Assembly: GCF_963666255.1 (NCBI RefSeq)
Contig: NZ_OY762656.1
Location: 1,054,001 to 1,118,000, forward strand
Direction: 5' to 3'
Origin: an uncultured Propionivibrio sp.
GTDB lineage: Bacteria > Pseudomonadota > Gammaproteobacteria > Burkholderiales > Rhodocyclaceae
Length of the DNA stretch: 64,000 nucleotides
This document shows, piece after piece, positions 1 to 64,000 of this stretch. The notes beneath the pieces were generated by a model, which was not told the DNA's origin, ran no database searches, and saw only the letters and a program-made list of their open reading frames with translations. The stretch's first letter is position 1. Every line of letters begins with the position of its first letter. Position numbers and translations under genes: made by a program.

Positions 1-428
1 GTGAGCAGCACGAAGAGCAGCAGACCCGCGGTGACGAGCCCGAGCACGCCGATCACGCGCGCAATCATCGGCTCGGGCAGGCGGCGCGAAAATACCGCGA
101 CAGCGAGCGCCCACAGTCCGAGCATGAAGATCCACAAAAGCAGCGAGCCTTCGTGTCCGCCCCAGACGCCGGCGATGCGATATTGCAACGGCAACTGGCT
201 ATTGGAATGCTGGGCGACGTAGGCGACGGTGAAGTCGTTCTGGATGAAGGCAGTGGTCAGGCAACCGAATGCCACGGCGAGCAGCAGCGCCTGCGTCCAG
301 GCAGCGGGGCGGGCGAAGGCGGTCCAGGCCGGCTGGCCGAGGTGCGCGCCGACCAGCGGCAGGATGCCCTGGGCCAATGCGACGCACAGCGCCAGGATCA
401 GGGCGTAGTGTCCGAGTTCAGGAATCAT
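1..428 (-). CDS. ccmF: cytochrome c biogenesis protein CcmF, N-terminal part
   Basis: CcmF is the large inner-membrane subunit of the heme ligation machinery, which transfers heme from CcmE to apocytochrome c. Only the first 142 codons lie here; the gene runs off the start of the window. The translation begins [15 protein letters not shown] and continues as hydrophobic segments with the [12 protein letters not shown] motif typical of this family. The ATG (complement of 426-428) overlaps the ccmE stop as ATGA, so translation is probably coupled. It is the last visible gene of ccmABCDEF. The tryptophan-rich heme-handling motif further in is outside the window. Identification is firm; completeness cannot be judged. 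Confidence 0.93.
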
Positions 429-892
429 TGTTTCACCGTTTTGGCCGTGGCCTCGATCATGGCCTTGTTGGCCTGGGCGTCGCCGACGGCCTTGGCGGCT
501 TCCGGCGGCATGTAGTTCTCGTCGTGCTTGGCCAGCACCTCGGAGGCGGTGAACAGGCCGTCGTCGCCGAGCTTGCCCTGGGCGACGGCGCCTTTGCCCT
601 CCTTGAAGAGGTCGGGCAGGATGCCCTTGTAGCGGACCGGCATGTCATGGGCCGTGTCGGTCATGACGAAGGCGATGGTGACGCCGTCGGCCTCGCGGCG
701 CAGCGACCCTTCCTTGACCAGCCCGCCGATGCGGAAAGCCTTGCCTTTCGGCGCTTCTCCGGTGGCGACCTGGGTCGGCGAGAAGAAGAAAACGAGGTTG
801 CTGCGGAAGGCGTTCAGGACCAGGGCAGCGACGAGACCAAGAATGACGAGTCCGGCGGCGATGAGCAGCAGGCGTTTATGGCGGGTTTTCAA
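425..892 (-). CDS. ccmE: heme chaperone CcmE
   Basis: CcmE is a periplasmic heme chaperone anchored in the inner membrane. It covalently holds heme received from CcmC and passes it to CcmF. The 155-residue protein has one N-terminal membrane segment (about 8-27), a beta-barrel OB-fold domain, and the heme-binding motif LAKHDENY with the histidine at residue 123. The start is TTG (complement of 890-892), chosen because MKTRHKRL gives the normal family N-terminus and because the codon overlaps the ccmD stop. Both ends overlap neighbouring genes by a few bases, fitting a tightly coupled ccm operon. Confidence 0.96.
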
Positions 893-1089
893 TGGCTTTC
901 CTCACGTGAAGCGGGGTCGAGTTTTTCCGCGCGCAGTTGCCGGCGCAGACGGTCGGTCAGTTGCCTGCGACCGCGGACGAGCAGGACCGGTTCCAGAATC
1001 ATGACGAGTGCCATGACGATGAACGATCCCCAGACGTAGAGGCCATGGTTTCCCATGGCGAGAAAATCGGACAGGCTGTTCCAGTACAT
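889..1089 (-). CDS. ccmD: heme exporter protein CcmD
   Basis: CcmD is a small membrane protein that joins CcmABC and helps release heme-loaded CcmE. The product is 66 residues with one hydrophobic segment (about 15-40) followed by a positively charged, Arg-rich tail ([16 protein letters not shown]), the usual CcmD layout. I start at the ATG complementing 1087-1089 ([13 protein letters not shown]). A longer reading frame to 1296 would run deep into ccmC and is rejected. It begins 2 bases after ccmC ends and overlaps the start of ccmE. Identification rests on size, topology and position, since CcmD sequences are poorly conserved. Confidence 0.9.
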
Positions 1090-1091
1090 GC

Positions 1092-1835
1092 TCACTTCTC
1101 CTGGGCGAGTTCGGCCTTGACCCACTCGGTATGGCGTTCGCGTTCCAGCATGATCTTGCGAACGCGCATCAGCGCGACGGCGATGGCATACATCCAGCAG
1201 GCCAGCGCGCAGAGCAGCATGCCGACGAGCATGACCTTGGCCATCGACGACTTGGCAATATTGACGGTCGAGCCCTGATGCAGCGTGTTCCACCACTTGA
1301 CCGAGAAATAGATGATTGGCACGTTAACGACGCCGACCAGCGCCAGAATCGCACCGGCCTTGTCGGCGCGGCGCGGATCGTCAATCGATGCCTGCAGGGC
1401 GATGAAGCCGACATAGAGGAAGAGCAGGATCAGCTCCGAGGTGAGACGCGCATCCCACACCCACCAGGCGCCCCACATCGGTTTGCCCCAGAGCGCGCCG
1501 GTCCACAGCGAAAGGAAGGCGAACAGCGCGCCGGTCGGCGCCAGCGCCTGCGCCATCATCGCCGACAGGCGGAAGTTGAAGGCGAGTCCGAGCGCTGCCC
1601 AGAACGCCATGACCAGATAGATGAACATCGACATCCACGAGGCCGGCACGTGCAGGAAGATGATGCGGTAGCCCTCGCCCTGCTGCGCGTCTGTCGGCGC
1701 GATCAGGAAGCCAACGGTCAGGCCGGCGATGCCGAACAGCGCGGCAAGCGCCCAGAACCAGGGAATCATTTTGCCGGCGAGCGGATAGAAGGTTTGCGGG
1801 CTCGAAAAATGGTACCAGTTGAAGCCTTTTGACAT
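1092..1835 (-). CDS. ccmC: heme ABC transporter permease CcmC
   Basis: CcmC is the inner-membrane protein that presents heme to CcmE. The 247-residue product has six predicted membrane segments and the tryptophan-rich WGAWWVWDARLTS motif (about residues 121-133) that defines heme-handling proteins of this type. The two external histidines expected to ligate heme are visible at H62 (LHVPASW) and H186 (WWNTLHQGS). Length matches the family. It follows ccmB by 8 bases and precedes ccmD by 2, so it is in the middle of the operon. Confidence 0.97.
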   Translation of the reverse strand: MSKGFNWYHFSSPQTFYPLAGKMIPWFWALAALFGIAGLTVGFLIAPTDAQQGEGYRIIFLHVPASWMSMFIYLVMAFWAALGLAFNFRLSAMMAQALAPTGALFAFLSLWTGALWGKPMWGAWWVWDARLTSELILLFLYVGFIALQASIDDPRRADKAGAILALVGVVNVPIIYFSVKWWNTLHQGSTVNIAKSSMAKVMLVGMLLCALACWMYAIAVALMRVRKIMLERERHTEWVKAELAQEK

Positions 1836-1843
1836 GGGCTGAA

Positions 1844-2509
1844 TTACTCCAAAGCGATGCGCAGTGCGGCTGCGGTGGGCCAGGGGGCGAAAAAGACGCC
1901 GGCCAGCGTCAGCGCGCCGAGCAGCGACAGATGCGCCTGGGCGCCGACGCCGGTGACGGTAGCCTCGACGGCGCCGGCCCCGAATATTAGCACCGGAATA
2001 TATAGCGGCAGAATCAGCAGCGAGAGCAGGACGCCGCCGCCGCGCACACCGAGCGTCAGCGCCGCGCCGATGGCGCCGATGCCGGACAGCGCCGGCGTAC
2101 CGATCAGCAGCGACAGGGTGAGTACCTGCAGGGCCTCGCTCGACAGGTCGAACTGCAGACCGAGCACCGGCGCCAGCAGCGTCAGCGGCAGTCCGGAAAC
2201 GAGCCAGTGCGCGGCGACCTTGCCGAGCACGATGAGACCGAGCGGTTGCGGCGAGAGGGCCAGTTGTTCGAGCGTGCCGTCGCGGTGATCGTCGGCGAAC
2301 AGGCGCGGCAGCGACAGCATCGTTGCCAGCAGGGCGGCGACCCAGAGAATCCCGGGCGCCAGCCGTCGCAGCTGGTCGGGTTCGGGTCCAATGCCGAGCG
2401 GGAAAAGACTGACGACGATGATGAAGAAAAACAGCACCGAAGCGATGTCGGCCTGTCGGCGCATGCCGAGTCGCAGGTCGCGGGCAATCAGCGAGAAGAC
2501 GGCGTTCAT
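1844..2509 (-). CDS. ccmB: heme exporter protein CcmB
   Basis: CcmB is the membrane subunit of the CcmAB ATP-driven complex, which releases holo-CcmE from CcmC/D. The 221-residue protein is strongly hydrophobic with about six membrane spans. It begins MNAVFSLIARDLRLGMRRQ, close to the family N-terminus, and contains the FADDHRDGTLEQLALSP segment typical of CcmB (about residues 71-87). The ATG overlaps the ccmA stop (ATGA), as expected for subunits made in fixed ratio. Confidence 0.96.
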   Translation of the reverse strand: MNAVFSLIARDLRLGMRRQADIASVLFFFIIVVSLFPLGIGPEPDQLRRLAPGILWVAALLATMLSLPRLFADDHRDGTLEQLALSPQPLGLIVLGKVAAHWLVSGLPLTLLAPVLGLQFDLSSEALQVLTLSLLIGTPALSGIGAIGAALTLGVRGGGVLLSLLILPLYIPVLIFGAGAVEATVTGVGAQAHLSLLGALTLAGVFFAPWPTAAALRIALE

Positions 2510-3123
2510 GAGCCGAGCACCAGTTGGCGGACGGTACCAGCCGGAATGTCGACGGGCTGGTGGGTGGTCAGCACGGCCAATCCGCCGCGTTGCAGATGGG
2601 CGCCGATGAGGCCCGCGACGAGTTCGACGGCGGCGGTGTCGAGCGCGACGAAGGGCTCGTCGAGCAGCCAGAGGGCCTTGCGCTCATGCACCAGTCGCGC
2701 CAGCGCGACCCGCCGTTTCTGGCCTTGCGACAGGTAGCGGCAGGCAAGATCGGCGCGTCCGGCGAGGCCCAGGGTTTCCAGCGCGTCGAGGGCGCGGTCC
2801 TCGTCGAGCGGCGTGTCGGCAAGTTTTGCCGAGGCGCGCAGGTTCTCAAGCGGTGTCAATTCTTCCTTGATGGCGTTGAGGTGGCCGAGAAAGCACAGTT
2901 CGCGGCGGTAGTCTTCGCCGAGCCGTCCGATCGTCTCGCCCTTCCAGCGGATCTCGCCGGCTTCAGGCGGCAGGAGTCCGCAGAGCATGCGCAGCAGGCT
3001 GGTCTTGCCGGAGCCGTTCCTGCCCTGCAAATAGAGCAACTCGCCCTCGTCGAGACGAAAAGCGAGATTCCGGAAGAGGCTGCGTTCTCCGCGAACGCAC
3101 TCGAGATGGGAGGCGACGAGCAT
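2506..3123 (-). CDS. ccmA: cytochrome c biogenesis ATP-binding protein CcmA
   Basis: CcmA is the ATPase of the CcmAB complex. At 205 residues it is a minimal ABC domain. Walker A is GRNGSGKTS (34-42), the ABC signature is LSQGQKRRVALARL, and Walker B is ALWLLDEPF. It is the first gene of the ccm operon, transcribed leftward from the 193-base gap that it shares with the divergent histidine kinase gene. ccmB follows with a 4-base overlap. Function and gene order agree, so confidence is high. Confidence 0.97.
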   Translation of the reverse strand: MLVASHLECVRGERSLFRNLAFRLDEGELLYLQGRNGSGKTSLLRMLCGLLPPEAGEIRWKGETIGRLGEDYRRELCFLGHLNAIKEELTPLENLRASAKLADTPLDEDRALDALETLGLAGRADLACRYLSQGQKRRVALARLVHERKALWLLDEPFVALDTAAVELVAGLIGAHLQRGGLAVLTTHQPVDIPAGTVRQLVLGS

Positions 3124-3316
3124 CGTGATGGAAGCGGTACGGCTAAATGGCTATTGTCGGGCAGCGAGTTTAGCCGGGGTTTGACAAGAGTCAAATTCTA
3201 CTGAATTTTATATGCGTGGCGGATTCTGCTGTAATGACGTGACATAAGCGATCCCGATCCGGCGGAGGAGTGCTGCGATCGGGGATGTCTTGACATCGAT
3301 TCTCCGATGAGGGGCC
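3124..3316. promoter_or_regulatory. divergent intergenic region between ccmA and the histidine kinase gene
   Basis: This 193-base gap must hold the promoters of both the leftward ccm operon and the rightward kinase-regulator-cytochrome cluster. It contains a perfect inverted repeat, TTTGAC-AAGA-GTCAAA (3180-3195). On the plus strand the left arm includes a consensus TTGACA (3181-3186), and AATTTT lies 17 bases further on (3204-3209), a weak -10. On the minus strand the same repeat gives TTGACT, but I find no good -10 for it. The repeat could be an operator; this is inference. Confidence 0.4.
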
Positions 3317-5383
3317 GTGATATTCATCCATCGTCAGACGCCGGCTTGGCGGCGCATTTCCTCGGTACGGGCGGTCGTCCTGCTGTCGACTGGCATGATC
3401 GCAGTGCTGGCAATTTCAGCCGCCATGATCCTGTTCGATCTGCGGCAGAAAGAACTTGTCCATGCGCAACAGCAGTCGCTCAGCCTGACCCGGCTGTTGT
3501 CCGAGCAGACGACCCGGGCTTTCGACGGGATTGTCCTGATGATGCGCGGCGTACGCGACCGGATGGATGACGTCTATGGCCAGCGCCAGCCGCTCAACAG
3601 CCTGCCGGTCAGCCTGCTGCTCAAGGTGCGCAGTGCCGGCCTGCCGCAGGTCAAATCGATCTTTCTGGTCGACCGTGACGGCTTCGGTGTGAATTCATCG
3701 CGCGACGACTTCATCCGGCAGCTCCGGATGCAGGATCGTGCTTTCTTCCGCTATTTCGCTGACGGGGGGAGCGACGAAATCTTCATCAGCCGCCCCGAGA
3801 AGGCGCGTGTCGACGGGGAATGGACCTACTATGTCGGCATCGCCTTGCATGACGGCGCTGGCCATTTTCGCGGTGTTCTCGTTTCGGCGGTGAATATCGA
3901 CTATTTCGATTCGCTTTACGGCAGTGTCGGGCTCGACGCGGTCAGCCAGATCGTGCTGTTGAATCAACATGGCGAACTGGCGGCCGGTCAGTTTCGTGGC
4001 GATGAGGCGATGGGTACCGTGTTCGGCAATCGGGGCCTGTTGGCCGGCCTTGCCGGGCACTCCGGCAAGAGCACGATGGAAACCCGCGTCGACGCTGACG
4101 GTGCGCGGCGCTTCGTCGCCTATCGCGCCGTCGCGAACTATCCGTTCTTCGTCGGCGTGGTCGCTGACGAAGCGGTGGCGCTAGCCTCGTGGTGGAGCGT
4201 GGCCAGGCCGATTGCCATCGGTATCGTGATGGTGATCGTTTTCGTCGTCTTCACGACCTGGGTCTTTGCCCGGAATCTGGCCCGCAAGGAGTTGCTCGAA
4301 CTGGCCTTGCTCGAAAGCGGCGAACAGTTGCGCCACATGATCGAGTCGGCGCGCGATGCCATCGTCACGCTCGACGCACAGGGGCGGGTGTTGATGGCCA
4401 ATACGGCGGCCGTCGAACTCCTGGGTATTTCCGCCGAGCAAGCCGTCGGTCGGCGCCTGATCGCCCTGCTCGACGGCAAGATTCCTGCGCGGCAACTCGA
4501 CCGGCTCGCTCGCAGCATGGACCGGAGTCACCCGTTGCCCGGCGTCGAGGGGATTGAGGTCCTCGATCTCAATCGCGACGGGCGGACGCTGTTCGTCGAG
4601 TTGAGCCTCTCCGCCGCCCAGTTCCGGGGCGAGACGCTGCTGACGGCGGTCTTCCGCGATGCCACCGAGCGAAGGCGGGCGGAGCAGCAATTGCGTGATT
4701 CGCACCGGCAGTTGCAGGAGCTGTCGGCCTCGCTGCAACGCGTGCGCGAAGACGAACGCTCTCGCATTGCCCGCGAACTGCACGACGAGTTGGGTCAGTT
4801 GCTGACCGGCATCCGGCTCGAAATTTCCTGGTTGGGCGGACGCCTGATTCCGGAGCAGCGGCAGCTTTCCGAGCGGATCGTCGCCATCAAGGAGCAGATC
4901 GATCAGACGATTGCGTCGGTTCGCCGGATTTCTTCGGAGTTGCGCCCTCTGGTGCTCGATGATCTGGGGCTTGTCGACGCGGCGCACTGGTATATCGATC
5001 AATTTTCCGAGCGCACCGGAATCCAGGTCGAGCGACATTTGCCCGACAGCGACATCACGTGCGATTCGGCGGTGGCGACGGCGCTTTTCCGCATCCTGCA
5101 GGAATCGATGACGAACGTCGCTCGCCACGCCCAGGCTTCGCGTCTCAAGGTCCGGCTCTCGCATGGATCGGGCGAGTGGCGTCTTGATGTCGAGGACGAC
5201 GGCCAGGGTTTTGTATACGATGATGGACAGTGTTGCGGCAACATGGGGCTGGTCGGTATGCGCGAACGCGCGCAAATGCTGGGGGGGTACCTGGAAGTCG
5301 AGAGCGCGTCGGCGCGCGGCACGCGGATTCGCGTGGTGATTCCGGGGGACGGGCAGTCAAGGGACAACGATGGAAAAGCGTAG
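3317..5383 (+). CDS. membrane sensor histidine kinase (Cache-like sensor, PAS, HisKA_3)
   Basis: This 688-residue kinase belongs to the NarX/DegS-like group that pairs with LuxR-type regulators. Membrane segment one is at about 19-42. A periplasmic sensor region of some 240 residues follows, with a Cache-like pattern (SIFLVDRDGFGVNSS, FFRYFADGG, PEKARVDGEWTYY). Membrane segment two is near 295-318, a PAS domain lies at about 335-450, and the dimerisation box ARELHDELGQ has its phospho-accepting histidine at 489. A HATPase domain ends the protein (ESMTNVARHA, DDGQGF, GLVGMRERA). The start is GTG at 3317, just upstream of the first membrane segment. It overlaps the regulator gene by 14 bases. 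The signal sensed is unknown; position suggests control of the cytochrome pair downstream. Confidence 0.93.
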   Translation: MIFIHRQTPAWRRISSVRAVVLLSTGMIAVLAISAAMILFDLRQKELVHAQQQSLSLTRLLSEQTTRAFDGIVLMMRGVRDRMDDVYGQRQPLNSLPVSLLLKVRSAGLPQVKSIFLVDRDGFGVNSSRDDFIRQLRMQDRAFFRYFADGGSDEIFISRPEKARVDGEWTYYVGIALHDGAGHFRGVLVSAVNIDYFDSLYGSVGLDAVSQIVLLNQHGELAAGQFRGDEAMGTVFGNRGLLAGLAGHSGKSTMETRVDADGARRFVAYRAVANYPFFVGVVADEAVALASWWSVARPIAIGIVMVIVFVVFTTWVFARNLARKELLELALLESGEQLRHMIESARDAIVTLDAQGRVLMANTAAVELLGISAEQAVGRRLIALLDGKIPARQLDRLARSMDRSHPLPGVEGIEVLDLNRDGRTLFVELSLSAAQFRGETLLTAVFRDATERRRAEQQLRDSHRQLQELSASLQRVREDERSRIARELHDELGQLLTGIRLEISWLGGRLIPEQRQLSERIVAIKEQIDQTIASVRRISSELRPLVLDDLGLVDAAHWYIDQFSERTGIQVERHLPDSDITCDSAVATALFRILQESMTNVARHAQASRLKVRLSHGSGEWRLDVEDDGQGFVYDDGQCCGNMGLVGMRERAQMLGGYLEVESASARGTRIRVVIPGDGQSRDNDGKA

Positions 5384-6020
5384 AGTGCTGTTGGCGGACG
5401 ATCACGCCATCATCCGTGACGGTGTGCGGCAAATCCTTAGCGATACCGAGGATCTCGAAGTCGCCGGCGAAGCGGCCAACGGAATCGAGGTCATGCAACG
5501 CATTCGCGAAGGCGTCTGGCATGTGCTCGTCCTTGATATCTCGATGCCGGGACGTGGCGGCATCGAGCTGATCCGGATGATCCGCGACGAACGTCACGAT
5601 GTGCCGATCCTCGTCCTCAGCATGCACCAGGAGGAACAGTACGCGGTTCGGGCGCTGAAAGCCGGCGCTCAAGGCTATGTCACCAAGGAAAGCGATGCCG
5701 ACCTGCTGGTGAGTGCGATCCGGAAGGTTGCCAACGGCGGCGTGTTCGTCAGCGACAAGGTTGCCGAATTGATGGTGCGTAGCGGTCAATCTGCCTGTGA
5801 CGTGGCGCCACACCAATTGCTATCCGACCGTGAGTACCAGATTTTCGGCAAGCTCGTGCAAGGACGGGGGCTGAGCGAGATCGCCGCCGAACTGTCGCTC
5901 AGCGTCAAGACGATCAGCACGCACAAGACGCACATTCTGCACAAAATGGGTTTGGCCAATAACGCCGAACTGGTGCGCTACGCGATTGCACGGGGTTTGG
6001 CCGATCCGGGGCAATACTGA
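5370..6020 (+). CDS. two-component response regulator, NarL/LuxR family
   Basis: This is a 216-residue DNA-binding regulator. The receiver domain occupies about 1-120, with acidic pocket residues D10/D11, phospho-acceptor D56 (LVLDISMPG) and a conserved lysine in AQGYVTKESD. The LuxR-type helix-turn-helix is at about 150-210 (LSDREYQIFGKL, ELSLSVKTISTHKTHI). The start overlaps the end of the kinase gene, which makes the two a cognate pair. The nearest downstream targets are the decaheme cytochrome and barrel genes, separated by a gap that holds a 14-base palindrome. That regulatory link is inferred from position only. Confidence 0.95.
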   Translation: MEKRRVLLADDHAIIRDGVRQILSDTEDLEVAGEAANGIEVMQRIREGVWHVLVLDISMPGRGGIELIRMIRDERHDVPILVLSMHQEEQYAVRALKAGAQGYVTKESDADLLVSAIRKVANGGVFVSDKVAELMVRSGQSACDVAPHQLLSDREYQIFGKLVQGRGLSEIAAELSLSVKTISTHKTHILHKMGLANNAELVRYAIARGLADPGQY

Positions 6021-6192
6021 TGCAAAGGTCGGTATTCGAGAGGGCATAGGAATTTTCCTAGGCCGGTTTTAATCCAATGCCGATATTGTGGTCATTCACC
6101 TTTATTTACACTCCTTGACATCTTTGCATTAGAAGAAAGATCGCCCGGACTGCGCCTTGAAGCAGCTCACGGTCGATGCTCAAGGAGGCGTT
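6021..6192 (+). promoter_or_regulatory. regulatory gap upstream of the decaheme cytochrome gene
   Basis: The gap of 172 bases contains a palindrome, TAGGAA-TT-TTCCTA (6047-6060), and a consensus TTGACA (6115-6120). No convincing -10 lies 16-18 bases after that hexamer, so the promoter may need an activator. A strong ribosome binding site, AAGGAGG (6182-6188), sits just before the ATG at 6193. The palindrome is the best candidate binding site for the response regulator encoded immediately upstream. Confidence 0.45.
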
Positions 6193-7170
6193 ATGGGAAT
6201 ACCGAAGCTGTTTTTGGGATTGACGGTGGCGTTGGGTATCGCTGCTGTCAGCCTGGCCACACCGGCGTTTTCGGCCGAGCCGGCCAATGATCTGGTGCTT
6301 AAGGGGGATGCCCGCTGTACCGGTTGTCATGACGAGTCGGACGATGCCGGCCCAAACATGATCGACCTGCATCCGTCGGTGCTCTCGATCGGCAAGACCA
6401 AGCACGGGACGCGTGCCGATGGCCGGACGCCGACCTGTACCGATTGCCACGGTGACAGCGACAAGCACGTCAAGCATCGTGGCAGCGGTACGCCGCCGAA
6501 GACCGATATCACTTTCGACAAGAAGAGCAAAACCGACGCGACGAGCAAGAACGAGGTCTGTCTCACCTGTCACCAGGGCAGCAAGCGGATCGGTTGGCAG
6601 GGTAGCAAGCATGGTTTAAACGACGTCGCTTGTACCTCTTGCCACCAGGTGCATGCCAAGAATGACAAAGTGATGGGCAAATTCACTCAGATCGAGGTGT
6701 GCTCGACCTGCCACAAGGAGCAGCGCACTCAGGTCACCAAGCCCTCGCACCACCCGATCGTCGAAGGCAAGATGAACTGCGCCTCGTGCCATAACGTGCA
6801 CAGCGATACGCCGAAGCAACTCGTCAAAGACAGCACCAACGACACCTGCTACACCTGCCACATGGAGAAGCGCGGCCCCTTCGTGCATAACCATCAGCCG
6901 GTGACCGAAGACTGCGGCATCTGCCACCAGCCGCACGGGACTTCGATTTCGGGGATGCTCAAGTCGCGCGCGCCGTTCCTGTGTCAGGAATGCCATGACG
7001 GGCAGCAGACAGGTGCTCATATACAGCAGGCGGCTGCGTTGCCCTCGGGGCGTACGACGAGTATTGGTTCTCTCGGGACCGTCGCCCGTGGTTGTCTGAA
7101 TTGCCATACCAATATTCACGGCGGCAACAGCACATTCAACAGCTCGAACTCGCGTGATTTCCGTCGTTGA
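6193..7170 (+). CDS. periplasmic decaheme c-type cytochrome, MtrA/MtoA (DmsE) family
   Basis: The protein would carry electrons across the periplasm and into an outer-membrane barrel during extracellular electron transfer. I count exactly ten CXXCH motifs: CTGCH, CTDCH, CLTCH, CTSCH, CSTCH, CASCH, CYTCH, CGICH, CQECH and CLNCH. The 325-residue length matches MtrA/MtoA. I place the start at ATG 6193, behind AAGGAGG, rather than 12 codons upstream; this gives a normal signal peptide ending AFSA before EPANDL. The barrel gene follows after 18 bases. Members of this family act in Fe(III) reduction (MtrA), Fe(II) oxidation (MtoA, PioA) or DMSO reduction (DmsE). Sequence alone does not settle the direction of electron flow here. 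Confidence 0.95.
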   Translation: MGIPKLFLGLTVALGIAAVSLATPAFSAEPANDLVLKGDARCTGCHDESDDAGPNMIDLHPSVLSIGKTKHGTRADGRTPTCTDCHGDSDKHVKHRGSGTPPKTDITFDKKSKTDATSKNEVCLTCHQGSKRIGWQGSKHGLNDVACTSCHQVHAKNDKVMGKFTQIEVCSTCHKEQRTQVTKPSHHPIVEGKMNCASCHNVHSDTPKQLVKDSTNDTCYTCHMEKRGPFVHNHQPVTEDCGICHQPHGTSISGMLKSRAPFLCQECHDGQQTGAHIQQAAALPSGRTTSIGSLGTVARGCLNCHTNIHGGNSTFNSSNSRDFRR

Positions 7171-7188
7171 TTGAGGAGCGCATGAATC

Positions 7189-9195
7189 ATGACTACAGGA
7201 CATATTTTCAAGCTTTCCGCGCTCTCGCTCTGCCTTTGCTCGGCGTACGATGCGTCGCTGGCCGCTGATGCTGACGTGGATGCCCTGACGAAGCCGGACA
7301 GTTCGGTTTCAGTCGGGGTCGGCAACTGGTCGGGAGATCGCCACCAGCAGGGTATCTACGACGGCATGCGTGATAAGGGCGCGGTCGGCCTGATGGATGC
7401 CGATATCAACAAGCGGGACGATGAGACCGGCACCTGGCTCAAGCTGAAGGCTAGCAATCTCGGGCTGGAAACGCGCGAAATGAAGGCGGAATATCTGCGC
7501 CAGGGTGACATGGGCGTGTCGTTTGAGTACTCGCGGACGCCCTCGGTCAACCCGAACACCTTTTCGACGCGGCTACAAGGCGTCGGCTCGACCACCGAAA
7601 CAGTTCCCTCGACCTCCGGGACAAACGGAGACATTTTGTTGGGAACGAAACGCGATCTTTATGGCGTCGGCTTCACAAAGCGCTTTAACGCCGAATTCGA
7701 TCTCGTTGTTAATTTCAAAAACGAGGAAAAGACCGGAACGCGCGCCTCTGGTGTAGGTACCGGCGCATATTTTGCGGTAGAGCCGATCAACAGCACGACG
7801 CGTCAATTGGAGACGACGCTCAACTATACGACGAAGGCGCTACAACTTTCGGGTGGCTATTACGGCAGTTGGTACGGTAACAACGTTGGCAACAGTTCGG
7901 TGACAATAAATTATCCGACGAATGCGACTACCTATCTGTCCTTGCCTCTGGACAACCAGGCGCATCAGGCTTTTCTGAATGGAGGCTACAACTTCACGCC
8001 AACGACGCGCGGGACGTTCAAAGCGGCCTACACCTATGCTGCGCAGAACCAGGCGCTGGCGAATCAAGGGTGGAGTGCTGCTCCTTCGAGCCTGAATGCG
8101 GTGGTCAATACGACCTTGCTGCAGATGGGGCTAACCTCTCGTCTGACCAAGGACCTTTCAGTTGCCGCGAATTTGCGCTATCACAATGTCGATGACGCGA
8201 CGCCGACCTCTCTCGTCTTGAACTCCGGGTCGAACGTGGCAAATTACATGCCTTGGTCATACAAGACGCTGACCGGGAAACTGGAGGGAACCTATCGTTT
8301 GCCGAAGGGCTACAGCTTGACCGCAGGGCTGGATCAGAATCGGCAGGATCGTGGTATTCCTAGCGGCTTCGACACTCAGCGGGCCGTTCCATATCGCCAG
8401 AAGGTAGAAGAAACGACGTACCGTGTTCAGTTGCGTCGATCGATGTCGGAGACGATCAATGGTGCGATTGCTTACCTCTACAGCGATCGGACCGGATCCT
8501 CTTATGGTTCGTCGGCTGCTGGACCTACGGGAACGCAGAGCAATCTCATCAACCCGATCAACGTCGCAAATCGGACACGCAACAAGATCCGCATGCTTTT
8601 TGATTGGACGCCCATCGATGATCTGACGTTGCAGTTTACGGCGGAAAATGCCCGGGATAACTACGCCTTCGATCATGTTTACGGTGTTCGGGACGGCAAT
8701 GCCCTGCACTACAATCTGGATGCAACCTACGCCGTCAGTGACAAGTGGAGTTTGAACTCTTGGTACTCTTATGATCGCAATCGCGCGCATCAGCTCAATA
8801 CTCAATTGGCCGATGCCCTGCAGTCAGTCGATCACTCGGTTGGATTCGGTGCGCGCGGCAACGCCAGTGAGCGCCTGAAATTCGGCGGCGATATCGTTTG
8901 GACGCGCGATACCAGCACCTATCAGCAAGCCGCGGCGCAGCCGTCGACGCTCGAGCCGATCACCAATATCCTCTTCCGCGCCAAGATTTTCTCGCAATAC
9001 ACGCTCGACAAACACTCGGAAGTGCGCTTTGACTTCATCCATGAGCGCTGGAAGACCAATGACTGGACCTGGATGTTCGCGAATGGCAGTGCGTTCGTGT
9101 ATGGCACGGGGACGAACGATGGAACCATGGTCTCGGCCATGCCCAAGCAAATCTCCAACTACGTCGGCGCGCGCTATATTTATCGCTTCCAGTAA
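7189..9195 (+). CDS. outer-membrane beta-barrel protein, MtrB/PioB (MtoB) family
   Basis: This 668-residue protein has a signal peptide (cleavage near SLA-ADAD, about residue 26). The mature part is rich in alternating polar and aromatic residues typical of a large barrel and ends in an aromatic strand (NYVGARYIYRF). MtrB/PioB proteins form a sheath around the decaheme cytochrome so that electrons can cross the outer membrane. The segment SVSVGVGNWSGDRHQQGIYD at the mature N-terminus fits the family. I find no cysteine in the mature protein, so the N-terminal CXXC known from Shewanella MtrB is absent. Several 60-base lines inside the gene have only about 47-57% GC, lower than the neighbouring genes. 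A terminator follows at 9224. Confidence 0.92.
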   Translation: MTTGHIFKLSALSLCLCSAYDASLAADADVDALTKPDSSVSVGVGNWSGDRHQQGIYDGMRDKGAVGLMDADINKRDDETGTWLKLKASNLGLETREMKAEYLRQGDMGVSFEYSRTPSVNPNTFSTRLQGVGSTTETVPSTSGTNGDILLGTKRDLYGVGFTKRFNAEFDLVVNFKNEEKTGTRASGVGTGAYFAVEPINSTTRQLETTLNYTTKALQLSGGYYGSWYGNNVGNSSVTINYPTNATTYLSLPLDNQAHQAFLNGGYNFTPTTRGTFKAAYTYAAQNQALANQGWSAAPSSLNAVVNTTLLQMGLTSRLTKDLSVAANLRYHNVDDATPTSLVLNSGSNVANYMPWSYKTLTGKLEGTYRLPKGYSLTAGLDQNRQDRGIPSGFDTQRAVPYRQKVEETTYRVQLRRSMSETINGAIAYLYSDRTGSSYGSSAAGPTGTQSNLINPINVANRTRNKIRMLFDWTPIDDLTLQFTAENARDNYAFDHVYGVRDGNALHYNLDATYAVSDKWSLNSWYSYDRNRAHQLNTQLADALQSVDHSVGFGARGNASERLKFGGDIVWTRDTSTYQQAAAQPSTLEPITNILFRAKIFSQYTLDKHSEVRFDFIHERWKTNDWTWMFANGSAFVYGTGTNDGTMVSAMPKQISNYVGARYIYRFQ

Positions 9196-9223
9196 TACCT
9201 ACCGCCAAGCTGCACAGCCCCTT

Positions 9224-9257
9224 AACGGCGATGCCTTCCGGCATCGCCGTTTCCTTT
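9224..9257 (+). terminator. intrinsic terminator after the cytochrome/barrel genes
   Basis: A perfect 12-base-pair stem, AACGGCGATGCC (9224-9235) with GGCATCGCCGTT (9240-9251), closes on a TTCC loop and is followed by a pyrimidine-rich TCCTTTCC. It lies 29 bases after the barrel stop codon and separates the electron-transfer genes from hypF. Confidence 0.85.
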
Positions 9258-9399
9258 CCGTAAAACCACGCATATACCCTGTGGATTCCTTGCGCTAGAA
9301 TCAGCCGATAATATGTCCGGCTATGCTCAATGGGATATCCGTTTATTGAGTCGGTATTTCGAGCTTGGCTTGTCGCCAATACCAATGGGTTATGTCTGA

Positions 9400-11721
9400 G
9401 TGCAAAGCTCTGAAAATATGGAAATCGTCTGCCAGCGCGTGCGGATTAACGGCGTTGTGCAAGGAGTGGGGTTCCGGCCGCTGGTGTGGCGGTTGGCCAA
9501 GGAACTCGGCCTGACCGGCTGGGTCCGCAACGATGCTCGTGGTGTCGAACTCGAGGTGAGCGGCGCGCGTGCGCATGTGGAGACCTTGATCGAGCGCTTG
9601 CATAGGGATGCGCCGCCGAACGCCCAGATCGATGCGATTACGTCCCGATATACCGAATCCGTATCAGTATCCGGCGATTTTTTCATTCTCGACAGTCGCG
9701 GCGGACGTTCGGCGACGATGATCGGGCCCGATATGACGTTGTGCCGGGATTGCCTGGCCGAAATGTTCGATCCTTCCAGCAGACGCTGGCGCTATGCCTT
9801 GACCAATTGCGGCCATTGCGGTCCGCGCTATTCGATTTGTACCGGTTTGCCGTTCGATCGTGCCCGCACCAGCCTCAAGCCGTTCGCGATGTGCGGCAAA
9901 TGCGAGGGGGAATATCACCGGGCGCACGATCGACGTCTGCATGCCGAGGGGAACTGTTGCCCGCGTTGTGGCCCTCACCTCTCGCTTCTCGATGCCGGCG
10001 GAAAGCCGGTTTCCGGTGATGTCGTCGTCAATGCGCTGGCCTTGATCCGGGCGGGGCGCATCATTGCGATCAAGGGGCCGGGCGGATTCCACCTTTTCTG
10101 CGATGCGCGCAATCCCGCGGCGGTCGCCTTGATGCGCGAACGCAAGCGGCGCCAGTGCAAGCCGTTCCCGGTGATGTTCGCCAGCGCGATGTCGGCGCTT
10201 CCGTATGTTCAGTTCCGTGTCGGCGAGCCGGGACTGCTGACGCTGCCGGAGCGCCCGATCATCCTGCTCAACAAGCGCAAGCGCTGCGACGAGGTGATGC
10301 CGGCGGTCGCTCCGGACCTTCACTGGCTTGGCGCCGTCCTGCCGTTTGCGCCGATTCACTATTTGCTTTTCCACGAAGCCGCGGGACGTCCGAGCGGATT
10401 GCAGTGGTTGGAGAGCGATCAGGAATTGGTGCTCATGATGAGCAGTGGCAATCTCGCGCGCGAACCGATCGCCATCGACAACGATGAGGCGTTGCAACGC
10501 TTGGCCGGCGTCGCCGATGCCTTTGTCATGCACGACGGCAAGATCGTCACGCGCTGTGACGACAGTGTCGCCTGTTCGGCGCCGGGTGGCTTGCAACTCG
10601 TCCGGCGTTCACGCGGCTACGCGCCGAAAGCGCTGAAATTGCCGCAGTCGGGACCGCCGGTACTCGCCGTCGGCGGTCCGGTCAAGAATGCCATTTGCGT
10701 CACGCGCGGCAATGAGGCCTTTGTGTCGCAACATATTGGGGAACTGTCTAATCCGGTCGCCGCAGCCAGTTTCGAGGATAACGTGCAGCATCTGCTCAAA
10801 ATGCTTGAGGTGGTGCCGGCGGTGATTGCGCATGATATCCATCGGGATGCCTATGTCACTGCGCTGGTGGAAGAAATGGCGCGTCAGCGCGACGTGCCGA
10901 TGCTGGCGGTGCAGCATCATCACGCGCACGTGGCGGCAGTACTCGCCGAGCATCAGGTGGTCGAGCCGACGTTTGGTCTGGCGCTCGATGGCGGCGAACT
11001 CGGGACCGATGGCACGATCTGGGGCGGCGAATTGCTCAAGGTCAGCGGCGCGCGCTTCGAGCGCGTCGGTCATCTGTCACCCTTCCTGTTGCCAGGCTCC
11101 GAAGTCGAGTCGCGCGTGCCTTGGCGCTTGGCCGCATCGATCCTGCAGGCACTTGGTCGCGGCGACGAGATCGTCCGACGCTTCCCGGGTCTTTCTGGCG
11201 TCGACAGCGTTGCAGCCGAACTGGCTGCGGGCGCGATGGGGCGGCAGTCCTCGAGTCTTGGTCGTCTGTTTGAGGCGGCCGCCGGGCTGCTGGGCATTCG
11301 GCACGAACTGATCTACCGGGATCAGGCCGGCTTGCTGATGGAAGGTTTTGCCGAGCGCTTCGGCGCCGCCGAACCGTTGTCGGACGGCTGGCGCGTGTCG
11401 GGGAATCAGCTCGATCTCTTGCCCGTGTTCGAATACCTGCGGGAAGAGCGGGAGCCGCAACGCGGCGCCGCGGTCTTCTATGCCACCGTCGCAGCGGCCC
11501 TGGCCGACTGGATGCGGGGTCTCGTGCCCGAGGGCAGCGCGGTGGCCACCGGTGGCGGGTGCATGCAGAATCAGGTGTTCTCGCGCGAGCTGAGGTTCCG
11601 GGCCGGGAAGTTCGGGTTGACATTGCTGGAGGCGCGTCGCCTGCCGCCGAGCGACGGTGCGCTGGCGCTGGGTCAGGCCTGGGTTGCCCAGCGCTACCTG
11701 CTTGGCGACAGCCTGGGCTGA
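9400..11721 (+). CDS. hypF: carbamoyltransferase HypF
   Basis: HypF makes the thiocarbamoyl group that becomes the cyanide ligands of [NiFe]-hydrogenase. All parts are visible in the 773-residue protein: an acylphosphatase domain (VVQGVGFRP, first 90 residues), two zinc-finger pairs (CRDC...CGHC and CGKC...CPRC), a YrdC-like domain (KGPGGFHLFCDA), and a Kae1-like carbamoyltransferase domain with the HHHAHVAA metal motif. The frame opens with GTG at 9400, directly after a stop. ATG at 9418 is an equally good start. No other hyp or hydrogenase gene is in the window, so its partners must lie elsewhere. It converges with rlpA, leaving a 10-base gap. Confidence 0.96.
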   Translation: MQSSENMEIVCQRVRINGVVQGVGFRPLVWRLAKELGLTGWVRNDARGVELEVSGARAHVETLIERLHRDAPPNAQIDAITSRYTESVSVSGDFFILDSRGGRSATMIGPDMTLCRDCLAEMFDPSSRRWRYALTNCGHCGPRYSICTGLPFDRARTSLKPFAMCGKCEGEYHRAHDRRLHAEGNCCPRCGPHLSLLDAGGKPVSGDVVVNALALIRAGRIIAIKGPGGFHLFCDARNPAAVALMRERKRRQCKPFPVMFASAMSALPYVQFRVGEPGLLTLPERPIILLNKRKRCDEVMPAVAPDLHWLGAVLPFAPIHYLLFHEAAGRPSGLQWLESDQELVLMMSSGNLAREPIAIDNDEALQRLAGVADAFVMHDGKIVTRCDDSVACSAPGGLQLVRRSRGYAPKALKLPQSGPPVLAVGGPVKNAICVTRGNEAFVSQHIGELSNPVAAASFEDNVQHLLKMLEVVPAVIAHDIHRDAYVTALVEEMARQRDVPMLAVQHHHAHVAAVLAEHQVVEPTFGLALDGGELGTDGTIWGGELLKVSGARFERVGHLSPFLLPGSEVESRVPWRLAASILQALGRGDEIVRRFPGLSGVDSVAAELAAGAMGRQSSSLGRLFEAAAGLLGIRHELIYRDQAGLLMEGFAERFGAAEPLSDGWRVSGNQLDLLPVFEYLREEREPQRGAAVFYATVAAALADWMRGLVPEGSAVATGGGCMQNQVFSRELRFRAGKFGLTLLEARRLPPSDGALALGQAWVAQRYLLGDSLG

Positions 11722-11731
11722 ACGGAGCGCG

Positions 11732-12778
11732 TCAGCGGACGACGAAAGCCGGCTTCTGGCCGTAGGACAAGCGGATGCGTTCGGCGACTTTTTCCGCGTC
11801 GGCCCGACTCGGGAAAGGACCGACCTGAACGCGGTACCAGCTATCGCCAGGAACGACGATAATCGGTTCATCGACCCAGTCGAGTTCGCGGGCGATATGA
11901 GTACGCAGGCTCTCGGCGTTGTCGTTGTTCGAGAAGGCTCCCAACTGCAGATAAACCCCGGCGGCCAGCGTCGTCGGACGCGCGGCGGGTGTTGCCGGTT
12001 CGGCGGCCAGCCGGCTGGCCAGCAGTTCGATCTCGTCGCGGCCGCCTGGCGTCGGCGCCGGCGGTTTAACCTGGGCATAAGAAACCGAGGTCGCATCCCC
12101 GGGGATGATCGTTTCAACCTCGACCATCGTGCTGCCGTTGTTGACATAGCCGAGGCGATAGGCGGCTGCATATGACAGGTCGATGATGCGGTCGGCATGG
12201 AATGGTCCGCGGTCGGTAACGCGCACGACGACGCTCTTGCCGTTGGCCGGGTTGCTGACGCGGACGTAGGACGGAATCGCCAGCGTCGGGTGCGCCGCCG
12301 TCATCGAGAACATATCGTAGGGTTCGCCGATCGACGTCCGCTGCCCGTGGAATTTCTTGCCGTACCAACTGGCGATGCCGCGTTGCCGAAACGCCCGCAG
12401 CGTCGTGTCCGGCATATAGGATTTGCCGAGCACGCTGTAAGGTCGGTTGGCGAATCGGTGGAGCGGTTCGAGTCGCGGTTGTGCGTCAGGGATGTCATCA
12501 AGATTGTCGGGAATCTCGTCGCCCGGACCGTCGTCCTTGTAGTAGCCGCCGCCGCGCCTTTGCACGACCTGCGTTTTCCGCGTTGCGGGTTTCGGCACTG
12601 TCACTGCGGGGTCGGCCCGGTTGGCCGTATCGCGGGGTTCGACGACCTGGACCTGGGTGCTGCCGCAACCGGCCAACACAAGCACTGTGACGGATACGAA
12701 CAACGCCGGAACACGCAGGCTGGTGTCGTGTCCGGTCTTGCCCTGTGTGATGCGATGCGTATCTTCTTTGGCTGTCAT
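11732..12778 (-). CDS. rlpA: septal ring lytic transglycosylase RlpA family lipoprotein
   Basis: RlpA is an outer-membrane lipoprotein that cleaves peptidoglycan strands lacking stem peptides. The 348-residue product has a lipobox (LVLAGC, cysteine near residue 38), a proline/charge-rich linker, a double-psi barrel domain (GIASWYGKKFHGQRT through RVTDRGPF and DLSYAAA, about 135-220), and a C-terminal SPOR domain (about 270-345) that binds denuded glycan. It closes the mre-mrd operon, 19 bases after rodA. The first residues before the hydrophobic stretch are rather long for a signal peptide, so the true start may lie a few codons later. Confidence 0.93.
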   Translation of the reverse strand: MTAKEDTHRITQGKTGHDTSLRVPALFVSVTVLVLAGCGSTQVQVVEPRDTANRADPAVTVPKPATRKTQVVQRRGGGYYKDDGPGDEIPDNLDDIPDAQPRLEPLHRFANRPYSVLGKSYMPDTTLRAFRQRGIASWYGKKFHGQRTSIGEPYDMFSMTAAHPTLAIPSYVRVSNPANGKSVVVRVTDRGPFHADRIIDLSYAAAYRLGYVNNGSTMVEVETIIPGDATSVSYAQVKPPAPTPGGRDEIELLASRLAAEPATPAARPTTLAAGVYLQLGAFSNNDNAESLRTHIARELDWVDEPIIVVPGDSWYRVQVGPFPSRADAEKVAERIRLSYGQKPAFVVR

Positions 12779-12797
12779 GACAACGAAATGCGAAGTT

Positions 12798-13898
12798 TCA
12801 TTTCTTGACGAGCATGCGATGCGACTGGATGCTCATCAGGATGCCGAGTCCGAGGAACAGCGTGACGAGTGCGGTGCCGCCATAGCTCATGAACGGAAGC
12901 GGAACACCGACGACGGGCAGGATGCCGCTGACCATTCCCATATTGACGAAGGCATAGGTGAAGAAACTCAGCGTGATCGAGCCTCCAAGCACGCGGGCGA
13001 ATAGCGTCGAGGCGTTGGCGGTGATCATCAGTCCGCGGGCGATCAGCAGCACGTAGAGCACGGCCAGGATGGTGCAGCCGATCAGTCCGCGCTCTTCGGA
13101 AAAAACGGCGAAGATGAAGTCGGTATGCCGTTCGGGAATGAACTCCAGGTGGGTTTGCGTACCTTCCAGCCAGCCTTTGCCGAAAATCCCGCCGGAGCCG
13201 ATGGCGATGGTGGACTGGATGATGTGGTAACCGGAACCCAATGGATCGGTCGAGGGGTCGATCAGCGTCAGGATACGTTTGCGTTGGTAGTCGTGCAGCA
13301 CGGTCCACACGAAGGGCGCGGCGCCGGCGCCGGCGGTAATCATGCCGATGATGATCTTCCACGGAAGACCGGCGAAGAAAATGACGTAGAAGCCGGCCGC
13401 GCCGACGAGGATGGCGGTTCCCAGATCCGGCTGTTTGGCGATCAGTCCGAAGGGGACGATCAGGAGAAGTCCGGCAACACAGTAGTGTCGGAGCTTGAGC
13501 GCGGCCTCGTACTTCTGGAAATACCAGGCCAGCATCAGCGGCATGGCGATCTTGAGAATTTCCGAGGGCTGGATGCGCATGAAGCCGAGCGAAAGCCAGC
13601 GCCGGGCACCGTTGACTTTGACGCCAACGAGAAACACGAGCACCAGCAGGACGACGCCGATGACATACAGCGGAACGGCAAAACGCATCAGCTTCTGCGG
13701 CGGAAACTGCGCCACGCCCCACATCACGGCCAACCCGACCAACATATTGACGAGTTGCGCCAGCGCCCGATTGTTGGCGTCATAGGTGGCGCTGAAGACC
13801 GTTGCCAGACCGGCGAGCATGAGCAGCGCCGTGATGCCGAGCAGCGGCATGTCGAGATTGGAGACGAGGCGGCTGCGGAGTCGGTAGAGGATTTCCAT
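12798..13898 (-). CDS. rodA: peptidoglycan glycosyltransferase RodA (MrdB)
   Basis: RodA is the SEDS-family glycan polymerase of the elongasome. The 366-residue protein is almost entirely membrane-spanning (about ten segments). It carries SEDS signatures: NGARRWLSLGFMRIQPSE, KQPDLGTA, and the C-terminal GVPLPFMSYGGTAL. It begins 8 bases after mrdA, whose product PBP2 is its obligate transpeptidase partner. The pairing and the upstream mreBCD genes make the role clear. Confidence 0.97.
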   Translation of the reverse strand: MEILYRLRSRLVSNLDMPLLGITALLMLAGLATVFSATYDANNRALAQLVNMLVGLAVMWGVAQFPPQKLMRFAVPLYVIGVVLLVLVFLVGVKVNGARRWLSLGFMRIQPSEILKIAMPLMLAWYFQKYEAALKLRHYCVAGLLLIVPFGLIAKQPDLGTAILVGAAGFYVIFFAGLPWKIIIGMITAGAGAAPFVWTVLHDYQRKRILTLIDPSTDPLGSGYHIIQSTIAIGSGGIFGKGWLEGTQTHLEFIPERHTDFIFAVFSEERGLIGCTILAVLYVLLIARGLMITANASTLFARVLGGSITLSFFTYAFVNMGMVSGILPVVGVPLPFMSYGGTALVTLFLGLGILMSIQSHRMLVKK

Positions 13899-13906
13899 GG
13901 CAGTGC

Positions 13907-15826
13907 TTACTCCTCTTCCTCGGCGTTTTCGTCTTCTTTGGCCGGTCCCTTCGGCTGTTTACCGAGCAGGTAGTAGTCAAAGACCATGCGTGCAATCGGT
14001 GCGGCCGACTGCGCGCCGAAGCCGCCGTTCTCGACCAGAACGGCGACGGCGATCTTGGGATCCTCGGCCGGGGCGAAGGCGATGAAGAGTGCGTGGTCAC
14101 GCAGTTCCTGCTTCAGTTTACCGGCCTTGTAGTCGGACCCCTTGAGGCTGAAGACCTGTGCCGTGCCGGTCTTGCCGCCGGAGGTGTATTCAGCGCCGGC
14201 GAAGGCGCGGGCGCCCGTCCCTTCGCGGTTGACGCCGACCATGGCTTTCTTGATCGTGTCGATGTTTTGCTGCTTCCACTCGAGCGTACGAATCGGCTTC
14301 GGCTCGATCATTGTTTTCTCGCCGGACTTGGTATCGGTGATGTATTTGACCAGGTGCGGACGGAACATGACGCCGTTATTGGCGAGCGCTGCCGTGGCCT
14401 GGGCGAGCTGGATCGGCGTGTAGGCGTTGTACCCCTGGCCGATGCCGATCGAGATGGTTTCGCCGGCGAACCACTTTTGTTGCTCCGGACGCTTGAAGCG
14501 CCGCTTTTTCCATTCGGGCGACGGTAGCACGCCTTCCGACTCGCCTTCGATGTCGATGCCGGTTCTCTGGCCGAGACCAATCTGCCCCATGAAGCGCGCG
14601 ATCAGGTCGATGCCCATGTCGTTGGCAAGCATGTAATAGTAGGTGTCGCAGGACTGGACGATCGACTTGTACATGTCGACGAGTCCGTGACCGCCTTTCT
14701 TGTCGTCGCGGAAGGTATGGCCGCCGAAGTTGAAGAAACCGGGGTCGGCGATGGCCTGACTGGGCGTCCGCTTTCCCGTTTCCAGCGCCGCCAGGGCCAT
14801 GAAGGGTTTGAAGGTCGATCCGGGCGGATAGGCGCCGTTGAGGGCGCGGTTGATCATCGGACGGTCACCCGAGGCATTCAGTTGTTCCCAGTCTTCCGTG
14901 CGGATACCGTCAACAAACAGGTTGGGGTCGAAGGTGGGGGTCGATACCAGTGCCAGGAGGCCGCCGCTCGACGGTTCGATGGCCACCAGCGCGCCGCGAC
15001 GATCGCCAAAGGCCTTTTCCGCGATCTCCTGCAATTTGACATCGAGCGTCAGGGTGAGGTTGTTACCTGACACCGGTGGTGTCCGCGACAGACTGCGTAC
15101 GGCGCGGCCGCCGGCATCGATCTCGACCTCCTCGTAGCCGGTCTCGCCATGCAGTTGGAATTCGTAGGATTTTTCCAGACCTGTCTTGCCGATATGGTCG
15201 GTGCCGCGATAATTGGCTTCCTGGTCGTTGCGCTCGATGTCGGCAAGATCGGTCTTGTTGATGCGGTTGATGTAACCAAGCGCATGCGACGCCAGCGACC
15301 CCAGCGGATATTGGCGGAATAGCCGCGCCTTGACTTCGACGCCAGGGAAGCGGTAGCGATTGGCAGCGAAGCGGGCGACATCCTGATCGTTGAGACGCGT
15401 CCGGATCGGCAGGCTTTCGAAGGACTTGCTTTCCTCCATCAATTTCTTGAAGCGCCGCCGGTCTTTCGCCTGGATTTCTATGATTGTGCTGAGACCGTCG
15501 ATCGTCGCTTCGAGGTCATCGACTTTCGAGGGCGTGATCTCGAGCGTGAAAGCGGAGTAGTTTCGGGCGAGGATGACGCCGTTGCGATCGACGATGACCC
15601 CGCGATTGGGGGGGATTGGCACCAGCGAAATGCGGTTGTCTTCGGCGCGGGTGACGTAGTAGTCGTGCTGAACGATCTGCAGATAGATGAAACGCCCGAT
15701 CAACAGCAGGAACGAGAGGAGCACCGCGCCGGCAGCAAAGGCGATGCGAAACCGGAAGCGGTCGAGTTCGCTGTCCTGCGAAGAGAGAGGGGAGGTAAAA
15801 CGATGGCGCACGCGGGCCTCGCTCAA
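13907..15826 (-). CDS. mrdA: penicillin-binding protein 2 (peptidoglycan D,D-transpeptidase)
   Basis: PBP2 cross-links side-wall peptidoglycan during elongation. The 639-residue protein has an N-terminal membrane anchor (about 28-50), a pedestal domain, and a class B transpeptidase domain with the active-site motifs in order: STFK (in YPPGSTFKPFMA), SCD (in QSCDTYYY) and KTG (in SGGKTGTAQV). Its acidic C-terminus (AKEDENAEEEE) is a low-complexity tail. The start overlaps the mreD stop by 4 bases. It is translated with RodA. Confidence 0.97.
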   Translation of the reverse strand: MSEARVRHRFTSPLSSQDSELDRFRFRIAFAAGAVLLSFLLLIGRFIYLQIVQHDYYVTRAEDNRISLVPIPPNRGVIVDRNGVILARNYSAFTLEITPSKVDDLEATIDGLSTIIEIQAKDRRRFKKLMEESKSFESLPIRTRLNDQDVARFAANRYRFPGVEVKARLFRQYPLGSLASHALGYINRINKTDLADIERNDQEANYRGTDHIGKTGLEKSYEFQLHGETGYEEVEIDAGGRAVRSLSRTPPVSGNNLTLTLDVKLQEIAEKAFGDRRGALVAIEPSSGGLLALVSTPTFDPNLFVDGIRTEDWEQLNASGDRPMINRALNGAYPPGSTFKPFMALAALETGKRTPSQAIADPGFFNFGGHTFRDDKKGGHGLVDMYKSIVQSCDTYYYMLANDMGIDLIARFMGQIGLGQRTGIDIEGESEGVLPSPEWKKRRFKRPEQQKWFAGETISIGIGQGYNAYTPIQLAQATAALANNGVMFRPHLVKYITDTKSGEKTMIEPKPIRTLEWKQQNIDTIKKAMVGVNREGTGARAFAGAEYTSGGKTGTAQVFSLKGSDYKAGKLKQELRDHALFIAFAPAEDPKIAVAVLVENGGFGAQSAAPIARMVFDYYLLGKQPKGPAKEDENAEEEE

Positions 15827-16344
15827 ATCGGCCGGTTGGCGTCGTGTTCGATCGGCTGGTACTGCGGTAGCAGCAGCACGTACGTCAGCGGCGGCCAGAG
15901 GATGGTGGCGAGGAACGGTCCGACGAAATAGCCCCAGCCGGGGAAGTCGACCCCGGGGGCGAGGCGAACGATCACCTGCACCGCCTGCACAACCAGCATT
16001 AACGGCAGGACGTGCAATGCCTGCTGCGAGAGCGGGAACCAGAGAATGCGGCGTGACAGCAATTCTGCCAGATAGGCGACGATGACGTAGGCCAGCGCGT
16101 GCTGTCCGAGCAGGCTCGCATCGGCGACATCCATTGCCAGTCCCAGCAGAAAACCTGAACCCATGCCGACGCGGCGCGGTTCGCGGATGCTCCAGAAAAC
16201 GAGCACCAGGGCAACCCAGTCTGGGATCCAGTTGATCGAAGCTGTCGGCAGGAAGTTGAGGAACAGCGCGATGATCAGGCTCAGCGCGATGAAGAAGGGC
16301 CGGACCGGCTGCAGGATGCGTGACGAGGAATAGGTGGTTTGCAT
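15823..16344 (-). CDS. mreD: rod shape-determining protein MreD
   Basis: MreD is a small inner-membrane protein of the elongasome. The 173-residue product is hydrophobic with about five membrane spans and contains the GMGSGFLLGLAMDVADASLLG segment typical of the family (about 60-80). It lies between mreC (4-base gap) and mrdA (4-base overlap). Sequence conservation in MreD is low, but the position makes the call secure. Confidence 0.93.
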   Translation of the reverse strand: MQTTYSSSRILQPVRPFFIALSLIIALFLNFLPTASINWIPDWVALVLVFWSIREPRRVGMGSGFLLGLAMDVADASLLGQHALAYVIVAYLAELLSRRILWFPLSQQALHVLPLMLVVQAVQVIVRLAPGVDFPGWGYFVGPFLATILWPPLTYVLLLPQYQPIEHDANRPI

Positions 16345-16348
16345 GGGC

Positions 16349-17269
16349 TCAGTCCCTCTTCAGGCGTTTCTTCTTCTGACCTGGTTTGGCCACTGCCTTG
16401 GCCTTGCTGCTGGTCAGCGCTTCTTCGGGAATCGCTTCGGGTTGGCGCTTGGCCAGCACCATGACCTCGTTGTAGTTCTCCACGCCTGCCGTTGGCTCGC
16501 AGAAAATGCGCGCAAACGAGTAGGATGTATCGCGTTCGATATGCGTGATCCGCGCGACAGGAAGACCGACCGGGAAGATGCCGTCGAGTCCCGAGGTGAC
16601 GAGCACATCACCGTTCTGGACGTCGGCGTTGGCCGGCATGAAACGCAGTTCAAGCTGGCCGCTGCCGAGGCCGAAGACGACCGAGCGCAGGCCGTTGCGG
16701 ACGATCTGGACCGGCACCGACTGTTCCTTGTCGGTAATCAGCGCGATCTCCGAGACGAACGGGAAAATTCGGGTCACCTGCCCGACGACGCCGGCCTCGT
16801 CAATGACCGGCTGTCCGGCTTCGATGCGGTGCTGTTGTCCCTTGTCGACGACGATTCTGCGCGAGAACGGGTCGCGGGCCGCGTAAACGATCCGGGCTAC
16901 AATGCCATCGACATGCTGGCGTTCGCGCATGTCGAGCAACTGGCGCAGGTGCGAATTCTCGCTCTCGAGCTGGCGTACACGCAGCAGCACCGAGGCGCTT
17001 TCGAGCTGGTCGCGCTTGAGCTTGGTGTTTTCTTCCTGGAAGCGGGTGATGCCGGTCAGATATTGACCGCCGTTGCTCAGCAGTTCGATCGGCGCATGCG
17101 CCGCGACATGCAAGGGATAGGTGACCAGCGAGAGCGTCGAGCGCAGGAGCTCCAGCGTCTGGAAGCGCGCGTCGACGAATAGCAGCGCGGTCGACAGCGC
17201 CGCGTAAAATGACAGACGCGCCAGCGGCGCGGGTCCCCGCTTGAAAAATGGAGGCGGCTGCTGGTCCAT
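16349..17269 (-). CDS. mreC: cell shape-determining protein MreC
   Basis: MreC links cytoplasmic MreB to the periplasmic wall enzymes and activates PBP2/RodA. The 306-residue protein has one membrane segment (about 20-45), a coiled-coil stretch (about 75-115), and the beta-rich MreC domain (DGIVARIVYAARDPFSRRI, GQPVIDEAGVVGQV). A Lys-rich C-terminal tail (KAKAVAKPGQKKKRLKRD) is present. It follows mreB after 115 bases. Confidence 0.95.
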   Translation of the reverse strand: MDQQPPPFFKRGPAPLARLSFYAALSTALLFVDARFQTLELLRSTLSLVTYPLHVAAHAPIELLSNGGQYLTGITRFQEENTKLKRDQLESASVLLRVRQLESENSHLRQLLDMRERQHVDGIVARIVYAARDPFSRRIVVDKGQQHRIEAGQPVIDEAGVVGQVTRIFPFVSEIALITDKEQSVPVQIVRNGLRSVVFGLGSGQLELRFMPANADVQNGDVLVTSGLDGIFPVGLPVARITHIERDTSYSFARIFCEPTAGVENYNEVMVLAKRQPEAIPEEALTSSKAKAVAKPGQKKKRLKRD

Positions 17270-17298
17270 GCGTTAAGGATTCGGAAACGTATGCGGCG

Positions 17299-17315
17299 GG
17301 CGGCCGTCGGCCGCC
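17299..17315 (-). repeat. GC-rich hairpin between mreB and mreC
   Basis: A 7-base-pair stem, GGCGGCC/GGCCGCC with a 3-base loop, sits in the 115-base mreB-mreC gap. There is no U-tract on the minus strand. It could stabilise the mreB 3' end or reduce readthrough into mreC, but this is only a structural observation. Confidence 0.4.
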
Positions 17316-17384
17316 TTCGCTGCCTGAACGATCCAGGCGTTGATGCGCGATGCGTGACCGATCACCCTCGACTCGACAGAAGAC

Positions 17385-18524
<1,140 letters not shown>

Positions 18525-18812
18525 ATGTCGCTTTCCCTGGAACAAGTTCATCGCGTTGCCCAGTTGGCGCGGCTCGAAATCAGCGATGCCGAGGCCGAAA
18601 CGACGCGAACCCAACTCAACGCCATCTTCACCCTGATCGAGGCGATGCAGGCCGTCGATACGAAGGGGATCGAGCCGATGGCGCACGCACAGGATCTGTC
18701 GCAGCGCCTGCGGCCGGATGAAGTGACCGAAATCGACCGGCGCGCGGCCTTTCAGGCGGTGTCGCCCGAGGTCGAGGCCGGCTTGTTCCTAGTGCCGAAG
18801 GTGATCGAATGA
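18525..18812 (+). CDS. gatC: Asp-tRNA(Asn)/Glu-tRNA(Gln) amidotransferase subunit GatC
   Basis: GatC is the small subunit that clamps GatA to GatB in the tRNA-dependent amidotransferase. The 95-residue product matches the family along its length ([44 protein letters not shown]). It opens the gatCAB operon and its stop overlaps the gatA start by 4 bases. Confidence 0.96.
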
Positions 18813-20263
18813 TCGAACGCAGTCTGAAATCGCTCGCCGCCGCGCTCGCGGGCAAGGAAATCTCGAGCGTCGAACTGACGCAGCTCTACCTGGACCGGAT
18901 CGCCCGGTTCAATCCCGACATCAACGCGTATATCACCGTTGACCCCGAAAAAAGCCTGGCGCAGGCGAAAGCGGCGGATGCGCGGATCGCCGCCGGACAA
19001 GCAGCGGCGCTGACCGGTATCCCTCTGGCGCAGAAGGACATTTTCTGCGCGGAAGGCTGGCGCACGACCTGCGGCTCGAAAATGCTCGACAATTTCGTCA
19101 GCCCCTACGACGCGACCGTCATCGAGCGGCTGAATGCGGCGGGTGCCGTGATTCTCGGCAAGACGAACATGGACGAGTTCGCCATGGGTTCGTCGAACGA
19201 AACTTCCTATTTCGGCGCGGTGAAGAATCCCTGGGATCGCGACCGCGTTTCCGGTGGTTCGTCGGGCGGTTCGGCCGCTGCGGTGGCAGCGCGTCTGGCG
19301 CCGGCGGCGACGGCAACCGACACCGGCGGTTCGATCCGTCAGCCGGCGGCGCTCTGCGGGCTGACCGGCCTCAAGCCGACTTACGGCGTCGTCTCCCGCT
19401 ACGGCATGATCGCCTACGCCTCGTCGCTCGACCAGGGCGGGCCGATGGCGCGCTCGGCCGAAGATTGCGCGCTGCTGCTTGGGAACATGGCTGGTTTCGA
19501 TCCGCGCGATTCGACCAGCCTCGAACGTCCAGCCGACGATTACCTGCGCGATATCGAGCGCCCGCTCGCGGGGCTGCGTATCGGTCTGCCGAAGGAATTC
19601 TTCGGCGAAGGCTGTGATGCGGCTGTCATGGCCAGTATCGAGGCCGCGATCGCGGAATACCGCAAGCTCGGCGCCGAAACGGTCGAGGTGAGCCTGCCGA
19701 ACATGAAACTGTCGGTGCCGGCGTACTACGTCATCGCGCCGGCGGAAGCCAGTTCCAACCTGTCGCGCTATGACGGCGTGCGCTACGGCTATCGCGCCCC
19801 CGAGTATGCCGATCTCAACGACATGTATGCCAAGACGCGGGCGCAAGGCTTCGGCGATGAGGTCAAGCGGCGCATCCTGATCGGCACCTACGTGCTCTCG
19901 CACGGTTACTACGACGCTTATTATCTGCAGGCGCAGCGCATCCGCCGGTTGATCGCCGACGATTTTCGCGCTGCCTTCACCCAGTGCGATGTCATCATGG
20001 GACCGACGAGCCCGACGACGGCGTTCAAGCTGGGCGAGAAAATCGACGACCCGGTGCAGATGTATCTGTTTGACATCTATACGCTGGGCGTCAATCTCGC
20101 CGGTCTGCCCGGCATGTCGATTCCCTGCGGACTGGCCGGAGATATGCCAGTTGGATTGCAGCTGATCGGCGATTATTTCAGCGAGGCGCGCCTGCTCAAC
20201 GTCGCACATCGCTATCAGCAGGCGACCGACTGGCACCTGCGCCGTCCTGTGGGCCTCGATTGA
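18809..20263 (+). CDS. gatA: Asp-tRNA(Asn)/Glu-tRNA(Gln) amidotransferase subunit GatA
   Basis: GatA releases ammonia from glutamine or asparagine for amidation of misacylated tRNA. The 484-residue protein carries the amidase signature: catalytic Lys in PLAQKDIFC, the glycine/serine-rich loop [15 protein letters not shown], and the nucleophile region [16 protein letters not shown]. Length is normal. It overlaps gatC and precedes gatB by 70 bases. Confidence 0.98.
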
Positions 20264-20295
20264 GGTCGGTGCGTCGCGACGATTTGGGTGGAAAT

Positions 20296-20312
20296 GCGCA
20301 GCCTGGCTGCGC
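20296..20312 (+). repeat. small hairpin between gatA and gatB
   Basis: GCGCAGC (20296-20302) and GCTGCGC (20306-20312) form a perfect 7-base-pair stem with a 3-base loop, about 20 bases before the gatB start. There is no U-tract. Its role is unknown; it may affect gatB translation or mRNA stability. Confidence 0.45.
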
Positions 20313-20333
20313 TTGATGAGAGAGTCATAAACG

Positions 20334-21785
20334 ATGAAACAATGGGAAGTCGTCATCGGCATCGAGACGCATGTGCAGTTGCAGACGCGCTCGAAGATCT
20401 TCTCCGGCAGTTCGACGGCCTTCGGCGCCGCGCCGAATGTTCAGGCCAACGCTGTCGACCTCGCTTTGCCCGGCGTGTTGCCGGTGCTCAACCGTGGCGC
20501 CGTTGAATGCGCGATCCGCTTCGGCCTCGCGGTCGAGGGCGAAGTGGCGCCGAAGTCGGTATTCGCGCGCAAGAATTACTTTTATCCCGATCTGCCGAAG
20601 GGCTACCAGATCAGCCAGTACGAGTTGCCGGTGGTGGTCGGCGGGAAGTTGAGCATCACGCTTGGTGAAGGCGATGCGGCCGTCGAGAAGACGATCAACC
20701 TGACGCGGGCACACCTCGAGGAAGACGCCGGCAAGTCGCTGCACGAGGATTTCCACGGCAAGTCGGGGATCGATCTCAACCGTGCTGGAACGCCGCTGCT
20801 CGAAATTGTCACCGAACCGGACATGCGCTCGTCGGCGGAGGCGGTGGCCTATGCGCGGGCGCTGCACGCGCTCGTGCGCTGGATCGGTATTTGCGACGGC
20901 AACATGCAGGAGGGCTCTTTCCGTTGCGACGCCAACGTTTCGGTCCGTCCGGTCGGTCAGCAGGAATTCGGCACCCGTCGCGAAATCAAGAACCTCAACT
21001 CGTTCCGGTTCATGCAGCAGGCGATCGACTACGAGGTCAGCTGGCAGATCAACGAGATCGAGGAAGGCCGTGCGATCCAGCAGGCGACCGTGCTGTTCGA
21101 CCCGGATACGGGCGAAACGCGGTCCATGCGCACCAAGGAAGACGCGCACGATTACCGCTATTTCCCCGATCCCGATCTGCTGCCGCTGATGATCGACCGC
21201 GACTGGGTGGCGCGCACGCGCGCCGACATGCCGGAACTGCCGACGGCCAAGAAGCAGCGCTTCGTTGCCGATTTTGGTTTGTCTGCCTATGACGCAACGA
21301 CCCTGACGGCGTCGCTCGATATCGCCGATTACTACGAGGCGGCCGTGGTCGTTGCCGGCAAGGGCGCGGCCAAGCCTTGCGCCAACTGGGTGATGGTCGA
21401 TCTGGCAGCGCGGCTCAACAAGGACGGGCGCGACATCGCGTCGTCGCCGGTGTCAGCGGCGCAGTTGGGCGGACTCGTGGCACGGATTGCCGACAACACG
21501 ATCTCGAACAACATCGCCAAGAAAGTGTTCGAGGCACTGTGGGCCGGTGAAGGTCAGAGCGCCGACGAAATCATCGAGAAGCAGGGCCTCAAGCAGATCA
21601 CCGATACCGGTGCGATCGAGAAACTGATCGACGAGGTGCTTGCCGCCAATGCCGCGATGGTCGCGGAATTCAAGGCTGGCAAGGAAAAAGCGTTCAACGC
21701 GCTGGTTGGCCAGGCGATGAAGGCGACCAAGGGCAAGGCCAACCCGCAGCAGGTCAACGAACTGCTGCGTAAGAAACTGGGCTGA
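20334..21785 (+). CDS. gatB: Asp-tRNA(Asn)/Glu-tRNA(Gln) amidotransferase subunit GatB
   Basis: GatB binds misacylated tRNA and performs the phosphorylation/amidation step. The 483-residue protein starts [18 protein letters not shown] and shows the family motifs [35 protein letters not shown] and [17 protein letters not shown]. The C-terminal helical YqeY-like tail (about 410-483) is present. It is the last gene of gatCAB and converges on pyrE. Confidence 0.98.
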
Positions 21786-21801
21786 GCCCGGGGGGGGGTG
21801 G

Positions 21802-21824
21802 CGCCGTCCGGCGACCGGACGGCG
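21802..21824. terminator. strong hairpin between convergent gatB and pyrE
   Basis: CGCCGTCCGG (21802-21811) pairs perfectly with CCGGACGGCG (21815-21824) around a 3-base loop, giving a 10-base-pair GC stem in the 50-base gap between converging genes. No U-tract follows on either strand, so it is a candidate bidirectional terminator or mRNA-end stabiliser rather than a textbook terminator. Confidence 0.55.
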
Positions 21825-21835
21825 GTGAGGATGCG

Positions 21836-22483
21836 TCAGGCCGACAGGCTGACGCCGTACTGCTGCCGGTAGCGCGCGACGGCTTCTTCGTGTTGCTTGA
21901 AGTCGGGGCGATTGCGCAGGTAGGCCATGAGGTCGTCGAGCGTGGCGACGGCGACGACGGGAATGCCGAAGTCGCGTCGGACTTCCTGGACCGCCGACAA
22001 TTCGCCGGTACCGCGTTCCATCCGGTCGAGCGCGATGACGACACCGCAGGGCGTCGCCCCGGCGGCACGGATGATTTCCACCGATTCACGCACCGAAGTG
22101 CCTGCCGAAATGACGTCGTCAATGATCAGGACGCGGCCGGAAAGCGGAGCGCCGATGATGTTGCCGCCTTCACCATGGTCCTTGGCTTCCTTGCGGTTGA
22201 AGGCGAAGGGCAGGTTGTGTCCGGTGCGGGCGAGTGCCAGCGCGCTGACCGAGACGAGCGGAATGCCCTTGTAGGCCGGGCCGAACAGCATATCGACCGG
22301 CGTGCCGCTGGCGAGGATGGCCATGGCGTAGAATTGCGAAATCCGGTCGAGCGAGGCGCCGTCGTCGAACAGGCCGGCGTTGAAGAAGTACGGCGAGAGC
22401 CGGCCTGCCTTGGTCTTGAATTCGCCAAAACGCAGAACGTTCTGGTTGAGGGCGAATTCGATGAATTCCTGGCGAAAGTCCAT
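21836..22483 (-). CDS. pyrE: orotate phosphoribosyltransferase
   Basis: PyrE converts orotate and PRPP to OMP in pyrimidine synthesis. The 215-residue protein begins [20 protein letters not shown] and contains the PRPP-binding motif [17 protein letters not shown] plus [15 protein letters not shown], the catalytic loop. Length is typical. It is divergent from xth across only 35 bases, so their promoters must be interleaved with each other or with coding sequence. Confidence 0.98.
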
Positions 22484-22518
22484 AAAACACCAAACATGAA
22501 TACGGTTGCGAGAGGCAA

Positions 22519-23301
22519 ATGGTACGCATCATTACCCTAAATCTCAATGGAATTCGTTCGGCATGGAGCAAGGGCGTCTTCCCCTGGCTGGCCGCTCAGG
22601 ATGCCGATGTCGTTTGCCTGCAGGAGGTCAAGGCGCAGCTCGCGGATCTGTCCGACGAGATGCGCGCCCCCGAAGGTTTTCACGCTTATTACCATCTGGC
22701 CGAACGCAAGGGCTACAGCGGCGTCGGTCTGTGGTGCCGACGGCCGCCCGATGCGGTGATCGAAGGCCTGGGCGATGCCGAATTCGATGCCGAGGGGCGT
22801 TATCTGCGGGCCGATTTCGGCGCGCTGTCGGTCGTTTCGCTCTATTTGCCGTCGGGATCGAGTTCGCCGGAGCGGCAGGAAGCCAAGTTCCGCTTCATGG
22901 ACCGTTTCCACCCGGTGCTGGCCGATCTTGCCGCCAGCGGCCGCGATGTTGTCGTTTGCGGCGACTGGAACATCGCACATCGCGAGATCGACCTGAAGAA
23001 CTGGAGGAGCAATCGAAAGAATTCCGGTTTTTTACCGGAGGAACGGGCCTGGGTCGGCAGGCTCCTGGACGAATCCGGCTGGGTTGACGCCTATCGGCGC
23101 CTTTATCCCGAAGCGACCGAGGAGTGTTACACCTGGTGGAGCAACCGCGGACAAGCCTGGGCCAAGAACGTCGGTTGGCGGCTCGATTATCAGTTGGCGA
23201 CACCGGCGCTGGCGGCCTTGGCGCAATCGGCCTCGGTCTACAAGGAACAGCGGTTTTCCGATCACGCGCCATTGACGATCGACTACGACCGTATGCCATA
23301 G
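22519..23301 (+). CDS. xth: exodeoxyribonuclease III (AP endonuclease)
   Basis: This 260-residue enzyme of the EEP nuclease fold cleaves DNA at abasic sites and degrades 3' ends. Key motifs: N-terminal [12 protein letters not shown], metal ligand Glu in CLQEVKAQ, catalytic [15 protein letters not shown], and the C-terminal [11 protein letters not shown] with the catalytic Asp-His pair. It would act downstream of uracil glycosylases such as the SMUG1 homologue encoded about 1.5 kb away. Confidence 0.96.
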
Positions 23302-23411
23302 TGCTTGGCAATTGCTTAGTCACGGCAAATTCGATACCCTGTGCAGGACGCAGGCAAAGTGCCTGAAATACCGGGACGTCGCCGCCAAATTCCTTTACCG
23401 AGAGGCTTACC

Positions 23412-23732
23412 ATGTCTGAATATTCCGAAGTGGGCTGCTGCAGCAAGCAGAAGCTGGTCGATGACCTGAAAAACGTTGTTGCCGACGCCGAAGAAATTTT
23501 GCGGGCAACGGCCGGTGTCGCCGGCGAAAAGATGGTCGAGTTGCGCGAGCGTGTTGGCGAGCGCTTGGCTGATGCCAAGATTCGCCTGGCCGATGCCGAA
23601 GCGCTGGTCGTCGACAAGACGCGTGCCGCGGCGCGCGCGACTGACGAATACGTCAAGGAAAACCCCTGGCAGGCGGTGGGTGTTGCCGCTGGCATCGGCT
23701 TCCTGATCGGCGTTATCGTCAGCCGTCGCTAG
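23412..23732 (+). CDS. ElaB/YqjD/DUF883 family membrane-anchored ribosome-binding protein
   Basis: The 106-residue protein has a helical, charged N-terminal part with alternating Ala/Glu/Lys and ends in a single membrane segment plus basic tail (VGVAAGIGFLIGVIVSRR), the hallmark of the ElaB/YqjD group. E. coli YqjD ties inactive ribosomes to the inner membrane in stationary phase. It is followed by YqjE- and YqjK-like genes, the same order as in E. coli yqjDEK, which supports the assignment. Confidence 0.88.
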   Translation: MSEYSEVGCCSKQKLVDDLKNVVADAEEILRATAGVAGEKMVELRERVGERLADAKIRLADAEALVVDKTRAAARATDEYVKENPWQAVGVAAGIGFLIGVIVSRR

Positions 23733-23743
23733 GCGAACGGCGC

Positions 23744-24151
23744 ATGGAAGAATTTTCCGGCGGCCGGGGCGGTCTGTTCGCCGCCCTCAAGAACAGTGCC
23801 GCGACGCTGCTGGCAAGCGGCAGGACGCGGCTTGAACTCTTCGCCAACGAGATTGAGGAGGAGAAGCTTCGCGCTGTCCGCATTCTCGTGATGGTGCTGG
23901 GGGCGGCGTTCTGCCTCGGCTTCGGCGTGCTTGTGCTGATTCTCTTCCTGACCGTCTTGTTCTGGGAAAGCCGGGTCATGGTGCTCGGCGTGTCGACCGG
24001 CATTCTGCTGGTGGCCGGTTATCTCTTTGCGGGGGGGTTGCAACGCGCCCTGCAGCGCCCGGAACGGATGTTCGCGGCGAGTCTTGCCGAACTCGAAGAA
24101 GATTTGCGTCAGCTGAAAGCGGGCCTCGATCATGATGCAGCGTCTAAATGA
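23744..24151 (+). CDS. YqjE-like phage holin family membrane protein
   Basis: This 135-residue inner-membrane protein has two adjacent hydrophobic segments (about 46-70 and 78-100) between charged ends, matching the YqjE/Phage_holin_3_6 family. No lysis genes are nearby, so the family name does not mean a phage origin here. It starts 11 bases after the YqjD-like gene and overlaps the next gene by 20 bases. Confidence 0.8.
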   Translation: MEEFSGGRGGLFAALKNSAATLLASGRTRLELFANEIEEEKLRAVRILVMVLGAAFCLGFGVLVLILFLTVLFWESRVMVLGVSTGILLVAGYLFAGGLQRALQRPERMFAASLAELEEDLRQLKAGLDHDAASK

Positions 24152-24452
24152 GCTTCATCTTGAGCGGGGAAAACTGCTCGAACGCATCACGACACAGCGC
24201 TATGTGCTGATCAACGAGGTTCAGCCGATCCGGGCGACGCTCGATCGTGCCGACCACGTGATTGCGGCGGCGCGATCGGGAATCGAGACGGTCAAGCGTT
24301 ATCCGGCGCTCGCCGGCGTCGCCGCTGCGCTCGTCTGCATCCTCAATGCGCGCCGGGCGTTCCGGTTGGCGCGACGCGGCTTCTTCCTCTGGCGCACCTG
24401 GCGTTCATTACGGGAGCGTTTGCTCATGTCGGGTTGGCCGGGGTTCCGATGA
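24132..24452 (+). CDS. YqjK-like family protein
   Basis: The product is 106 residues: a charged helical N-terminus (LERGKLLERITTQR), a central hydrophobic stretch (about 66-78), then a basic segment (RRAFRLARRGFFLWRTWRSL). Size, layout and position after YqjD- and YqjE-like genes fit YqjK. The function of the family is unknown. Two adjacent ATG codons (24132 and 24135) could both serve as start. Confidence 0.72.
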   Translation: MMQRLNELHLERGKLLERITTQRYVLINEVQPIRATLDRADHVIAAARSGIETVKRYPALAGVAAALVCILNARRAFRLARRGFFLWRTWRSLRERLLMSGWPGFR

Positions 24453-24760
24453 GCGAGACTCCGCCCGAAAAACCGTCGTCTGGCTTACTTTCCCGTGCGT
24501 GGGCGTCGCAGCGCACCCAGGCCAGGGTGCTGGTCAGTGATCTGGTGCGCATGCGCGGTTTGATGCCTTTGTTGATGAAGCATCGCAATGGCGGCGTATG
24601 GACACCCAACGAACGCGCCGAACTGCTGGTGCAGTTGCGCATCCTGTCGCGCGTTTCGCCGTATCTGCTCCTCTTGTTGTTGCCAGGCTCGGCATTGCTG
24701 TTGCCGGCGTATGCCTGGTGGCTCGACCGGCGGCGCAAGCCGCGAGCGGCGCTCCGCTAA
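24449..24760 (+). CDS. small membrane protein of unknown function
   Basis: The gene encodes 103 residues. I start at ATG 24449, which overlaps the preceding stop as ATGA; a TTG five codons upstream is less likely. The protein has a polar N-terminus, a weakly conserved-looking middle (GLMPLLMKHRNGGVWTPNER) and one hydrophobic segment near the C-terminus (about 72-90) before a basic tail. I do not recognise the family. Tight coupling to the YqjDEK-like genes suggests an envelope or stationary-phase role, by inference only. Confidence 0.6.
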   Translation: MSETPPEKPSSGLLSRAWASQRTQARVLVSDLVRMRGLMPLLMKHRNGGVWTPNERAELLVQLRILSRVSPYLLLLLLPGSALLLPAYAWWLDRRRKPRAALR

Positions 24761-24764
24761 CTTC

Positions 24765-25496
24765 TCAGTCGGCCCACAGTCCCAGCGCAGCAAGTTGCCG
24801 GGTGGCGGCTTCGGCCCAGCCGCGGTTGGCGGCGGGGCTGGCCGGACTCGGGTGGAGTACCTTGCCGATCTTGCGCGGCTCACCTTTCAATGCCTCCAGG
24901 GCTCGGGCTTCGGCGAAGGCGCCGATGCCAATGACCCATTCGGGTTGCAGGATCGCCACGATCTGCCGCAGATGTTCGTCGCAGGCGGCGTAGAGCGGTG
25001 CGCTTTCGGCGGTCGGCAGCTTGTCCGGGGTGAGATTGCGACCTTGGTCGAAGAAGGCGAGCGGACAGTAGTTGGCGACGAAATGCTCGGCAAAGAACTG
25101 TTCAGCGGTGCCGAAACGTTGCTGGAACAGCGCCCACAGCCGCCGTCCGCTCACTTCCGAACGGGTGCAGGCGAAGCCCTCGATCGGGCGTTTTGGGTTT
25201 TCGACGACGGGCTTGTCGACCTGAGCCTCAATTCCCATCCAGTCGCGCGCCGCGGCGATTTCGCCGAATGGGATGCCGCACTGGACCATTCCGAACGGCC
25301 CCGGATTCATGCCGACGAAGATCACCTTCTTGCGACCGCCGCCGAAACGGCGCAGATAGATCTCGTGCGGCGCCCAGGCGTAGTCGAGCGGGTTGTACAG
25401 GTGCGAGACCGGCGGCGCGAAGGACAGGGCGTTGACGGCGGTTGAAAGCGCACGGGCGGCGGTGATCAGGCGTTCTGAGGTGTCGTTGGGTTCCAT
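24765..25496 (-). CDS. SMUG1-type uracil-DNA glycosylase (family 3 UDG)
   Basis: SMUG1 removes uracil and oxidised pyrimidines from DNA. The 243-residue product carries the family motifs: VGMNPGPFGMVQCGIPFGE (motif 1, with the GMNPG loop) and HPSPASPAANRGW (motif 2). NYCPLAFFD and YAWAPHEIYL are also typical. The ATG complements 25494-25496 (MEPNDTSERL) and lies 31 bases inside the end of the upstream MFS gene. A longer frame upstream is spurious. Bacterial SMUG1 homologues are known but uncommon compared with Ung. xth, a likely downstream repair enzyme, lies nearby. Confidence 0.9.
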   Translation of the reverse strand: MEPNDTSERLITAARALSTAVNALSFAPPVSHLYNPLDYAWAPHEIYLRRFGGGRKKVIFVGMNPGPFGMVQCGIPFGEIAAARDWMGIEAQVDKPVVENPKRPIEGFACTRSEVSGRRLWALFQQRFGTAEQFFAEHFVANYCPLAFFDQGRNLTPDKLPTAESAPLYAACDEHLRQIVAILQPEWVIGIGAFAEARALEALKGEPRKIGKVLHPSPASPAANRGWAEAATRQLAALGLWAD

Positions 25497-26725
25497 GGCG
25501 CGATCTTGAAGAGGAGGAGCATGCCGGGAATGGCGAGCAGGAAGCAGAGACCGAAGAAATGGACCCAGCCCAGTTGTTCGACGAGCCAGCCGGCCGACGC
25601 GTTGACGACGGTGCGCGGCACCGCGGCGAGGCTGGTGAACAGGGCGAACTGGGTGGCCGTGTAGGCTGGGTGCGTCGTGCGGGCGATGTAGGCGACGAAG
25701 GCGGCGGTGCCGAGTCCGACGCCGAAGGCTTCGACGCCGATGACGAGGGCCAGCGCCAGGAGGCGTTCGGGCGTCGCCGGCGCGCTGCCGGCGCCTGCCA
25801 GCCAGGCGAAACCGAGAATGGCCAGCATTTGCACGGCGCCGAACAGCCAGAGCGAGCGGTTGATGCCCAGACGCACCATCCACAGACCGCCGAGCAGACC
25901 GCCGATGACCGAGGGCCACAGGCCGGCGTTCTTCGCCACCAGTCCGATTTCGGTCTTGGTGTAGCCCATCTCGAGATAGAACGGCGTTGCCAGCGCGGTG
26001 CAGAGCGAGTCGCCAAGCTTGTAGAGGAAGATGAAACCGAGCACCAGCAGGGCGCTCTTGAGACCCGAGCGGTGCAGGAATTCGCGGAAGGGCTCGGTTA
26101 CCGCCGCCGCCAGCGTGCGGGGTGCCGGTGCGCGACCCGGTTCGGAGACGCGCAGCGTCATGAGGAGTCCCGGCAGCATGAAGAGGCCGGTGATGGCGAA
26201 TACTTCGAACCAGGGCAGGCGGTCGGCAAGCCAGAGCGACAGCGAACCGGGGATCAGCCCGGCGACCTTGTAGGCGTTGACGTGAATGGCGTTGCCGAGT
26301 CCCAGCTCCTGGTCGTCGAGCAACTCGCGCCGGAAGGCGTCGAGGGCGATGTCGAGCGTTGCCGACAGCACGGCGATGAGCGTGGCGACGGCCGCGATGC
26401 TGGAAAGCGACTGGCTCGGCGACAAGGTACCGAGCCAGCAGATGGCGCCGACCAACGTCAGATGGGTTGCCGCCATCCAGCTGCGGCGCCGTCCGAGCCA
26501 GGGCAGCGCATAACGGTCCATCAGCGGCGCCCAGAGGAATTTCCAGGTGTAGGGAAACTGGATCAGCGCAAAGAGGCCGATTTCGCGCAGGCTGATGCCT
26601 TCTGTTTTCAGCCAGGCCGGCAGCAGGTTAAGCAGCAGGAACAGCGGTAGGCCCGAACTGAACCCGGTGAAGATGCAGATCAGCATCTTCCGGTCGAGGA
26701 GGATACGCAGACTGCCGGTCCCCAC
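25466..26725 (-). CDS. AmpG-like MFS transporter (muropeptide permease family)
   Basis: This 419-residue major facilitator protein has about twelve membrane spans. AmpG-type features include the N-terminal GFSSGLPLFLLLNLLPAWL, PYTWKFLWAPLMDRY and GRRRSWM. AmpG imports GlcNAc-anhydromuramyl peptides for cell-wall recycling. The start is GTG (complement of 26723-26725), sharing one base with the metW stop. Placement after metXW is unexpected for cell-wall recycling and may only reflect operon packing. The substrate could differ from that of E. coli AmpG. Confidence 0.85.
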   Translation of the reverse strand: MGTGSLRILLDRKMLICIFTGFSSGLPLFLLLNLLPAWLKTEGISLREIGLFALIQFPYTWKFLWAPLMDRYALPWLGRRRSWMAATHLTLVGAICWLGTLSPSQSLSSIAAVATLIAVLSATLDIALDAFRRELLDDQELGLGNAIHVNAYKVAGLIPGSLSLWLADRLPWFEVFAITGLFMLPGLLMTLRVSEPGRAPAPRTLAAAVTEPFREFLHRSGLKSALLVLGFIFLYKLGDSLCTALATPFYLEMGYTKTEIGLVAKNAGLWPSVIGGLLGGLWMVRLGINRSLWLFGAVQMLAILGFAWLAGAGSAPATPERLLALALVIGVEAFGVGLGTAAFVAYIARTTHPAYTATQFALFTSLAAVPRTVVNASAGWLVEQLGWVHFFGLCFLLAIPGMLLLFKIAPWNPTTPQNA

Positions 26726-27339
26726 TATTTTCGGCCCAGGCGGTAGAAGGCGAGGCTGCCGTCGAGGTTCGGGTCCTCAGTCACGAGTTGGCCGGCGTCG
26801 TTGAAGGCGCGTCGTTCGAGGATGGCGATGCCGAGCTTGTCGCACAACGCTTCGAAATCGGCGATGGTGAAGAAGCGCACGTTCGGCGTTTCATACCATT
26901 CGTAGGGCAGATCCTCGGAAACCGGGACGTGGCCGTTGGCGATTGCCTCGCGGTTCGTGCGGTAGGCGAAATTGGGAAAGCTGACGACCGCTTCGCGGGC
27001 GACGCGCAGCATTTCCGTGAGGATGCGCTCGGTCGCCAGCATCGCCTGCAGCGCCTGCGAGATGACGACGTAATCGAACGACTGGTCTTCGAAGCCGGAC
27101 AGCCCGTGGTCGATGTTCATCTGGATGACGTCGACGTTGTTGCGGATGCAACCGAGAACACTGTCATGGTCGATTTCGACGCCGTAGCCGCTGATGTCCT
27201 TGTGTTCGCGCAGGTAGCGCAGCAAGGAGCCGTCCCCGCAGCCAAGGTCGAGCACGCGGCTGTTGGCGGGTATCCAGTCGGCGATGACGGCGAAGTCGAA
27301 GCGGTCGCGCTCCTGTTTGGTCAGTTTGCGTAGGTTCAT
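26725..27339 (-). CDS. metW: methionine biosynthesis protein MetW
   Basis: MetW is a class I methyltransferase-fold protein found beside MetX in proteobacteria and needed for efficient homoserine acylation. The 204-residue product shows the SAM-fold glycine motif [15 protein letters not shown], the acidic VEIDHD, and the family segment [12 protein letters not shown]. It overlaps the metX stop by 4 bases and shares metX's riboswitch-controlled transcript. Confidence 0.95.
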
Positions 27340-28463
27340 ACCGCGATGTTCTCCAGATAGGCCCGCAGCACGGCGTGATAATGGGCGTCGTCGAGCAGGA
27401 AGGAATCGTGCCCGGCGTCGCAGTCGATTTCGGCGTAGGCGACGCGTCGGCGGTTCTTCAGCAGCGCGAAAACGATTTCGCGCGAGCGGGCCGGCGAGAA
27501 GCGCCAGTCGGTCGAGAAGCTGGCGATGAAAAACTCGGCTTTCGCCCGCGCCAGCGCGGCGGCGAGGTCGCCGTCGTAAGCGTAGGCCGGGTCGAAGTAG
27601 TCGAGCGCCTTGGTCGTCATCAGGTAGGTGTTGGCGTCGAAAAATCCGGCGAACTTGTCGCCCTGATAGCGCAGGTAGGATTCAACTTCAAAGTCGACGT
27701 CATAGCTGAAACGGTGTTCGTCATGACGCAAGCGGCGACCGAATTTCTCGTCCATCTGGTCGTCCGACAGGTAGGTGATGTGCCCGATCATGCGCGCCAG
27801 ACGCAGACCGCGTTTGGGTACGACACCATGCTCGGCATAGTGGCCGCCGTGGAAATCGGGATCGGACAGGATCGCCTGGCGGGCGACTTCGTTGAAGGCG
27901 ATGTTCTGGGCCGACAGCTTCGGCGCCGAGGCAATGGCGACGACATGACGGATGCGGTCGGGAAACTGCAGCGACCATTCGAGCGCCTGCATGCCGCCGA
28001 GGCTGCCGCCGAGTACCGCCGCCCAGGTGTCGATGCCGAGCGCGTCGGCCAGCCGGGCCTGCGCGGCCACCCAGTCTTCGACGGTGACGAGCGGGAAGTC
28101 GGCGCCATAGCGCTTGCCGGTCCCGGGATTGATCGATAACGGCCCGGTCGATCCGTAGCAGCCGCCGAGGTTATTCACGCCGATGACGAAAAACTTGCGC
28201 GTATCGAGCGGTTTGCCGGGGCCGACGAGGTTATCCCACCAGCCAAGATTATTCGGGTTGTCGGCGTAGGTGCCGGCGACGTGATGGCTGCCCGAGAGCG
28301 CATGACAGACAAGTACGGCATTCGAGCGCGTCGCGTTGAGCGTGCCGTAGGTTTCGTAAACGAGTTCGAAACCGGGCAGCTCGGCGCCGCTTTTCAAGGT
28401 CAGCGGTGCCTCGGAACGGAAGCGCTGTGGGGTGACGATTCCGACAGAATTTTCAGAGGTCAT
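27336..28463 (-). CDS. metX: homoserine O-acyltransferase MetX
   Basis: MetX acylates homoserine in the first committed step of methionine synthesis. It is an alpha/beta hydrolase-fold enzyme of 375 residues. The nucleophile elbow is [12 protein letters not shown], the oxyanion region is [14 protein letters not shown], and the catalytic His is in [12 protein letters not shown] start at ATG 28463 ([15 protein letters not shown]). A TTG 18 bases upstream lies in the terminator U-tract and is rejected. Annotated MetX proteins of proteobacteria can use acetyl- or succinyl-CoA; I cannot tell which from sequence reading. Expression is predicted to be shut off by SAM through the upstream SAM-II aptamer. 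Confidence 0.95.
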
Positions 28464-28480
28464 TTCAGTCTGTTCGCACA

Positions 28481-28517
28481 AAAAACAAAACCCAGTCGGC
28501 TAACAAGCGGACTGGGT
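28481..28517 (-). terminator. riboswitch-controlled intrinsic terminator before metX
   Basis: Read on the minus strand, CCCAGTC and GACTGGG form a 7-base-pair stem, with an inner GCT/AGC extension, followed at once by TTTTGTTTTTT. This is a standard intrinsic terminator lying between the SAM-II aptamer and the metX ATG. Its 3' half contains TTAGCCG, the exact complement of CGGCTAA in the aptamer, giving an alternative antiterminator pairing. Confidence 0.88.
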
Positions 28518-28521
28518 GCGA

Positions 28522-28575
28522 GCCGCTTTAGCCGGATTTATTGAGCGCCCGCAAGCTGATCTTCAAATCGGCGCT
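28522..28575 (-). promoter_or_regulatory. SAM-II (SAM-alpha) riboswitch aptamer
   Basis: On the minus strand the leader matches the SAM-II consensus. Stem P1 is AGCGCC (28575-28570) with GGCGCT (28549-28544). The loop begins with the conserved GATTTG and contains CTTGC. After P1 come CAATAAATC and the highly conserved GGCTAAAG. Known SAM-II RNAs have the same order of GAUUU, UUGC, P1 3' strand, and GCUAAA. It precedes metX, the classic SAM-II target. Here it is linked to a downstream terminator, so control is probably at transcription rather than only at translation. Confidence 0.88.
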
Positions 28576-28583
28576 ATGGAAGG

Positions 28584-28612
28584 AAGTTACCGCTGTGATT
28601 GAGAAATGTCAA
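28584..28612 (-). promoter_or_regulatory. promoter of the metX leader
   Basis: On the minus strand a consensus -35, TTGACA (complement of 28607-28612), is separated by exactly 17 bases from TAACTT (complement of 28584-28589), a moderate -10. Transcription would start near 28577, almost at the first base of the SAM-II aptamer, which is what such a short leader requires. Confidence 0.72.
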
Positions 28613-28622
28613 ATCACAGCGG
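28590..28622 (-). repeat. inverted repeat at the ptsI end, overlapping the metX promoter
   Basis: CCGCTGTGATT (28590-28600) and AATCACAGCGG (28612-28622) form a perfect 11-base inverted repeat with an 11-base spacer, 7 bases past the ptsI stop. It may be the ptsI transcript terminator (no long U-tract follows). It also covers the metX -35 and spacer, so it could be an operator. The sequence does not decide between these. Confidence 0.6.
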
Positions 28623-28629
28623 CAGGGCT

Positions 28630-30381
28630 TTAAAGCTGCCAGGCGTTGAGTCGCTCGATCTGTTCCTGAATCTTGGCCGACTCTTCGAGCTTCAGGATGC
28701 GGCGGACGATCGGGGTGATCTCGGAGATGTCGCTCTGCTTGATCTTCTGCTTCACTTCCGGAATCTGCGCCGGGAACATCGAGAACTGGCGCAGGCCGAG
28801 GCCGAGCAGCAGGCGTGTCATGTGCGGATCGCCAGCGAGTTCGCCGCACATCGACACCGGTATGCCGGCCTTCTCGCCACTGCTGATGACATGCGAGAGG
28901 AGCATCAGTACCGCCGGGTGAAGCGGGTCGTACAGGCTGGCAACCTGCTCGTCGCTACGATCGATGGCCAGCGTGTACTGGATCAGGTCGTTCGTGCCGA
29001 TCGAAAGAAAATTGAGTCGACGCAGGAAGAGCCCGACGGCGAGGGCGGCTGCCGGTACTTCGATCATGCCGCCGATCTCGATGTTCTCGTCGAACGGAAC
29101 GCGTTCGCCGCGCAGGCTCGACTTCGCCTGCTCCAGCATCGCCAGCGTCTGGTCGATCTGGTGCGCATGCGAGAGCATCGGGATGAGGATTCTGATCTTG
29201 CCGTACCTTGAGGCGCGCAGGATGGCGCGCAACTGGGCGAGGAAGGGCTTGGGTTCGGCCAGCGACAGCCGGATCGAACGCAAGCCGAGCGCCGGATTGT
29301 CGCGCTTGCGGTCGGACGACGAGAGTTCGGTATGCAGGTTTTTGTCATTGCCGAGATCGAAGGTACGGATGGTGACCGGACGCCCCTCCATGCCTTTGAC
29401 GACCTTGCGGTAGGCTTCGAACTGCTCCTCCTCGCCGGGCATGTCGCCGCGACCAAGGAAGATGAACTCGGTCCGGAACAAGCCGATGCCTTCGGCGCCG
29501 CTCTCAAGTGCCAAAGCGACTTCGGCCGGCTCCTCGATGTTGGCGAGCAGGTCGATCTTCGTCTTGTCGAGCGTGGTCGCACGCGCGGTCTTGAGCAGCT
29601 TGAGCTTGGCGCGCTCGATTTCGATCTGACTCTTCTTGAGTTGATATTCCTCAAGAATTCGCGGGTCGGGATTGACGATGACGACGCCGCGCGTGCCATC
29701 GACGATCAGTTGTTCCTTGTCGCGAATCAGCTGCCGGGCGTTATGCAGGCCGAGTACCGCCGGAATGCCCATGCCGCGCGAGAGAATCGCGGTATGCGAG
29801 GTGGCGCCACCGACGTCGGTGATGAACGAGGCGAAATTCTGGTCCTTGAAGGCCATGACGTCGGCCGGCGACAGGTCGTGGGCGACGACGATCAGGTTTT
29901 CGCCCTTGACGCCCTTGCCGAACCGCGAGTGCGCATGGTCGGGGTGTCCGGTCAGTTCGCGCACGACCCGTTCGACCACTTGCCGGACGTCATAACTGCG
30001 TTCGCGCAGATAGGTGTCGTCAATGGCTTCGAACTGCCCGACCAGGTGTTCCATCTGCTGGACGATCGCCCACTCGGCGTTGCAGCGGCGTTCGCGGATG
30101 ATGTCCTTGGGAATCTCCGATAGCTCGGGGTCCGACAGGATCATCAGGTGCAAGTTGACGAAGGCACCGATGTCGGTAAGGGCGTGACCCGTATTGGCCT
30201 TCAGGGCCTGGAATTCGTTGCGGACGGCTTCGACGGCCGTTTCGAAACGTGCGATTTCCTTGTCCACCATGCGTGGTGGAATCAGCAGGTGCGAGACTTC
30301 GAGCGTCGCCTGCGAAATAAGGTGCGCCCGGCCGATGGCGATGCCGCCGGATACCGGCAATCCGTGCAGGGTGAAACTCAT
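28630..30381 (-). CDS. ptsI: phosphoenolpyruvate-protein phosphotransferase (PTS enzyme I)
   Basis: Enzyme I takes phosphate from PEP and passes it to HPr. The 583-residue protein shows the phosphohistidine segment GGATSHTAILSRGMGIPAV and the C-terminal PEP-binding motifs GLFRTEFIFLGR, LSIGTNDLIQYTLAIDRS and VSMCGELAGD. I start at ATG 30381 (MSFTLHGLPVSGG), behind GGGGAG; a frame eight codons longer enters ptsH. It follows ptsH by 7 bases. With no membrane EIIBC in the window, the chain is probably regulatory. Confidence 0.96.
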   Translation of the reverse strand: MSFTLHGLPVSGGIAIGRAHLISQATLEVSHLLIPPRMVDKEIARFETAVEAVRNEFQALKANTGHALTDIGAFVNLHLMILSDPELSEIPKDIIRERRCNAEWAIVQQMEHLVGQFEAIDDTYLRERSYDVRQVVERVVRELTGHPDHAHSRFGKGVKGENLIVVAHDLSPADVMAFKDQNFASFITDVGGATSHTAILSRGMGIPAVLGLHNARQLIRDKEQLIVDGTRGVVIVNPDPRILEEYQLKKSQIEIERAKLKLLKTARATTLDKTKIDLLANIEEPAEVALALESGAEGIGLFRTEFIFLGRGDMPGEEEQFEAYRKVVKGMEGRPVTIRTFDLGNDKNLHTELSSSDRKRDNPALGLRSIRLSLAEPKPFLAQLRAILRASRYGKIRILIPMLSHAHQIDQTLAMLEQAKSSLRGERVPFDENIEIGGMIEVPAAALAVGLFLRRLNFLSIGTNDLIQYTLAIDRSDEQVASLYDPLHPAVLMLLSHVISSGEKAGIPVSMCGELAGDPHMTRLLLGLGLRQFSMFPAQIPEVKQKIKQSDISEITPIVRRILKLEESAKIQEQIERLNAWQL

Positions 30382-30388
30382 GGCGTAC

Positions 30389-30658
30389 TCACTCCCCTTC
30401 GCCAAATTTGTCCTCGATCAGTTTAAGGATGGCATCGAGCGCCGGTTGTTCGTCCGCGCCGACCGTTTCGACGACGACGGTGGTTCCCTTGCCGGCGGCG
30501 AGCATCATCACGCCCATGATGCTCTTTGCATTGACGCGGCGGCTGCCCTTTTCCATCCACACCTCGGAGTCGAAGCCGGACGCCAGTTGGGTCAGCTTGG
30601 CCGAGGCGCGGGCATGAAGCCCGAGTTTGTTGGTGATCTGAATTTCTGCACGTGCCAT
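30389..30658 (-). CDS. ptsH: phosphocarrier protein HPr
   Basis: This 89-residue protein is the phosphate relay between enzyme I and EIIA. The phospho-accepting histidine is H15 in NKLGLHARASAKL. A regulatory-type serine lies in NAKSIMGVMML, the site HPr kinase would use if present. It sits between the EIIA gene (26-base gap) and ptsI. Confidence 0.96.
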   Translation of the reverse strand: MARAEIQITNKLGLHARASAKLTQLASGFDSEVWMEKGSRRVNAKSIMGVMMLAAGKGTTVVVETVGADEQPALDAILKLIEDKFGEGE

Positions 30659-30684
30659 TCGGTTTTCCTCGTGATCGGCAGCCT

Positions 30685-31074
30685 TTACTGCCGGTGCATG
30701 TTGATGACGCCGTCGCGACCGCCGCTGACAGCCTTTCTTACCAGGGTTTTCATTTCGCCTTTGCGGTAGGTGAGCGCCCGCAACACCATCGGCAGACTGA
30801 CGCCGGCGACGCCTTCGACACGGCCCGGTTCGAGCAGTTTGAGCGTCAGGTTCGACGGGCTTGCGCCGAGCACGTCGGTCATGATGAGCACGCCGTCGCC
30901 TTCGTCGACCTGGGTGACCAGCGTGCGCGCGAGCGGCAGCGTGTCGAGCGGGTCATCCTGTGGTGTCAGGCCGAGTTGGGCAAGCAGGGGAGGGCGCCGG
31001 TTGAGGATGTGGCAAACGTTCTGCACGAGGCTTTCGCCAAATGTTCCGTGCGTGATGAGAAGAATGCCGATCAT
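30685..31074 (-). CDS. PTS EIIA component, mannose/fructose (Man) family
   Basis: This free-standing 129-residue EIIA domain has its phosphohistidine at H9 (ILLITHGTFGESL) and the family segment GVLIMTDVLGASPSN. In Betaproteobacteria such proteins occur with HPr and enzyme I but without sugar permeases, and are thought to act in regulation. That is the likely situation here, since no EIIB or EIIC gene is nearby. Confidence 0.9.
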   Translation of the reverse strand: MIGILLITHGTFGESLVQNVCHILNRRPPLLAQLGLTPQDDPLDTLPLARTLVTQVDEGDGVLIMTDVLGASPSNLTLKLLEPGRVEGVAGVSLPMVLRALTYRKGEMKTLVRKAVSGGRDGVINMHRQ

Positions 31075-31101
31075 GACTCCTCCGGGGGATATTCCGACAT
31101 T

Positions 31102-32178
31102 CTAAGGTATTCCGCGATTTCCGGCAGGTGTGGCGGCATCGATCGTGATGACGGTGGCGTCGGCGCCGGCGAGGCTGCCGGGTTCGAGTCGTTGCTTGAA
31201 AGCGGCACTGGTCTCGATGCGACCGCTCGCGTCGACACGCAGGACGTGCGTGATGCCGAGTGCCCGCGCCATTTCGGGCCAACCTGATCCGGCGACGAAC
31301 AACGGCTTTGAGGCTGCGTCGGAGAGCGTGCCGGCGGCGGGTCGTGGCGTGATCAGGACACTGAGCGACTGGGTATGCGTCACCGGTGCGCCGCTGCGCG
31401 GGTCGAGCAGATGGCAGTAGCGCTTGCCGTCGAGCTCGAAATAGCGCTGATAGTCGCCCGAGGTGCCGATCGCTTCGCCATCCTTGAGCGCGAGCACGGC
31501 AAGCGGACCGGGCTGGCGTGGATGCTGGATGCCTATGCGCCAGGCGTCGCCGTGTTTCGTGCCCAGCGCCATGACATTGCCGCCAATATTGACGAGGGCG
31601 TTGCCGACGCCGTTTTCGTGCAGGATCGCGGTGGCCCGGTCGAGCGCGTAGCCCTTGAGATAACCGCCGAGGTCGAGCGCGACGCCCCGGTTGCGGCTGG
31701 TGACGCGCCGGTTTTCGATACGCAGGTCGGCGATGCTCGGGCGCTCCTTGCGCCAGGCGGCAAGCGCCCGTGCGTCGGGCAGTACGGCCTTGAACTCGTC
31801 CGACTGGAATCCCCAGAGACGGATCAGGCGGCCGATGCCCGGATCGAACAGGCCTTCGCCCAGCGCGGCAATGCGTTGTGCATCCTTGAGGATGGCGGCC
31901 ATTTCCTCGGACACCTCGATGGGTTTTCCGGCGGCGATGGCGGCATTGAGCGCGCTGAGTTCGGATGGCAGCCATGCGTGATAGGTCCGGTGCAGCCGGT
32001 CGAATTCGCGCAGCACGGCGTCCGTGGCGCGCCGTGCCGTCACCTCGTCGGCATCGGCGACGAGCACCTCGACGCGCGTGCCGAAAACGAAGGATTCCTG
32101 CTGGTGCAGGGCGGGCCGGCCGCAGGCGCCGAGGCCGGCGAACAGAAGAACGAGGATCAGGCGGCCGAGGCGATGCAT
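31102..32178 (-). CDS. apbE: FAD:protein FMN transferase ApbE
   Basis: ApbE attaches FMN covalently to threonine residues of periplasmic or membrane electron-transfer proteins such as RnfG/NqrC. The 358-residue product has a lipoprotein signal (LLFAGLGACG, cysteine near residue 19) and family motifs: VFGTRVEVLV, ALDLGGYLKGYALD, NIGGNVMALG and the C-terminal SDAASKPLFV. The start lies 22 bases inside the end of gshB. Its target is not in the window. Confidence 0.94.
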   Translation of the reverse strand: MHRLGRLILVLLFAGLGACGRPALHQQESFVFGTRVEVLVADADEVTARRATDAVLREFDRLHRTYHAWLPSELSALNAAIAAGKPIEVSEEMAAILKDAQRIAALGEGLFDPGIGRLIRLWGFQSDEFKAVLPDARALAAWRKERPSIADLRIENRRVTSRNRGVALDLGGYLKGYALDRATAILHENGVGNALVNIGGNVMALGTKHGDAWRIGIQHPRQPGPLAVLALKDGEAIGTSGDYQRYFELDGKRYCHLLDPRSGAPVTHTQSLSVLITPRPAAGTLSDAASKPLFVAGSGWPEMARALGITHVLRVDASGRIETSAAFKQRLEPGSLAGADATVITIDAATPAGNRGIP

Positions 32179-33113
32179 GCCTTTTCCACGGCGGCGATGA
32201 CAAGGCTGGCCGCGTCGAAGCCGGTCTGGTCAGCGATCTCGACCATGCAGGTCGGGCTGGTGACATTGATTTCAGTCAGCCAGTCGCCGATGACGTCGAT
32301 GCCGACGATCAGCAGTCCGCGCGCGGCAAGAACCGGGGCCAGCGCGCCGGCGATCTCGCGGTCGCGCGGTGTCAGTTCGCGCGCCTCGCCGTGCCCGCCG
32401 GCGGCCAGGTTGCCGCGCGTCTCGCCGGCCTTGGGAATGCGTGCCAGGCAGTAGGGCACGACCTCGCCGTCGATGATCAGGATGCGCTTGTCGCCCTGGC
32501 TGATCTCGGGAATGTAGCGCTGCGCCATAATCGTGCGCTGGCCACTTGCGGTCAGCGTCTCGACGATGACGTTGCGATTGGGGTCGTCGGCGCGGACGCG
32601 GAAGACCTGGCTGCCGCCCATGCCGTCGAGCGGCTTGAGGATGCAGTCGTGTTGCATGTCGATGAAACTGTGCAGCAAGGATTCGTCGCGCGCGACCTCG
32701 GTCGGGACGATGAATTGCGGGAACTCCAGGATCGCCAGCTTTTCCGAGTGGTCGCGCAGTGCCGCCGGGCGATTGAAGATGCGCGCACCTTCCGCTTCGG
32801 CACGTTCGAGCAGCCAGCAGGTGGTGATGTACTCGATGTCGAACGGCGGGTCCTTGCGCATCAGCACGGCGGTAAAATCGCGCAGCGGGACGACATGACG
32901 GACGAGTTCGACGCACCAGCGCCCGTCGTCGTAAAGCATTTCGAGGTGCACGGCTTCGGCGCAAACGCCGTGCAACGGCGACCAATGGATCGCCGACTGC
33001 TGGATCGCCCAGACCGCGTGGCCGGCGGCCTGCGCGGCACGCATCATGGCGATGCTGGAGTCCTTGGTGGCTTTGAGCGAATCGAGCGGGTCGACAATGA
33101 AGGCTAAGCGCAT
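32157..33113 (-). CDS. gshB: glutathione synthetase
   Basis: GshB adds glycine to gamma-glutamylcysteine. I start at ATG 33113 (MRLAFIVDPLDSLKATKDSS), giving 318 residues, the family norm. A frame 58 codons longer is spurious. ATP-grasp features include ILKPLDGMGGSQVFRV and LITINVTSPT-like C-terminal metal ligands (seen as LTEINVTSPTCM). gshA lies upstream by 41 bases, so both glutathione steps are encoded together. Confidence 0.97.
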   Translation of the reverse strand: MRLAFIVDPLDSLKATKDSSIAMMRAAQAAGHAVWAIQQSAIHWSPLHGVCAEAVHLEMLYDDGRWCVELVRHVVPLRDFTAVLMRKDPPFDIEYITTCWLLERAEAEGARIFNRPAALRDHSEKLAILEFPQFIVPTEVARDESLLHSFIDMQHDCILKPLDGMGGSQVFRVRADDPNRNVIVETLTASGQRTIMAQRYIPEISQGDKRILIIDGEVVPYCLARIPKAGETRGNLAAGGHGEARELTPRDREIAGALAPVLAARGLLIVGIDVIGDWLTEINVTSPTCMVEIADQTGFDAASLVIAAVEKACIASAA

Positions 33114-33154
33114 GAAGTATCCTCTCTGAACTGAAGCTGTTCGTCTGTATTCGT

Positions 33155-34450
33155 TTATTCGTCGGCGGGCGCCGTGCGTTCGAGTTCCAGCGAAGCGGCG
33201 AGCTGGGCGAGGCGGGCGACAACGCCGTACGCATAGAAGCGGTTGGGCGGTGCGTCCGGATTCTGGCCGCAGTCCGGTAGGCAGCAACTCGTCTCGAAAG
33301 CCAGCGGCTCGAAATGCATGCCGGGAGCGTTAAGGTTCTCGTCGATGCCGCGTCCACCGTGGACGCGGTAGAAACCGCCGACGACAAAGCGGTCGATCAT
33401 GTAGACGACCGGTTCGGCGACTTCGGCCACGTCGTTCTTGACGACGCGCTCGAAGGTATGGACGCCCTCCTGGATGATGACCTGGGTGACGTTGAGTCCT
33501 TCCTTGATGACCGACATCTTGTTGCGCTGCTTGCGGTTGAGGCCGATGACCTCTTCGGCGCTTTTTGCCGTCATCACGCCCATGCCGTAGGTGCCGGCGT
33601 CGGCCTTGACGACGACATAGGGCGTTTCGGTGATGCCGTACTCGTTGTATTTCTCTCGAATCAGCGTCAGAACCGCATCGACGTTCGCGGCCAGGCATTC
33701 CTCGCCCTGGCGCTCGTGGAAATTGACGTGGCTGCACACCGAAAAGTAGGGGTTGATCTGCCAGGGATCGATGCCGACGAGCTTGGCGAATTCGTCGGCG
33801 ACTTCGTCATAGGCGGCGAAGTGATTCGATTTGCGCCTTACCGCCCAGCCGGCATGCAGGGGCGGCAGCACGAACTGCTCGTTGAGGTTCTGCAGGATTT
33901 CGGGGATGCCGGCCGACAGGTCGTTGTTGAGCAGGACGGCGCAGGGATCGAAATCCTTGAGGCCAAGGCGGTAGCGCGTACGCACCAGCGGTTCGAGCAA
34001 CAGCGACTGGCCGTTGGGCAATGCCACCGGCGTCGGTTCGGTGATCTCCGGCAGCAGCGAGCCAATGCGCACGTCGAGGCCGGTCAGGCGCAGGATATTG
34101 ACGAGATGGGCGACGTTCTGCAGGTAGAAGACATTGCGCGTATGGTTTTCGGGGATCAGCAGCAGGCTCTTGGCGCTCGGGCAGATCTTCTCGATCGCGG
34201 TCATCGCCGCCTGTACGCAGAGCGGCATGAAATCGGCATTGAGATTGTTGAAACCGCCGGGGAACAGGTTCATGTCGACCGGCGCCAGCTTGAAGCCGGC
34301 ATTGCGCAGATCGACCGAGCCATAGAACGGCGGGGTATGCTCCTGCCATTGGCCGCGCAGCCAGCGCTCGATTTCCGGCGCGGCGTTGAGGAAGCGGCGC
34401 TCGAGTTCGAGAATCGGGCCGTTCAGGGCGGTAGTGAGATGTGGGACCAT
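33155..34450 (-). CDS. gshA: glutamate-cysteine ligase, proteobacterial GshA type
   Basis: This is the first enzyme of glutathione synthesis. The 431-residue protein belongs to the non-E. coli type found in beta/gamma-proteobacteria such as Acidithiobacillus. Typical segments: YGSVDLRNAGFKLAPVDMNL, FPGGFNNLN, and KADAGTYGMGVMT near the ATP-grasp-like core. I start at ATG 34450 (MVPHLTTALNGPILELERRF) behind AGGAG, discarding a 22-codon extension. It is followed by gshB and preceded by a DNA methyltransferase gene 35 bases away. Confidence 0.93.
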   Translation of the reverse strand: MVPHLTTALNGPILELERRFLNAAPEIERWLRGQWQEHTPPFYGSVDLRNAGFKLAPVDMNLFPGGFNNLNADFMPLCVQAAMTAIEKICPSAKSLLLIPENHTRNVFYLQNVAHLVNILRLTGLDVRIGSLLPEITEPTPVALPNGQSLLLEPLVRTRYRLGLKDFDPCAVLLNNDLSAGIPEILQNLNEQFVLPPLHAGWAVRRKSNHFAAYDEVADEFAKLVGIDPWQINPYFSVCSHVNFHERQGEECLAANVDAVLTLIREKYNEYGITETPYVVVKADAGTYGMGVMTAKSAEEVIGLNRKQRNKMSVIKEGLNVTQVIIQEGVHTFERVVKNDVAEVAEPVVYMIDRFVVGGFYRVHGGRGIDENLNAPGMHFEPLAFETSCCLPDCGQNPDAPPNRFYAYGVVARLAQLAASLELERTAPADE

Positions 34451-34485
34451 GCGGTTCTCCTGGTGATCGTGTCGGTGGGCGCGGG

Positions 34486-35760
34486 CTAGAAACGCCGCTT
34501 GAGCCTGTCCCACCATGTTGAACTCGCTCCCGGCAGGAACGCGCGGAAACTTGACGGCAGTGGCGCATGTTCGAGGCTGCGCTGCGTGAAGAGGAAACGG
34601 CCGTCACAGACGAAGCCGAGGTCTTCCCAGTCGACGTCGTTGAGCGCTTCGGCCAGTTGCCGGACGTCGACGTCGGGATGGCGCGGAAAGATCGCCAGCA
34701 CCGATCCGTCATAGTGCGGGCAGTCGTGCGTGAAGAAGGGACGCGGACGCCGCGTCTTGGCATTCACATAGACGCGTGGCTGTTCCGAGACGTGATAACC
34801 GCGCCCCCATTGCCACCAGTTCGAGGCGTCGAAAGAGCGGATGCGCCGGGCGATGAGCCGGTCCCGGTGGGGGAGTAGCGCTTCCGGCGGCGTCCCGCCG
34901 GGTTCGCACCAGATCATCCGCCGCGTCTTGCCGTCGCGCGCCGTCGATGAGCAGACGAAATCGCGGGTGCCATGCGCGTCGCTGGTGTACAGGTCGTCGG
35001 CGCCGGAGACCGCGCCGACCTTGACGAAGGCGACATCGGTCAGGTGCAGCGCGTATTCCTGGCGGGTGAAGAGCAGGTGTCCGTTGCTTTCAACGAAGCG
35101 CCGTTCCTCGGCGTAGAGGCTCTCCAGAAAGCTCGCATCCTGGCCGGCGCCGAGCGTGCTGTAACGGGTGCGATGGCTATGGTTGTCGCGTTCGAAGCGC
35201 CAGATGGCGCAGTTGGGCGCGGCGTCGTCGAAGAGGTGCAGGTCGCCGAGGTCGATGAAATCGGTGATCGTACCGGCCGCGAAGAGCAGGCGGTTGAGCG
35301 GCACGGCCGAGGTCGCCTTGAGCAGGTCGCGCGGCGTGATGAAGATCAGTTCGCCGCCGGGTTCGAGGTGGCGCAGGCATTTCTCGATGAAGAACAGGTA
35401 CAGGTTGGCGCGGCCGTCGAGCACGCTGTGGCGGGTGAGCATGCGGGTGAATTCGGAGATGTCCTGGTAGCGGACATACGGCGGATTGCCGATGATCGTG
35501 GCGAACAGTTCGTCGTCGGGATAGGCGAAGAAGTCCATGACCTGCGCCGTTTCCGGGGCATGGCGCGCGTCGATCTCGACGCCGACGGCCCCCGGAAAAT
35601 GCTTCAGGAAGGCGCCGTCGCCGCAGGCCGGTTCGAGCACGCGGCCTTGATTGCGTACCAGTTTGCGCATGCAATCGACGATGGCCGGCGGGGTGAACAC
35701 CTGGCCGAGCAAGGCGATGTCGCAGGAAGGGGCGGTCGGCGCGTTGGCGGCGGGAGGCAT
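34486..35760 (-). CDS. solitary gamma-class N6-adenine DNA methyltransferase
   Basis: The 424-residue protein has the motif order of M.TaqI/Eco57I-like enzymes: motif X (GQVFTPPAIVDCM), motif I for SAM binding (VLEPACGDGAFLKHF), and catalytic motif IV NPPY (IIGNPPYVRYQ). The C-terminal half (about 210-424) is the probable target-recognition region (ASNWWQWGRGYHV). No endonuclease domain or neighbouring restriction gene is visible, so it looks like an orphan methylase. The start is taken at ATG 35760 (MPPAANAPTAPS); a 24-codon extension is possible but poor. The recognition sequence cannot be read from the protein. Confidence 0.85.
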   Translation of the reverse strand: MPPAANAPTAPSCDIALLGQVFTPPAIVDCMRKLVRNQGRVLEPACGDGAFLKHFPGAVGVEIDARHAPETAQVMDFFAYPDDELFATIIGNPPYVRYQDISEFTRMLTRHSVLDGRANLYLFFIEKCLRHLEPGGELIFITPRDLLKATSAVPLNRLLFAAGTITDFIDLGDLHLFDDAAPNCAIWRFERDNHSHRTRYSTLGAGQDASFLESLYAEERRFVESNGHLLFTRQEYALHLTDVAFVKVGAVSGADDLYTSDAHGTRDFVCSSTARDGKTRRMIWCEPGGTPPEALLPHRDRLIARRIRSFDASNWWQWGRGYHVSEQPRVYVNAKTRRPRPFFTHDCPHYDGSVLAIFPRHPDVDVRQLAEALNDVDWEDLGFVCDGRFLFTQRSLEHAPLPSSFRAFLPGASSTWWDRLKRRF

Positions 35761-35887
35761 GGGTCGAAGCGGATGTCGGGGAAAGCAAGAGTATAAGCTA
35801 CTCGCTCGAACGAAAAGCGATTGCGGGGTCATCGAATCGGGTCTCTACAGTGGTACATTTTGGTTTTTCAGCCAAAGGAGACCGGCA

Positions 35888-36811
35888 ATGCGAGTTTTGG
35901 TTCTGGGAGCGGGAGGAATCGGCGGCTATTACGGGGCGCGAATCCAGGCGGCAGGCGGCGATGTCACTTTCCTGGTGCGTCCGGGACGCGCCGAGCAGCT
36001 CAAGCGCGACGGCATCAACGTCTTCAGCCCGTTTGGCGATCTGCATCTTCCGGCGCGAGTGGAGACCAGGGAGACGCTCAATTCCAGCTACGACGTCATC
36101 ATCGTGTCGTGCAAGGCCTTCGACCTCGACTCGGCGATGGATTCGATCGCGCCGGCGGTCGGCAAGGGCAGCGTGATCCTGCCGCTGCTCAATGGCGTTC
36201 GTCATATCGACTCCCTCGTTGCCCGTTTTGGCGCCGAGCATGTGCTGGGCGGTGTCGCCGCGATTTCGGTGACGCTCGCGCTCAATGGCGACGTCCAGCA
36301 CCTCAACAAGATGCACCGCTTCATCACCGGTGCGCGCGGCGAGCCGGCGCCGGCAGTGCTGGCGCCGTTGGCACAGTTGCTGGCTACCGCGGGTTTCGAT
36401 TTCGTGCTGTCGAACAACATCGATCAGGCGCTGTGGGACAAGTTTGTTTTCCTGACCTCGCTGGCCGGCGCGACCTGTACGATGCGGGCCAGCGTCGGGC
36501 AGATCATGGGCACGGTTGCCGGTGAAGCCTTCCTGAACGGTCTGCTCGATGAATGTGCAGCGGTGGCGGCAGCGAGCGGCCATACGCTGGCCGAGGCCCA
36601 GTTGGGCGCCTACCGGGGACAGCTGACCGACAAGAGCTCGGGCCTGATGGCGTCGATGCTGCGCGACGTCGAGAAGGGCGGTCCGACCGAGGCCGACCAT
36701 ATCCTTGGTGACATGGTCGCGCGTGCCAAGGCGCTTGGCGTCGCGACGCCCAATCTGTGCCTGGCCTACTCGCACCTGCAGGCCTACGACCTGCGCCGCA
36801 AGGCCGGCTGA
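35888..36811 (+). CDS. panE: 2-dehydropantoate 2-reductase
   Basis: PanE reduces ketopantoate to pantoate with NADPH in pantothenate synthesis. The 307-residue product begins MRVLVLGAGGIGGYYGARI, the Rossmann glycine motif, and contains the family segments ILPLLNGVRHID and KFVFLTSLAGATCTMR with the catalytic lysine (DKFVF). AAAGGAG precedes the ATG at 35888, so longer frames are rejected. Enzymes of this fold include other ketoacid reductases; the panE call is the most likely. Confidence 0.9.
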   Translation: MRVLVLGAGGIGGYYGARIQAAGGDVTFLVRPGRAEQLKRDGINVFSPFGDLHLPARVETRETLNSSYDVIIVSCKAFDLDSAMDSIAPAVGKGSVILPLLNGVRHIDSLVARFGAEHVLGGVAAISVTLALNGDVQHLNKMHRFITGARGEPAPAVLAPLAQLLATAGFDFVLSNNIDQALWDKFVFLTSLAGATCTMRASVGQIMGTVAGEAFLNGLLDECAAVAAASGHTLAEAQLGAYRGQLTDKSSGLMASMLRDVEKGGPTEADHILGDMVARAKALGVATPNLCLAYSHLQAYDLRRKAG

Positions 36812-36823
36812 TCCGAGTCCGGG

Positions 36824-36848
36824 GCGGCGCCTTCCGACGGGGCGCCGC
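36824..36848 (+). terminator. hairpin after panE
   Basis: GCGGCGCC (36824-36831) and GGCGCCGC (36841-36848) form a perfect 8-base-pair GC stem with a 9-base loop, 12 bases after the panE stop. No U-tract follows, so terminator activity is plausible but not certain. Confidence 0.5.
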
Positions 36849-36947
36849 TGCGTCGGCCACTGATTTAATTCGGCAATTCCGGCGCGAAGGCGCTGGCTCG
36901 GGTACAATGCCGGGTTTTTCAACTGGCTGATTGTCCGAGGTTTTTGC

Positions 36948-38567
<1,620 letters not shown>

Positions 38568-38577
38568 GGAGCGCCTC

Positions 38578-39138
38578 ATGTGCAGTGCGTTGGTTTCGTG
38601 GGTCTTGCGTCTGATCGGCTGGCAGGCGGTCTTGGTGCCGCCGCCCGGCCCCAGGTCGGTCATCATGTTCTACCCGCACACCTCGAACTGGGACTTTCCC
38701 CTGGGGGTGCTGTTCAAGGCGCGCTTCGGCTTCGACGTTCATTGGGCGGGCAAGGACACGCTGTTCCGCTTTCCGCTGCGCCGTCTGCTGCTGTGGCTCG
38801 GCGGCGTGCCGATCAACCGGCGCGAGCGTACCGGCATGATCGGTCAGATGGTCGCGCGTTTTGCCGAGAGCGAATCCTTCCATCTGTGCATCGCGCCCGA
38901 GGGCACGCGCAAGAAGACGGATCACCTGAAAACCGGCTTCTACCGTCTCGCGCTGGCGGCCGGCGTGCCGCTCGGACTGGCCATCGCCGACTATCGCACC
39001 AAGCGTGTCGGCATTGAGCGCTGGGTTGTCCTGAGTGGCGACGAAGCGGCCGATCTGGCCCTGCTGCGCGACTTCTACCGCGACAAGCAAGCCTTCGACC
39101 CCGCCAAGGCCGGCGACATCGCCTTTCGTCGCGACTGA
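38578..39138 (+). CDS. 1-acylglycerol-3-phosphate acyltransferase family protein (PlsC-like)
   Basis: The 186-residue protein has the glycerolipid acyltransferase motifs: H(X4)D in YPHTSNWDFP, the substrate-binding segment GGVPINRRER, and APEGTRKK. It is shorter than E. coli PlsC and has one hydrophobic N-terminal region. Members of this short group may acylate lysophospholipids or other acceptors; the exact substrate is unknown. ATG 38578 follows GAGGAG and lies 10 bases after the ABC-F gene. Confidence 0.85.
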   Translation: MCSALVSWVLRLIGWQAVLVPPPGPRSVIMFYPHTSNWDFPLGVLFKARFGFDVHWAGKDTLFRFPLRRLLLWLGGVPINRRERTGMIGQMVARFAESESFHLCIAPEGTRKKTDHLKTGFYRLALAAGVPLGLAIADYRTKRVGIERWVVLSGDEAADLALLRDFYRDKQAFDPAKAGDIAFRRD

Positions 39139-39147
39139 ACTTAGCGC

Positions 39148-39744
39148 CTATTTCGGCAGACGCTCCCGCGTGCTGGCGTCTGTCGCGGCGTCGGTGCTGG
39201 CCTGTTTGGCCCTGCGCTCGGCGAGGCGTCTTTCGCGTTCGGCCTGGCGTTCCTCGCGGTCCTTCTGCTCTGCGGCAGCCTTTTGCCGGTACTGAGCGGC
39301 CTGTTCCGCCTTTTCGGCGATCTTGCGTTCACGTTCGGCGGCGCGCGTCGCTTCCTTGCTGCGGAATTCGTCCGTCTGAGCATGCTGTTCGGCTTCGCGC
39401 GCCGGGGCGTCTGCCTCGCGTTTGGCTTCCTTGGCTTCAACTTCGGCGCGGCGGGCGTCGCGCTGAAAGGCGCGGGCCGGGGCGTCGAGTTCCCGGGCGG
39501 CGACATTTGCGGCGGTATGACGTGCCTTGGCATCCTTGAGGCAGCCGCTGACTAACACTTTTTTATAGCAGGCAGCCTTGTCCTCGGCGTACTGGTCGGT
39601 CGCCGCCTGCTTCATTGCGCTGGCCCGGTTGCGTTGCGCTTCAGCCTGTTCCGCCGTTTGCGGCACTTCCAGCGCGCCGGCACACAGCGGTAACAGCAGC
39701 GCGCTGAGCAGCACCGGGATCATCCGCTCTCGAATCGCCGCCAT
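39148..39744 (-). CDS. secreted coiled-coil protein of unknown function
   Basis: The 198-residue product has a signal peptide (MIPVLLSALLLPLCAGALE, residues about 7-26). The mature part has two cysteines 11 residues apart (CYKKVLVSGC), possibly a disulfide, followed by an Ala/Glu/Arg/Lys-rich region of about 110 residues with strong coiled-coil character and many RR/KR pairs. I recognise no family. The layout recalls TolA-like or peptidoglycan-spacing proteins, but that is inference. I start at ATG 39744; a longer frame adds 19 poor residues. It is convergent with the acyltransferase gene. Confidence 0.7.
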   Translation of the reverse strand: MAAIRERMIPVLLSALLLPLCAGALEVPQTAEQAEAQRNRASAMKQAATDQYAEDKAACYKKVLVSGCLKDAKARHTAANVAARELDAPARAFQRDARRAEVEAKEAKREADAPAREAEQHAQTDEFRSKEATRAAERERKIAEKAEQAAQYRQKAAAEQKDREERQAERERRLAERRAKQASTDAATDASTRERLPK

Positions 39745-39791
39745 CGCCAATCTCCAATCACGTTGTACAGAAAAGTACGATTTTCGCATGA

Positions 39792-39813
39792 CGCGTCCCA
39801 AAAGCGGGGCGCG
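39792..39813. repeat. inverted repeat between the SulP and coiled-coil genes
   Basis: CGCGTCCC (39792-39799) pairs with GGGGCGCG (39806-39813), eight pairs including one G-U, around a 6-base loop, just after the SulP stop. The T-rich run follows on the plus strand, whereas the neighbouring genes are on the minus strand, so it is not a clean terminator. Confidence 0.4.
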
Positions 39814-39815
39814 GT

Positions 39816-41453
39816 TTATTTGTTCGTGCCGTGTTCGGCGCGCATGAAATCAGTGACGGACGGGTAGAACGCATGCTTGCCGAGCCGACTGCCGAGGCCG
39901 GCGCGGTCGATCTTGCGCCGCACGTTCGAGCGCAGGCCGCAGATGACCAGCCGGGTGTCGAATTGACGGCAGTCGTCGGCGATCTCGGCGAGCGTCTCGA
40001 TCCCCGTCGCGTCGATGAAAGGCACGCGCCGCATGCGCAGGATCAGCGTGTCGGCATGCGCCTGGACGCTTTCGAGTACGCGTTCGAGCTTTTCGGCGGC
40101 GGCAAAGAAGAACGGACCTTCGATGTCATAGATCATGGTGCCGGCCGGCAAATCGAAGTCTTCATGTGCAGTCGCCGCCTTGAAGCTCTCGTTGTCGTTT
40201 TCGATCCGCACGGCGTCGGCCATGCGTCGCATGAAGAGCAGCGAAGCGAGGATGACACCGACATTGACGGCGATGACGAGGTCGGAGAAGACGGTGAGGG
40301 CGAAAGTTACCAGCATGACGCCGACGTCGGGTGACGGTGCCGTGCGGGCCATGCGCAGGAAATGCCGGACTTCGCTCATGTTGTAGGCGATGACGAAGAG
40401 GATGGCGGCGAGCGAGCAGAGCGGGATGTAAGCGGCGAGCGGCGCCAGCGCCAGAATGATGGCCAGCAGCGTGATGGTGTGAATGATGCCGGCGACCGGG
40501 CTGTTGCCGCCGTTGCGGATGTTGGCGGCGGTACGGGCGATCGCGCCGGTGGCGGCGAAGCCGCCGAACAGCGGCGAGACGATGTTGGCGATGCCCTGGC
40601 CGATGAGTTCCTGGTTTGAGTCGTGGCGGGTGCCGGCCATGCCATCGGCGACGACGGCGGACAAGAGCGATTCGATGGCACCGAGCAGGGCGATGGTGAA
40701 GGCCGGGCCGATCAGGTGCAGGGCGTCCGAAACGGTGAAGGCCGGAACCGAGAAGCTCGGCAGGGTTTGCGGGATGCCGCCGAAGGCGCTGCCGATGGTG
40801 GCGACGCCGTCGAAGTGAAAGATGGATTGCAGTACGGTCGCCGTCACCATGGCGACCAGCGGCGCCGGGACGCGCTTGGTGACGCGCGGGGTCAGGATCA
40901 GCAGGGCGAGGCTGAGTGCGGCGAGGCCGGTGGTGGCGAGGTGCAACTGCGGCAGCGCGGTCAGCAGTTGCCAGAGCTTTTCATGGAAATGCGTTGCCGA
41001 TCCGCTGAGCGCCAGTCCGAAGAAATCCTTCCACTGGCCAATCCAGATGATCACGCCGATGCCGGTGGTGAAGCCGATGATGACCGGGTCGGGAATGTAC
41101 TTGATGACGCCGCCCATGCGCGCAAGACCCATGGCGACGAGCATGCAGCCGGCCATCAGGGTCGCGACCTGCAGGCCGACGATGCCGTACTGGGCGGTGA
41201 TGCCGGCGAGGATGACAATGAAGGCGCCGGTCGGGCCCGAAATCTGCGTGCGGCTGCCGCCGAACAGCGAGGTCATCAGACCGGCGACGATGGCCGTGTA
41301 CAGGCCTTGTTCGGGCTTTGCCCCGGAGGCGATGGCGAAGGCCATGGCCAGCGGCAGGGCGATGATGCCGACGATGACGCCGGCGACGAGGTTCTTGGGG
41401 AGGTGTTTTTGCTGCAGCAGCCCGGCGCGGGCGGCTTCGACGATCGCGATCAT
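39816..41453 (-). CDS. SulP family anion transporter with STAS domain
   Basis: This 545-residue protein has about 10-14 membrane spans in the first 400 residues, with the SulP motif region LYTAIVAGLMTSLFGGSRTQ, and a cytoplasmic C-terminal STAS domain (about 430-540, IYDIEGPFFFAAAEKLERVL, RRVPFIDATG). Family members carry sulfate, bicarbonate or C4-dicarboxylates; the substrate is not evident. I favour ATG 41453 (MIAIVEAARAGLL). GTG at 41474, seven codons upstream, is possible. It diverges from a small CopG-like gene. Confidence 0.9.
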   Translation of the reverse strand: MIAIVEAARAGLLQQKHLPKNLVAGVIVGIIALPLAMAFAIASGAKPEQGLYTAIVAGLMTSLFGGSRTQISGPTGAFIVILAGITAQYGIVGLQVATLMAGCMLVAMGLARMGGVIKYIPDPVIIGFTTGIGVIIWIGQWKDFFGLALSGSATHFHEKLWQLLTALPQLHLATTGLAALSLALLILTPRVTKRVPAPLVAMVTATVLQSIFHFDGVATIGSAFGGIPQTLPSFSVPAFTVSDALHLIGPAFTIALLGAIESLLSAVVADGMAGTRHDSNQELIGQGIANIVSPLFGGFAATGAIARTAANIRNGGNSPVAGIIHTITLLAIILALAPLAAYIPLCSLAAILFVIAYNMSEVRHFLRMARTAPSPDVGVMLVTFALTVFSDLVIAVNVGVILASLLFMRRMADAVRIENDNESFKAATAHEDFDLPAGTMIYDIEGPFFFAAAEKLERVLESVQAHADTLILRMRRVPFIDATGIETLAEIADDCRQFDTRLVICGLRSNVRRKIDRAGLGSRLGKHAFYPSVTDFMRAEHGTNK

Positions 41454-41475
41454 GCCGTTTTCCGTGGGAAACACT

Positions 41476-41568
41476 GCGACCGCGCAAGGGGTCGCGGGAT
41501 GAAATGTTAAAAAATGTGCGTCGCATTATAATGAAACTCTCATCTGAAAGGAAACTCGGGAGGCATTC
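41476..41568 (+). promoter_or_regulatory. promoter region of the CopG-like gene
   Basis: A perfect -10 hexamer TATAAT (41527-41532) sits about 37 bases before the ATG, and GGGAGG just before the start is a strong ribosome site. No good -35 is found 16-18 bases upstream. A 6-base-pair hairpin, GCGACC/GGTCGC (41476-41495), lies further upstream. A dimeric ribbon-helix-helix product could bind here to control itself, which is inference. Confidence 0.45.
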
Positions 41569-41772
41569 ATGGAAAATCGTACGGCCCGGTTGACGGTGCT
41601 GATCGATCCGCGCAAGAAGCAATTGTTCGAGGATTTATGCGCCCGCCAGGATCTGAATACCTCGCAGGTGGTGCGCCGTCTCATCCGCCAGTATTTGCTT
41701 GATCACCTGAGCGACGAGGAAACGCCGGACTGGTTGCGGGCGCCGTCATCACGGCGTGAAGAAGGGAAATAG
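41569..41772 (+). CDS. CopG/ribbon-helix-helix domain protein
   Basis: The 67-residue product has the ribbon-helix-helix pattern: a short strand (ARLTVLIDPRKKQ), helix A (KQLFEDLCARQ), a turn and helix B (TSQVVRRLIRQYLL). Such proteins bind DNA as dimers and often act as antitoxins or local regulators. No toxin gene is adjacent: upstream is the divergent SulP gene and downstream is thrH. The acidic-then-basic tail (DEETPDW, SRREEGK) is unassigned. Confidence 0.78.
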   Translation: MENRTARLTVLIDPRKKQLFEDLCARQDLNTSQVVRRLIRQYLLDHLSDEETPDWLRAPSSRREEGK

Positions 41773-41876
41773 GGCGCCGAAACGGGGTTTCTTGCGCTTG
41801 ATCCCATGTGGAAGCGGGCTTTTTGATAGAATAGCCGGCTGTTTTTCTTCTTGTTTTCGTTATTTTGGAGCGCGTT

Positions 41877-42485
41877 GTGAGAATCGTCTGTCTCGATCTT
41901 GAAGGTGTTCTCGTTCCCGAAATCTGGATCGAGTTTTCCAAGCGCACGGGCATTCCCGAGCTACGCCGTACGACGCGCGACGAACCCGACTACGACAAAC
42001 TCATGAAGTTTCGTCTGGATCTGTTGCGTCAGCATGGCCTTGGCCTGCCTGACATCCAGAAAGTGATTGGCGAAATGGGGCCGATGCCGGGCGCACGTGC
42101 CTTTCTCGACAGTCTGCGCGAGCGCTATGAAGTCATCATTCTCTCCGATACCTTCTACGAGTTCGCCCATCCGCTGATGCGCCAGCTTGGCTGGCCGACG
42201 CTGTTCTGCCACAGCCTCGAAACCGACGCCGACGGCATGCTGGTCAATTATCGCCTGCGCATGCCGGACCAGAAGCGCGAGGCGGTCAAGCGCCTGCGCG
42301 AGATGAACTTCACCGTTGTTGCCGCCGGCGATTCCTACAATGACACGGCGATGCTTGGCGAAGCCAACGGCGGCATCCTCTTCCATCCGCCGGAGAACGT
42401 GATCCGCGAGTTTTCGCAGTATCCGGTGACCCTGAACTATGACGAATTGCGTGCCGAGATCGACAAGGCCTTTGCGCGCGTCTGA
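41877..42485 (+). CDS. thrH: bifunctional phosphoserine phosphatase/homoserine phosphotransferase ThrH
   Basis: ThrH is a HAD-superfamily enzyme that dephosphorylates phosphoserine and can transfer the phosphate to homoserine. The 202-residue protein starts with the HAD motif I region CLDLEGVLVPEIW and ends with GDSYNDTAMLGEAN. I start at GTG 41877, behind GGAG, since the family begins just before IVCLDLEG; a TTG four codons upstream is less likely. purU follows after 9 bases. Confidence 0.93.
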   Translation: MRIVCLDLEGVLVPEIWIEFSKRTGIPELRRTTRDEPDYDKLMKFRLDLLRQHGLGLPDIQKVIGEMGPMPGARAFLDSLRERYEVIILSDTFYEFAHPLMRQLGWPTLFCHSLETDADGMLVNYRLRMPDQKREAVKRLREMNFTVVAAGDSYNDTAMLGEANGGILFHPPENVIREFSQYPVTLNYDELRAEIDKAFARV

Positions 42486-42494
42486 CTCCCATCC

Positions 42495-43370
42495 ATGTAT
42501 TCACAACGCTTCTATACCCTGACTGCCTCCTGTCCCGACCGGGTCGGGATCATTGCACGCGTCGCCGGTTTCATCGCCGAGCATCACGGCTGGATTCTCG
42601 AATCGAGCTACCACTCGGACGACGGCGGCGGCGACACCGAGAGTGCGCGCTATTTCATGCGGCTGGAGGTCAAGGCCGATTCACTGCCCTTCCATCTGGC
42701 CGAGTTCCGCGAGCGTTTCCGGCCGATTGCCGAAGAGCTCGAGATGGACTGGAAGATTTCCGACTCGGCCGTCAAGAAGCGCGTCGTCATTTTCGTCAGC
42801 AAGCAGGAACATTGCCTTTATGACCTGCTCGCTCGTTGGCAGTCGAAGGAACTCGACATCGAGATTCCCTGCGTCATCTCGAATCACGACACCTTCAAAG
42901 GTTTCGTCGAGTGGCACGGCATTCCTTTCCACCATGTGCCGGTTACTGCCGACAACAAGGCGGCGGCCTATGCCGAAATGCGGCGCCTGTTCGAGGAGGT
43001 GCGCGGCGACACCATGGTGCTGGCGCGCTACATGCAGATCATTCCGCCGGATATCTGTGCCGATTACCCGGGCCAGATCATCAACATCCACCACTCCTTT
43101 CTGCCCAGCTTTGTCGGTGCCAAGCCCTACCATCAGGCCTACCAGCGCGGTGTCAAGCTGATCGGCGCCACCTGCCATTACGTCACCAGCGCCCTTGATC
43201 AGGGCCCGATCATCGAGCAGGACGTGATCCGCATCGACCATTCCGATTCGGTCGATGACATGGTCCGCTACGGCAAGGACATCGAAAAGGCAGTACTGGC
43301 GCGCGGTTTGCGCTATCACCTCGAAGACCGCGTCCTCGTGCACGGCAACAAGACGGTGGTATTCCGATAG
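42495..43370 (+). CDS. purU: formyltetrahydrofolate deformylase
   Basis: PurU hydrolyses 10-formyl-THF to formate and THF, balancing one-carbon units and supplying formate for purine synthesis. The 291-residue protein has an N-terminal ACT domain (about 5-85, LTASCPDRVGIIARVAGFI) and a formyltransferase-fold catalytic domain (NIHHSFLPSFVGAKPYHQAY, GATCHYVTSALDQGPIIEQD) with the Asn/His/Asp triad region. Length matches E. coli PurU. Confidence 0.97.
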   Translation: MYSQRFYTLTASCPDRVGIIARVAGFIAEHHGWILESSYHSDDGGGDTESARYFMRLEVKADSLPFHLAEFRERFRPIAEELEMDWKISDSAVKKRVVIFVSKQEHCLYDLLARWQSKELDIEIPCVISNHDTFKGFVEWHGIPFHHVPVTADNKAAAYAEMRRLFEEVRGDTMVLARYMQIIPPDICADYPGQIINIHHSFLPSFVGAKPYHQAYQRGVKLIGATCHYVTSALDQGPIIEQDVIRIDHSDSVDDMVRYGKDIEKAVLARGLRYHLEDRVLVHGNKTVVFR

Positions 43371-43429
43371 GCAGGTTCACGGCCGGCACGGGCGTTCGTC
43401 GCCTGGCTGCCGGCGACTGAAAGCATTCG

Positions 43430-45361
43430 ATGATTTCTCTCAGGAACGTGACGCTGCGGCGCGGTACCAAGGTATTGCTCGACGCGGCGTCGGTCACGGT
43501 CAATCCGGGTGAAAAGGTCGGCCTGGTCGGCCGCAACGGCGCCGGCAAGTCCTCGTTGTTCGCCCTGCTGGCGGGCAATCTGCACGAAGACGGCGGCGAA
43601 TTCCTGCTGCCGCCGTCGTGGCGCATGGCGCAGGTGGCGCAGGAAATGCCGGAGACGGAAGAAAGCGCCACCGATTTCGTCATCGCCGGCGATAGCCGCC
43701 TGATGGCGGCCGAGGCCGAGGTCAAGGCCGCCGAGGCCGACGGCGACGGCGAGCGCATGGCCTACGCCTATACCGCCCTGCACGATGCCGGTGCGCACGA
43801 TGCGCAGGCGCGGGCGCAGGCGCTGATCCTCGGACTCGGCTTCAAGACGACCGAACTCAATCATCCGGTGAGCAGCTTCTCCGGCGGTTGGCGCATGCGC
43901 CTGCAACTGGCGCGGGCGCTGATGTGCCCGTCGGACCTGCTGCTGCTCGACGAACCGACCAACCACCTCGACCTTGATGCGCTCGTCTGGCTTGAGAGCT
44001 GGCTCAAGCGTTACGAAGGCACGATGATCGTCATCAGCCACGACCGCGAGTTCCTCGATGCGGTGACCAATGTCACGCTGCATATCGACGTCGGCCGGCT
44101 GACCCGCTACGGCGGCAATTACAGCACCTTCGAGGAAACGCGCGCGCAGCAACTGGAGCTGCAGCAGGCGGCCTACGACAAGCAGCAGGAAAGAATCGCG
44201 CATCTCACCTCGTTCATCACTCGGTTCAAAGCCAAGGCGACCAAGGCCAAGCAGGCGCAGAGCCGGGTCAAGGCGCTCGAACGCATGGAAAAGCTGGCGC
44301 CGGTGCTGGCGTCCGCCGAATTCACCTTCGAGTTCAAGGAACCCGCCAACCTGCCCAATCCGATGCTGGTCCTGGGTGACGTCGATTGCGGCTATGCGCC
44401 GGCCGAGGACGCGGCCGCGGGCGCATTGCCGACGGTGATCGTGCGCAAGGCAACGCGCACGGTGAATGCCGGACAGCGCATCGGCATCCTCGGTGCCAAC
44501 GGCCAGGGCAAGTCGACGCTGGTGAAGACGATCGCCCGTACCCTGGCGCCGTTATCGGGGACCGTGACCGAAGGCAAGGGGCTGTCGATCGGCTACTTCG
44601 CCCAGCAGGAACTCGATGTTCTGCGCCCCCAGGACAATCCGCTCGAACACATGGTCCGGCTGGCGAAAGAGGCCTTGCCTGACGGCGAGTCCGGTCGCGA
44701 GCAGGATTTGCGAACCTATCTCGGCGCTTTCAATTTTTCCGGCGACATGGTCAAGCAACCGGTCGGCACGATGAGCGGCGGCGAGAAGGCGCGTCTGGTC
44801 CTGGCGATGCTTGTCTGGCAGCGTCCGAACCTGCTGCTGCTTGACGAGCCAACCAACCATCTCGATCTGGCGACGCGCGAGGCCTTGTCGGTGGCGCTGA
44901 ACGAGTTCGAGGGCACGGTCATGCTCGTCAGTCACGACCGGGCCTTGTTGCGGGCGGTGTGCGACGAGTTCTGGCTGGTCTCGCGCGGGACGCTGGCGCC
45001 CTTCGATGGCGACCTCGACGATTACCAGCAATTCCTGCTCGACGAAGCCAAGCGCGTACGCGAGAGCATCAAGGCGTCGCAGAAGGAGGCACGGGCTGCG
45101 GCCGCGCCGGTTATGCCGCCGGTAGCCAAAAAGTCGTCGTCCAATCTCAAGGCCTTGCAACGCGATCTCGGCAAGCTTGAACAGCAGATGCTCGAATTGC
45201 AGACGCAGAAGAACGCGATGGAAGCACGATTGTCGACGCTGGCCGATCCGCAGGAAATCGGCGAACTCGGCATGAAAATGCAGGCCATCGATGAAAGTCT
45301 GGCTGACATCGAGGATCGTTGGCTGGCAATTTCAGAAGAGATCGAGGCGCTTTCCTCCTGA
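43430..45361 (+). CDS. ABC-F family ATPase, YheS type
   Basis: This 643-residue tandem ABC ATPase of the ribosome-associated ABC-F group has Walker A motifs GRNGAGKSS and GANGQGKST, signatures FSGGWRMRLQLARAL and MSGGEKARLVLAML, and Walker B motifs [14 protein letters not shown] and [15 protein letters not shown] linker (about 230-290) and a C-terminal coiled-coil extension (about 560-640, LKALQRDLGKLEQQMLEL) match YheS. It is the second ABC-F gene in the window; the two are only distantly alike. Confidence 0.92.
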   Translation: MISLRNVTLRRGTKVLLDAASVTVNPGEKVGLVGRNGAGKSSLFALLAGNLHEDGGEFLLPPSWRMAQVAQEMPETEESATDFVIAGDSRLMAAEAEVKAAEADGDGERMAYAYTALHDAGAHDAQARAQALILGLGFKTTELNHPVSSFSGGWRMRLQLARALMCPSDLLLLDEPTNHLDLDALVWLESWLKRYEGTMIVISHDREFLDAVTNVTLHIDVGRLTRYGGNYSTFEETRAQQLELQQAAYDKQQERIAHLTSFITRFKAKATKAKQAQSRVKALERMEKLAPVLASAEFTFEFKEPANLPNPMLVLGDVDCGYAPAEDAAAGALPTVIVRKATRTVNAGQRIGILGANGQGKSTLVKTIARTLAPLSGTVTEGKGLSIGYFAQQELDVLRPQDNPLEHMVRLAKEALPDGESGREQDLRTYLGAFNFSGDMVKQPVGTMSGGEKARLVLAMLVWQRPNLLLLDEPTNHLDLATREALSVALNEFEGTVMLVSHDRALLRAVCDEFWLVSRGTLAPFDGDLDDYQQFLLDEAKRVRESIKASQKEARAAAAPVMPPVAKKSSSNLKALQRDLGKLEQQMLELQTQKNAMEARLSTLADPQEIGELGMKMQAIDESLADIEDRWLAISEEIEALSS

Positions 45362-45412
45362 ATGCAGCGACGGTTATGATTTGGCCGTCGTCATTGCGTG
45401 GAGGAGTTCGCC

Positions 45413-46261
45413 GTGGATGCTGCTGTGATCGATCATTTGCGCGGCTGGATTGGCAAGTCGCAAACAGATGAGGACCTGATTTCGGAACGGCAGGCGCGCC
45501 TGATGGCGGCGACCGTCGACTATCCGCCGGAACGGATTTCGGTGGGACAGCCCCTGCCGCCGTTGTGGCACTGGGTCTATTTCCTGAACGGCCTGCCGCC
45601 GGCCGAACTGGGTCGCGACGGGCATCCGGCGCGAGGCGGCTTTCTGCCGCCGGTGCCGCTCTCCAACCGGATGTGGGCCGGTGGCCGCGTCACTTTTCTG
45701 CAGCCGATTCCGATCGGAGCTTCGGTGCGCAAGGTCTCCCGCATTCTTTCGGTCGAACACAAGCAGGGCCGGTCGGGCGATCTCGTCTTCGTGACGGTGT
45801 TGCATGAGTTGTTTCTGGCGGATGGCGCCCTCTGTCTGCGCGAGGAGCACGATATCGTCTATCGCGAGCCGCAACCGCTCGCCAAACCGGTGCCGGTCGC
45901 CGATGCGGCTAATCCGGCGGGCGTGTCGCGCAACCTCACGCCGACATCGACCCTGTTGTTCCGGTACTCGGCGCTGACCTTCAATGGCCACCGGATTCAT
46001 TACGATGCCGATTATTGTCGTGAGGTCGAGGGCTACCCGAATCTCGTCATCCACGGTCCGCTCAACGCCACCTTGCTGGCGCAATTGGCCGAGGCAGTCG
46101 GCGGTCGCCCGATCCGCGAGTTTTCCTATCGGGGGGTTTCACCGGCATTTCTCGGCGAGACGATCAGCTTCAACGCCCAACTCGATGGCGATGTGGTCCG
46201 GTTGCGCGCCCTGCTGGGCAACGGCGCGCCGAGCATGCAGGCGGAGGCACGGCTGGGCTGA
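45413..46261 (+). CDS. MaoC/FAS1-like dehydratase (mesaconyl-C4-CoA hydratase-like)
   Basis: The 282-residue protein appears to be a double hot-dog hydratase. The C-terminal half has the hydratase segment NGHRIHYDADYCREVEGYPN and VIHGPLNATLL; the N-terminal half (PLPPLWHWVYFL, HPARGGFLPPVPLSNRMWAG) resembles FAS1-like dehydratase domains. Relatives hydrate mesaconyl-C4-CoA, itaconyl-CoA or similar acyl-CoAs. I start at GTG 45413 because GGAGGAG (45400-45406) precedes it at the right distance; GTG 45398 is inside that site. It stands alone with no pathway partners nearby, so its substrate is uncertain. Confidence 0.78.
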   Translation: MDAAVIDHLRGWIGKSQTDEDLISERQARLMAATVDYPPERISVGQPLPPLWHWVYFLNGLPPAELGRDGHPARGGFLPPVPLSNRMWAGGRVTFLQPIPIGASVRKVSRILSVEHKQGRSGDLVFVTVLHELFLADGALCLREEHDIVYREPQPLAKPVPVADAANPAGVSRNLTPTSTLLFRYSALTFNGHRIHYDADYCREVEGYPNLVIHGPLNATLLAQLAEAVGGRPIREFSYRGVSPAFLGETISFNAQLDGDVVRLRALLGNGAPSMQAEARLG

Positions 46262-46269
46262 ATGGCGCG

Positions 46270-46295
46270 AAAAAAAAGGCGCCACGAGGGCGCCT
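46270..46295 (-). terminator. intrinsic terminator for the kinase/HD-GYP genes
   Basis: On the minus strand AGGCGCC-CTCGT-GGCGCCT forms a 7-base-pair stem followed by a run of seven further T residues (plus-strand A-tract 46270-46276). It lies about 120 bases beyond the HD-GYP gene stop and should end leftward transcription just before the oppositely oriented hydratase gene. Confidence 0.88.
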
Positions 46296-46386
46296 GAGGG
46301 GGGTATGTCATGGGGAAGATATGCGGCCCAAAAGGACCGGCCCTAACCCGAAGACAGAATGACGTATCCCGATTTTCGGCGCAATC

Positions 46387-46418
46387 CGTAGTTTCCGCAG
46401 AGAACTGCGGGAACTACG
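46387..46418 (-). repeat. inverted repeat at the 3' end of the HD-GYP gene
   Basis: CGTAGTTTCCGCAG (46387-46400) and CTGCGGGAACTACG (46405-46418) form a 14-pair stem with one G-U and an AGAA tetraloop. The stem includes the stop codon of the HD-GYP gene. A further near-copy, GTAGTATCCGCAG (46430-46442, 12 of 13 identical to 46388-46400), lies just inside the coding sequence. Confidence 0.65.
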
Positions 46419-47565
46419 TAGTTGACTCTGTAGTATCCGCAGGCGGGTCGGCAAAACAACGGGCGATGTCCTCGAACTGTTCGGCGCAGTCGAGCATGCA
46501 GTCGAGAATGTCGGGGTCGAAATGGCGTCCGCGTTCGGCGCGCATGATGTCCACGGCTTCAGCGTGCGGGAACGCGGGCTTGTAGCTGCGCCGCGAAATC
46601 AGCGCATCGTAGACGTCGGCGACCGCCATTAGCCTCCCGGCCAGGGGAATCGCGTCGCCGGCCAGTTTCCGCGGGTAGCCACAGCCGTCCCAGCGTTCGT
46701 GGTGTGTCAGCGCGATCTGACGGGCGTAGCCAAGGAAGCTGGCACTGCCTTCGCCGATTTCGCGCTCAGCTGCAGCAATCGCTTCGGCGCCGAATTCGGC
46801 GTGCCGTTGCATGATCAGACGCTCGTCCGGCGTCAACTTGCCCGGTTTGAGCAGGATGTGGTCGGGGATCGCGACCTTGCCGATGTCGTGGAGCGGCGCC
46901 GATTTGAACATCAGCTGAATGTTGGTCTGGGTGAGTTCTGCGGCGAAACGCGGATGGCGGACGAGCTTTTCGCACAAGGCGAGCAGGTAATGCTGCGTCC
47001 GCCGGACGTGGTTGCCGGTTTCGTTGTCGCGCGCTTCGACGAGGGCGCAGAACGCTGAAATGATCGCGCTTTGCGCCGAGATTAGCTGTTCGGTGCGCCG
47101 CACCAGTTCGTCCGATTGTTCCTGGATCTTGCGCGTCCGCTCGATCACCAGCTTTTCCAGGCCCCGGTTCTGATTCTGCAGGGCGTGACGTGCCTGGCTG
47201 AGCAGCAGATGGTTGCGGACGCGGGCGCCGAGCACCGGTGGCGACAGCGGTTTGTGCAGGAAGTCCTCCGCCCCGATCGACAGCGCATAAGCTTCCTCGT
47301 CGGTACTTTCCAGGCCGGTGAGAAAGATGACCGGGATGTCGCGCGTGATCGGGTTGCTCTTGAGCCAGTTGCACAGCGCATAGCCGTCAGGCATCGGCAT
47401 GACGATGTCGAGGAGGACGAGGTCGGCTTTGTGACCGGACTCGAAGTAGTCGATCATCGCCTGGCCAAGATTGAAGGTGATGACGTCGTAGCTCTTGCCG
47501 AGATAGTCCTCGATGATCAGGAGATTGTCGGGTTGATCGTCGACGGCGATGACCTTTTGTCTCAT
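46414..47565 (-). CDS. response regulator with HD-GYP domain (RpfG-like c-di-GMP phosphodiesterase)
   Basis: This 383-residue protein combines a receiver domain (about 1-120, phospho-acceptor D53 in LVLLDIVMP), a coiled linker (about 122-165), and an HD-GYP domain with H226-D227 (APLHDIGKVAIPD) and the GYP loop HHERWDGCGYP (about 288-298). HD-GYP enzymes degrade cyclic di-GMP. All metal-ligand segments look intact, so activity is likely. The start overlaps the end of the hybrid kinase gene as ATGA, implying that the kinase controls this output. It resembles RpfG, but no DSF synthase gene is near. Confidence 0.94.
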   Translation of the reverse strand: MRQKVIAVDDQPDNLLIIEDYLGKSYDVITFNLGQAMIDYFESGHKADLVLLDIVMPMPDGYALCNWLKSNPITRDIPVIFLTGLESTDEEAYALSIGAEDFLHKPLSPPVLGARVRNHLLLSQARHALQNQNRGLEKLVIERTRKIQEQSDELVRRTEQLISAQSAIISAFCALVEARDNETGNHVRRTQHYLLALCEKLVRHPRFAAELTQTNIQLMFKSAPLHDIGKVAIPDHILLKPGKLTPDERLIMQRHAEFGAEAIAAAEREIGEGSASFLGYARQIALTHHERWDGCGYPRKLAGDAIPLAGRLMAVADVYDALISRRSYKPAFPHAEAVDIMRAERGRHFDPDILDCMLDCAEQFEDIARCFADPPADTTESTT

Positions 47566-50500
47566 GATGGTTTCGTCGGTTGCGCGGTGTTGGCGAGCCA
47601 GTTCCGGCAGGTGCCGAGTACCGCCTCAAGGATGGTTTTCAGTTCTCGTGCGCGCGCGAGAGTGTCCGGCTCGCCGCTGCGGGCGGCGGTCTGGGTCTGT
47701 TGGGCGATATCGCGCAAGCGGTTGGCCATCAGGTTGCCGCCCGTGCCCTTGAGTCCATGGGCAATGCGCCCGATTTCGGCGATGTCGCCGGCAGCGATGA
47801 ATTCCGCCAGTTTTTGCGGCGTTTCGGCATAGTAGTCGAGGGACGAGTGGAGCAGCTTGGCGACAAACTCGGTGCGGCCGCCGAACCGGCGAAGCAAGCC
47901 GTCAAGATCGAGCGGTGACGTATCGGTGGCGCTGCGTTTTTCGGGCGGCGTCGCTGCAGGCGGCGCCAGAACATCGTCTTTCACCGGCGCAGCGCGGACC
48001 AGCCAGCGGGTCAGCGCCTCGAACAATTGATCGGGATCGACGGGTTTGGCCACATGGTCGTTCATCCCGGCGTCCAGGCAGCGCGCACGATCGACCGAGA
48101 ACGCGTTGGCGGTCATCGCCAGGATCGGGGTGGTAGCGTATTCCGGCATTTGCCGTAACCGCCGGGTGGCTTCGAGGCCATCCATGCGTGGCATCTGCAC
48201 GTCCATCAGAATCAGGTCGTAACGGCGTTTTGCCGCTTTTTCCAGTGCTTCGATCCCGTCGCTGGCGACGTCTACGGTCAGGCTGGCCATGCTCAGGAGG
48301 TCGCGCGCAACTTCCTGGTTGATCGGGTTGTCCTCGACCAGCAGCAGTGTCGCCGGTCCGGGGGACTGCGTTGTTTCCTGCGGATTGCGACTTGTCGGCG
48401 CTTGCTTTTGTGGTTCGAGCAGGAGCAGCAAGGTATCGTAGAGGGAGGATGAGGTCACCGGCTTCGGAAGAAAGGCCGAGAAACCCGAATTGGCGTACTC
48501 GCTCGATTCCTGCAGATTGCCGTTGGCCGAAACCATGATCAGCTTGGGTTTTCGCTCGATCGGTAATCCGTTCAGGCGTCTGGCGGTCGCATAGCCGTCC
48601 ATGCCGGGCATCTGCCAGTCGATCAGCGCGACGTCGAATGCTCGTCCGGCCTGGTCGGCCTCGACGACGGCCGTAATCGCGGCTTCGCCGGAAGCGACCG
48701 CGTCACCTTGAAGTCCGAGATTCTCCAGCGTTGCCAGCAGGGGTTCACGGGCTTCTTCGAGATCGTCGACAATCAGCACGCGGACGGCGCGGCGCAGTTC
48801 CTGTCCGAGCTGCGGCCAAGAGACGTCGCTGAGCGCACGCAGTGGCAGTTCGAGCCAGAAACAGCTACCTTTTGACGGTTCGCTCTTGCATCCGACCGTG
48901 CCATCCATCAACGTTGCCAGGCGCCTGCAGATGGCGAGGCCGAGGCCGGTACCGCCGAATTCGCGCGTGGTCGAGGCGTTGGCCTGTTCGAAGGCTTCGA
49001 ACAGATGTGCCTGTTGTTCCTGCGTTATGCCGATGCCGGTATCGATGACCTCGAAGCGGATGGTCAGGATGTCGCCGCGTCGGTGAATGATGCGGCAGCG
49101 CAGGAGGACCTGCCCGACTTCGGTGAACTTGACGGCGTTGCTGACGAAATTGAGCAGGATCTGTCCGAGCCGCTTGCCATCGCCGTGCATCATCGGCGGC
49201 AAGTGATCGGTGTCAACGATCAGTTCAAGGTTCTTGCTGGTGATGCGGTCGCGCACCATGTCGGCAATGCTGACGATCAACTGGTCAACCGAGAAATCGT
49301 AGCTTTCGAGAATGAGCTTGCCCGCCTCGATTTTCGAGAGGTCGAGGATGTCGTTGATGATGCCGAGCAGATGCTGGGCCGAATTGTCGATCTTTTCGAG
49401 CCGGCGCACGGTCTGCCCTTCGGTGACTTCGCGCCGGAGCAGGTGCGTCAGGCCGATGATGGCGTTCATCGGTGTGCGGATTTCGTGGCTCATGTTGGCG
49501 AGGAAGGTGCTCTTGGCAACGTTCGCCGCCTCGGCGGCGAGCTTGGCGGCCTCCAGCTCGGCAGTGCGTTCGCCGATACGTTCCTCAAGCGTCGTATTCA
49601 GGTCGCGCAGGGCCTGTTCTGCCCGCCTTTGCTCGGTCATGTCGATGTAGGCGCAGAGAATCAGGCGATGGCCGTCCTGCTCAATCAGCCGCGACGAATG
49701 GAGAATTCTCAGGTGTTGCCCGTCGCGCCGTCGCACCCAGGCTTCCAGTTCGCATCGACCGTACTGTTCGAGCGCGCCGAAATAGGTCTTGCGATCTTCG
49801 GCGTTGACCCAGAAATTGAATTCCGTGGCGGTTTTTCCCTGGACGTCGTCGGCGGCATAACCGAAAAGCTCGAACCAGGCTTCGTTCCGGGTCGGATCGA
49901 TGATCCGTGTTTCCCTGGGCGACAAGGAGTCTGTCAGCGAGAGTGGCAGGGGCGATTTCTCGAACAGCGCCTGGAAGCGCGATTCGCTGGCTCGCAGGGC
50001 TTCCTCCACGCGTTTACGTGCGGTGATGTCCTTGCCGGTGCCGCGATAGCCGGTGAAGCGGCCGTCGTCTGCAAACACCGGAATGCCCGAAATGCTGCGA
50101 TAGCCGATCAGCGAACCGTCCTGCCCCAATGCGCCGAACTCGAGTTCGCGGAAAGCCTGGTGCGCCTCAAGACAAGCCCGGTGTGCGGCCCAGTCACCTT
50201 CTGTCAGCGTCGAGGGCATTTCCCAGCGACATTTGCCCATCAGCGATTCATGACCCAGCGAAAGCCGGTAGAAGTTCGAGGAGACGAAAGTGAAACGGAA
50301 GTGTTCGTCTTGCTCCCAGATCCAGTCGGATGACAGGTCGTTAAGGCTCTCGAGCATCGCGTTCTTGCGCCGCAGATCCTCGAACGCGGCCAGCAGTCGG
50401 GTCCGCATGCTTTCCATCGACAAGGCGACACGTCCCAGTTCATCGGGATAATCGGCGACGATCGGCGATTGCAGATCTTCCTCGGCGATGCGTTGTGCGG

Positions 50501-51101
50501 CCCGGTTGAGCCGGTTCAGCGGGCCGATCAGACGTGTGCGGAGGACCAGCGCAATCAGGGTGATGGAGAGGGCAATGATGACCAGTTGCTGGAGGAAATT
50601 CGTGTGCGACTGGCGTCGGTCGGCCTCAAGATAGGAGTCCATCGACAGGCCGAGGCGGAAGCGACCGACGATATTGCCCTTGTAGTCGATCACGGCTTCG
50701 CGGTGGACGGTCGTCTCCGGATTGTCCTGCGCCGAACGGAGGTCAACCACAGGTTTGCCGGACAGGGTGTCGATGACCGTGATCGAGGTGATGCGCCGGT
50801 CCTCCATGAAGGCCCGCACGATTTCGATCGTATTCGTTTCGGAAAAGTCCCAGAGCGCGCCACGCAGCGACGCTTCGAGCGCTTTCGATACGCTGGCGAG
50901 ATCCGTTTCCAGGGCAGCGCGGGCGCGTGCTTCGGAGGACGAGGTCTGGATCAGGTAGAACGTGAAGGAGGGGATGACGAATGCGAGAAAAAGCGCGACG
51001 AAGACAGCCAGCTTCAGGCCATGCGGGCCTGGAGCAATGAGTGGAACTTTTGGCGACACAGCGTCGGGCTCATTCACATCGCTTCTCCTCATCGCACCCA
51101 T
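47562..51101 (-). CDS. hybrid sensor histidine kinase (HAMP-PAS-PAS-HisKA-HATPase-REC-REC-HPt)
   Basis: This 1179-residue multi-domain kinase reads in order: membrane segment (about 28-50), periplasmic sensor (about 52-168), second membrane segment (about 172-192), HAMP (about 192-245), two PAS domains (about 260-370 and 380-495), a coiled linker, and HisKA (LANMSHEIRTPMNAIIG). Then come HATPase (VSNAVKFTEVG, IDTGIGITQEQ, GGTGLGLAI), receiver 1 (VALIDWQMPGMDGY), receiver 2 (LILMDVQMPRMDGLEATR) and a C-terminal HPt domain with AHGLKGTGGNL. All phosphorelay residues are present. The signal is unknown. The immediate output is probably the overlapping HD-GYP gene. MGAM or the second Met may be the start. 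Confidence 0.95.
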   Translation of the reverse strand: MGAMRRSDVNEPDAVSPKVPLIAPGPHGLKLAVFVALFLAFVIPSFTFYLIQTSSSEARARAALETDLASVSKALEASLRGALWDFSETNTIEIVRAFMEDRRITSITVIDTLSGKPVVDLRSAQDNPETTVHREAVIDYKGNIVGRFRLGLSMDSYLEADRRQSHTNFLQQLVIIALSITLIALVLRTRLIGPLNRLNRAAQRIAEEDLQSPIVADYPDELGRVALSMESMRTRLLAAFEDLRRKNAMLESLNDLSSDWIWEQDEHFRFTFVSSNFYRLSLGHESLMGKCRWEMPSTLTEGDWAAHRACLEAHQAFRELEFGALGQDGSLIGYRSISGIPVFADDGRFTGYRGTGKDITARKRVEEALRASESRFQALFEKSPLPLSLTDSLSPRETRIIDPTRNEAWFELFGYAADDVQGKTATEFNFWVNAEDRKTYFGALEQYGRCELEAWVRRRDGQHLRILHSSRLIEQDGHRLILCAYIDMTEQRRAEQALRDLNTTLEERIGERTAELEAAKLAAEAANVAKSTFLANMSHEIRTPMNAIIGLTHLLRREVTEGQTVRRLEKIDNSAQHLLGIINDILDLSKIEAGKLILESYDFSVDQLIVSIADMVRDRITSKNLELIVDTDHLPPMMHGDGKRLGQILLNFVSNAVKFTEVGQVLLRCRIIHRRGDILTIRFEVIDTGIGITQEQQAHLFEAFEQANASTTREFGGTGLGLAICRRLATLMDGTVGCKSEPSKGSCFWLELPLRALSDVSWPQLGQELRRAVRVLIVDDLEEAREPLLATLENLGLQGDAVASGEAAITAVVEADQAGRAFDVALIDWQMPGMDGYATARRLNGLPIERKPKLIMVSANGNLQESSEYANSGFSAFLPKPVTSSSLYDTLLLLLEPQKQAPTSRNPQETTQSPGPATLLLVEDNPINQEVARDLLSMASLTVDVASDGIEALEKAAKRRYDLILMDVQMPRMDGLEATRRLRQMPEYATTPILAMTANAFSVDRARCLDAGMNDHVAKPVDPDQLFEALTRWLVRAAPVKDDVLAPPAATPPEKRSATDTSPLDLDGLLRRFGGRTEFVAKLLHSSLDYYAETPQKLAEFIAAGDIAEIGRIAHGLKGTGGNLMANRLRDIAQQTQTAARSGEPDTLARARELKTILEAVLGTCRNWLANTAQPTKPS

Positions 51102-51171
51102 ATTACTCTCAAATATGCAGAGTTGATCCCTTCTTGTCCTGTAATGCTGTTGTATTTATTTGGATGTGGTT

Positions 51172-53925
51172 TCAGTGGGCTTCGTCCCAGTTGGGACCGA
51201 CGCCGACCTCGACCGCCAGGGGAACGCTCAGGCCGCCCAACCGGGTCATTAGCGGCGGCAATTCCTCGCGAACGCGGGCGAGTTCGCCGTCGGGGACTTC
51301 CAGCACGAGTTCGTCGTGGACCTGGAGGATTTGTCGGGTCTGCAGGCCTTCCCGATCGATCCAGTTCTGTACCGCGATCATCGCCAGTTTGATGAGGTCG
51401 GCGGCGGTACCCTGCATTGGCGCATTGATGGCGGCACGCTCGGCGCCCTGGCGGCGGCCGACCTGCGCGGCGGTGATGTCCGGCAGCCAGAGTCGTCGGC
51501 CATAGACGGTTTCGACATAACCCTGCAGTTTGGCTTCGGTACGCGTGCGCTCCATGTAGCGTGCGACGCCCGGATATCGGGCGAAATACCGCTCGATGTA
51601 GCTTTGCGCGGCACTGCGTTCGAGATCGAGCTGGCGCGCCAGGCCGAAAGCGCTCATGCCGTAGATCAGCCCGAAATTGATGACTTTGGCGACGCGGCGC
51701 TGATCGGCGCCGACTTCGATCGGCGTGACGCCGAAGATCTCGGCGGCGGTTGCGCGGTGCACGTCTTTGCCGCTCGCGAAAGCTTCGATCAAGCGGGCGT
51801 CCTGCGAGAGATGCGCCATGATGCGCAGTTCGATCTGCGAGTAATCCGCCGAGACGATATGACATCCTGGTGCAGCGATGAAGGCGGCGCGGATACGCCG
51901 GCCTTCGCTGGTACGGACCGGGATGTTCTGCAGGTTGGGGTCGCTCGAGGCCAGTCGTCCCGTTACCGCGACGGCCTGGGCGTAGCTGGTGTGCACGCGA
52001 CCGGTCTGGGCGTTGACCATGCGCGGCAACTTGTCGGTATAGGTGCCCTTGAGTTTCGCGAGTTGCCGGGATTCGAGCAGGAGCTTGGGCAGCGGGTAAT
52101 CGAGGGCGAGTTCGGAGAGCACTTCCTCGTCGGTGGATGGCGTTCCCGACGGCGTTTTTTTCTTGACTGGCAATCCCAGCTTGTCGAAGAGAATCTCGGC
52201 AAGCTGTTTGGGCGAGTTGATGTTGAATGGCTGCCCGGCCAGTTCGTGCGCCTGGCCTTCGATTTCCAGCAGGCGTTTGCCGAGTTCATCGCTCTGCCGC
52301 GCCAGCAGGGCGCTGTCGATCAGCACGCCGGTGCGTTCCATGCGGAACAGAATGTCGCGGACCGGAATCTCGATCGTCTCGTAGATCCGCTTGAGACCCG
52401 TTTCGGCCGCTATTTGCGGGAAAAGCCGGGCGTGCAGTTGCAGACAAAGATCGGCATCTTCGGCGCCGTACTCGCCGGCCTGTTCGAGGGCGACCTGGTT
52501 GAAGCCGATCTGATGCGCACCCTTGCCGCACAGATCCTCGTAGGCAATGGTGTTAAGACCGAGATGGCGCAGCGCCAGCTGGCCGAGATCATGGCCCCGC
52601 ACGCCCGACCTGCCGGCTTCGAGCACGTAGGACTGCAGCAGGGTGTCATGAGTGACACCGGCGAGCGCGATGCCGTGGTTGGCGAAGACATGCTGATCGT
52701 ATTTGAGGTGCTGGCCGATCTTGGCGTGCGAAGGTGATTCGAGCCAGGGCTTCAGTCGCGCGAGCACCGCGTCGAGCGGCAGTTGCCGCGGGGCGCCCGG
52801 ATAGTCGTGCGCCAGCGGCAGATAGGCGGCGTTTCCCTCGCTGGTGGCGAAAGAGATGCCGACGATACGTGCAGCGAACGGGTCGAGACTGGTGGTTTCC
52901 GTGTCGAGCGCGACGAGCGGCGTCTTTTCGAGCCGCTCGAGCCAGATGTCGAATGTCGGCCAGTCGAGGATCGTCGTGTAGTGGCGCGGTGCCGGCGCGA
53001 ACAGCGAATCCGAAACGGGTGAAACGGGCGCAGTCGCCGCGGTTGCTGGCGTCGTCGCCTTATTCTCCTCGCTGACTTCCTTCAGCCACGACTTCATTTC
53101 GTAGCGCGTGAAGAGTTCGACCAGTTGCTCGCGATCGGTTGGCCGCGGGATGAGTTCGGTTGCACGTTGCGGCAGGTCCAGATCGCAGCGGATGGTGACG
53201 AGACGTCGTCCGAGCGGCAGGAAATCAAGCGCGGTGCGCAGGTTTTCGCCGACCACGCCGCCGATGTCGCCCGCTGCGGCAATGACACCGTCAAGCGATC
53301 CGTATTGCGTCAGCCATTTGACGGCGGTCTTGGGGCCGACCTTGGCGACGCCGGGGACGTTGTCGACGGCATCGCCGATCAGTGTCAGGTAATCGACGAT
53401 ACGCTGCGGCGGAACGCCGAATTTGGCGAGTACGCCAGCTTCGTCGAGCGTTTCGTTGCTCATCGTGTTAACCAGGCGGATTTGCGACGTGACCAGTTGC
53501 GCGAGATCCTTGTCGCCGGTCGAAACGACCACGTCGATGCCTTCGGCGGCGGCCTGGCGGGCCAGGGTGCCGATGACGTCGTCGGCTTCGACGCCGTCGA
53601 CCATCAGGATCGGCCAGCCGAGCGCGGCGACGCCGGCATGGATCGGTGCAATCTGGGCGGCGAGATCGTCGGGCATCGACGGCCGGTTGGCCTTGTATTC
53701 CGGATACCAATCGTCGCGGAAGGTTTTGCCCTTGGCATCGAAGACGCAAGCCTTGTAAGCTACGTTCTGCCCCTTGAAGTCGCCGTCGAGCCGTCGCAGC
53801 ATGTTGAGCACGCCGTAGATGGCGCCGGTCGGCTCGTTCTGCGAATTGCGCAGGTCGGGCATGGCGTGAAAGGCGCGGTAGAGGTAGGACGATCCGTCCA
53901 CCAGCAGCAGGATAGGCTTAGTCAT
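51172..53925 (-). CDS. polA: DNA polymerase I
   Basis: PolA fills gaps and removes RNA primers. The 917-residue protein has all three activities: the N-terminal 5'-3' nuclease (LLVDGSSYLYRAFHAMPDL, ILMVDGVEADDVIG), a 3'-5' proofreading domain with its acidic residues (VALDTETTSLDPF), and family A polymerase motifs A (VSADYSQIELRIMAHLS), B (KVINFGLIYGMSAFG) and C (LQVHDELVLEV). It is divergent from the LOG-family gene with only 12 bases between their start codons. Confidence 0.98.
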   Translation of the reverse strand: MTKPILLLVDGSSYLYRAFHAMPDLRNSQNEPTGAIYGVLNMLRRLDGDFKGQNVAYKACVFDAKGKTFRDDWYPEYKANRPSMPDDLAAQIAPIHAGVAALGWPILMVDGVEADDVIGTLARQAAAEGIDVVVSTGDKDLAQLVTSQIRLVNTMSNETLDEAGVLAKFGVPPQRIVDYLTLIGDAVDNVPGVAKVGPKTAVKWLTQYGSLDGVIAAAGDIGGVVGENLRTALDFLPLGRRLVTIRCDLDLPQRATELIPRPTDREQLVELFTRYEMKSWLKEVSEENKATTPATAATAPVSPVSDSLFAPAPRHYTTILDWPTFDIWLERLEKTPLVALDTETTSLDPFAARIVGISFATSEGNAAYLPLAHDYPGAPRQLPLDAVLARLKPWLESPSHAKIGQHLKYDQHVFANHGIALAGVTHDTLLQSYVLEAGRSGVRGHDLGQLALRHLGLNTIAYEDLCGKGAHQIGFNQVALEQAGEYGAEDADLCLQLHARLFPQIAAETGLKRIYETIEIPVRDILFRMERTGVLIDSALLARQSDELGKRLLEIEGQAHELAGQPFNINSPKQLAEILFDKLGLPVKKKTPSGTPSTDEEVLSELALDYPLPKLLLESRQLAKLKGTYTDKLPRMVNAQTGRVHTSYAQAVAVTGRLASSDPNLQNIPVRTSEGRRIRAAFIAAPGCHIVSADYSQIELRIMAHLSQDARLIEAFASGKDVHRATAAEIFGVTPIEVGADQRRVAKVINFGLIYGMSAFGLARQLDLERSAAQSYIERYFARYPGVARYMERTRTEAKLQGYVETVYGRRLWLPDITAAQVGRRQGAERAAINAPMQGTAADLIKLAMIAVQNWIDREGLQTRQILQVHDELVLEVPDGELARVREELPPLMTRLGGLSVPLAVEVGVGPNWDEAH

Positions 53926-53937
53926 CGAGAAGGCACC

Positions 53938-54663
53938 ATGAGCGAAAAACAGAAAGTCCCCCCGCTGGCCGATCCCGGCGCTTCCAAGTTCGCTGCCTCG
54001 CAGGAGGCCTGGCGAGTGTTCGGCATTATGTCAGAGTTCGTTGAGGCGACGCAGCGCCTGGCGGCAATCCGTCCGGCCGTGTCGATCTTCGGCAGCGCGC
54101 GGATCAAGCCCGGTTCCGAGTTTTACGCGCTGACCGAGGAGATCGCGCGCAAATTGTCCGATTCGGGTTTCTCGGTCATTTCCGGCGGCGGTCCCGGCAT
54201 CATGGAGGCGGCCAACAAGGGGGCCTACTTCGGCAAGTCGCCGAGCGTAGGGCTGAATATCCAGTTGCCCCACGAGCAGATGGCCAATGCCTATCAGGAT
54301 CTGTCGCAAACCTTCCGGCATTTTTTTGCGCGCAAATACATGTTCGTGCGCTTCGCCAATGCCTATGTCGTCATGCCCGGCGGTTTTGGCACGCTCGACG
54401 AGTTGCTCGAAGCGCTGACGCTGATCCAGACCGGCAAGAGCCAGAAAATCCCGATCATTCTGGTGCATGAGCCGTTCTGGCGCGGCCTCGTCGATTGGTT
54501 CCGGACGACGCTTGTTGAAGAAGGCATGATTTCGCCGGACGATCTCAATCTGGTTCAGGTGCTTGACCGGCCCGAGGACGTCGTCAATGCGATTTTCAAG
54601 CATTACGAGTCGCGCGGCTTCGCGCCGCTGCCCGCCGAACGGGAGATGTGGCTCAATCTGTAA
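53938..54663 (+). CDS. LOG family protein (TIGR00730-type nucleotide hydrolase)
   Basis: This 241-residue Rossmann-like protein has both LOG signatures: GGGPGIMEAANKGA and PGGFGTLDELLEAL. Family members hydrolyse nucleotide 5'-monophosphates to a base and ribose phosphate (cytokinin-activating enzymes in plants and some bacteria; PpnN-like nucleosidases). The bacterial substrate here is unknown. I start at ATG 53938 (MSEKQKVPPLADPG) behind GAGAAGG; the long frame upstream is antisense to polA and not real. Confidence 0.9.
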   Translation: MSEKQKVPPLADPGASKFAASQEAWRVFGIMSEFVEATQRLAAIRPAVSIFGSARIKPGSEFYALTEEIARKLSDSGFSVISGGGPGIMEAANKGAYFGKSPSVGLNIQLPHEQMANAYQDLSQTFRHFFARKYMFVRFANAYVVMPGGFGTLDELLEALTLIQTGKSQKIPIILVHEPFWRGLVDWFRTTLVEEGMISPDDLNLVQVLDRPEDVVNAIFKHYESRGFAPLPAEREMWLNL

Positions 54664-54709
54664 TACAATGTAACTATTCCCTTTATTCTGTCCTGCCCGG
54701 AAAACCACC

Positions 54710-55048
54710 ATGTCCCGATCGCCCAGTTTTCTCGCCTTGCTGCTGTGTGTTTGCGCGGGTTCCGTCGGCGCCCAGGGGCAAGCCGTCCCGGCGCCGGTGA
54801 ACGACGCGCGGCCGCCGGCCCTGGAAGTCATCGACGATTCGGTTGAGCCGCAGGTGACCATCCGCAAGCGCGGCGAAGACATGGTCGAGGAATACCGGGT
54901 GAATGGCGTACTCGTCAAGGTGGTGGTCACACCCGAGCATGGCGCGCCTTACACGCTGATCGACCCCAAGGGCAACGGCGTGCTGGTGCCGCTCGACCCA
55001 ACGGGGCAGCAGATCAGCGTTCCGATGTGGGAAATCGGTACCTTCTGA
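54710..55048 (+). CDS. DUF2782 domain periplasmic protein
   Basis: The product is 112 residues with a signal peptide (MSRSPSFLALLLCVCAGSVG, cleaved near GAQ). The mature domain (QVTIRKRGEDMVEEYRVNG, LIDPKGNGVLVPLD) matches DUF2782, a small family common next to polA in Betaproteobacteria. Function is unknown. It lies 46 bases after the LOG gene and 18 bases before the membrane protein pair. Confidence 0.85.
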   Translation: MSRSPSFLALLLCVCAGSVGAQGQAVPAPVNDARPPALEVIDDSVEPQVTIRKRGEDMVEEYRVNGVLVKVVVTPEHGAPYTLIDPKGNGVLVPLDPTGQQISVPMWEIGTF

Positions 55049-55066
55049 TCCGACACGCACCAGGCC

Positions 55067-55804
55067 ATGGATGAATTTCCGCTCGCCGCGCCGGCGTTTT
55101 CCGGCGACAGCCGGACCGTTGATGCCGGCAATGCCTTCGACTGGTTGCGGCAAGGCTGGGTCGTGTTCATGGCACAGCCGGGGCAATGGCTGATCCTGTC
55201 GCTATTGTTGCTGATCATGATGCTGGGGATGTCCGTCGTGCCGCTGATCGGTACGCTGGCCGGCAACCTCCTGACGCCGGTGTTCCTCGCCGGTTTGCTG
55301 CATGCCTGTCGGCGTACGCTGAACGGCGAGACTCCCGAGGCTGGTGATCTTTTCGCCGGTTTCAAGGCTAATGCCGGAAATCTGATCATCATCGGCCTCG
55401 TCTATATGCTCGGCATGTTCGGCATTTTCCTGATCGGTCTGGCGATTGGCGGCGGTGGCCTGCTCGGCGGGATGATGGCCGGGAGCATGCTCGGGGCCGG
55501 CGTCGCCCTCGGTGGCGTGGCGCTGGCGATGCTGCTGTCGCTGGTTTTGTCGGTGCCGCTGTTCATGGCGCTCTGGTTTGCACCGGCGCTGGTGTATTTC
55601 AATCGCATGTCGCCGATCGAGGCGCTCAAGGCAAGTTTCGGCGCCTGTGCGAAAAATACCTTGCCTTTCCTGGTCTATGGGCTGATCGTCCTGATCCTGA
55701 CCTTCTTTGCGGCCTTGCCGCTGTTCCTCGGTTTTCTCGTTCTCCTGCCGGTCATTGCCGGTTCGATTTACGTGTCCTACCGGGACATCTTCCTGGCCGA
55801 CTGA
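55067..55804 (+). CDS. BPSS1780 family membrane protein, copy 1
   Basis: The 245-residue protein has a short polar N-terminus, the family-like segment ALDWLRQGW-type start (seen as AFDWLRQGWVVFMAQPGQW), and about six membrane spans with Gly-rich helices (GGGLLGGMMAGSMLGAGVALGG at about 139-160). The ending SIYVSYRDIF recurs in the next gene. Function is unknown in this family. Confidence 0.82.
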   Translation: MDEFPLAAPAFSGDSRTVDAGNAFDWLRQGWVVFMAQPGQWLILSLLLLIMMLGMSVVPLIGTLAGNLLTPVFLAGLLHACRRTLNGETPEAGDLFAGFKANAGNLIIIGLVYMLGMFGIFLIGLAIGGGGLLGGMMAGSMLGAGVALGGVALAMLLSLVLSVPLFMALWFAPALVYFNRMSPIEALKASFGACAKNTLPFLVYGLIVLILTFFAALPLFLGFLVLLPVIAGSIYVSYRDIFLAD

Positions 55805-55825
55805 CGTGGCCTTCTCCGGGTTCCG

Positions 55826-56584
55826 ATGCAAGCACTGACTCTCCCTGCGCGCCGTGGCTGGCGGTGGATTATCGACGGCTACGCGATCTACAGCAAAAGC
55901 CGGCTGATGCTTTCCCTGATCGTTTTCTCCTATTGGCTCCTGATGATGACGGTCAATTCGGTGCCGGTTGTCGGGCAGGTGATTGCCACGATCTGCCTGC
56001 CGGCAATGTCCGTCAGCATGATGAACGCGTTTCGTCGCATCGAGCAGGGCGGGCCGATTCTGCCGCCGGTCCTCTTCTCCGGTTTCTCGGCCCATGTGCC
56101 GATCCTGATGACACTCGGCGGGATCTATCTGTGCGCGGCGCTGCTCATCTTTGCGGTCACGTCACTGATCGATGGCGGCGTCCTCTTCAATTTGTTCGTC
56201 GTCGGCGGCGAGTTCGACGAGACCTTGTCGACCAACGCGGTGCTGGTTGCCGCACAAATCGCCACCGTACTTTTTGTGCCGCTCGTCATGGCCTATTGGT
56301 ACGCCCCCATTCTGGCGGCATGGCATGGCTACTCGGCGGCGAAATCGCTGTTTTTCAGCCTGGTCGCCTGCATGCGCAACTGGCGTGCCTTTCTTGTTTA
56401 TGGCTTTGGCCTGATCGGCTGCGGCATTGCCTTGCTGATGTTGTCCGGGCTCGTGTCCTCGGTGCTCTCGGGTGCTGGCAAACTGTCGTTCCTGGTCGTC
56501 GGTTTCATCGGCATGCCGATTGTCTATGCCAGCTTCTACGTCAGTTATCGCGACGTCTTCGTCGCCGTCGACGAGAATGCTTGA
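55826..56584 (+). CDS. BPSS1780 family membrane protein, copy 2
   Basis: This 252-residue membrane protein has the same overall plan as its neighbour: an N-terminal tryptophan-containing segment (RRGWRWIIDGYAIYSKS), about six spans, and the shared C-terminal SFYVSYRDVF motif. The two are probably diverged tandem duplicates 21 bases apart. Its stop codon overlaps the nadD start. Function is unknown. Confidence 0.78.
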   Translation: MQALTLPARRGWRWIIDGYAIYSKSRLMLSLIVFSYWLLMMTVNSVPVVGQVIATICLPAMSVSMMNAFRRIEQGGPILPPVLFSGFSAHVPILMTLGGIYLCAALLIFAVTSLIDGGVLFNLFVVGGEFDETLSTNAVLVAAQIATVLFVPLVMAYWYAPILAAWHGYSAAKSLFFSLVACMRNWRAFLVYGFGLIGCGIALLMLSGLVSSVLSGAGKLSFLVVGFIGMPIVYASFYVSYRDVFVAVDENA

Positions 56585-57254
56585 AGCATTGACGTTGCGT
56601 CCGCTTGGTATCTTCGGCGGCACTTTCGATCCCGTCCATTGCGGGCATTTGCGCCTGGCCGAAGAAGCCGCCGACGCGCTTGCACTTGAGACCGTGCGCT
56701 GGATTCCTGCCGGTCAGCCGCCGGCGCGACTGCGTCCGCCGCTGGCCAGTGCCCGGCAGCGCCTGGACATGGTGCGGCGCGCCATCGAAGGCAACCCCCG
56801 TTTCGAGATCGATGCTGGCGAGGTCGAGGCTGATCAGACGAGTTATACCGTCCTGACCCTGGAGCGCCTGCGTTTGGAGAAGGTGTGCGGTGCGGCGCGA
56901 CCGCTCGTCCTGCTGACCGGCGCCGACGCTTTTGCCGGCATGTCGACTTGGCATCGGTGGGAACGCCTGTTTGAACTGGCGCATGTGGCGGTAGCGTGCC
57001 GTCCCGGCTATTCGATCCAGGCCGACAGTCTGCCGCCGTCGCTTGCCGAGGTCTACCGGCAGCGTTTGTGCGAGGACCCGGCTGAACTGGCGACATCGCC
57101 AGCCGGCAGGATCGTCAGTTTTTCCATGACGCCGCTCGGCATTTCGGCGACGCGCATCCGCGAGGCTCTGGCGCAGCGGGCGAGTCCACGCTACCTGTTG
57201 CCGGATGCCGTCCTCGACTATATTCAACATCATTCACTTTACCAGGAGAACTGA
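56577..57254 (+). CDS. nadD: nicotinate-nucleotide adenylyltransferase
   Basis: NadD makes deamido-NAD from nicotinate mononucleotide and ATP. The 225-residue protein has the nucleotidyltransferase signature GIFGGTFDPVHCGHLRLAEE and the C-terminal ISATRIREAL motif. I use ATG 56577 (MLEALTLRPLGIFGG), 8 bases inside the previous gene. rsfS and rlmH follow, a common gene order. Confidence 0.96.
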   Translation: MLEALTLRPLGIFGGTFDPVHCGHLRLAEEAADALALETVRWIPAGQPPARLRPPLASARQRLDMVRRAIEGNPRFEIDAGEVEADQTSYTVLTLERLRLEKVCGAARPLVLLTGADAFAGMSTWHRWERLFELAHVAVACRPGYSIQADSLPPSLAEVYRQRLCEDPAELATSPAGRIVSFSMTPLGISATRIREALAQRASPRYLLPDAVLDYIQHHSLYQEN

Positions 57255-57261
57255 TTCGCCT

Positions 57262-57621
57262 ATGAACACTGCCCAGATCGAGAAGATCGTCATTGCCGCC
57301 CTCGAGGACATCAAAGGCAAGGACATCGAAGTCATCAATACCGCCGCGCTGACGCCCTTGTTCGAGCGCATCGTCGTCGCCAGCGGCGATTCCAATCGCC
57401 AGGTGCGTTCGCTGGCCCGCAACGTCGAGGACAAAGTGCGCGAAGCCGGTATCGAGATCCTGTCGACCGAAGGCGAGGATGGCGGTGAATGGATTCTCGT
57501 CGATCTCGGTTCTGTCGTTGTTCATGTCATGCAACCGGCGATCCGCGCGTACTACAACCTCGAAGAACTCTGGGGCGGCAAGGGTCCGGCCCGCGTGCGG
57601 GCGGCCTCGCATCCGGCCTGA
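57262..57621 (+). CDS. rsfS: ribosome silencing factor RsfS
   Basis: RsfS binds ribosomal protein L14 and blocks subunit joining under starvation. The 119-residue product matches the family (ALEDIKGKDIEVINT, VVASGDSNRQVRSLARNVED, EWILVDLGSVVVHVM, YNLEELWG). ATG 57262 follows AGGAGAA. It lies between nadD and rlmH as in many Proteobacteria. Confidence 0.96.
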   Translation: MNTAQIEKIVIAALEDIKGKDIEVINTAALTPLFERIVVASGDSNRQVRSLARNVEDKVREAGIEILSTEGEDGGEWILVDLGSVVVHVMQPAIRAYYNLEELWGGKGPARVRAASHPA

Positions 57622-57630
57622 GGTCCGGCG

Positions 57631-58101
57631 ATGCGCCTGTCCATTTTCGCGGTTGGCCACCGGATGCCCGACTGGCTCGCCGATGGCTGCGCCGAATATG
57701 TGAAACGCATGCCGCGCGAACTGCCGCTGGCGGTCGTCGAGATCAAACCGGAGCCGCGCGGAAGCAAGACACGCGAGCAACTGCTGGCTGCGGAAAAAGT
57801 CCGTTTGCAGCAGGCCCTGCAGGGGTATTCCCGTATCGTTGTGCTCGATGAGCGCGGCGAAGATCTGACGACGGTGAAACTCGCCCAGAAGCTCGAAGGC
57901 TGGATGCGCGAAGGCGGCGACACGGCGTTCATCATCGGTGGCGCCGATGGAATCGATGCCGAGATCAAGCAGCGCAGCGACGCGATGATCCGCTTGTCGA
58001 GTCTGACGCTGCCGCACGCGATGGCACGCCTGGTGCTGTGCGAACAGCTCTACCGCGCGCACAGCGTCGTGCGTAACCATCCCTACCATCGCGAAGGATA
58101 A
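57631..58101 (+). CDS. rlmH: 23S rRNA (pseudouridine1915-N3)-methyltransferase RlmH
   Basis: RlmH is a SPOUT methyltransferase acting on assembled 70S ribosomes. The 156-residue product is full length, with VVLDERGEDLTTVKLAQ, FIIGGADGID and the C-terminal LPHAMARLVLCEQLYRAHSV knot region. It follows rsfS by 9 bases and precedes maf by 4. Confidence 0.97.
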   Translation: MRLSIFAVGHRMPDWLADGCAEYVKRMPRELPLAVVEIKPEPRGSKTREQLLAAEKVRLQQALQGYSRIVVLDERGEDLTTVKLAQKLEGWMREGGDTAFIIGGADGIDAEIKQRSDAMIRLSSLTLPHAMARLVLCEQLYRAHSVVRNHPYHREG

Positions 58102-58105
58102 GCGG

Positions 58106-58729
58106 ATGGCCCTCGAACTTGATGTGCCGGCGATCTATCTGGCATCGCGTAGCCCGCGTCGCCGCGAATTGTTGACGCAGATGGGTGTTTGTTTCGACGT
58201 CATCGCTTTTCGCGGTCCGCCGCGCGAAGATGATGAAACCGACGAGACGCCGCTGCCCGGCGAGCGGCCGATCGATTATGTCCAGCGTGTCGCCGAGGCC
58301 AAGGCACGTCACGGCGAGCGGATCATCGGATGGCGCCGCCTCGAGCGACGTCCGGTGCTGGCCGCCGATACGACATTGGAGTTTGACGATGAAATCATCG
58401 GCAAGCCGTCTGACGCCGATGATGCTTTTCGCATTTTGCGGCGCTTGTCGGGCAAGACCCACCGGGTGCTGACGGCGGTGGCGGTGGCAGGTGACGGACG
58501 CCTGGAAGCGGCCTTGTCGGTCAGTACGGTGCGCTTTGGCGTACTCGATGACGAGGACATCCGACGCTATGTCGCCAGCGGCGAACCGATGGACAAGGCC
58601 GGTGCATACGGGATTCAGGGGCATGCCGGGCTGTTCGTCGAGCACCTGGCCGGCAGCTATACCGGCGTGATGGGCTTGCCGCTATTCGAAACCGGCCGAC
58701 TGCTGCGGCGTTTCAACGCATCTTATTGA
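58106..58729 (+). CDS. Maf family nucleoside triphosphate pyrophosphatase
   Basis: Maf proteins hydrolyse non-canonical or house-cleaning nucleotides (dTTP/UTP, m7GTP type). The 207-residue protein has the signature LASRSPRRRELLTQMG, the catalytic region AADTTLEFDDEIIGKP, and YGIQGHAGLFVEHLAGSYTGV. The substrate class is probably the YhdE-like dTTP/UTPase, but I cannot be certain. Its last 17 bases overlap the convergent glycosyltransferase-like gene. Confidence 0.9.
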   Translation: MALELDVPAIYLASRSPRRRELLTQMGVCFDVIAFRGPPREDDETDETPLPGERPIDYVQRVAEAKARHGERIIGWRRLERRPVLAADTTLEFDDEIIGKPSDADDAFRILRRLSGKTHRVLTAVAVAGDGRLEAALSVSTVRFGVLDDEDIRRYVASGEPMDKAGAYGIQGHAGLFVEHLAGSYTGVMGLPLFETGRLLRRFNASY

Positions 58730-59792
58730 GGCGACAGTCGAGCAGGTCGGCGACCTCGGCGATGCCGGTCGGGTGCGGCGTCAGTGGCGCCGGCATGCGC
58801 CAGAGCGCGGTCAGCGCATCGGCGAGATCGCCGGAATGAAGATTTTCGGTGTCGACTTCACGGCAGCGTGCGTGCTGTTCCAGCCATTCGATCAGGCAGT
58901 CCTGTTCGGGCCAGTCGCTTCGTCGCTGGTAGAGGACTGCGGTCCCGTTGCAGGCTGCTTCAGTGAAGGTGCCGTAGCCAGGCTTGGTCAGTACCGCGTC
59001 GACACTTGCCAGCAGGTCGGTGAACGGAAACTCGAGGGGCTCAAACGCGCTCATGTCAGTCCGGTCGATGCCCCAGCCGTGCGGTACGAGCCAACGGATG
59101 CCGGGGTGCCGCGGCCAGCGGTCGACCGGAAGCTCGTGTTCGATACCCCCGAAAGCGACCAGGACGATTCGGTCGTCATCGCAGGCCAGACGCGCGGCCA
59201 GTTCGCCGCGCCGATACTCGCCGAGCGAGGCGACTGGTCCAACGAGGCGGGTGTTGCCAAGCGTCGTCATCGACATGGCCGGCATCAGTCGGAGGAAGTG
59301 CTCGGCGGATGCGTAGGCGCCTTGAATTTCGGCATGGATCGGGGCGGCCCAATCGGCGTTGCCGAAGAAGTGGGTGAAGAGTTCTGCCCAGTTGAGCGAA
59401 CACATCGTCAGCGCCGGAATGCAGGCCTCGGCGGCACCGGCGAGCGGCAGATAGGCGACGTCGGTCAGGACGAGGTCGGCTGCGCAGTCGGCGAGCAGTC
59501 GCGCTTCAGCGGCGATGCGCCGGGGCCAGTCAGCGTGGAAGTCACGGTAGCGGCGTGCGGTTTCTGCCACGTCAATGCTGACGGCATTGAGCATGGCGAA
59601 GCCGAAATCGGTGCAGCCGGCGATGAAGGCGAAATCACCGCGAATGCGTGCCCTGACGATCGCTTCAGGCAGGCCGCAGCGCACGGTCAGGCGCAGGTCG
59701 GGACGCCGGTCCTGCAGGGCGTTGAGGATCGGTGCTGTCTGGGCGAGGTGACCGAAACCGTGCGAGGAAACGTCGACAAAAAGATGCGGCAT
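58713..59792 (-). CDS. putative GT-B fold glycosyltransferase
   Basis: The 359-residue protein begins MPHLFVDVSSHGFGHLAQTA, a glycine/histidine N-terminal motif like MurG/UGT-type enzymes. Its C-terminal half has nucleotide-sugar-site-like features (VAFGGIEHELP, LASVDAVLTKPGYGTFTEA). This layout fits a two-domain GT-B transferase. No polysaccharide genes are adjacent, so donor and acceptor are unknown. It overlaps maf convergently and ends upstream of trhP by only 2 bases. Confidence 0.7.
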   Translation of the reverse strand: MPHLFVDVSSHGFGHLAQTAPILNALQDRRPDLRLTVRCGLPEAIVRARIRGDFAFIAGCTDFGFAMLNAVSIDVAETARRYRDFHADWPRRIAAEARLLADCAADLVLTDVAYLPLAGAAEACIPALTMCSLNWAELFTHFFGNADWAAPIHAEIQGAYASAEHFLRLMPAMSMTTLGNTRLVGPVASLGEYRRGELAARLACDDDRIVLVAFGGIEHELPVDRWPRHPGIRWLVPHGWGIDRTDMSAFEPLEFPFTDLLASVDAVLTKPGYGTFTEAACNGTAVLYQRRSDWPEQDCLIEWLEQHARCREVDTENLHSGDLADALTALWRMPAPLTPHPTGIAEVADLLDCRLNKMR

Positions 59793-59794
59793 CG

Positions 59795-61066
59795 CTAAGC
59801 GGTGACGAAGCGCGCGAGCATGCCGCCCTGGCAGGGCTCGGCGAGCGGAATCCAGACGCGGTGGCCGTTGCCGGGGGCGACGTCGACAACCATGCCTTCG
59901 GCATTTTCCATGCGGTCGAGAATGAACTCGCGATTGCCGCCGGGGTGGACGAGTTCGAGGCGGTCACCGACCGCGAAGCGGTTCTTGACGTCGACTTCGA
60001 CGAGGCCGCGCGCGGTGTCCAGACGGACGATGTCGCCAACATAACGACTGCGGCCCGATTCCGAGTGGCCGCGCAGGTAGTTCTGGCGTTCGGCATCGTG
60101 GTGACGCTGGTAGAAGCCGTCGGTATAGCCGCGGTTGGCCAGCCCTTCGAGTTCGCCGAGCAGGCGCGGATCAAGCGGGTGTCCGGCGAGTGCGTCGTCA
60201 ATGGCCCGGCGATAGCTTTGCGCGGTGCGCGCCGCATAGTACGGGGACTTCGTCCGCCCTTCGATCTTGAGCGAATCGACACCGATGTCGACCAGGCGCT
60301 GCACATGCTCGATGGCACGCAGGTCCTTCGAGTTGAGGATGTAGGTGCCGTGTTCGTCTTCCTCGATCGGCATCAGTTCGCCGGGGCGTTCGCTTTCTTC
60401 GAGCAGCCAGACGTCGGCAGCCGCGTCTTCGGTGCCGGGGCGAACAGCATAATCCCAGCGGCATGAATTGGTGCAGCTGCCCTGATTCGAGTCGCGCCGG
60501 TTGAAATAGCCGGAGAGCAGGCAGCGCCCGGAATAGGCGATGCAGAGAGCGCCGTGCACGAAGACTTCGAGTTCGATGTCGGGGCATTCTTGCCGGATTT
60601 CGGCGATCTCGTCGAGCGACAGCTCGCGCGAGAGGATGATGCGTGTGATGCCGAGCTTTCGCCAGAAACGGACAGCGGCGAAGTTCACGGTGTTGGCCTG
60701 TACCGAGAGATGGATCGGCACGGTCGGCCAGTGTTCGCGGACGAGGTCGATCAGGCCGGGGTCAGCCATGATCAGGGCGTCGGGGCCGAGCGCGACGACC
60801 GGTGCCATGTCGGCGAGATAGCTGCGCACTTTGGCGTTGTGCGGCAGGACATTGCTGACGACATAGAACGATTTGCTCGCAACATGGGCTTCGGCGATCG
60901 CTTCGCCGAGGCGTTCGAGACTGCCGAATTCGTTGTTGCGGACGCGCAGGCTGTAGCGCGGCTGGCCGGCATAGACGGCATCGGCACCGAAAGCGAAAGC
61001 GGTGCGCATCATGGCGAGCGAGCCGGCGGGGGCAAGCAGTTCGGGACGGCGGGAAGCGTTTGGCAT
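59795..61066 (-). CDS. trhP: U32 peptidase family protein TrhP-like (tRNA U34 hydroxylation)
   Basis: This 423-residue protein of the U32 family is close to E. coli YegQ/TrhP, which makes 5-hydroxyuridine at tRNA position 34 using prephenate. Visible motifs: ELLAPAGSLAMMRTAFAFGA, VFVHGALCIAYSGRCLLSGY, and the cysteine cluster SNQGSCTNSCRWDY, likely an Fe-S site. I start at ATG 61066 (MPNASRRPELLAPAG); a much longer frame overlaps rng antisense and is rejected. It is divergent from rng across 87 bases. Confidence 0.9.
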   Translation of the reverse strand: MPNASRRPELLAPAGSLAMMRTAFAFGADAVYAGQPRYSLRVRNNEFGSLERLGEAIAEAHVASKSFYVVSNVLPHNAKVRSYLADMAPVVALGPDALIMADPGLIDLVREHWPTVPIHLSVQANTVNFAAVRFWRKLGITRIILSRELSLDEIAEIRQECPDIELEVFVHGALCIAYSGRCLLSGYFNRRDSNQGSCTNSCRWDYAVRPGTEDAAADVWLLEESERPGELMPIEEDEHGTYILNSKDLRAIEHVQRLVDIGVDSLKIEGRTKSPYYAARTAQSYRRAIDDALAGHPLDPRLLGELEGLANRGYTDGFYQRHHDAERQNYLRGHSESGRSRYVGDIVRLDTARGLVEVDVKNRFAVGDRLELVHPGGNREFILDRMENAEGMVVDVAPGNGHRVWIPLAEPCQGGMLARFVTA

Positions 61067-61153
61067 GCGCGGGGCGGCGTAAGGAGCGGGGAAAAAGGTA
61101 GAATGCAGCAGAAACCGGCATTTTACCCGGATCGGGCAGGACCATCGGATACC

Positions 61154-62608
61154 ATGGCTGAAGACATCCTCATCAATTTCACGCCGCAGGAGACGCGCGT
61201 CGCCGTCATCTATCAGGGCGCCGTACAGGAATTGCACATCGAGCGCACGGCCAATCGCGGCCTCGTCGGCAATATCTATCTGGGTCGGGTCGTACGCGTC
61301 CTTCCCGGCATGCAGTCCGCATTCATCGATGTCGGTCTCGAACGTACGGCCTTTCTTCATGTTGCTGACATTTACGAATCGAGACCGGCCGGCGAACCGC
61401 CGCGCCCGATCGAACGCATCCTGCACGAGGGCCAGAGCATCGTCGTCCAGGTGATCAAGGATCCGATCGGCACCAAGGGCGCGCGCTTGTCGACGCAGAT
61501 GTCGCTGGCCGGGCGCCTGCTGGTCTATTTGCCGATGGAAAAGCACATCGGGATTTCCCAGCGCATCGAGAACGAGGCCGGGCGCGAGGCCCTGCGCGAG
61601 AAACTGGCGCGTCTCGTGCCGGAAGATGAGTTGGGCGGCTACATCGTCCGGACCATGGCCGAGAATGCCAGTGACGAGGATCTGCTCAAGGACATGGCTT
61701 ACTTGCGCAAGCTCTGGGGGAATATTGAGGAGCGATCGCGCACGCGCGCCGCGCCGTCGATGATCTACCGGGAGTTGTCGCTCGGCTTGCGCGTTCTGCG
61801 CGATTTCGTCAGTTCGGATACGACCGATATCGTCATCGATTCACGCGAGAACTTCCAGGCGCTGAAGTCATTTGCCGATATGTATACGCCGTCGGTGCTG
61901 CCTTTGCTGACGCATTACACCGGCGAGAGGCCGCTCTTCGACCTGCATGGCGTCGAGGACGAAATTCAGAAGGCGCTGGCACGGCGGGTTGACCTGAAGT
62001 CCGGCGGTTATCTGATTTTCGACCAGACCGAGGCGATGACGACGATCGACGTCAATACCGGCGGTTTTGTCGGCGTGCGCAATTTCGACGACACGGTTTT
62101 CAAGACCAACCTCGAGGCGGCGCAGGCTATCGCCCGGCAACTCAGATTGCGTAACCTCGGCGGTATCATCATCATCGATTTCATCGACATGGATAGCGAC
62201 GAGCATCGGGCGGCGGTGCTGGCCGAGTTCAACAAGGCGCTGGCCAGCGATCACACGCGCCTGACGGTGAATGGCTTCAGCGCGCTCGGACTCGTCGAGA
62301 TGACGCGCAAACGCACGCGCGAGTCGCTGGCTCATGTGCTCTGCGAGGAGTGTCCGACCTGCGGCGGTCGCGGCGAGGTCAAGACAGCGCGCACCGTCTG
62401 CTACGAAATCCTGCGTGAACTGCTGCGCGAGGCGCGTCAGTTCAATGCGCGTGAATTCCGTATTCTTGGCAGTGTGCCGGTGATCGACGTTTTCCACGAC
62501 GAGGAATCGCAGGGACTGGCGATGCTGTCGGACTTCATCGGCAAGCCGATTTCGCTGCAGGCAGAACCCAGCTATACCCAGGAGCAATACGACATCGTGC
62601 TGCTGTGA
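61154..62608 (+). CDS. rng: ribonuclease G
   Basis: RNase G trims the 5' end of 16S rRNA and degrades some mRNAs. The 484-residue protein starts MAEDILINFTPQETRVAVI and contains an S1 domain (GNIYLGRVVRVLPGMQSAF), catalytic acidic motifs (MTTIDVNTGGFVG, IIIIDFIDM), and the zinc-link CPTCGGRG. It lacks the long C-terminal scaffold of RNase E, so RNase G is the right name. Confidence 0.97.
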   Translation: MAEDILINFTPQETRVAVIYQGAVQELHIERTANRGLVGNIYLGRVVRVLPGMQSAFIDVGLERTAFLHVADIYESRPAGEPPRPIERILHEGQSIVVQVIKDPIGTKGARLSTQMSLAGRLLVYLPMEKHIGISQRIENEAGREALREKLARLVPEDELGGYIVRTMAENASDEDLLKDMAYLRKLWGNIEERSRTRAAPSMIYRELSLGLRVLRDFVSSDTTDIVIDSRENFQALKSFADMYTPSVLPLLTHYTGERPLFDLHGVEDEIQKALARRVDLKSGGYLIFDQTEAMTTIDVNTGGFVGVRNFDDTVFKTNLEAAQAIARQLRLRNLGGIIIIDFIDMDSDEHRAAVLAEFNKALASDHTRLTVNGFSALGLVEMTRKRTRESLAHVLCEECPTCGGRGEVKTARTVCYEILRELLREARQFNAREFRILGSVPVIDVFHDEESQGLAMLSDFIGKPISLQAEPSYTQEQYDIVLL

Positions 62609-62617
62609 AACGGGAAG

Positions 62618-62640
62618 GGCGCGAAATGCTGCACCGCGCC
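62618..62640. repeat. hairpin between convergent rng and the Lrp-type gene
   Basis: GGCGCG (62618-62623) and CGCGCC (62635-62640) form a 6-base-pair stem in the 31-base gap between the two stop codons. No U-tract is present. It could be a weak bidirectional terminator. Confidence 0.4.
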
Positions 62641-63101
62641 TAGACCGGAATGTCGGTGCGCTCGACGACGCGCCGCAGCACGAAGCTTGAGTGCACCCCG
62701 GTGACCCCCTGGATCCGGTTGATGCGGTTGAGCAGGAGTTCCTGGAATGCGTCCATGTCGCGAACGATCACTTTGAGTTGGTAGTCGGCGTCCTGGCCGG
62801 TAATCAGCAGGCATTCGAGCACTTCCGGCAGTTTCCGGATTTCCGTCTCGAAGTGCTCGAAGCGTTCCGGCGTGTGTGCATCCATGGCGATGTAGATCAG
62901 CGCGACGAGCGAAAATCCCAGGGCCTTTTCGTTGACCCGTGCGCGGTAGTCGCGGATGACACCGGCGTCCTCCAGCGCGCGGACACGGCGCAGGCATGGC
63001 GAGGGTGAAAGGCCGACGCGGTCGGCAAGATCTTGGTTGCTGATGCGTCCTTCCTGCTGGAGTACCTGCAGAATCGCGCGGTCATAGCGGTCGATTTCCA
63101 T
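62640..63101 (-). CDS. Lrp/AsnC family transcriptional regulator
   Basis: The 153-residue protein has an N-terminal helix-turn-helix (ILQVLQQEGRISNQDLADRV, GLSPSPCLRRVRALEDAGVI) and a C-terminal ligand-binding RAM domain (TGQDADYQLKVIVRDMDAF). This is the Lrp/AsnC plan. It is divergent from leuA, across a 167-base AT-rich gap, so it may control leuA, itself, or both. Its effector is likely an amino acid, but which one is not evident. Confidence 0.93.
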   Translation of the reverse strand: MEIDRYDRAILQVLQQEGRISNQDLADRVGLSPSPCLRRVRALEDAGVIRDYRARVNEKALGFSLVALIYIAMDAHTPERFEHFETEIRKLPEVLECLLITGQDADYQLKVIVRDMDAFQELLLNRINRIQGVTGVHSSFVLRRVVERTDIPV

Positions 63102-63268
63102 AAATATCTCACAATCTATTTGATTGGCAATTTTATTGCTTTTATAGGCAATTATATTAAAAAGCCTGCCAAAAAACGGCGGTGTCGCGTTGAAAATCGC
63201 AATCGTCTGCGCGGCTCCCTCGGCTAAGATACTGTCATCGAAATGAGTGTTGATTCCGGAGAGATGTC
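63102..63268. promoter_or_regulatory. AT-rich divergent region, lrp-type gene / leuA
   Basis: The first 60 or so bases (63110-63165) are far more AT-rich than the rest of the window and contain two GGCAATT copies (63126-63132 and 63148-63154) and a leftward TATAAT (complement of 63151-63156). TTGGCA on the minus strand is too close to serve as its -35. The leuA side has a weak TAAGAT (63225-63230), and GGAGAG (63258-63263) as ribosome site. AT-rich tracts of this sort are typical Lrp targets. Confidence 0.45.
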
Positions 63269-64000
63269 ATGTTGAAAAATCCCGCCAGCAAATACAGTGC
63301 GTTTCCGCCGATCGCGTTGAGCGACCGGCGCTGGCCGTCGCAAACCATTACGCGTGCGCCGATCTGGATGAGTTCCGATCTGCGTGATGGAAACCAGGCG
63401 CTGTTCGAACCGATGAATGCCGAGCGCAAGATGCGCATGTTCCGGACCCTGTGCGCGGTTGGTTTCAAGGAAATCGAGGTTGGCTTTCCGTCGGCGTCGC
63501 AGACCGATTTCGACTTCGTCCGTACCCTGATCGAAGGCAAGCATATTCCCGATGACGTGACCATTGAAGTGCTGGCGCCGGCGCGCGCGGAACTGATCCG
63601 CCGTACCGTCGAGAGCCTCAAGGGGGCGCGGCGGGCCATCGTGCATATCTATAACGCCACGTCGAAGCCTTTCCGCGAAGTGGTCTTCGGCCTCAGCAAG
63701 GCCGAGATCGTAGGCATGGCGGTGTCTTCGGTGAAGCTTGTACGCGAGTTGTGCGACGCCCAACCGGAAACCGAATGGATGCTCGAATACAGCCCGGAGC
63801 ATTTCACCGGGACCGAACTCGACTATGCCTTGGAAATCTGTGATGCGGTGACCGCCGCCTGGGGCGCGACGCCCACGCGCAAGGTCATCCTGAATCTGCC
63901 GACGACGGTGGAGATGGCGACGCCGAACGTTTATGCCGACCAGATCGAATGGATGCACCGGCATCTCGCTCGTCGTGACAGTGTCATCCTCAGCCTGCAT
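63269..64000 (+). CDS. leuA: 2-isopropylmalate synthase, N-terminal part
   Basis: LeuA condenses acetyl-CoA with 2-oxoisovalerate in leucine synthesis. The frame from ATG 63269 stays open for 244 codons to the window edge. The translation begins [20 protein letters not shown] and contains the active-site signature [14 protein letters not shown] and [15 protein letters not shown], plus [16 protein letters not shown]. The long N-terminal lead and segment order fit the long LeuA2 type found in actinobacteria and many Proteobacteria. An upstream ATG at 63264 is out of frame and stops at once. The C-terminal regulatory domain lies outside the window. Confidence 0.95.

Follow-up and report, generated by a model that had tools for sequence, protein, structure and literature searches.

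The leader of metX in the window (the whole 64,000-nucleotide stretch of DNA that was analysed) is a real regulator of a known class, SAM-II, and is predicted to bind SAM. Its sequence, its folding and its comparison with related leaders indicate that it probably represses metX-metW by early transcription termination. A promoter, the SAM-II aptamer, an intrinsic terminator and the ATG of metX (28463-28461) all lie within positions 28612-28461 of the minus strand (Table 1), and the aptamer pieces picked out by the earlier note (P1, GATTTGA, CTTGC and GGCTAAAG), the hairpin with its U tract and the start codon were all found on that strand. The metX profile was run on the open reading frame extended to 28481, and the ATG at 28463 was picked from the start of the profile. 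Among the 80 named loci listed, the MetX protein nearest to that of the window is from Candidatus Accumulibacter sp. 66-26 (87% over 347 residues).

Table 1. Features of the metX locus, in positions of the window
Feature	Position	Strand	Basis or remark
-35 box TTGACA	28607..28612	-	read from the sequence; position conserved in relatives
-10 box TAACTT	28584..28589	-	17 bases past the -35 box
P1 5' strand AGCGCC	28570..28575	-	sequence and RF00521 alignment; P1 covariation in relatives
P1 3' strand GGCGCT	28544..28549	-	sequence and RF00521 alignment
CAGCUUGC, P2 5' segment, part of the SAM-II core	28551..28558	-	complement enriched in terminators of relatives
CGGCUAAAGCGG, conserved GCUAAAG, P2 3' strand, antiterminator strand	28523..28534	-	RF00521, alignment, folding and comparison
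CCGCUUGUUAGCCG, terminator loop and inner stem	28497..28510	-	complementary to 28534-28523 (12 pairs, 2-base bulge)
Intrinsic terminator	28480..28517	-	hairpin ACCCAGTC...GACTGGGT (28517-28490) and U tract TTTTGTTTTTT (28490-28480)
metX, homoserine O-succinyltransferase type	27336..28463	-	NF047916.1, 672 bits, cut-off 560
metW	26725..27339	-	TIGR02081.1 above cut-off; 4-base overlap with metX
AmpG-family transporter gene, close behind metW	25466..26725	-	TIGR00901.2 above cut-off
Uracil-DNA-glycosylase-superfamily gene, start uncertain	24765..25490	-	PF03167, E 1.8e-9

The metX transcript would start near 28577, at the foot of P1. The -10 box matches the consensus at three of six positions, and TTGAC stands at the place of the -35 box in 182 of 237 related leaders as against 4 of 707 control places downstream; the metH leader of this genome is outside the clear TTGAC cases and has promoter-like boxes further upstream. 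A simple scan for promoters and terminators listed neither the metX promoter nor the leader hairpin; the loop of the terminator's outer stem has 12 bases, and the loop limit of the scan is 8. The stability of the 120-base leader as a whole is not unusual (z -0.79). Between ptsI and metX, an 11-base inverted repeat (CCGCTGTGATT/AATCACAGCGG, 28590-28622) overlaps the -35 box and the spacer; by eye, the repeat at this place is a different one in the same-genus relative L085, and in another such relative, L140, none is evident.

The assignment to SAM-II made in the earlier note is borne out by a significant full-length match to RF00521 (28584-28507, minus strand, model positions 1-79; 31.4 bits, E 1.7e-5 for 321 bases against 4227 Rfam families, genome-wide E 5.0e-5), although its score is below the curated cut-off of 36, and Rfam at gathering score gave no match anywhere in the window. 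Two matches in this genome are convincing, the one before metX and one of 34.7 bits before metH (G000:C2:1136195-1136272, equal to L001:1501-1578, minus), which is likewise followed by a terminator; the next has an E of 0.77, and the own-genome matches L003-L008 (E above 0.7) were left out. The SAM-II core elements GAUUUG, CUUGC and GCUAAAG are present, and they are invariant or nearly so in 32 aligned aptamers. All P1 cells are paired in the 31 distinct rows of that alignment, with two of the six pairs changed on both sides, and the pairing holds in 1359 of 1428 cells across 238 leaders. The letters of P2, whose register we take to be that of the SAM-II crystal structure, are compatible with pairing; they hardly vary, and covariation therefore cannot test this helix. 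SAM-V (RF01826) gave no match at its cut-off in the window, nor any up to E 10 in 28400-28720, and the other sub-threshold Rfam matches (mir-2944, Six3os1_3 and mir-460) were judged to be due to chance.

As the earlier note had proposed, an antiterminator can form between the conserved 3' strand of the aptamer and the terminator region, and both folding and comparison support this. CGGCUAA (28534-28528) pairs with UUAGCCG (28503-28497), both where that note had placed them. It had also put the second element in the 3' arm of the terminator, which is correct for the last G, in the outer 3' arm; the rest belongs to the loop and the inner stem. The seven-base complementarity it described is present and in fact longer: AGCGG (28527-28523) pairs in addition with CCGCU (28510-28506), giving 12 pairs around a 2-base bulge. 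Computed without pseudoknot P2 and without SAM, the antiterminator alone has a folding energy of -16.1 kcal/mol as against -18.0 for the terminator, and P1 is compatible with both. In the growing RNA the antiterminator is part of the lowest-energy fold for 3' ends 28499-28493 (at 28494, -28.4 kcal/mol as against -22.9 with the terminator). From 3' end 28492 onward the terminator is favoured, and once finished it is 4.2 kcal/mol ahead, so read-through would depend on timing. Of 5000 dinucleotide-shuffled terminators, 22 gave a duplex with the aptamer 3' segment as good as that of the real terminator; of 279 unrelated ones taken from the fetched loci, 2 did.

To see how widely this leader occurs we relied on RF00521 and on a lineage model, R1, built from the alignment of the 32 aptamers (A1); since these include the aptamer of the window, the R1 score of that aptamer is circular. 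RF00521 matches at E<=0.01 were found in 184 of 399 genomes of the order and in none of 14 control genomes, and matches above the curated cut-off in 69 of the 399. R1 matches were found in 300 of the 399, and in 111 of the 121 genomes of the family. A motif search with a P1 filter picked out 238 leaders with a SAM-II-type core from the fetched loci. Most of these belong to the top-scoring matches in the lists, so that their frequencies are not unbiased; nine fetched loci lacking the motif (L035, L172, L190, L192, L195-L197, L225, L250) and 25 elements of a second, tandem-like type were left out. Compared with checked reference proteins, the gene within 1.5 kb downstream was most similar to metX in 101 leaders, to metZ in 67 (distant PLP enzymes may be counted here), to metH in 32 and to metK in 5; in the other 33 it was like none of the four. 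A terminator was found within 170 bases in 211 of the 238 (metX 83/101, metZ 65/67, metH 32/32, metK 5/5, other 26/33), and several of the 27 leaders without one look like misses of the terminator finder. In seven leaders with no terminator found (L025, L031, L259, L260, L262, L264 and L265) the GAGG of P2 stands directly before the ATG; judging by sequence, these represent a ribosome-site version that exists in the same order as the terminator version.

Some relatives carry tandem leaders, in which a SAM-II element with a terminator is followed by a second, SAM-II/SAM-V-like element (GATTTAA...AACTTGC...GCTAAA). Ten of 12 second elements found by one motif have a SAM-II within 330 bases upstream; second elements were seen in L204, L205, L222, L254, L275, L341, L353, L047, L016 and L011, and by eye in L290, L307, L316, L330 and L357. 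Tandem SAM-II leaders are known from Pelagibacter, and those seen here are from beta- and gamma-proteobacteria, including Halomonas and Dechloromonas records. Behind several of them (L204, L205, L222, L254, L275, L266, L268) lies a gene for a small protein of ~95-114 residues that starts M[FY]DC, for which no Pfam family was found (three sequences; two of the three in another search) and, for one, no NCBIfam family.

The fit between terminator and aptamer was compared across the related leaders. Repeated hairpins were removed (211 to 202, and one more, to 201, for the nascent-fold test). Exact 6-base complements shared by each of the 202 distinct terminator hairpins and its own aptamer were then tallied along the aptamer, with dinucleotide shuffles as the reference. 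Complements were enriched 7- to 28-fold for the aptamer windows CTTCAG to CTTGCG (4- to 6-fold just before these, with 4 cases each) and 6- to 19-fold for the windows ACGGCT to GCTAAA. Enrichment was below 2 at all other aptamer positions, and below 1 at most positions of the P1 3' strand. In nascent RNAs folded without the outer 3' arm, pairing of the 3' segment with the terminator reached 7 bases or more in 68.7% of 201 leaders as against 25.9% with shuffled terminators; the corresponding values for the 5' segment were 7.0% and 6.5%. Exchanging the base before GCUAAA between leaders weakened the mean pairing from -12.04 to -11.30 kcal/mol, and none of 5000 permutations was as good; with whole segments swapped within gene and family groups, none of 3000 was as good for either segment. 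Because the leaders are related and mostly top-scoring, these permutation numbers are not clean probabilities. Unrelated terminators, which are weaker hairpins (-15.7 vs -18.3 kcal/mol), paired less well with the 3' segment (-8.92 vs -12.04).

Taken by group, the 3' segment swaps as good as the natural combination numbered, of 3000, 0 for metX and 3 for metZ of the family, and 68 for metX and 7 for metZ of other families. The 3' segment is favoured in metX and metZ of both sets, in metK and in the nine metH leaders from outside the family. For the 5' segment the preference is strongest in metX of other families and is also seen in metZ of the family. In the family's 20 metH leaders, which include the group of this genome's metH leader, neither P2 segment is favoured (2917 of 3000 swaps as good for the 3' segment, so no fit), and their switch may work differently. 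Two further tests were less telling. In the whole-hairpin duplex test just 38 of 211 leaders reached significance; duplex energies taken over the whole aptamer discriminate poorly, probably because any terminator arm can pair with the GC-rich P1 strand. Single-base tables gave a weak signal (28/46 paired, with 49 of 5000 permutations as high; Watson-Crick 67/185, with 268 of 5000). Taken together, terminators of related leaders match the two P2 segments of their own aptamers more closely than terminators that are shuffled, swapped or unrelated, the family's metH leaders being the exception.

Comparison thus supports a terminator/antiterminator mechanism, and we infer that termination itself depends on SAM. 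With SAM bound, P2 would hold GCUAAAG, the antiterminator would be blocked and the terminator would end transcription at about 98 nt. In the absence of SAM, P1 may remain closed while P2 opens and GCUAAAG becomes free; the free 3' strand would catch the terminator loop strand as soon as it leaves the polymerase, when the 3' arm does not yet exist, and the polymerase would clear the U tract before the hairpin can win. In a metX SAM-II RNA described in a review, P1 is protected with and without SAM, and P2 and L1 are exposed without it (PMC10907184).

The alternative that survives best, and that we still consider unlikely, is that the aptamer binds SAM while the terminator is constitutive, limiting metX and making a short riboswitch RNA, with SAM acting through promoter activity or RNA stability. 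The finished terminator is indeed the more stable form, the family's metH leaders have no fitted antiterminator, and the terminator behind the riboswitch of Sinorhizobium meliloti metA was not predicted to be SAM-dependent (PMC9373788); against this, terminator regions in the metX and metZ groups match their own aptamers, exactly at the P2 segments. It is very unlikely that the leader belongs to a separate RNA class that resembles SAM-II and senses something else (e.g. SAH), metXZ then not being SAM-II: the core segments are nearly invariant, 69 genomes hold matches above the RF00521 cut-off and the targets are methionine and SAM genes, even if P2 differs from the alpha-proteobacterial consensus and Leyn et al. 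(2014) took metXZ as new, with Rfam SAM_alpha only in Rhizobiales and Rhodobacterales (PMC4239095). Translation control would mean that SAM masks the ribosome site, as in the SAM-II switches that have been studied best, with the hairpin being incidental. It fits the review's classing of SAM-II as a direct-occlusion, translational switch (PMC10907184) and the seven leaders with GAGG before the ATG, but is hardly credible here, where 60 bases containing a U-tract terminator separate the end of the aptamer from the ATG.

The comparison also bears on an RNA element that stayed unexplained in 2014, for which it may offer an answer. Leyn et al. (2014) reported metXZ in 35 of 40 beta-proteobacterial genomes (sums of their table), placed before metXW or, in Methylophilales, Nitrosospira and Thiobacillus, before metZ, and described terminators, a pseudoknot in which regions 1-4 and 2-6 pair and, as a speculation, an antiterminator (PMC4239095). 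The leaders described here share with metXZ the place before metXW or metZ, the four-region pseudoknot, the terminator behind it and the idea of an antiterminator; unlike here, Leyn et al. did not recognise metXZ as SAM-II, and the comparison is one of descriptions. In agreement with their text, metZ lies downstream in our Nitrosospira, Nitrosovibrio and Novimethylophilus records (L279, L287, L336, L349, L354), and in family f31 a SAM-II leader precedes metX in four of four genomes. Since place, targets and topology agree, beta-proteobacterial metXZ is very probably SAM-II, on strong circumstantial evidence. The literature found on metXZ and riboswitches consisted of Leyn et al. (2014), and no paper stating the link between metXZ and SAM-II was found, as far as the available text goes.

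A second Rfam entry appears to be involved as well. RF02424 (Bp2_287, 'Burkholderia sRNA') matches below its cut-off on the strand opposite SAM-II leaders in five of eight loci, and weakly in the window; nine further matches were, by eye, all opposite a SAM-II match. At E<=0.01 it is found in 118 of 399 genomes of the order, three of them above its cut-off, and the control genome of E. coli has a weak match as well. At the three loci above cut-off (L396:1501-1673, L397:1501-1677, L398:1501-1703) the opposite strand carries a SAM-II aptamer detected by R1 (in L398 no more than the first half of it scores), metZ lies downstream of the aptamer, and the RF02424 start AAAAAGCCCGC is the complement of the end of the riboswitch terminator. 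RF02424 is thus most likely the SAM-II leader of metZ read backwards, a genuine antisense RNA being the less probable reading. The genomes of these three loci (family f31) carry a second SAM-II leader, before metX. In three metX leaders of f31 (L411, L414, L415) no U-tract hairpin was seen by eye, and UUUAGCCGCC (or UCUAGCCGCC) could pair either with GCGGCUAAA in the aptamer or with the GGCGG that immediately precedes the ATG; the f31 metX leaders could follow the same strand logic with a translational output.

We lean slightly towards a broader reading, in which beta-proteobacterial SAM-II works by strand exchange. Both P2 strands, which form the SAM pocket, would have complements in the terminator hairpin, and the antiterminator would be made of the ligand-binding bases themselves. 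The strand used would differ by lineage: the 3' strand in metX, metZ and metK of the set, the 5' strand in other families' metX and apparently, by eye, the P1 5' strand in three f31 metZ leaders. Such a scheme would unite SAM-II, the orphan metXZ and the misoriented RF02424.

The earlier note held that SAM-II switches are best known for hiding a ribosome site and that a terminator version was therefore worth testing. Such a version is not unusual: SAM-II with terminators had been reported or predicted by Corbino et al. (2005; PMC1273637) and by Barrick and Breaker (2007; PMC2258182), in a class most common in alpha-, beta- and gamma-proteobacteria (PMC2704228). Scheuer et al. (2022) predicted SAM-dependent termination for S. 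meliloti metZ, with a ~100 nt RNA more abundant in rich medium, and state that the way SAM-II affects gene expression had previously gone unstudied (PMC9373788). A paper on spermidine (PMC10853860) was discarded as a SAM-II precedent, as it concerns SAM-I variants. SAM-II with a terminator being already known, what is added here is a testable template, the link to metXZ and corrections to Rfam. With its ~100 bases and its predicted antiterminator, this leader offers a small template on which transcriptional control by SAM-II could be tested, and the related leaders point to the bases worth changing. Most members in the order are missed by the Rfam cut-off, as the difference between the genomes above it and those with R1 matches shows.

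One of the closest known systems is the metZ SAM-II of S. meliloti (PMC9373788), with which the leader in the window shares the aptamer core, a terminator directly behind it, a methionine gene as target and the expected OFF logic with a short terminated RNA. It differs in its target, metX-metW, in its beta-proteobacterial P2 (CAGC with GCG) and in scoring below the Rfam cut-off. In the known two-aptamer arrangement, as described in the source, a SAM-II is followed by a predicted hairpin and poly-U, as here; the window has no second aptamer, whereas some relatives have pairs. SAM-I (S-box) attenuators repress by a terminator and an antiterminator, the latter using a strand of P1. The OFF logic proposed here would be the same, with a different aptamer and with the ligand-pocket strand of P2 as the antiterminator.
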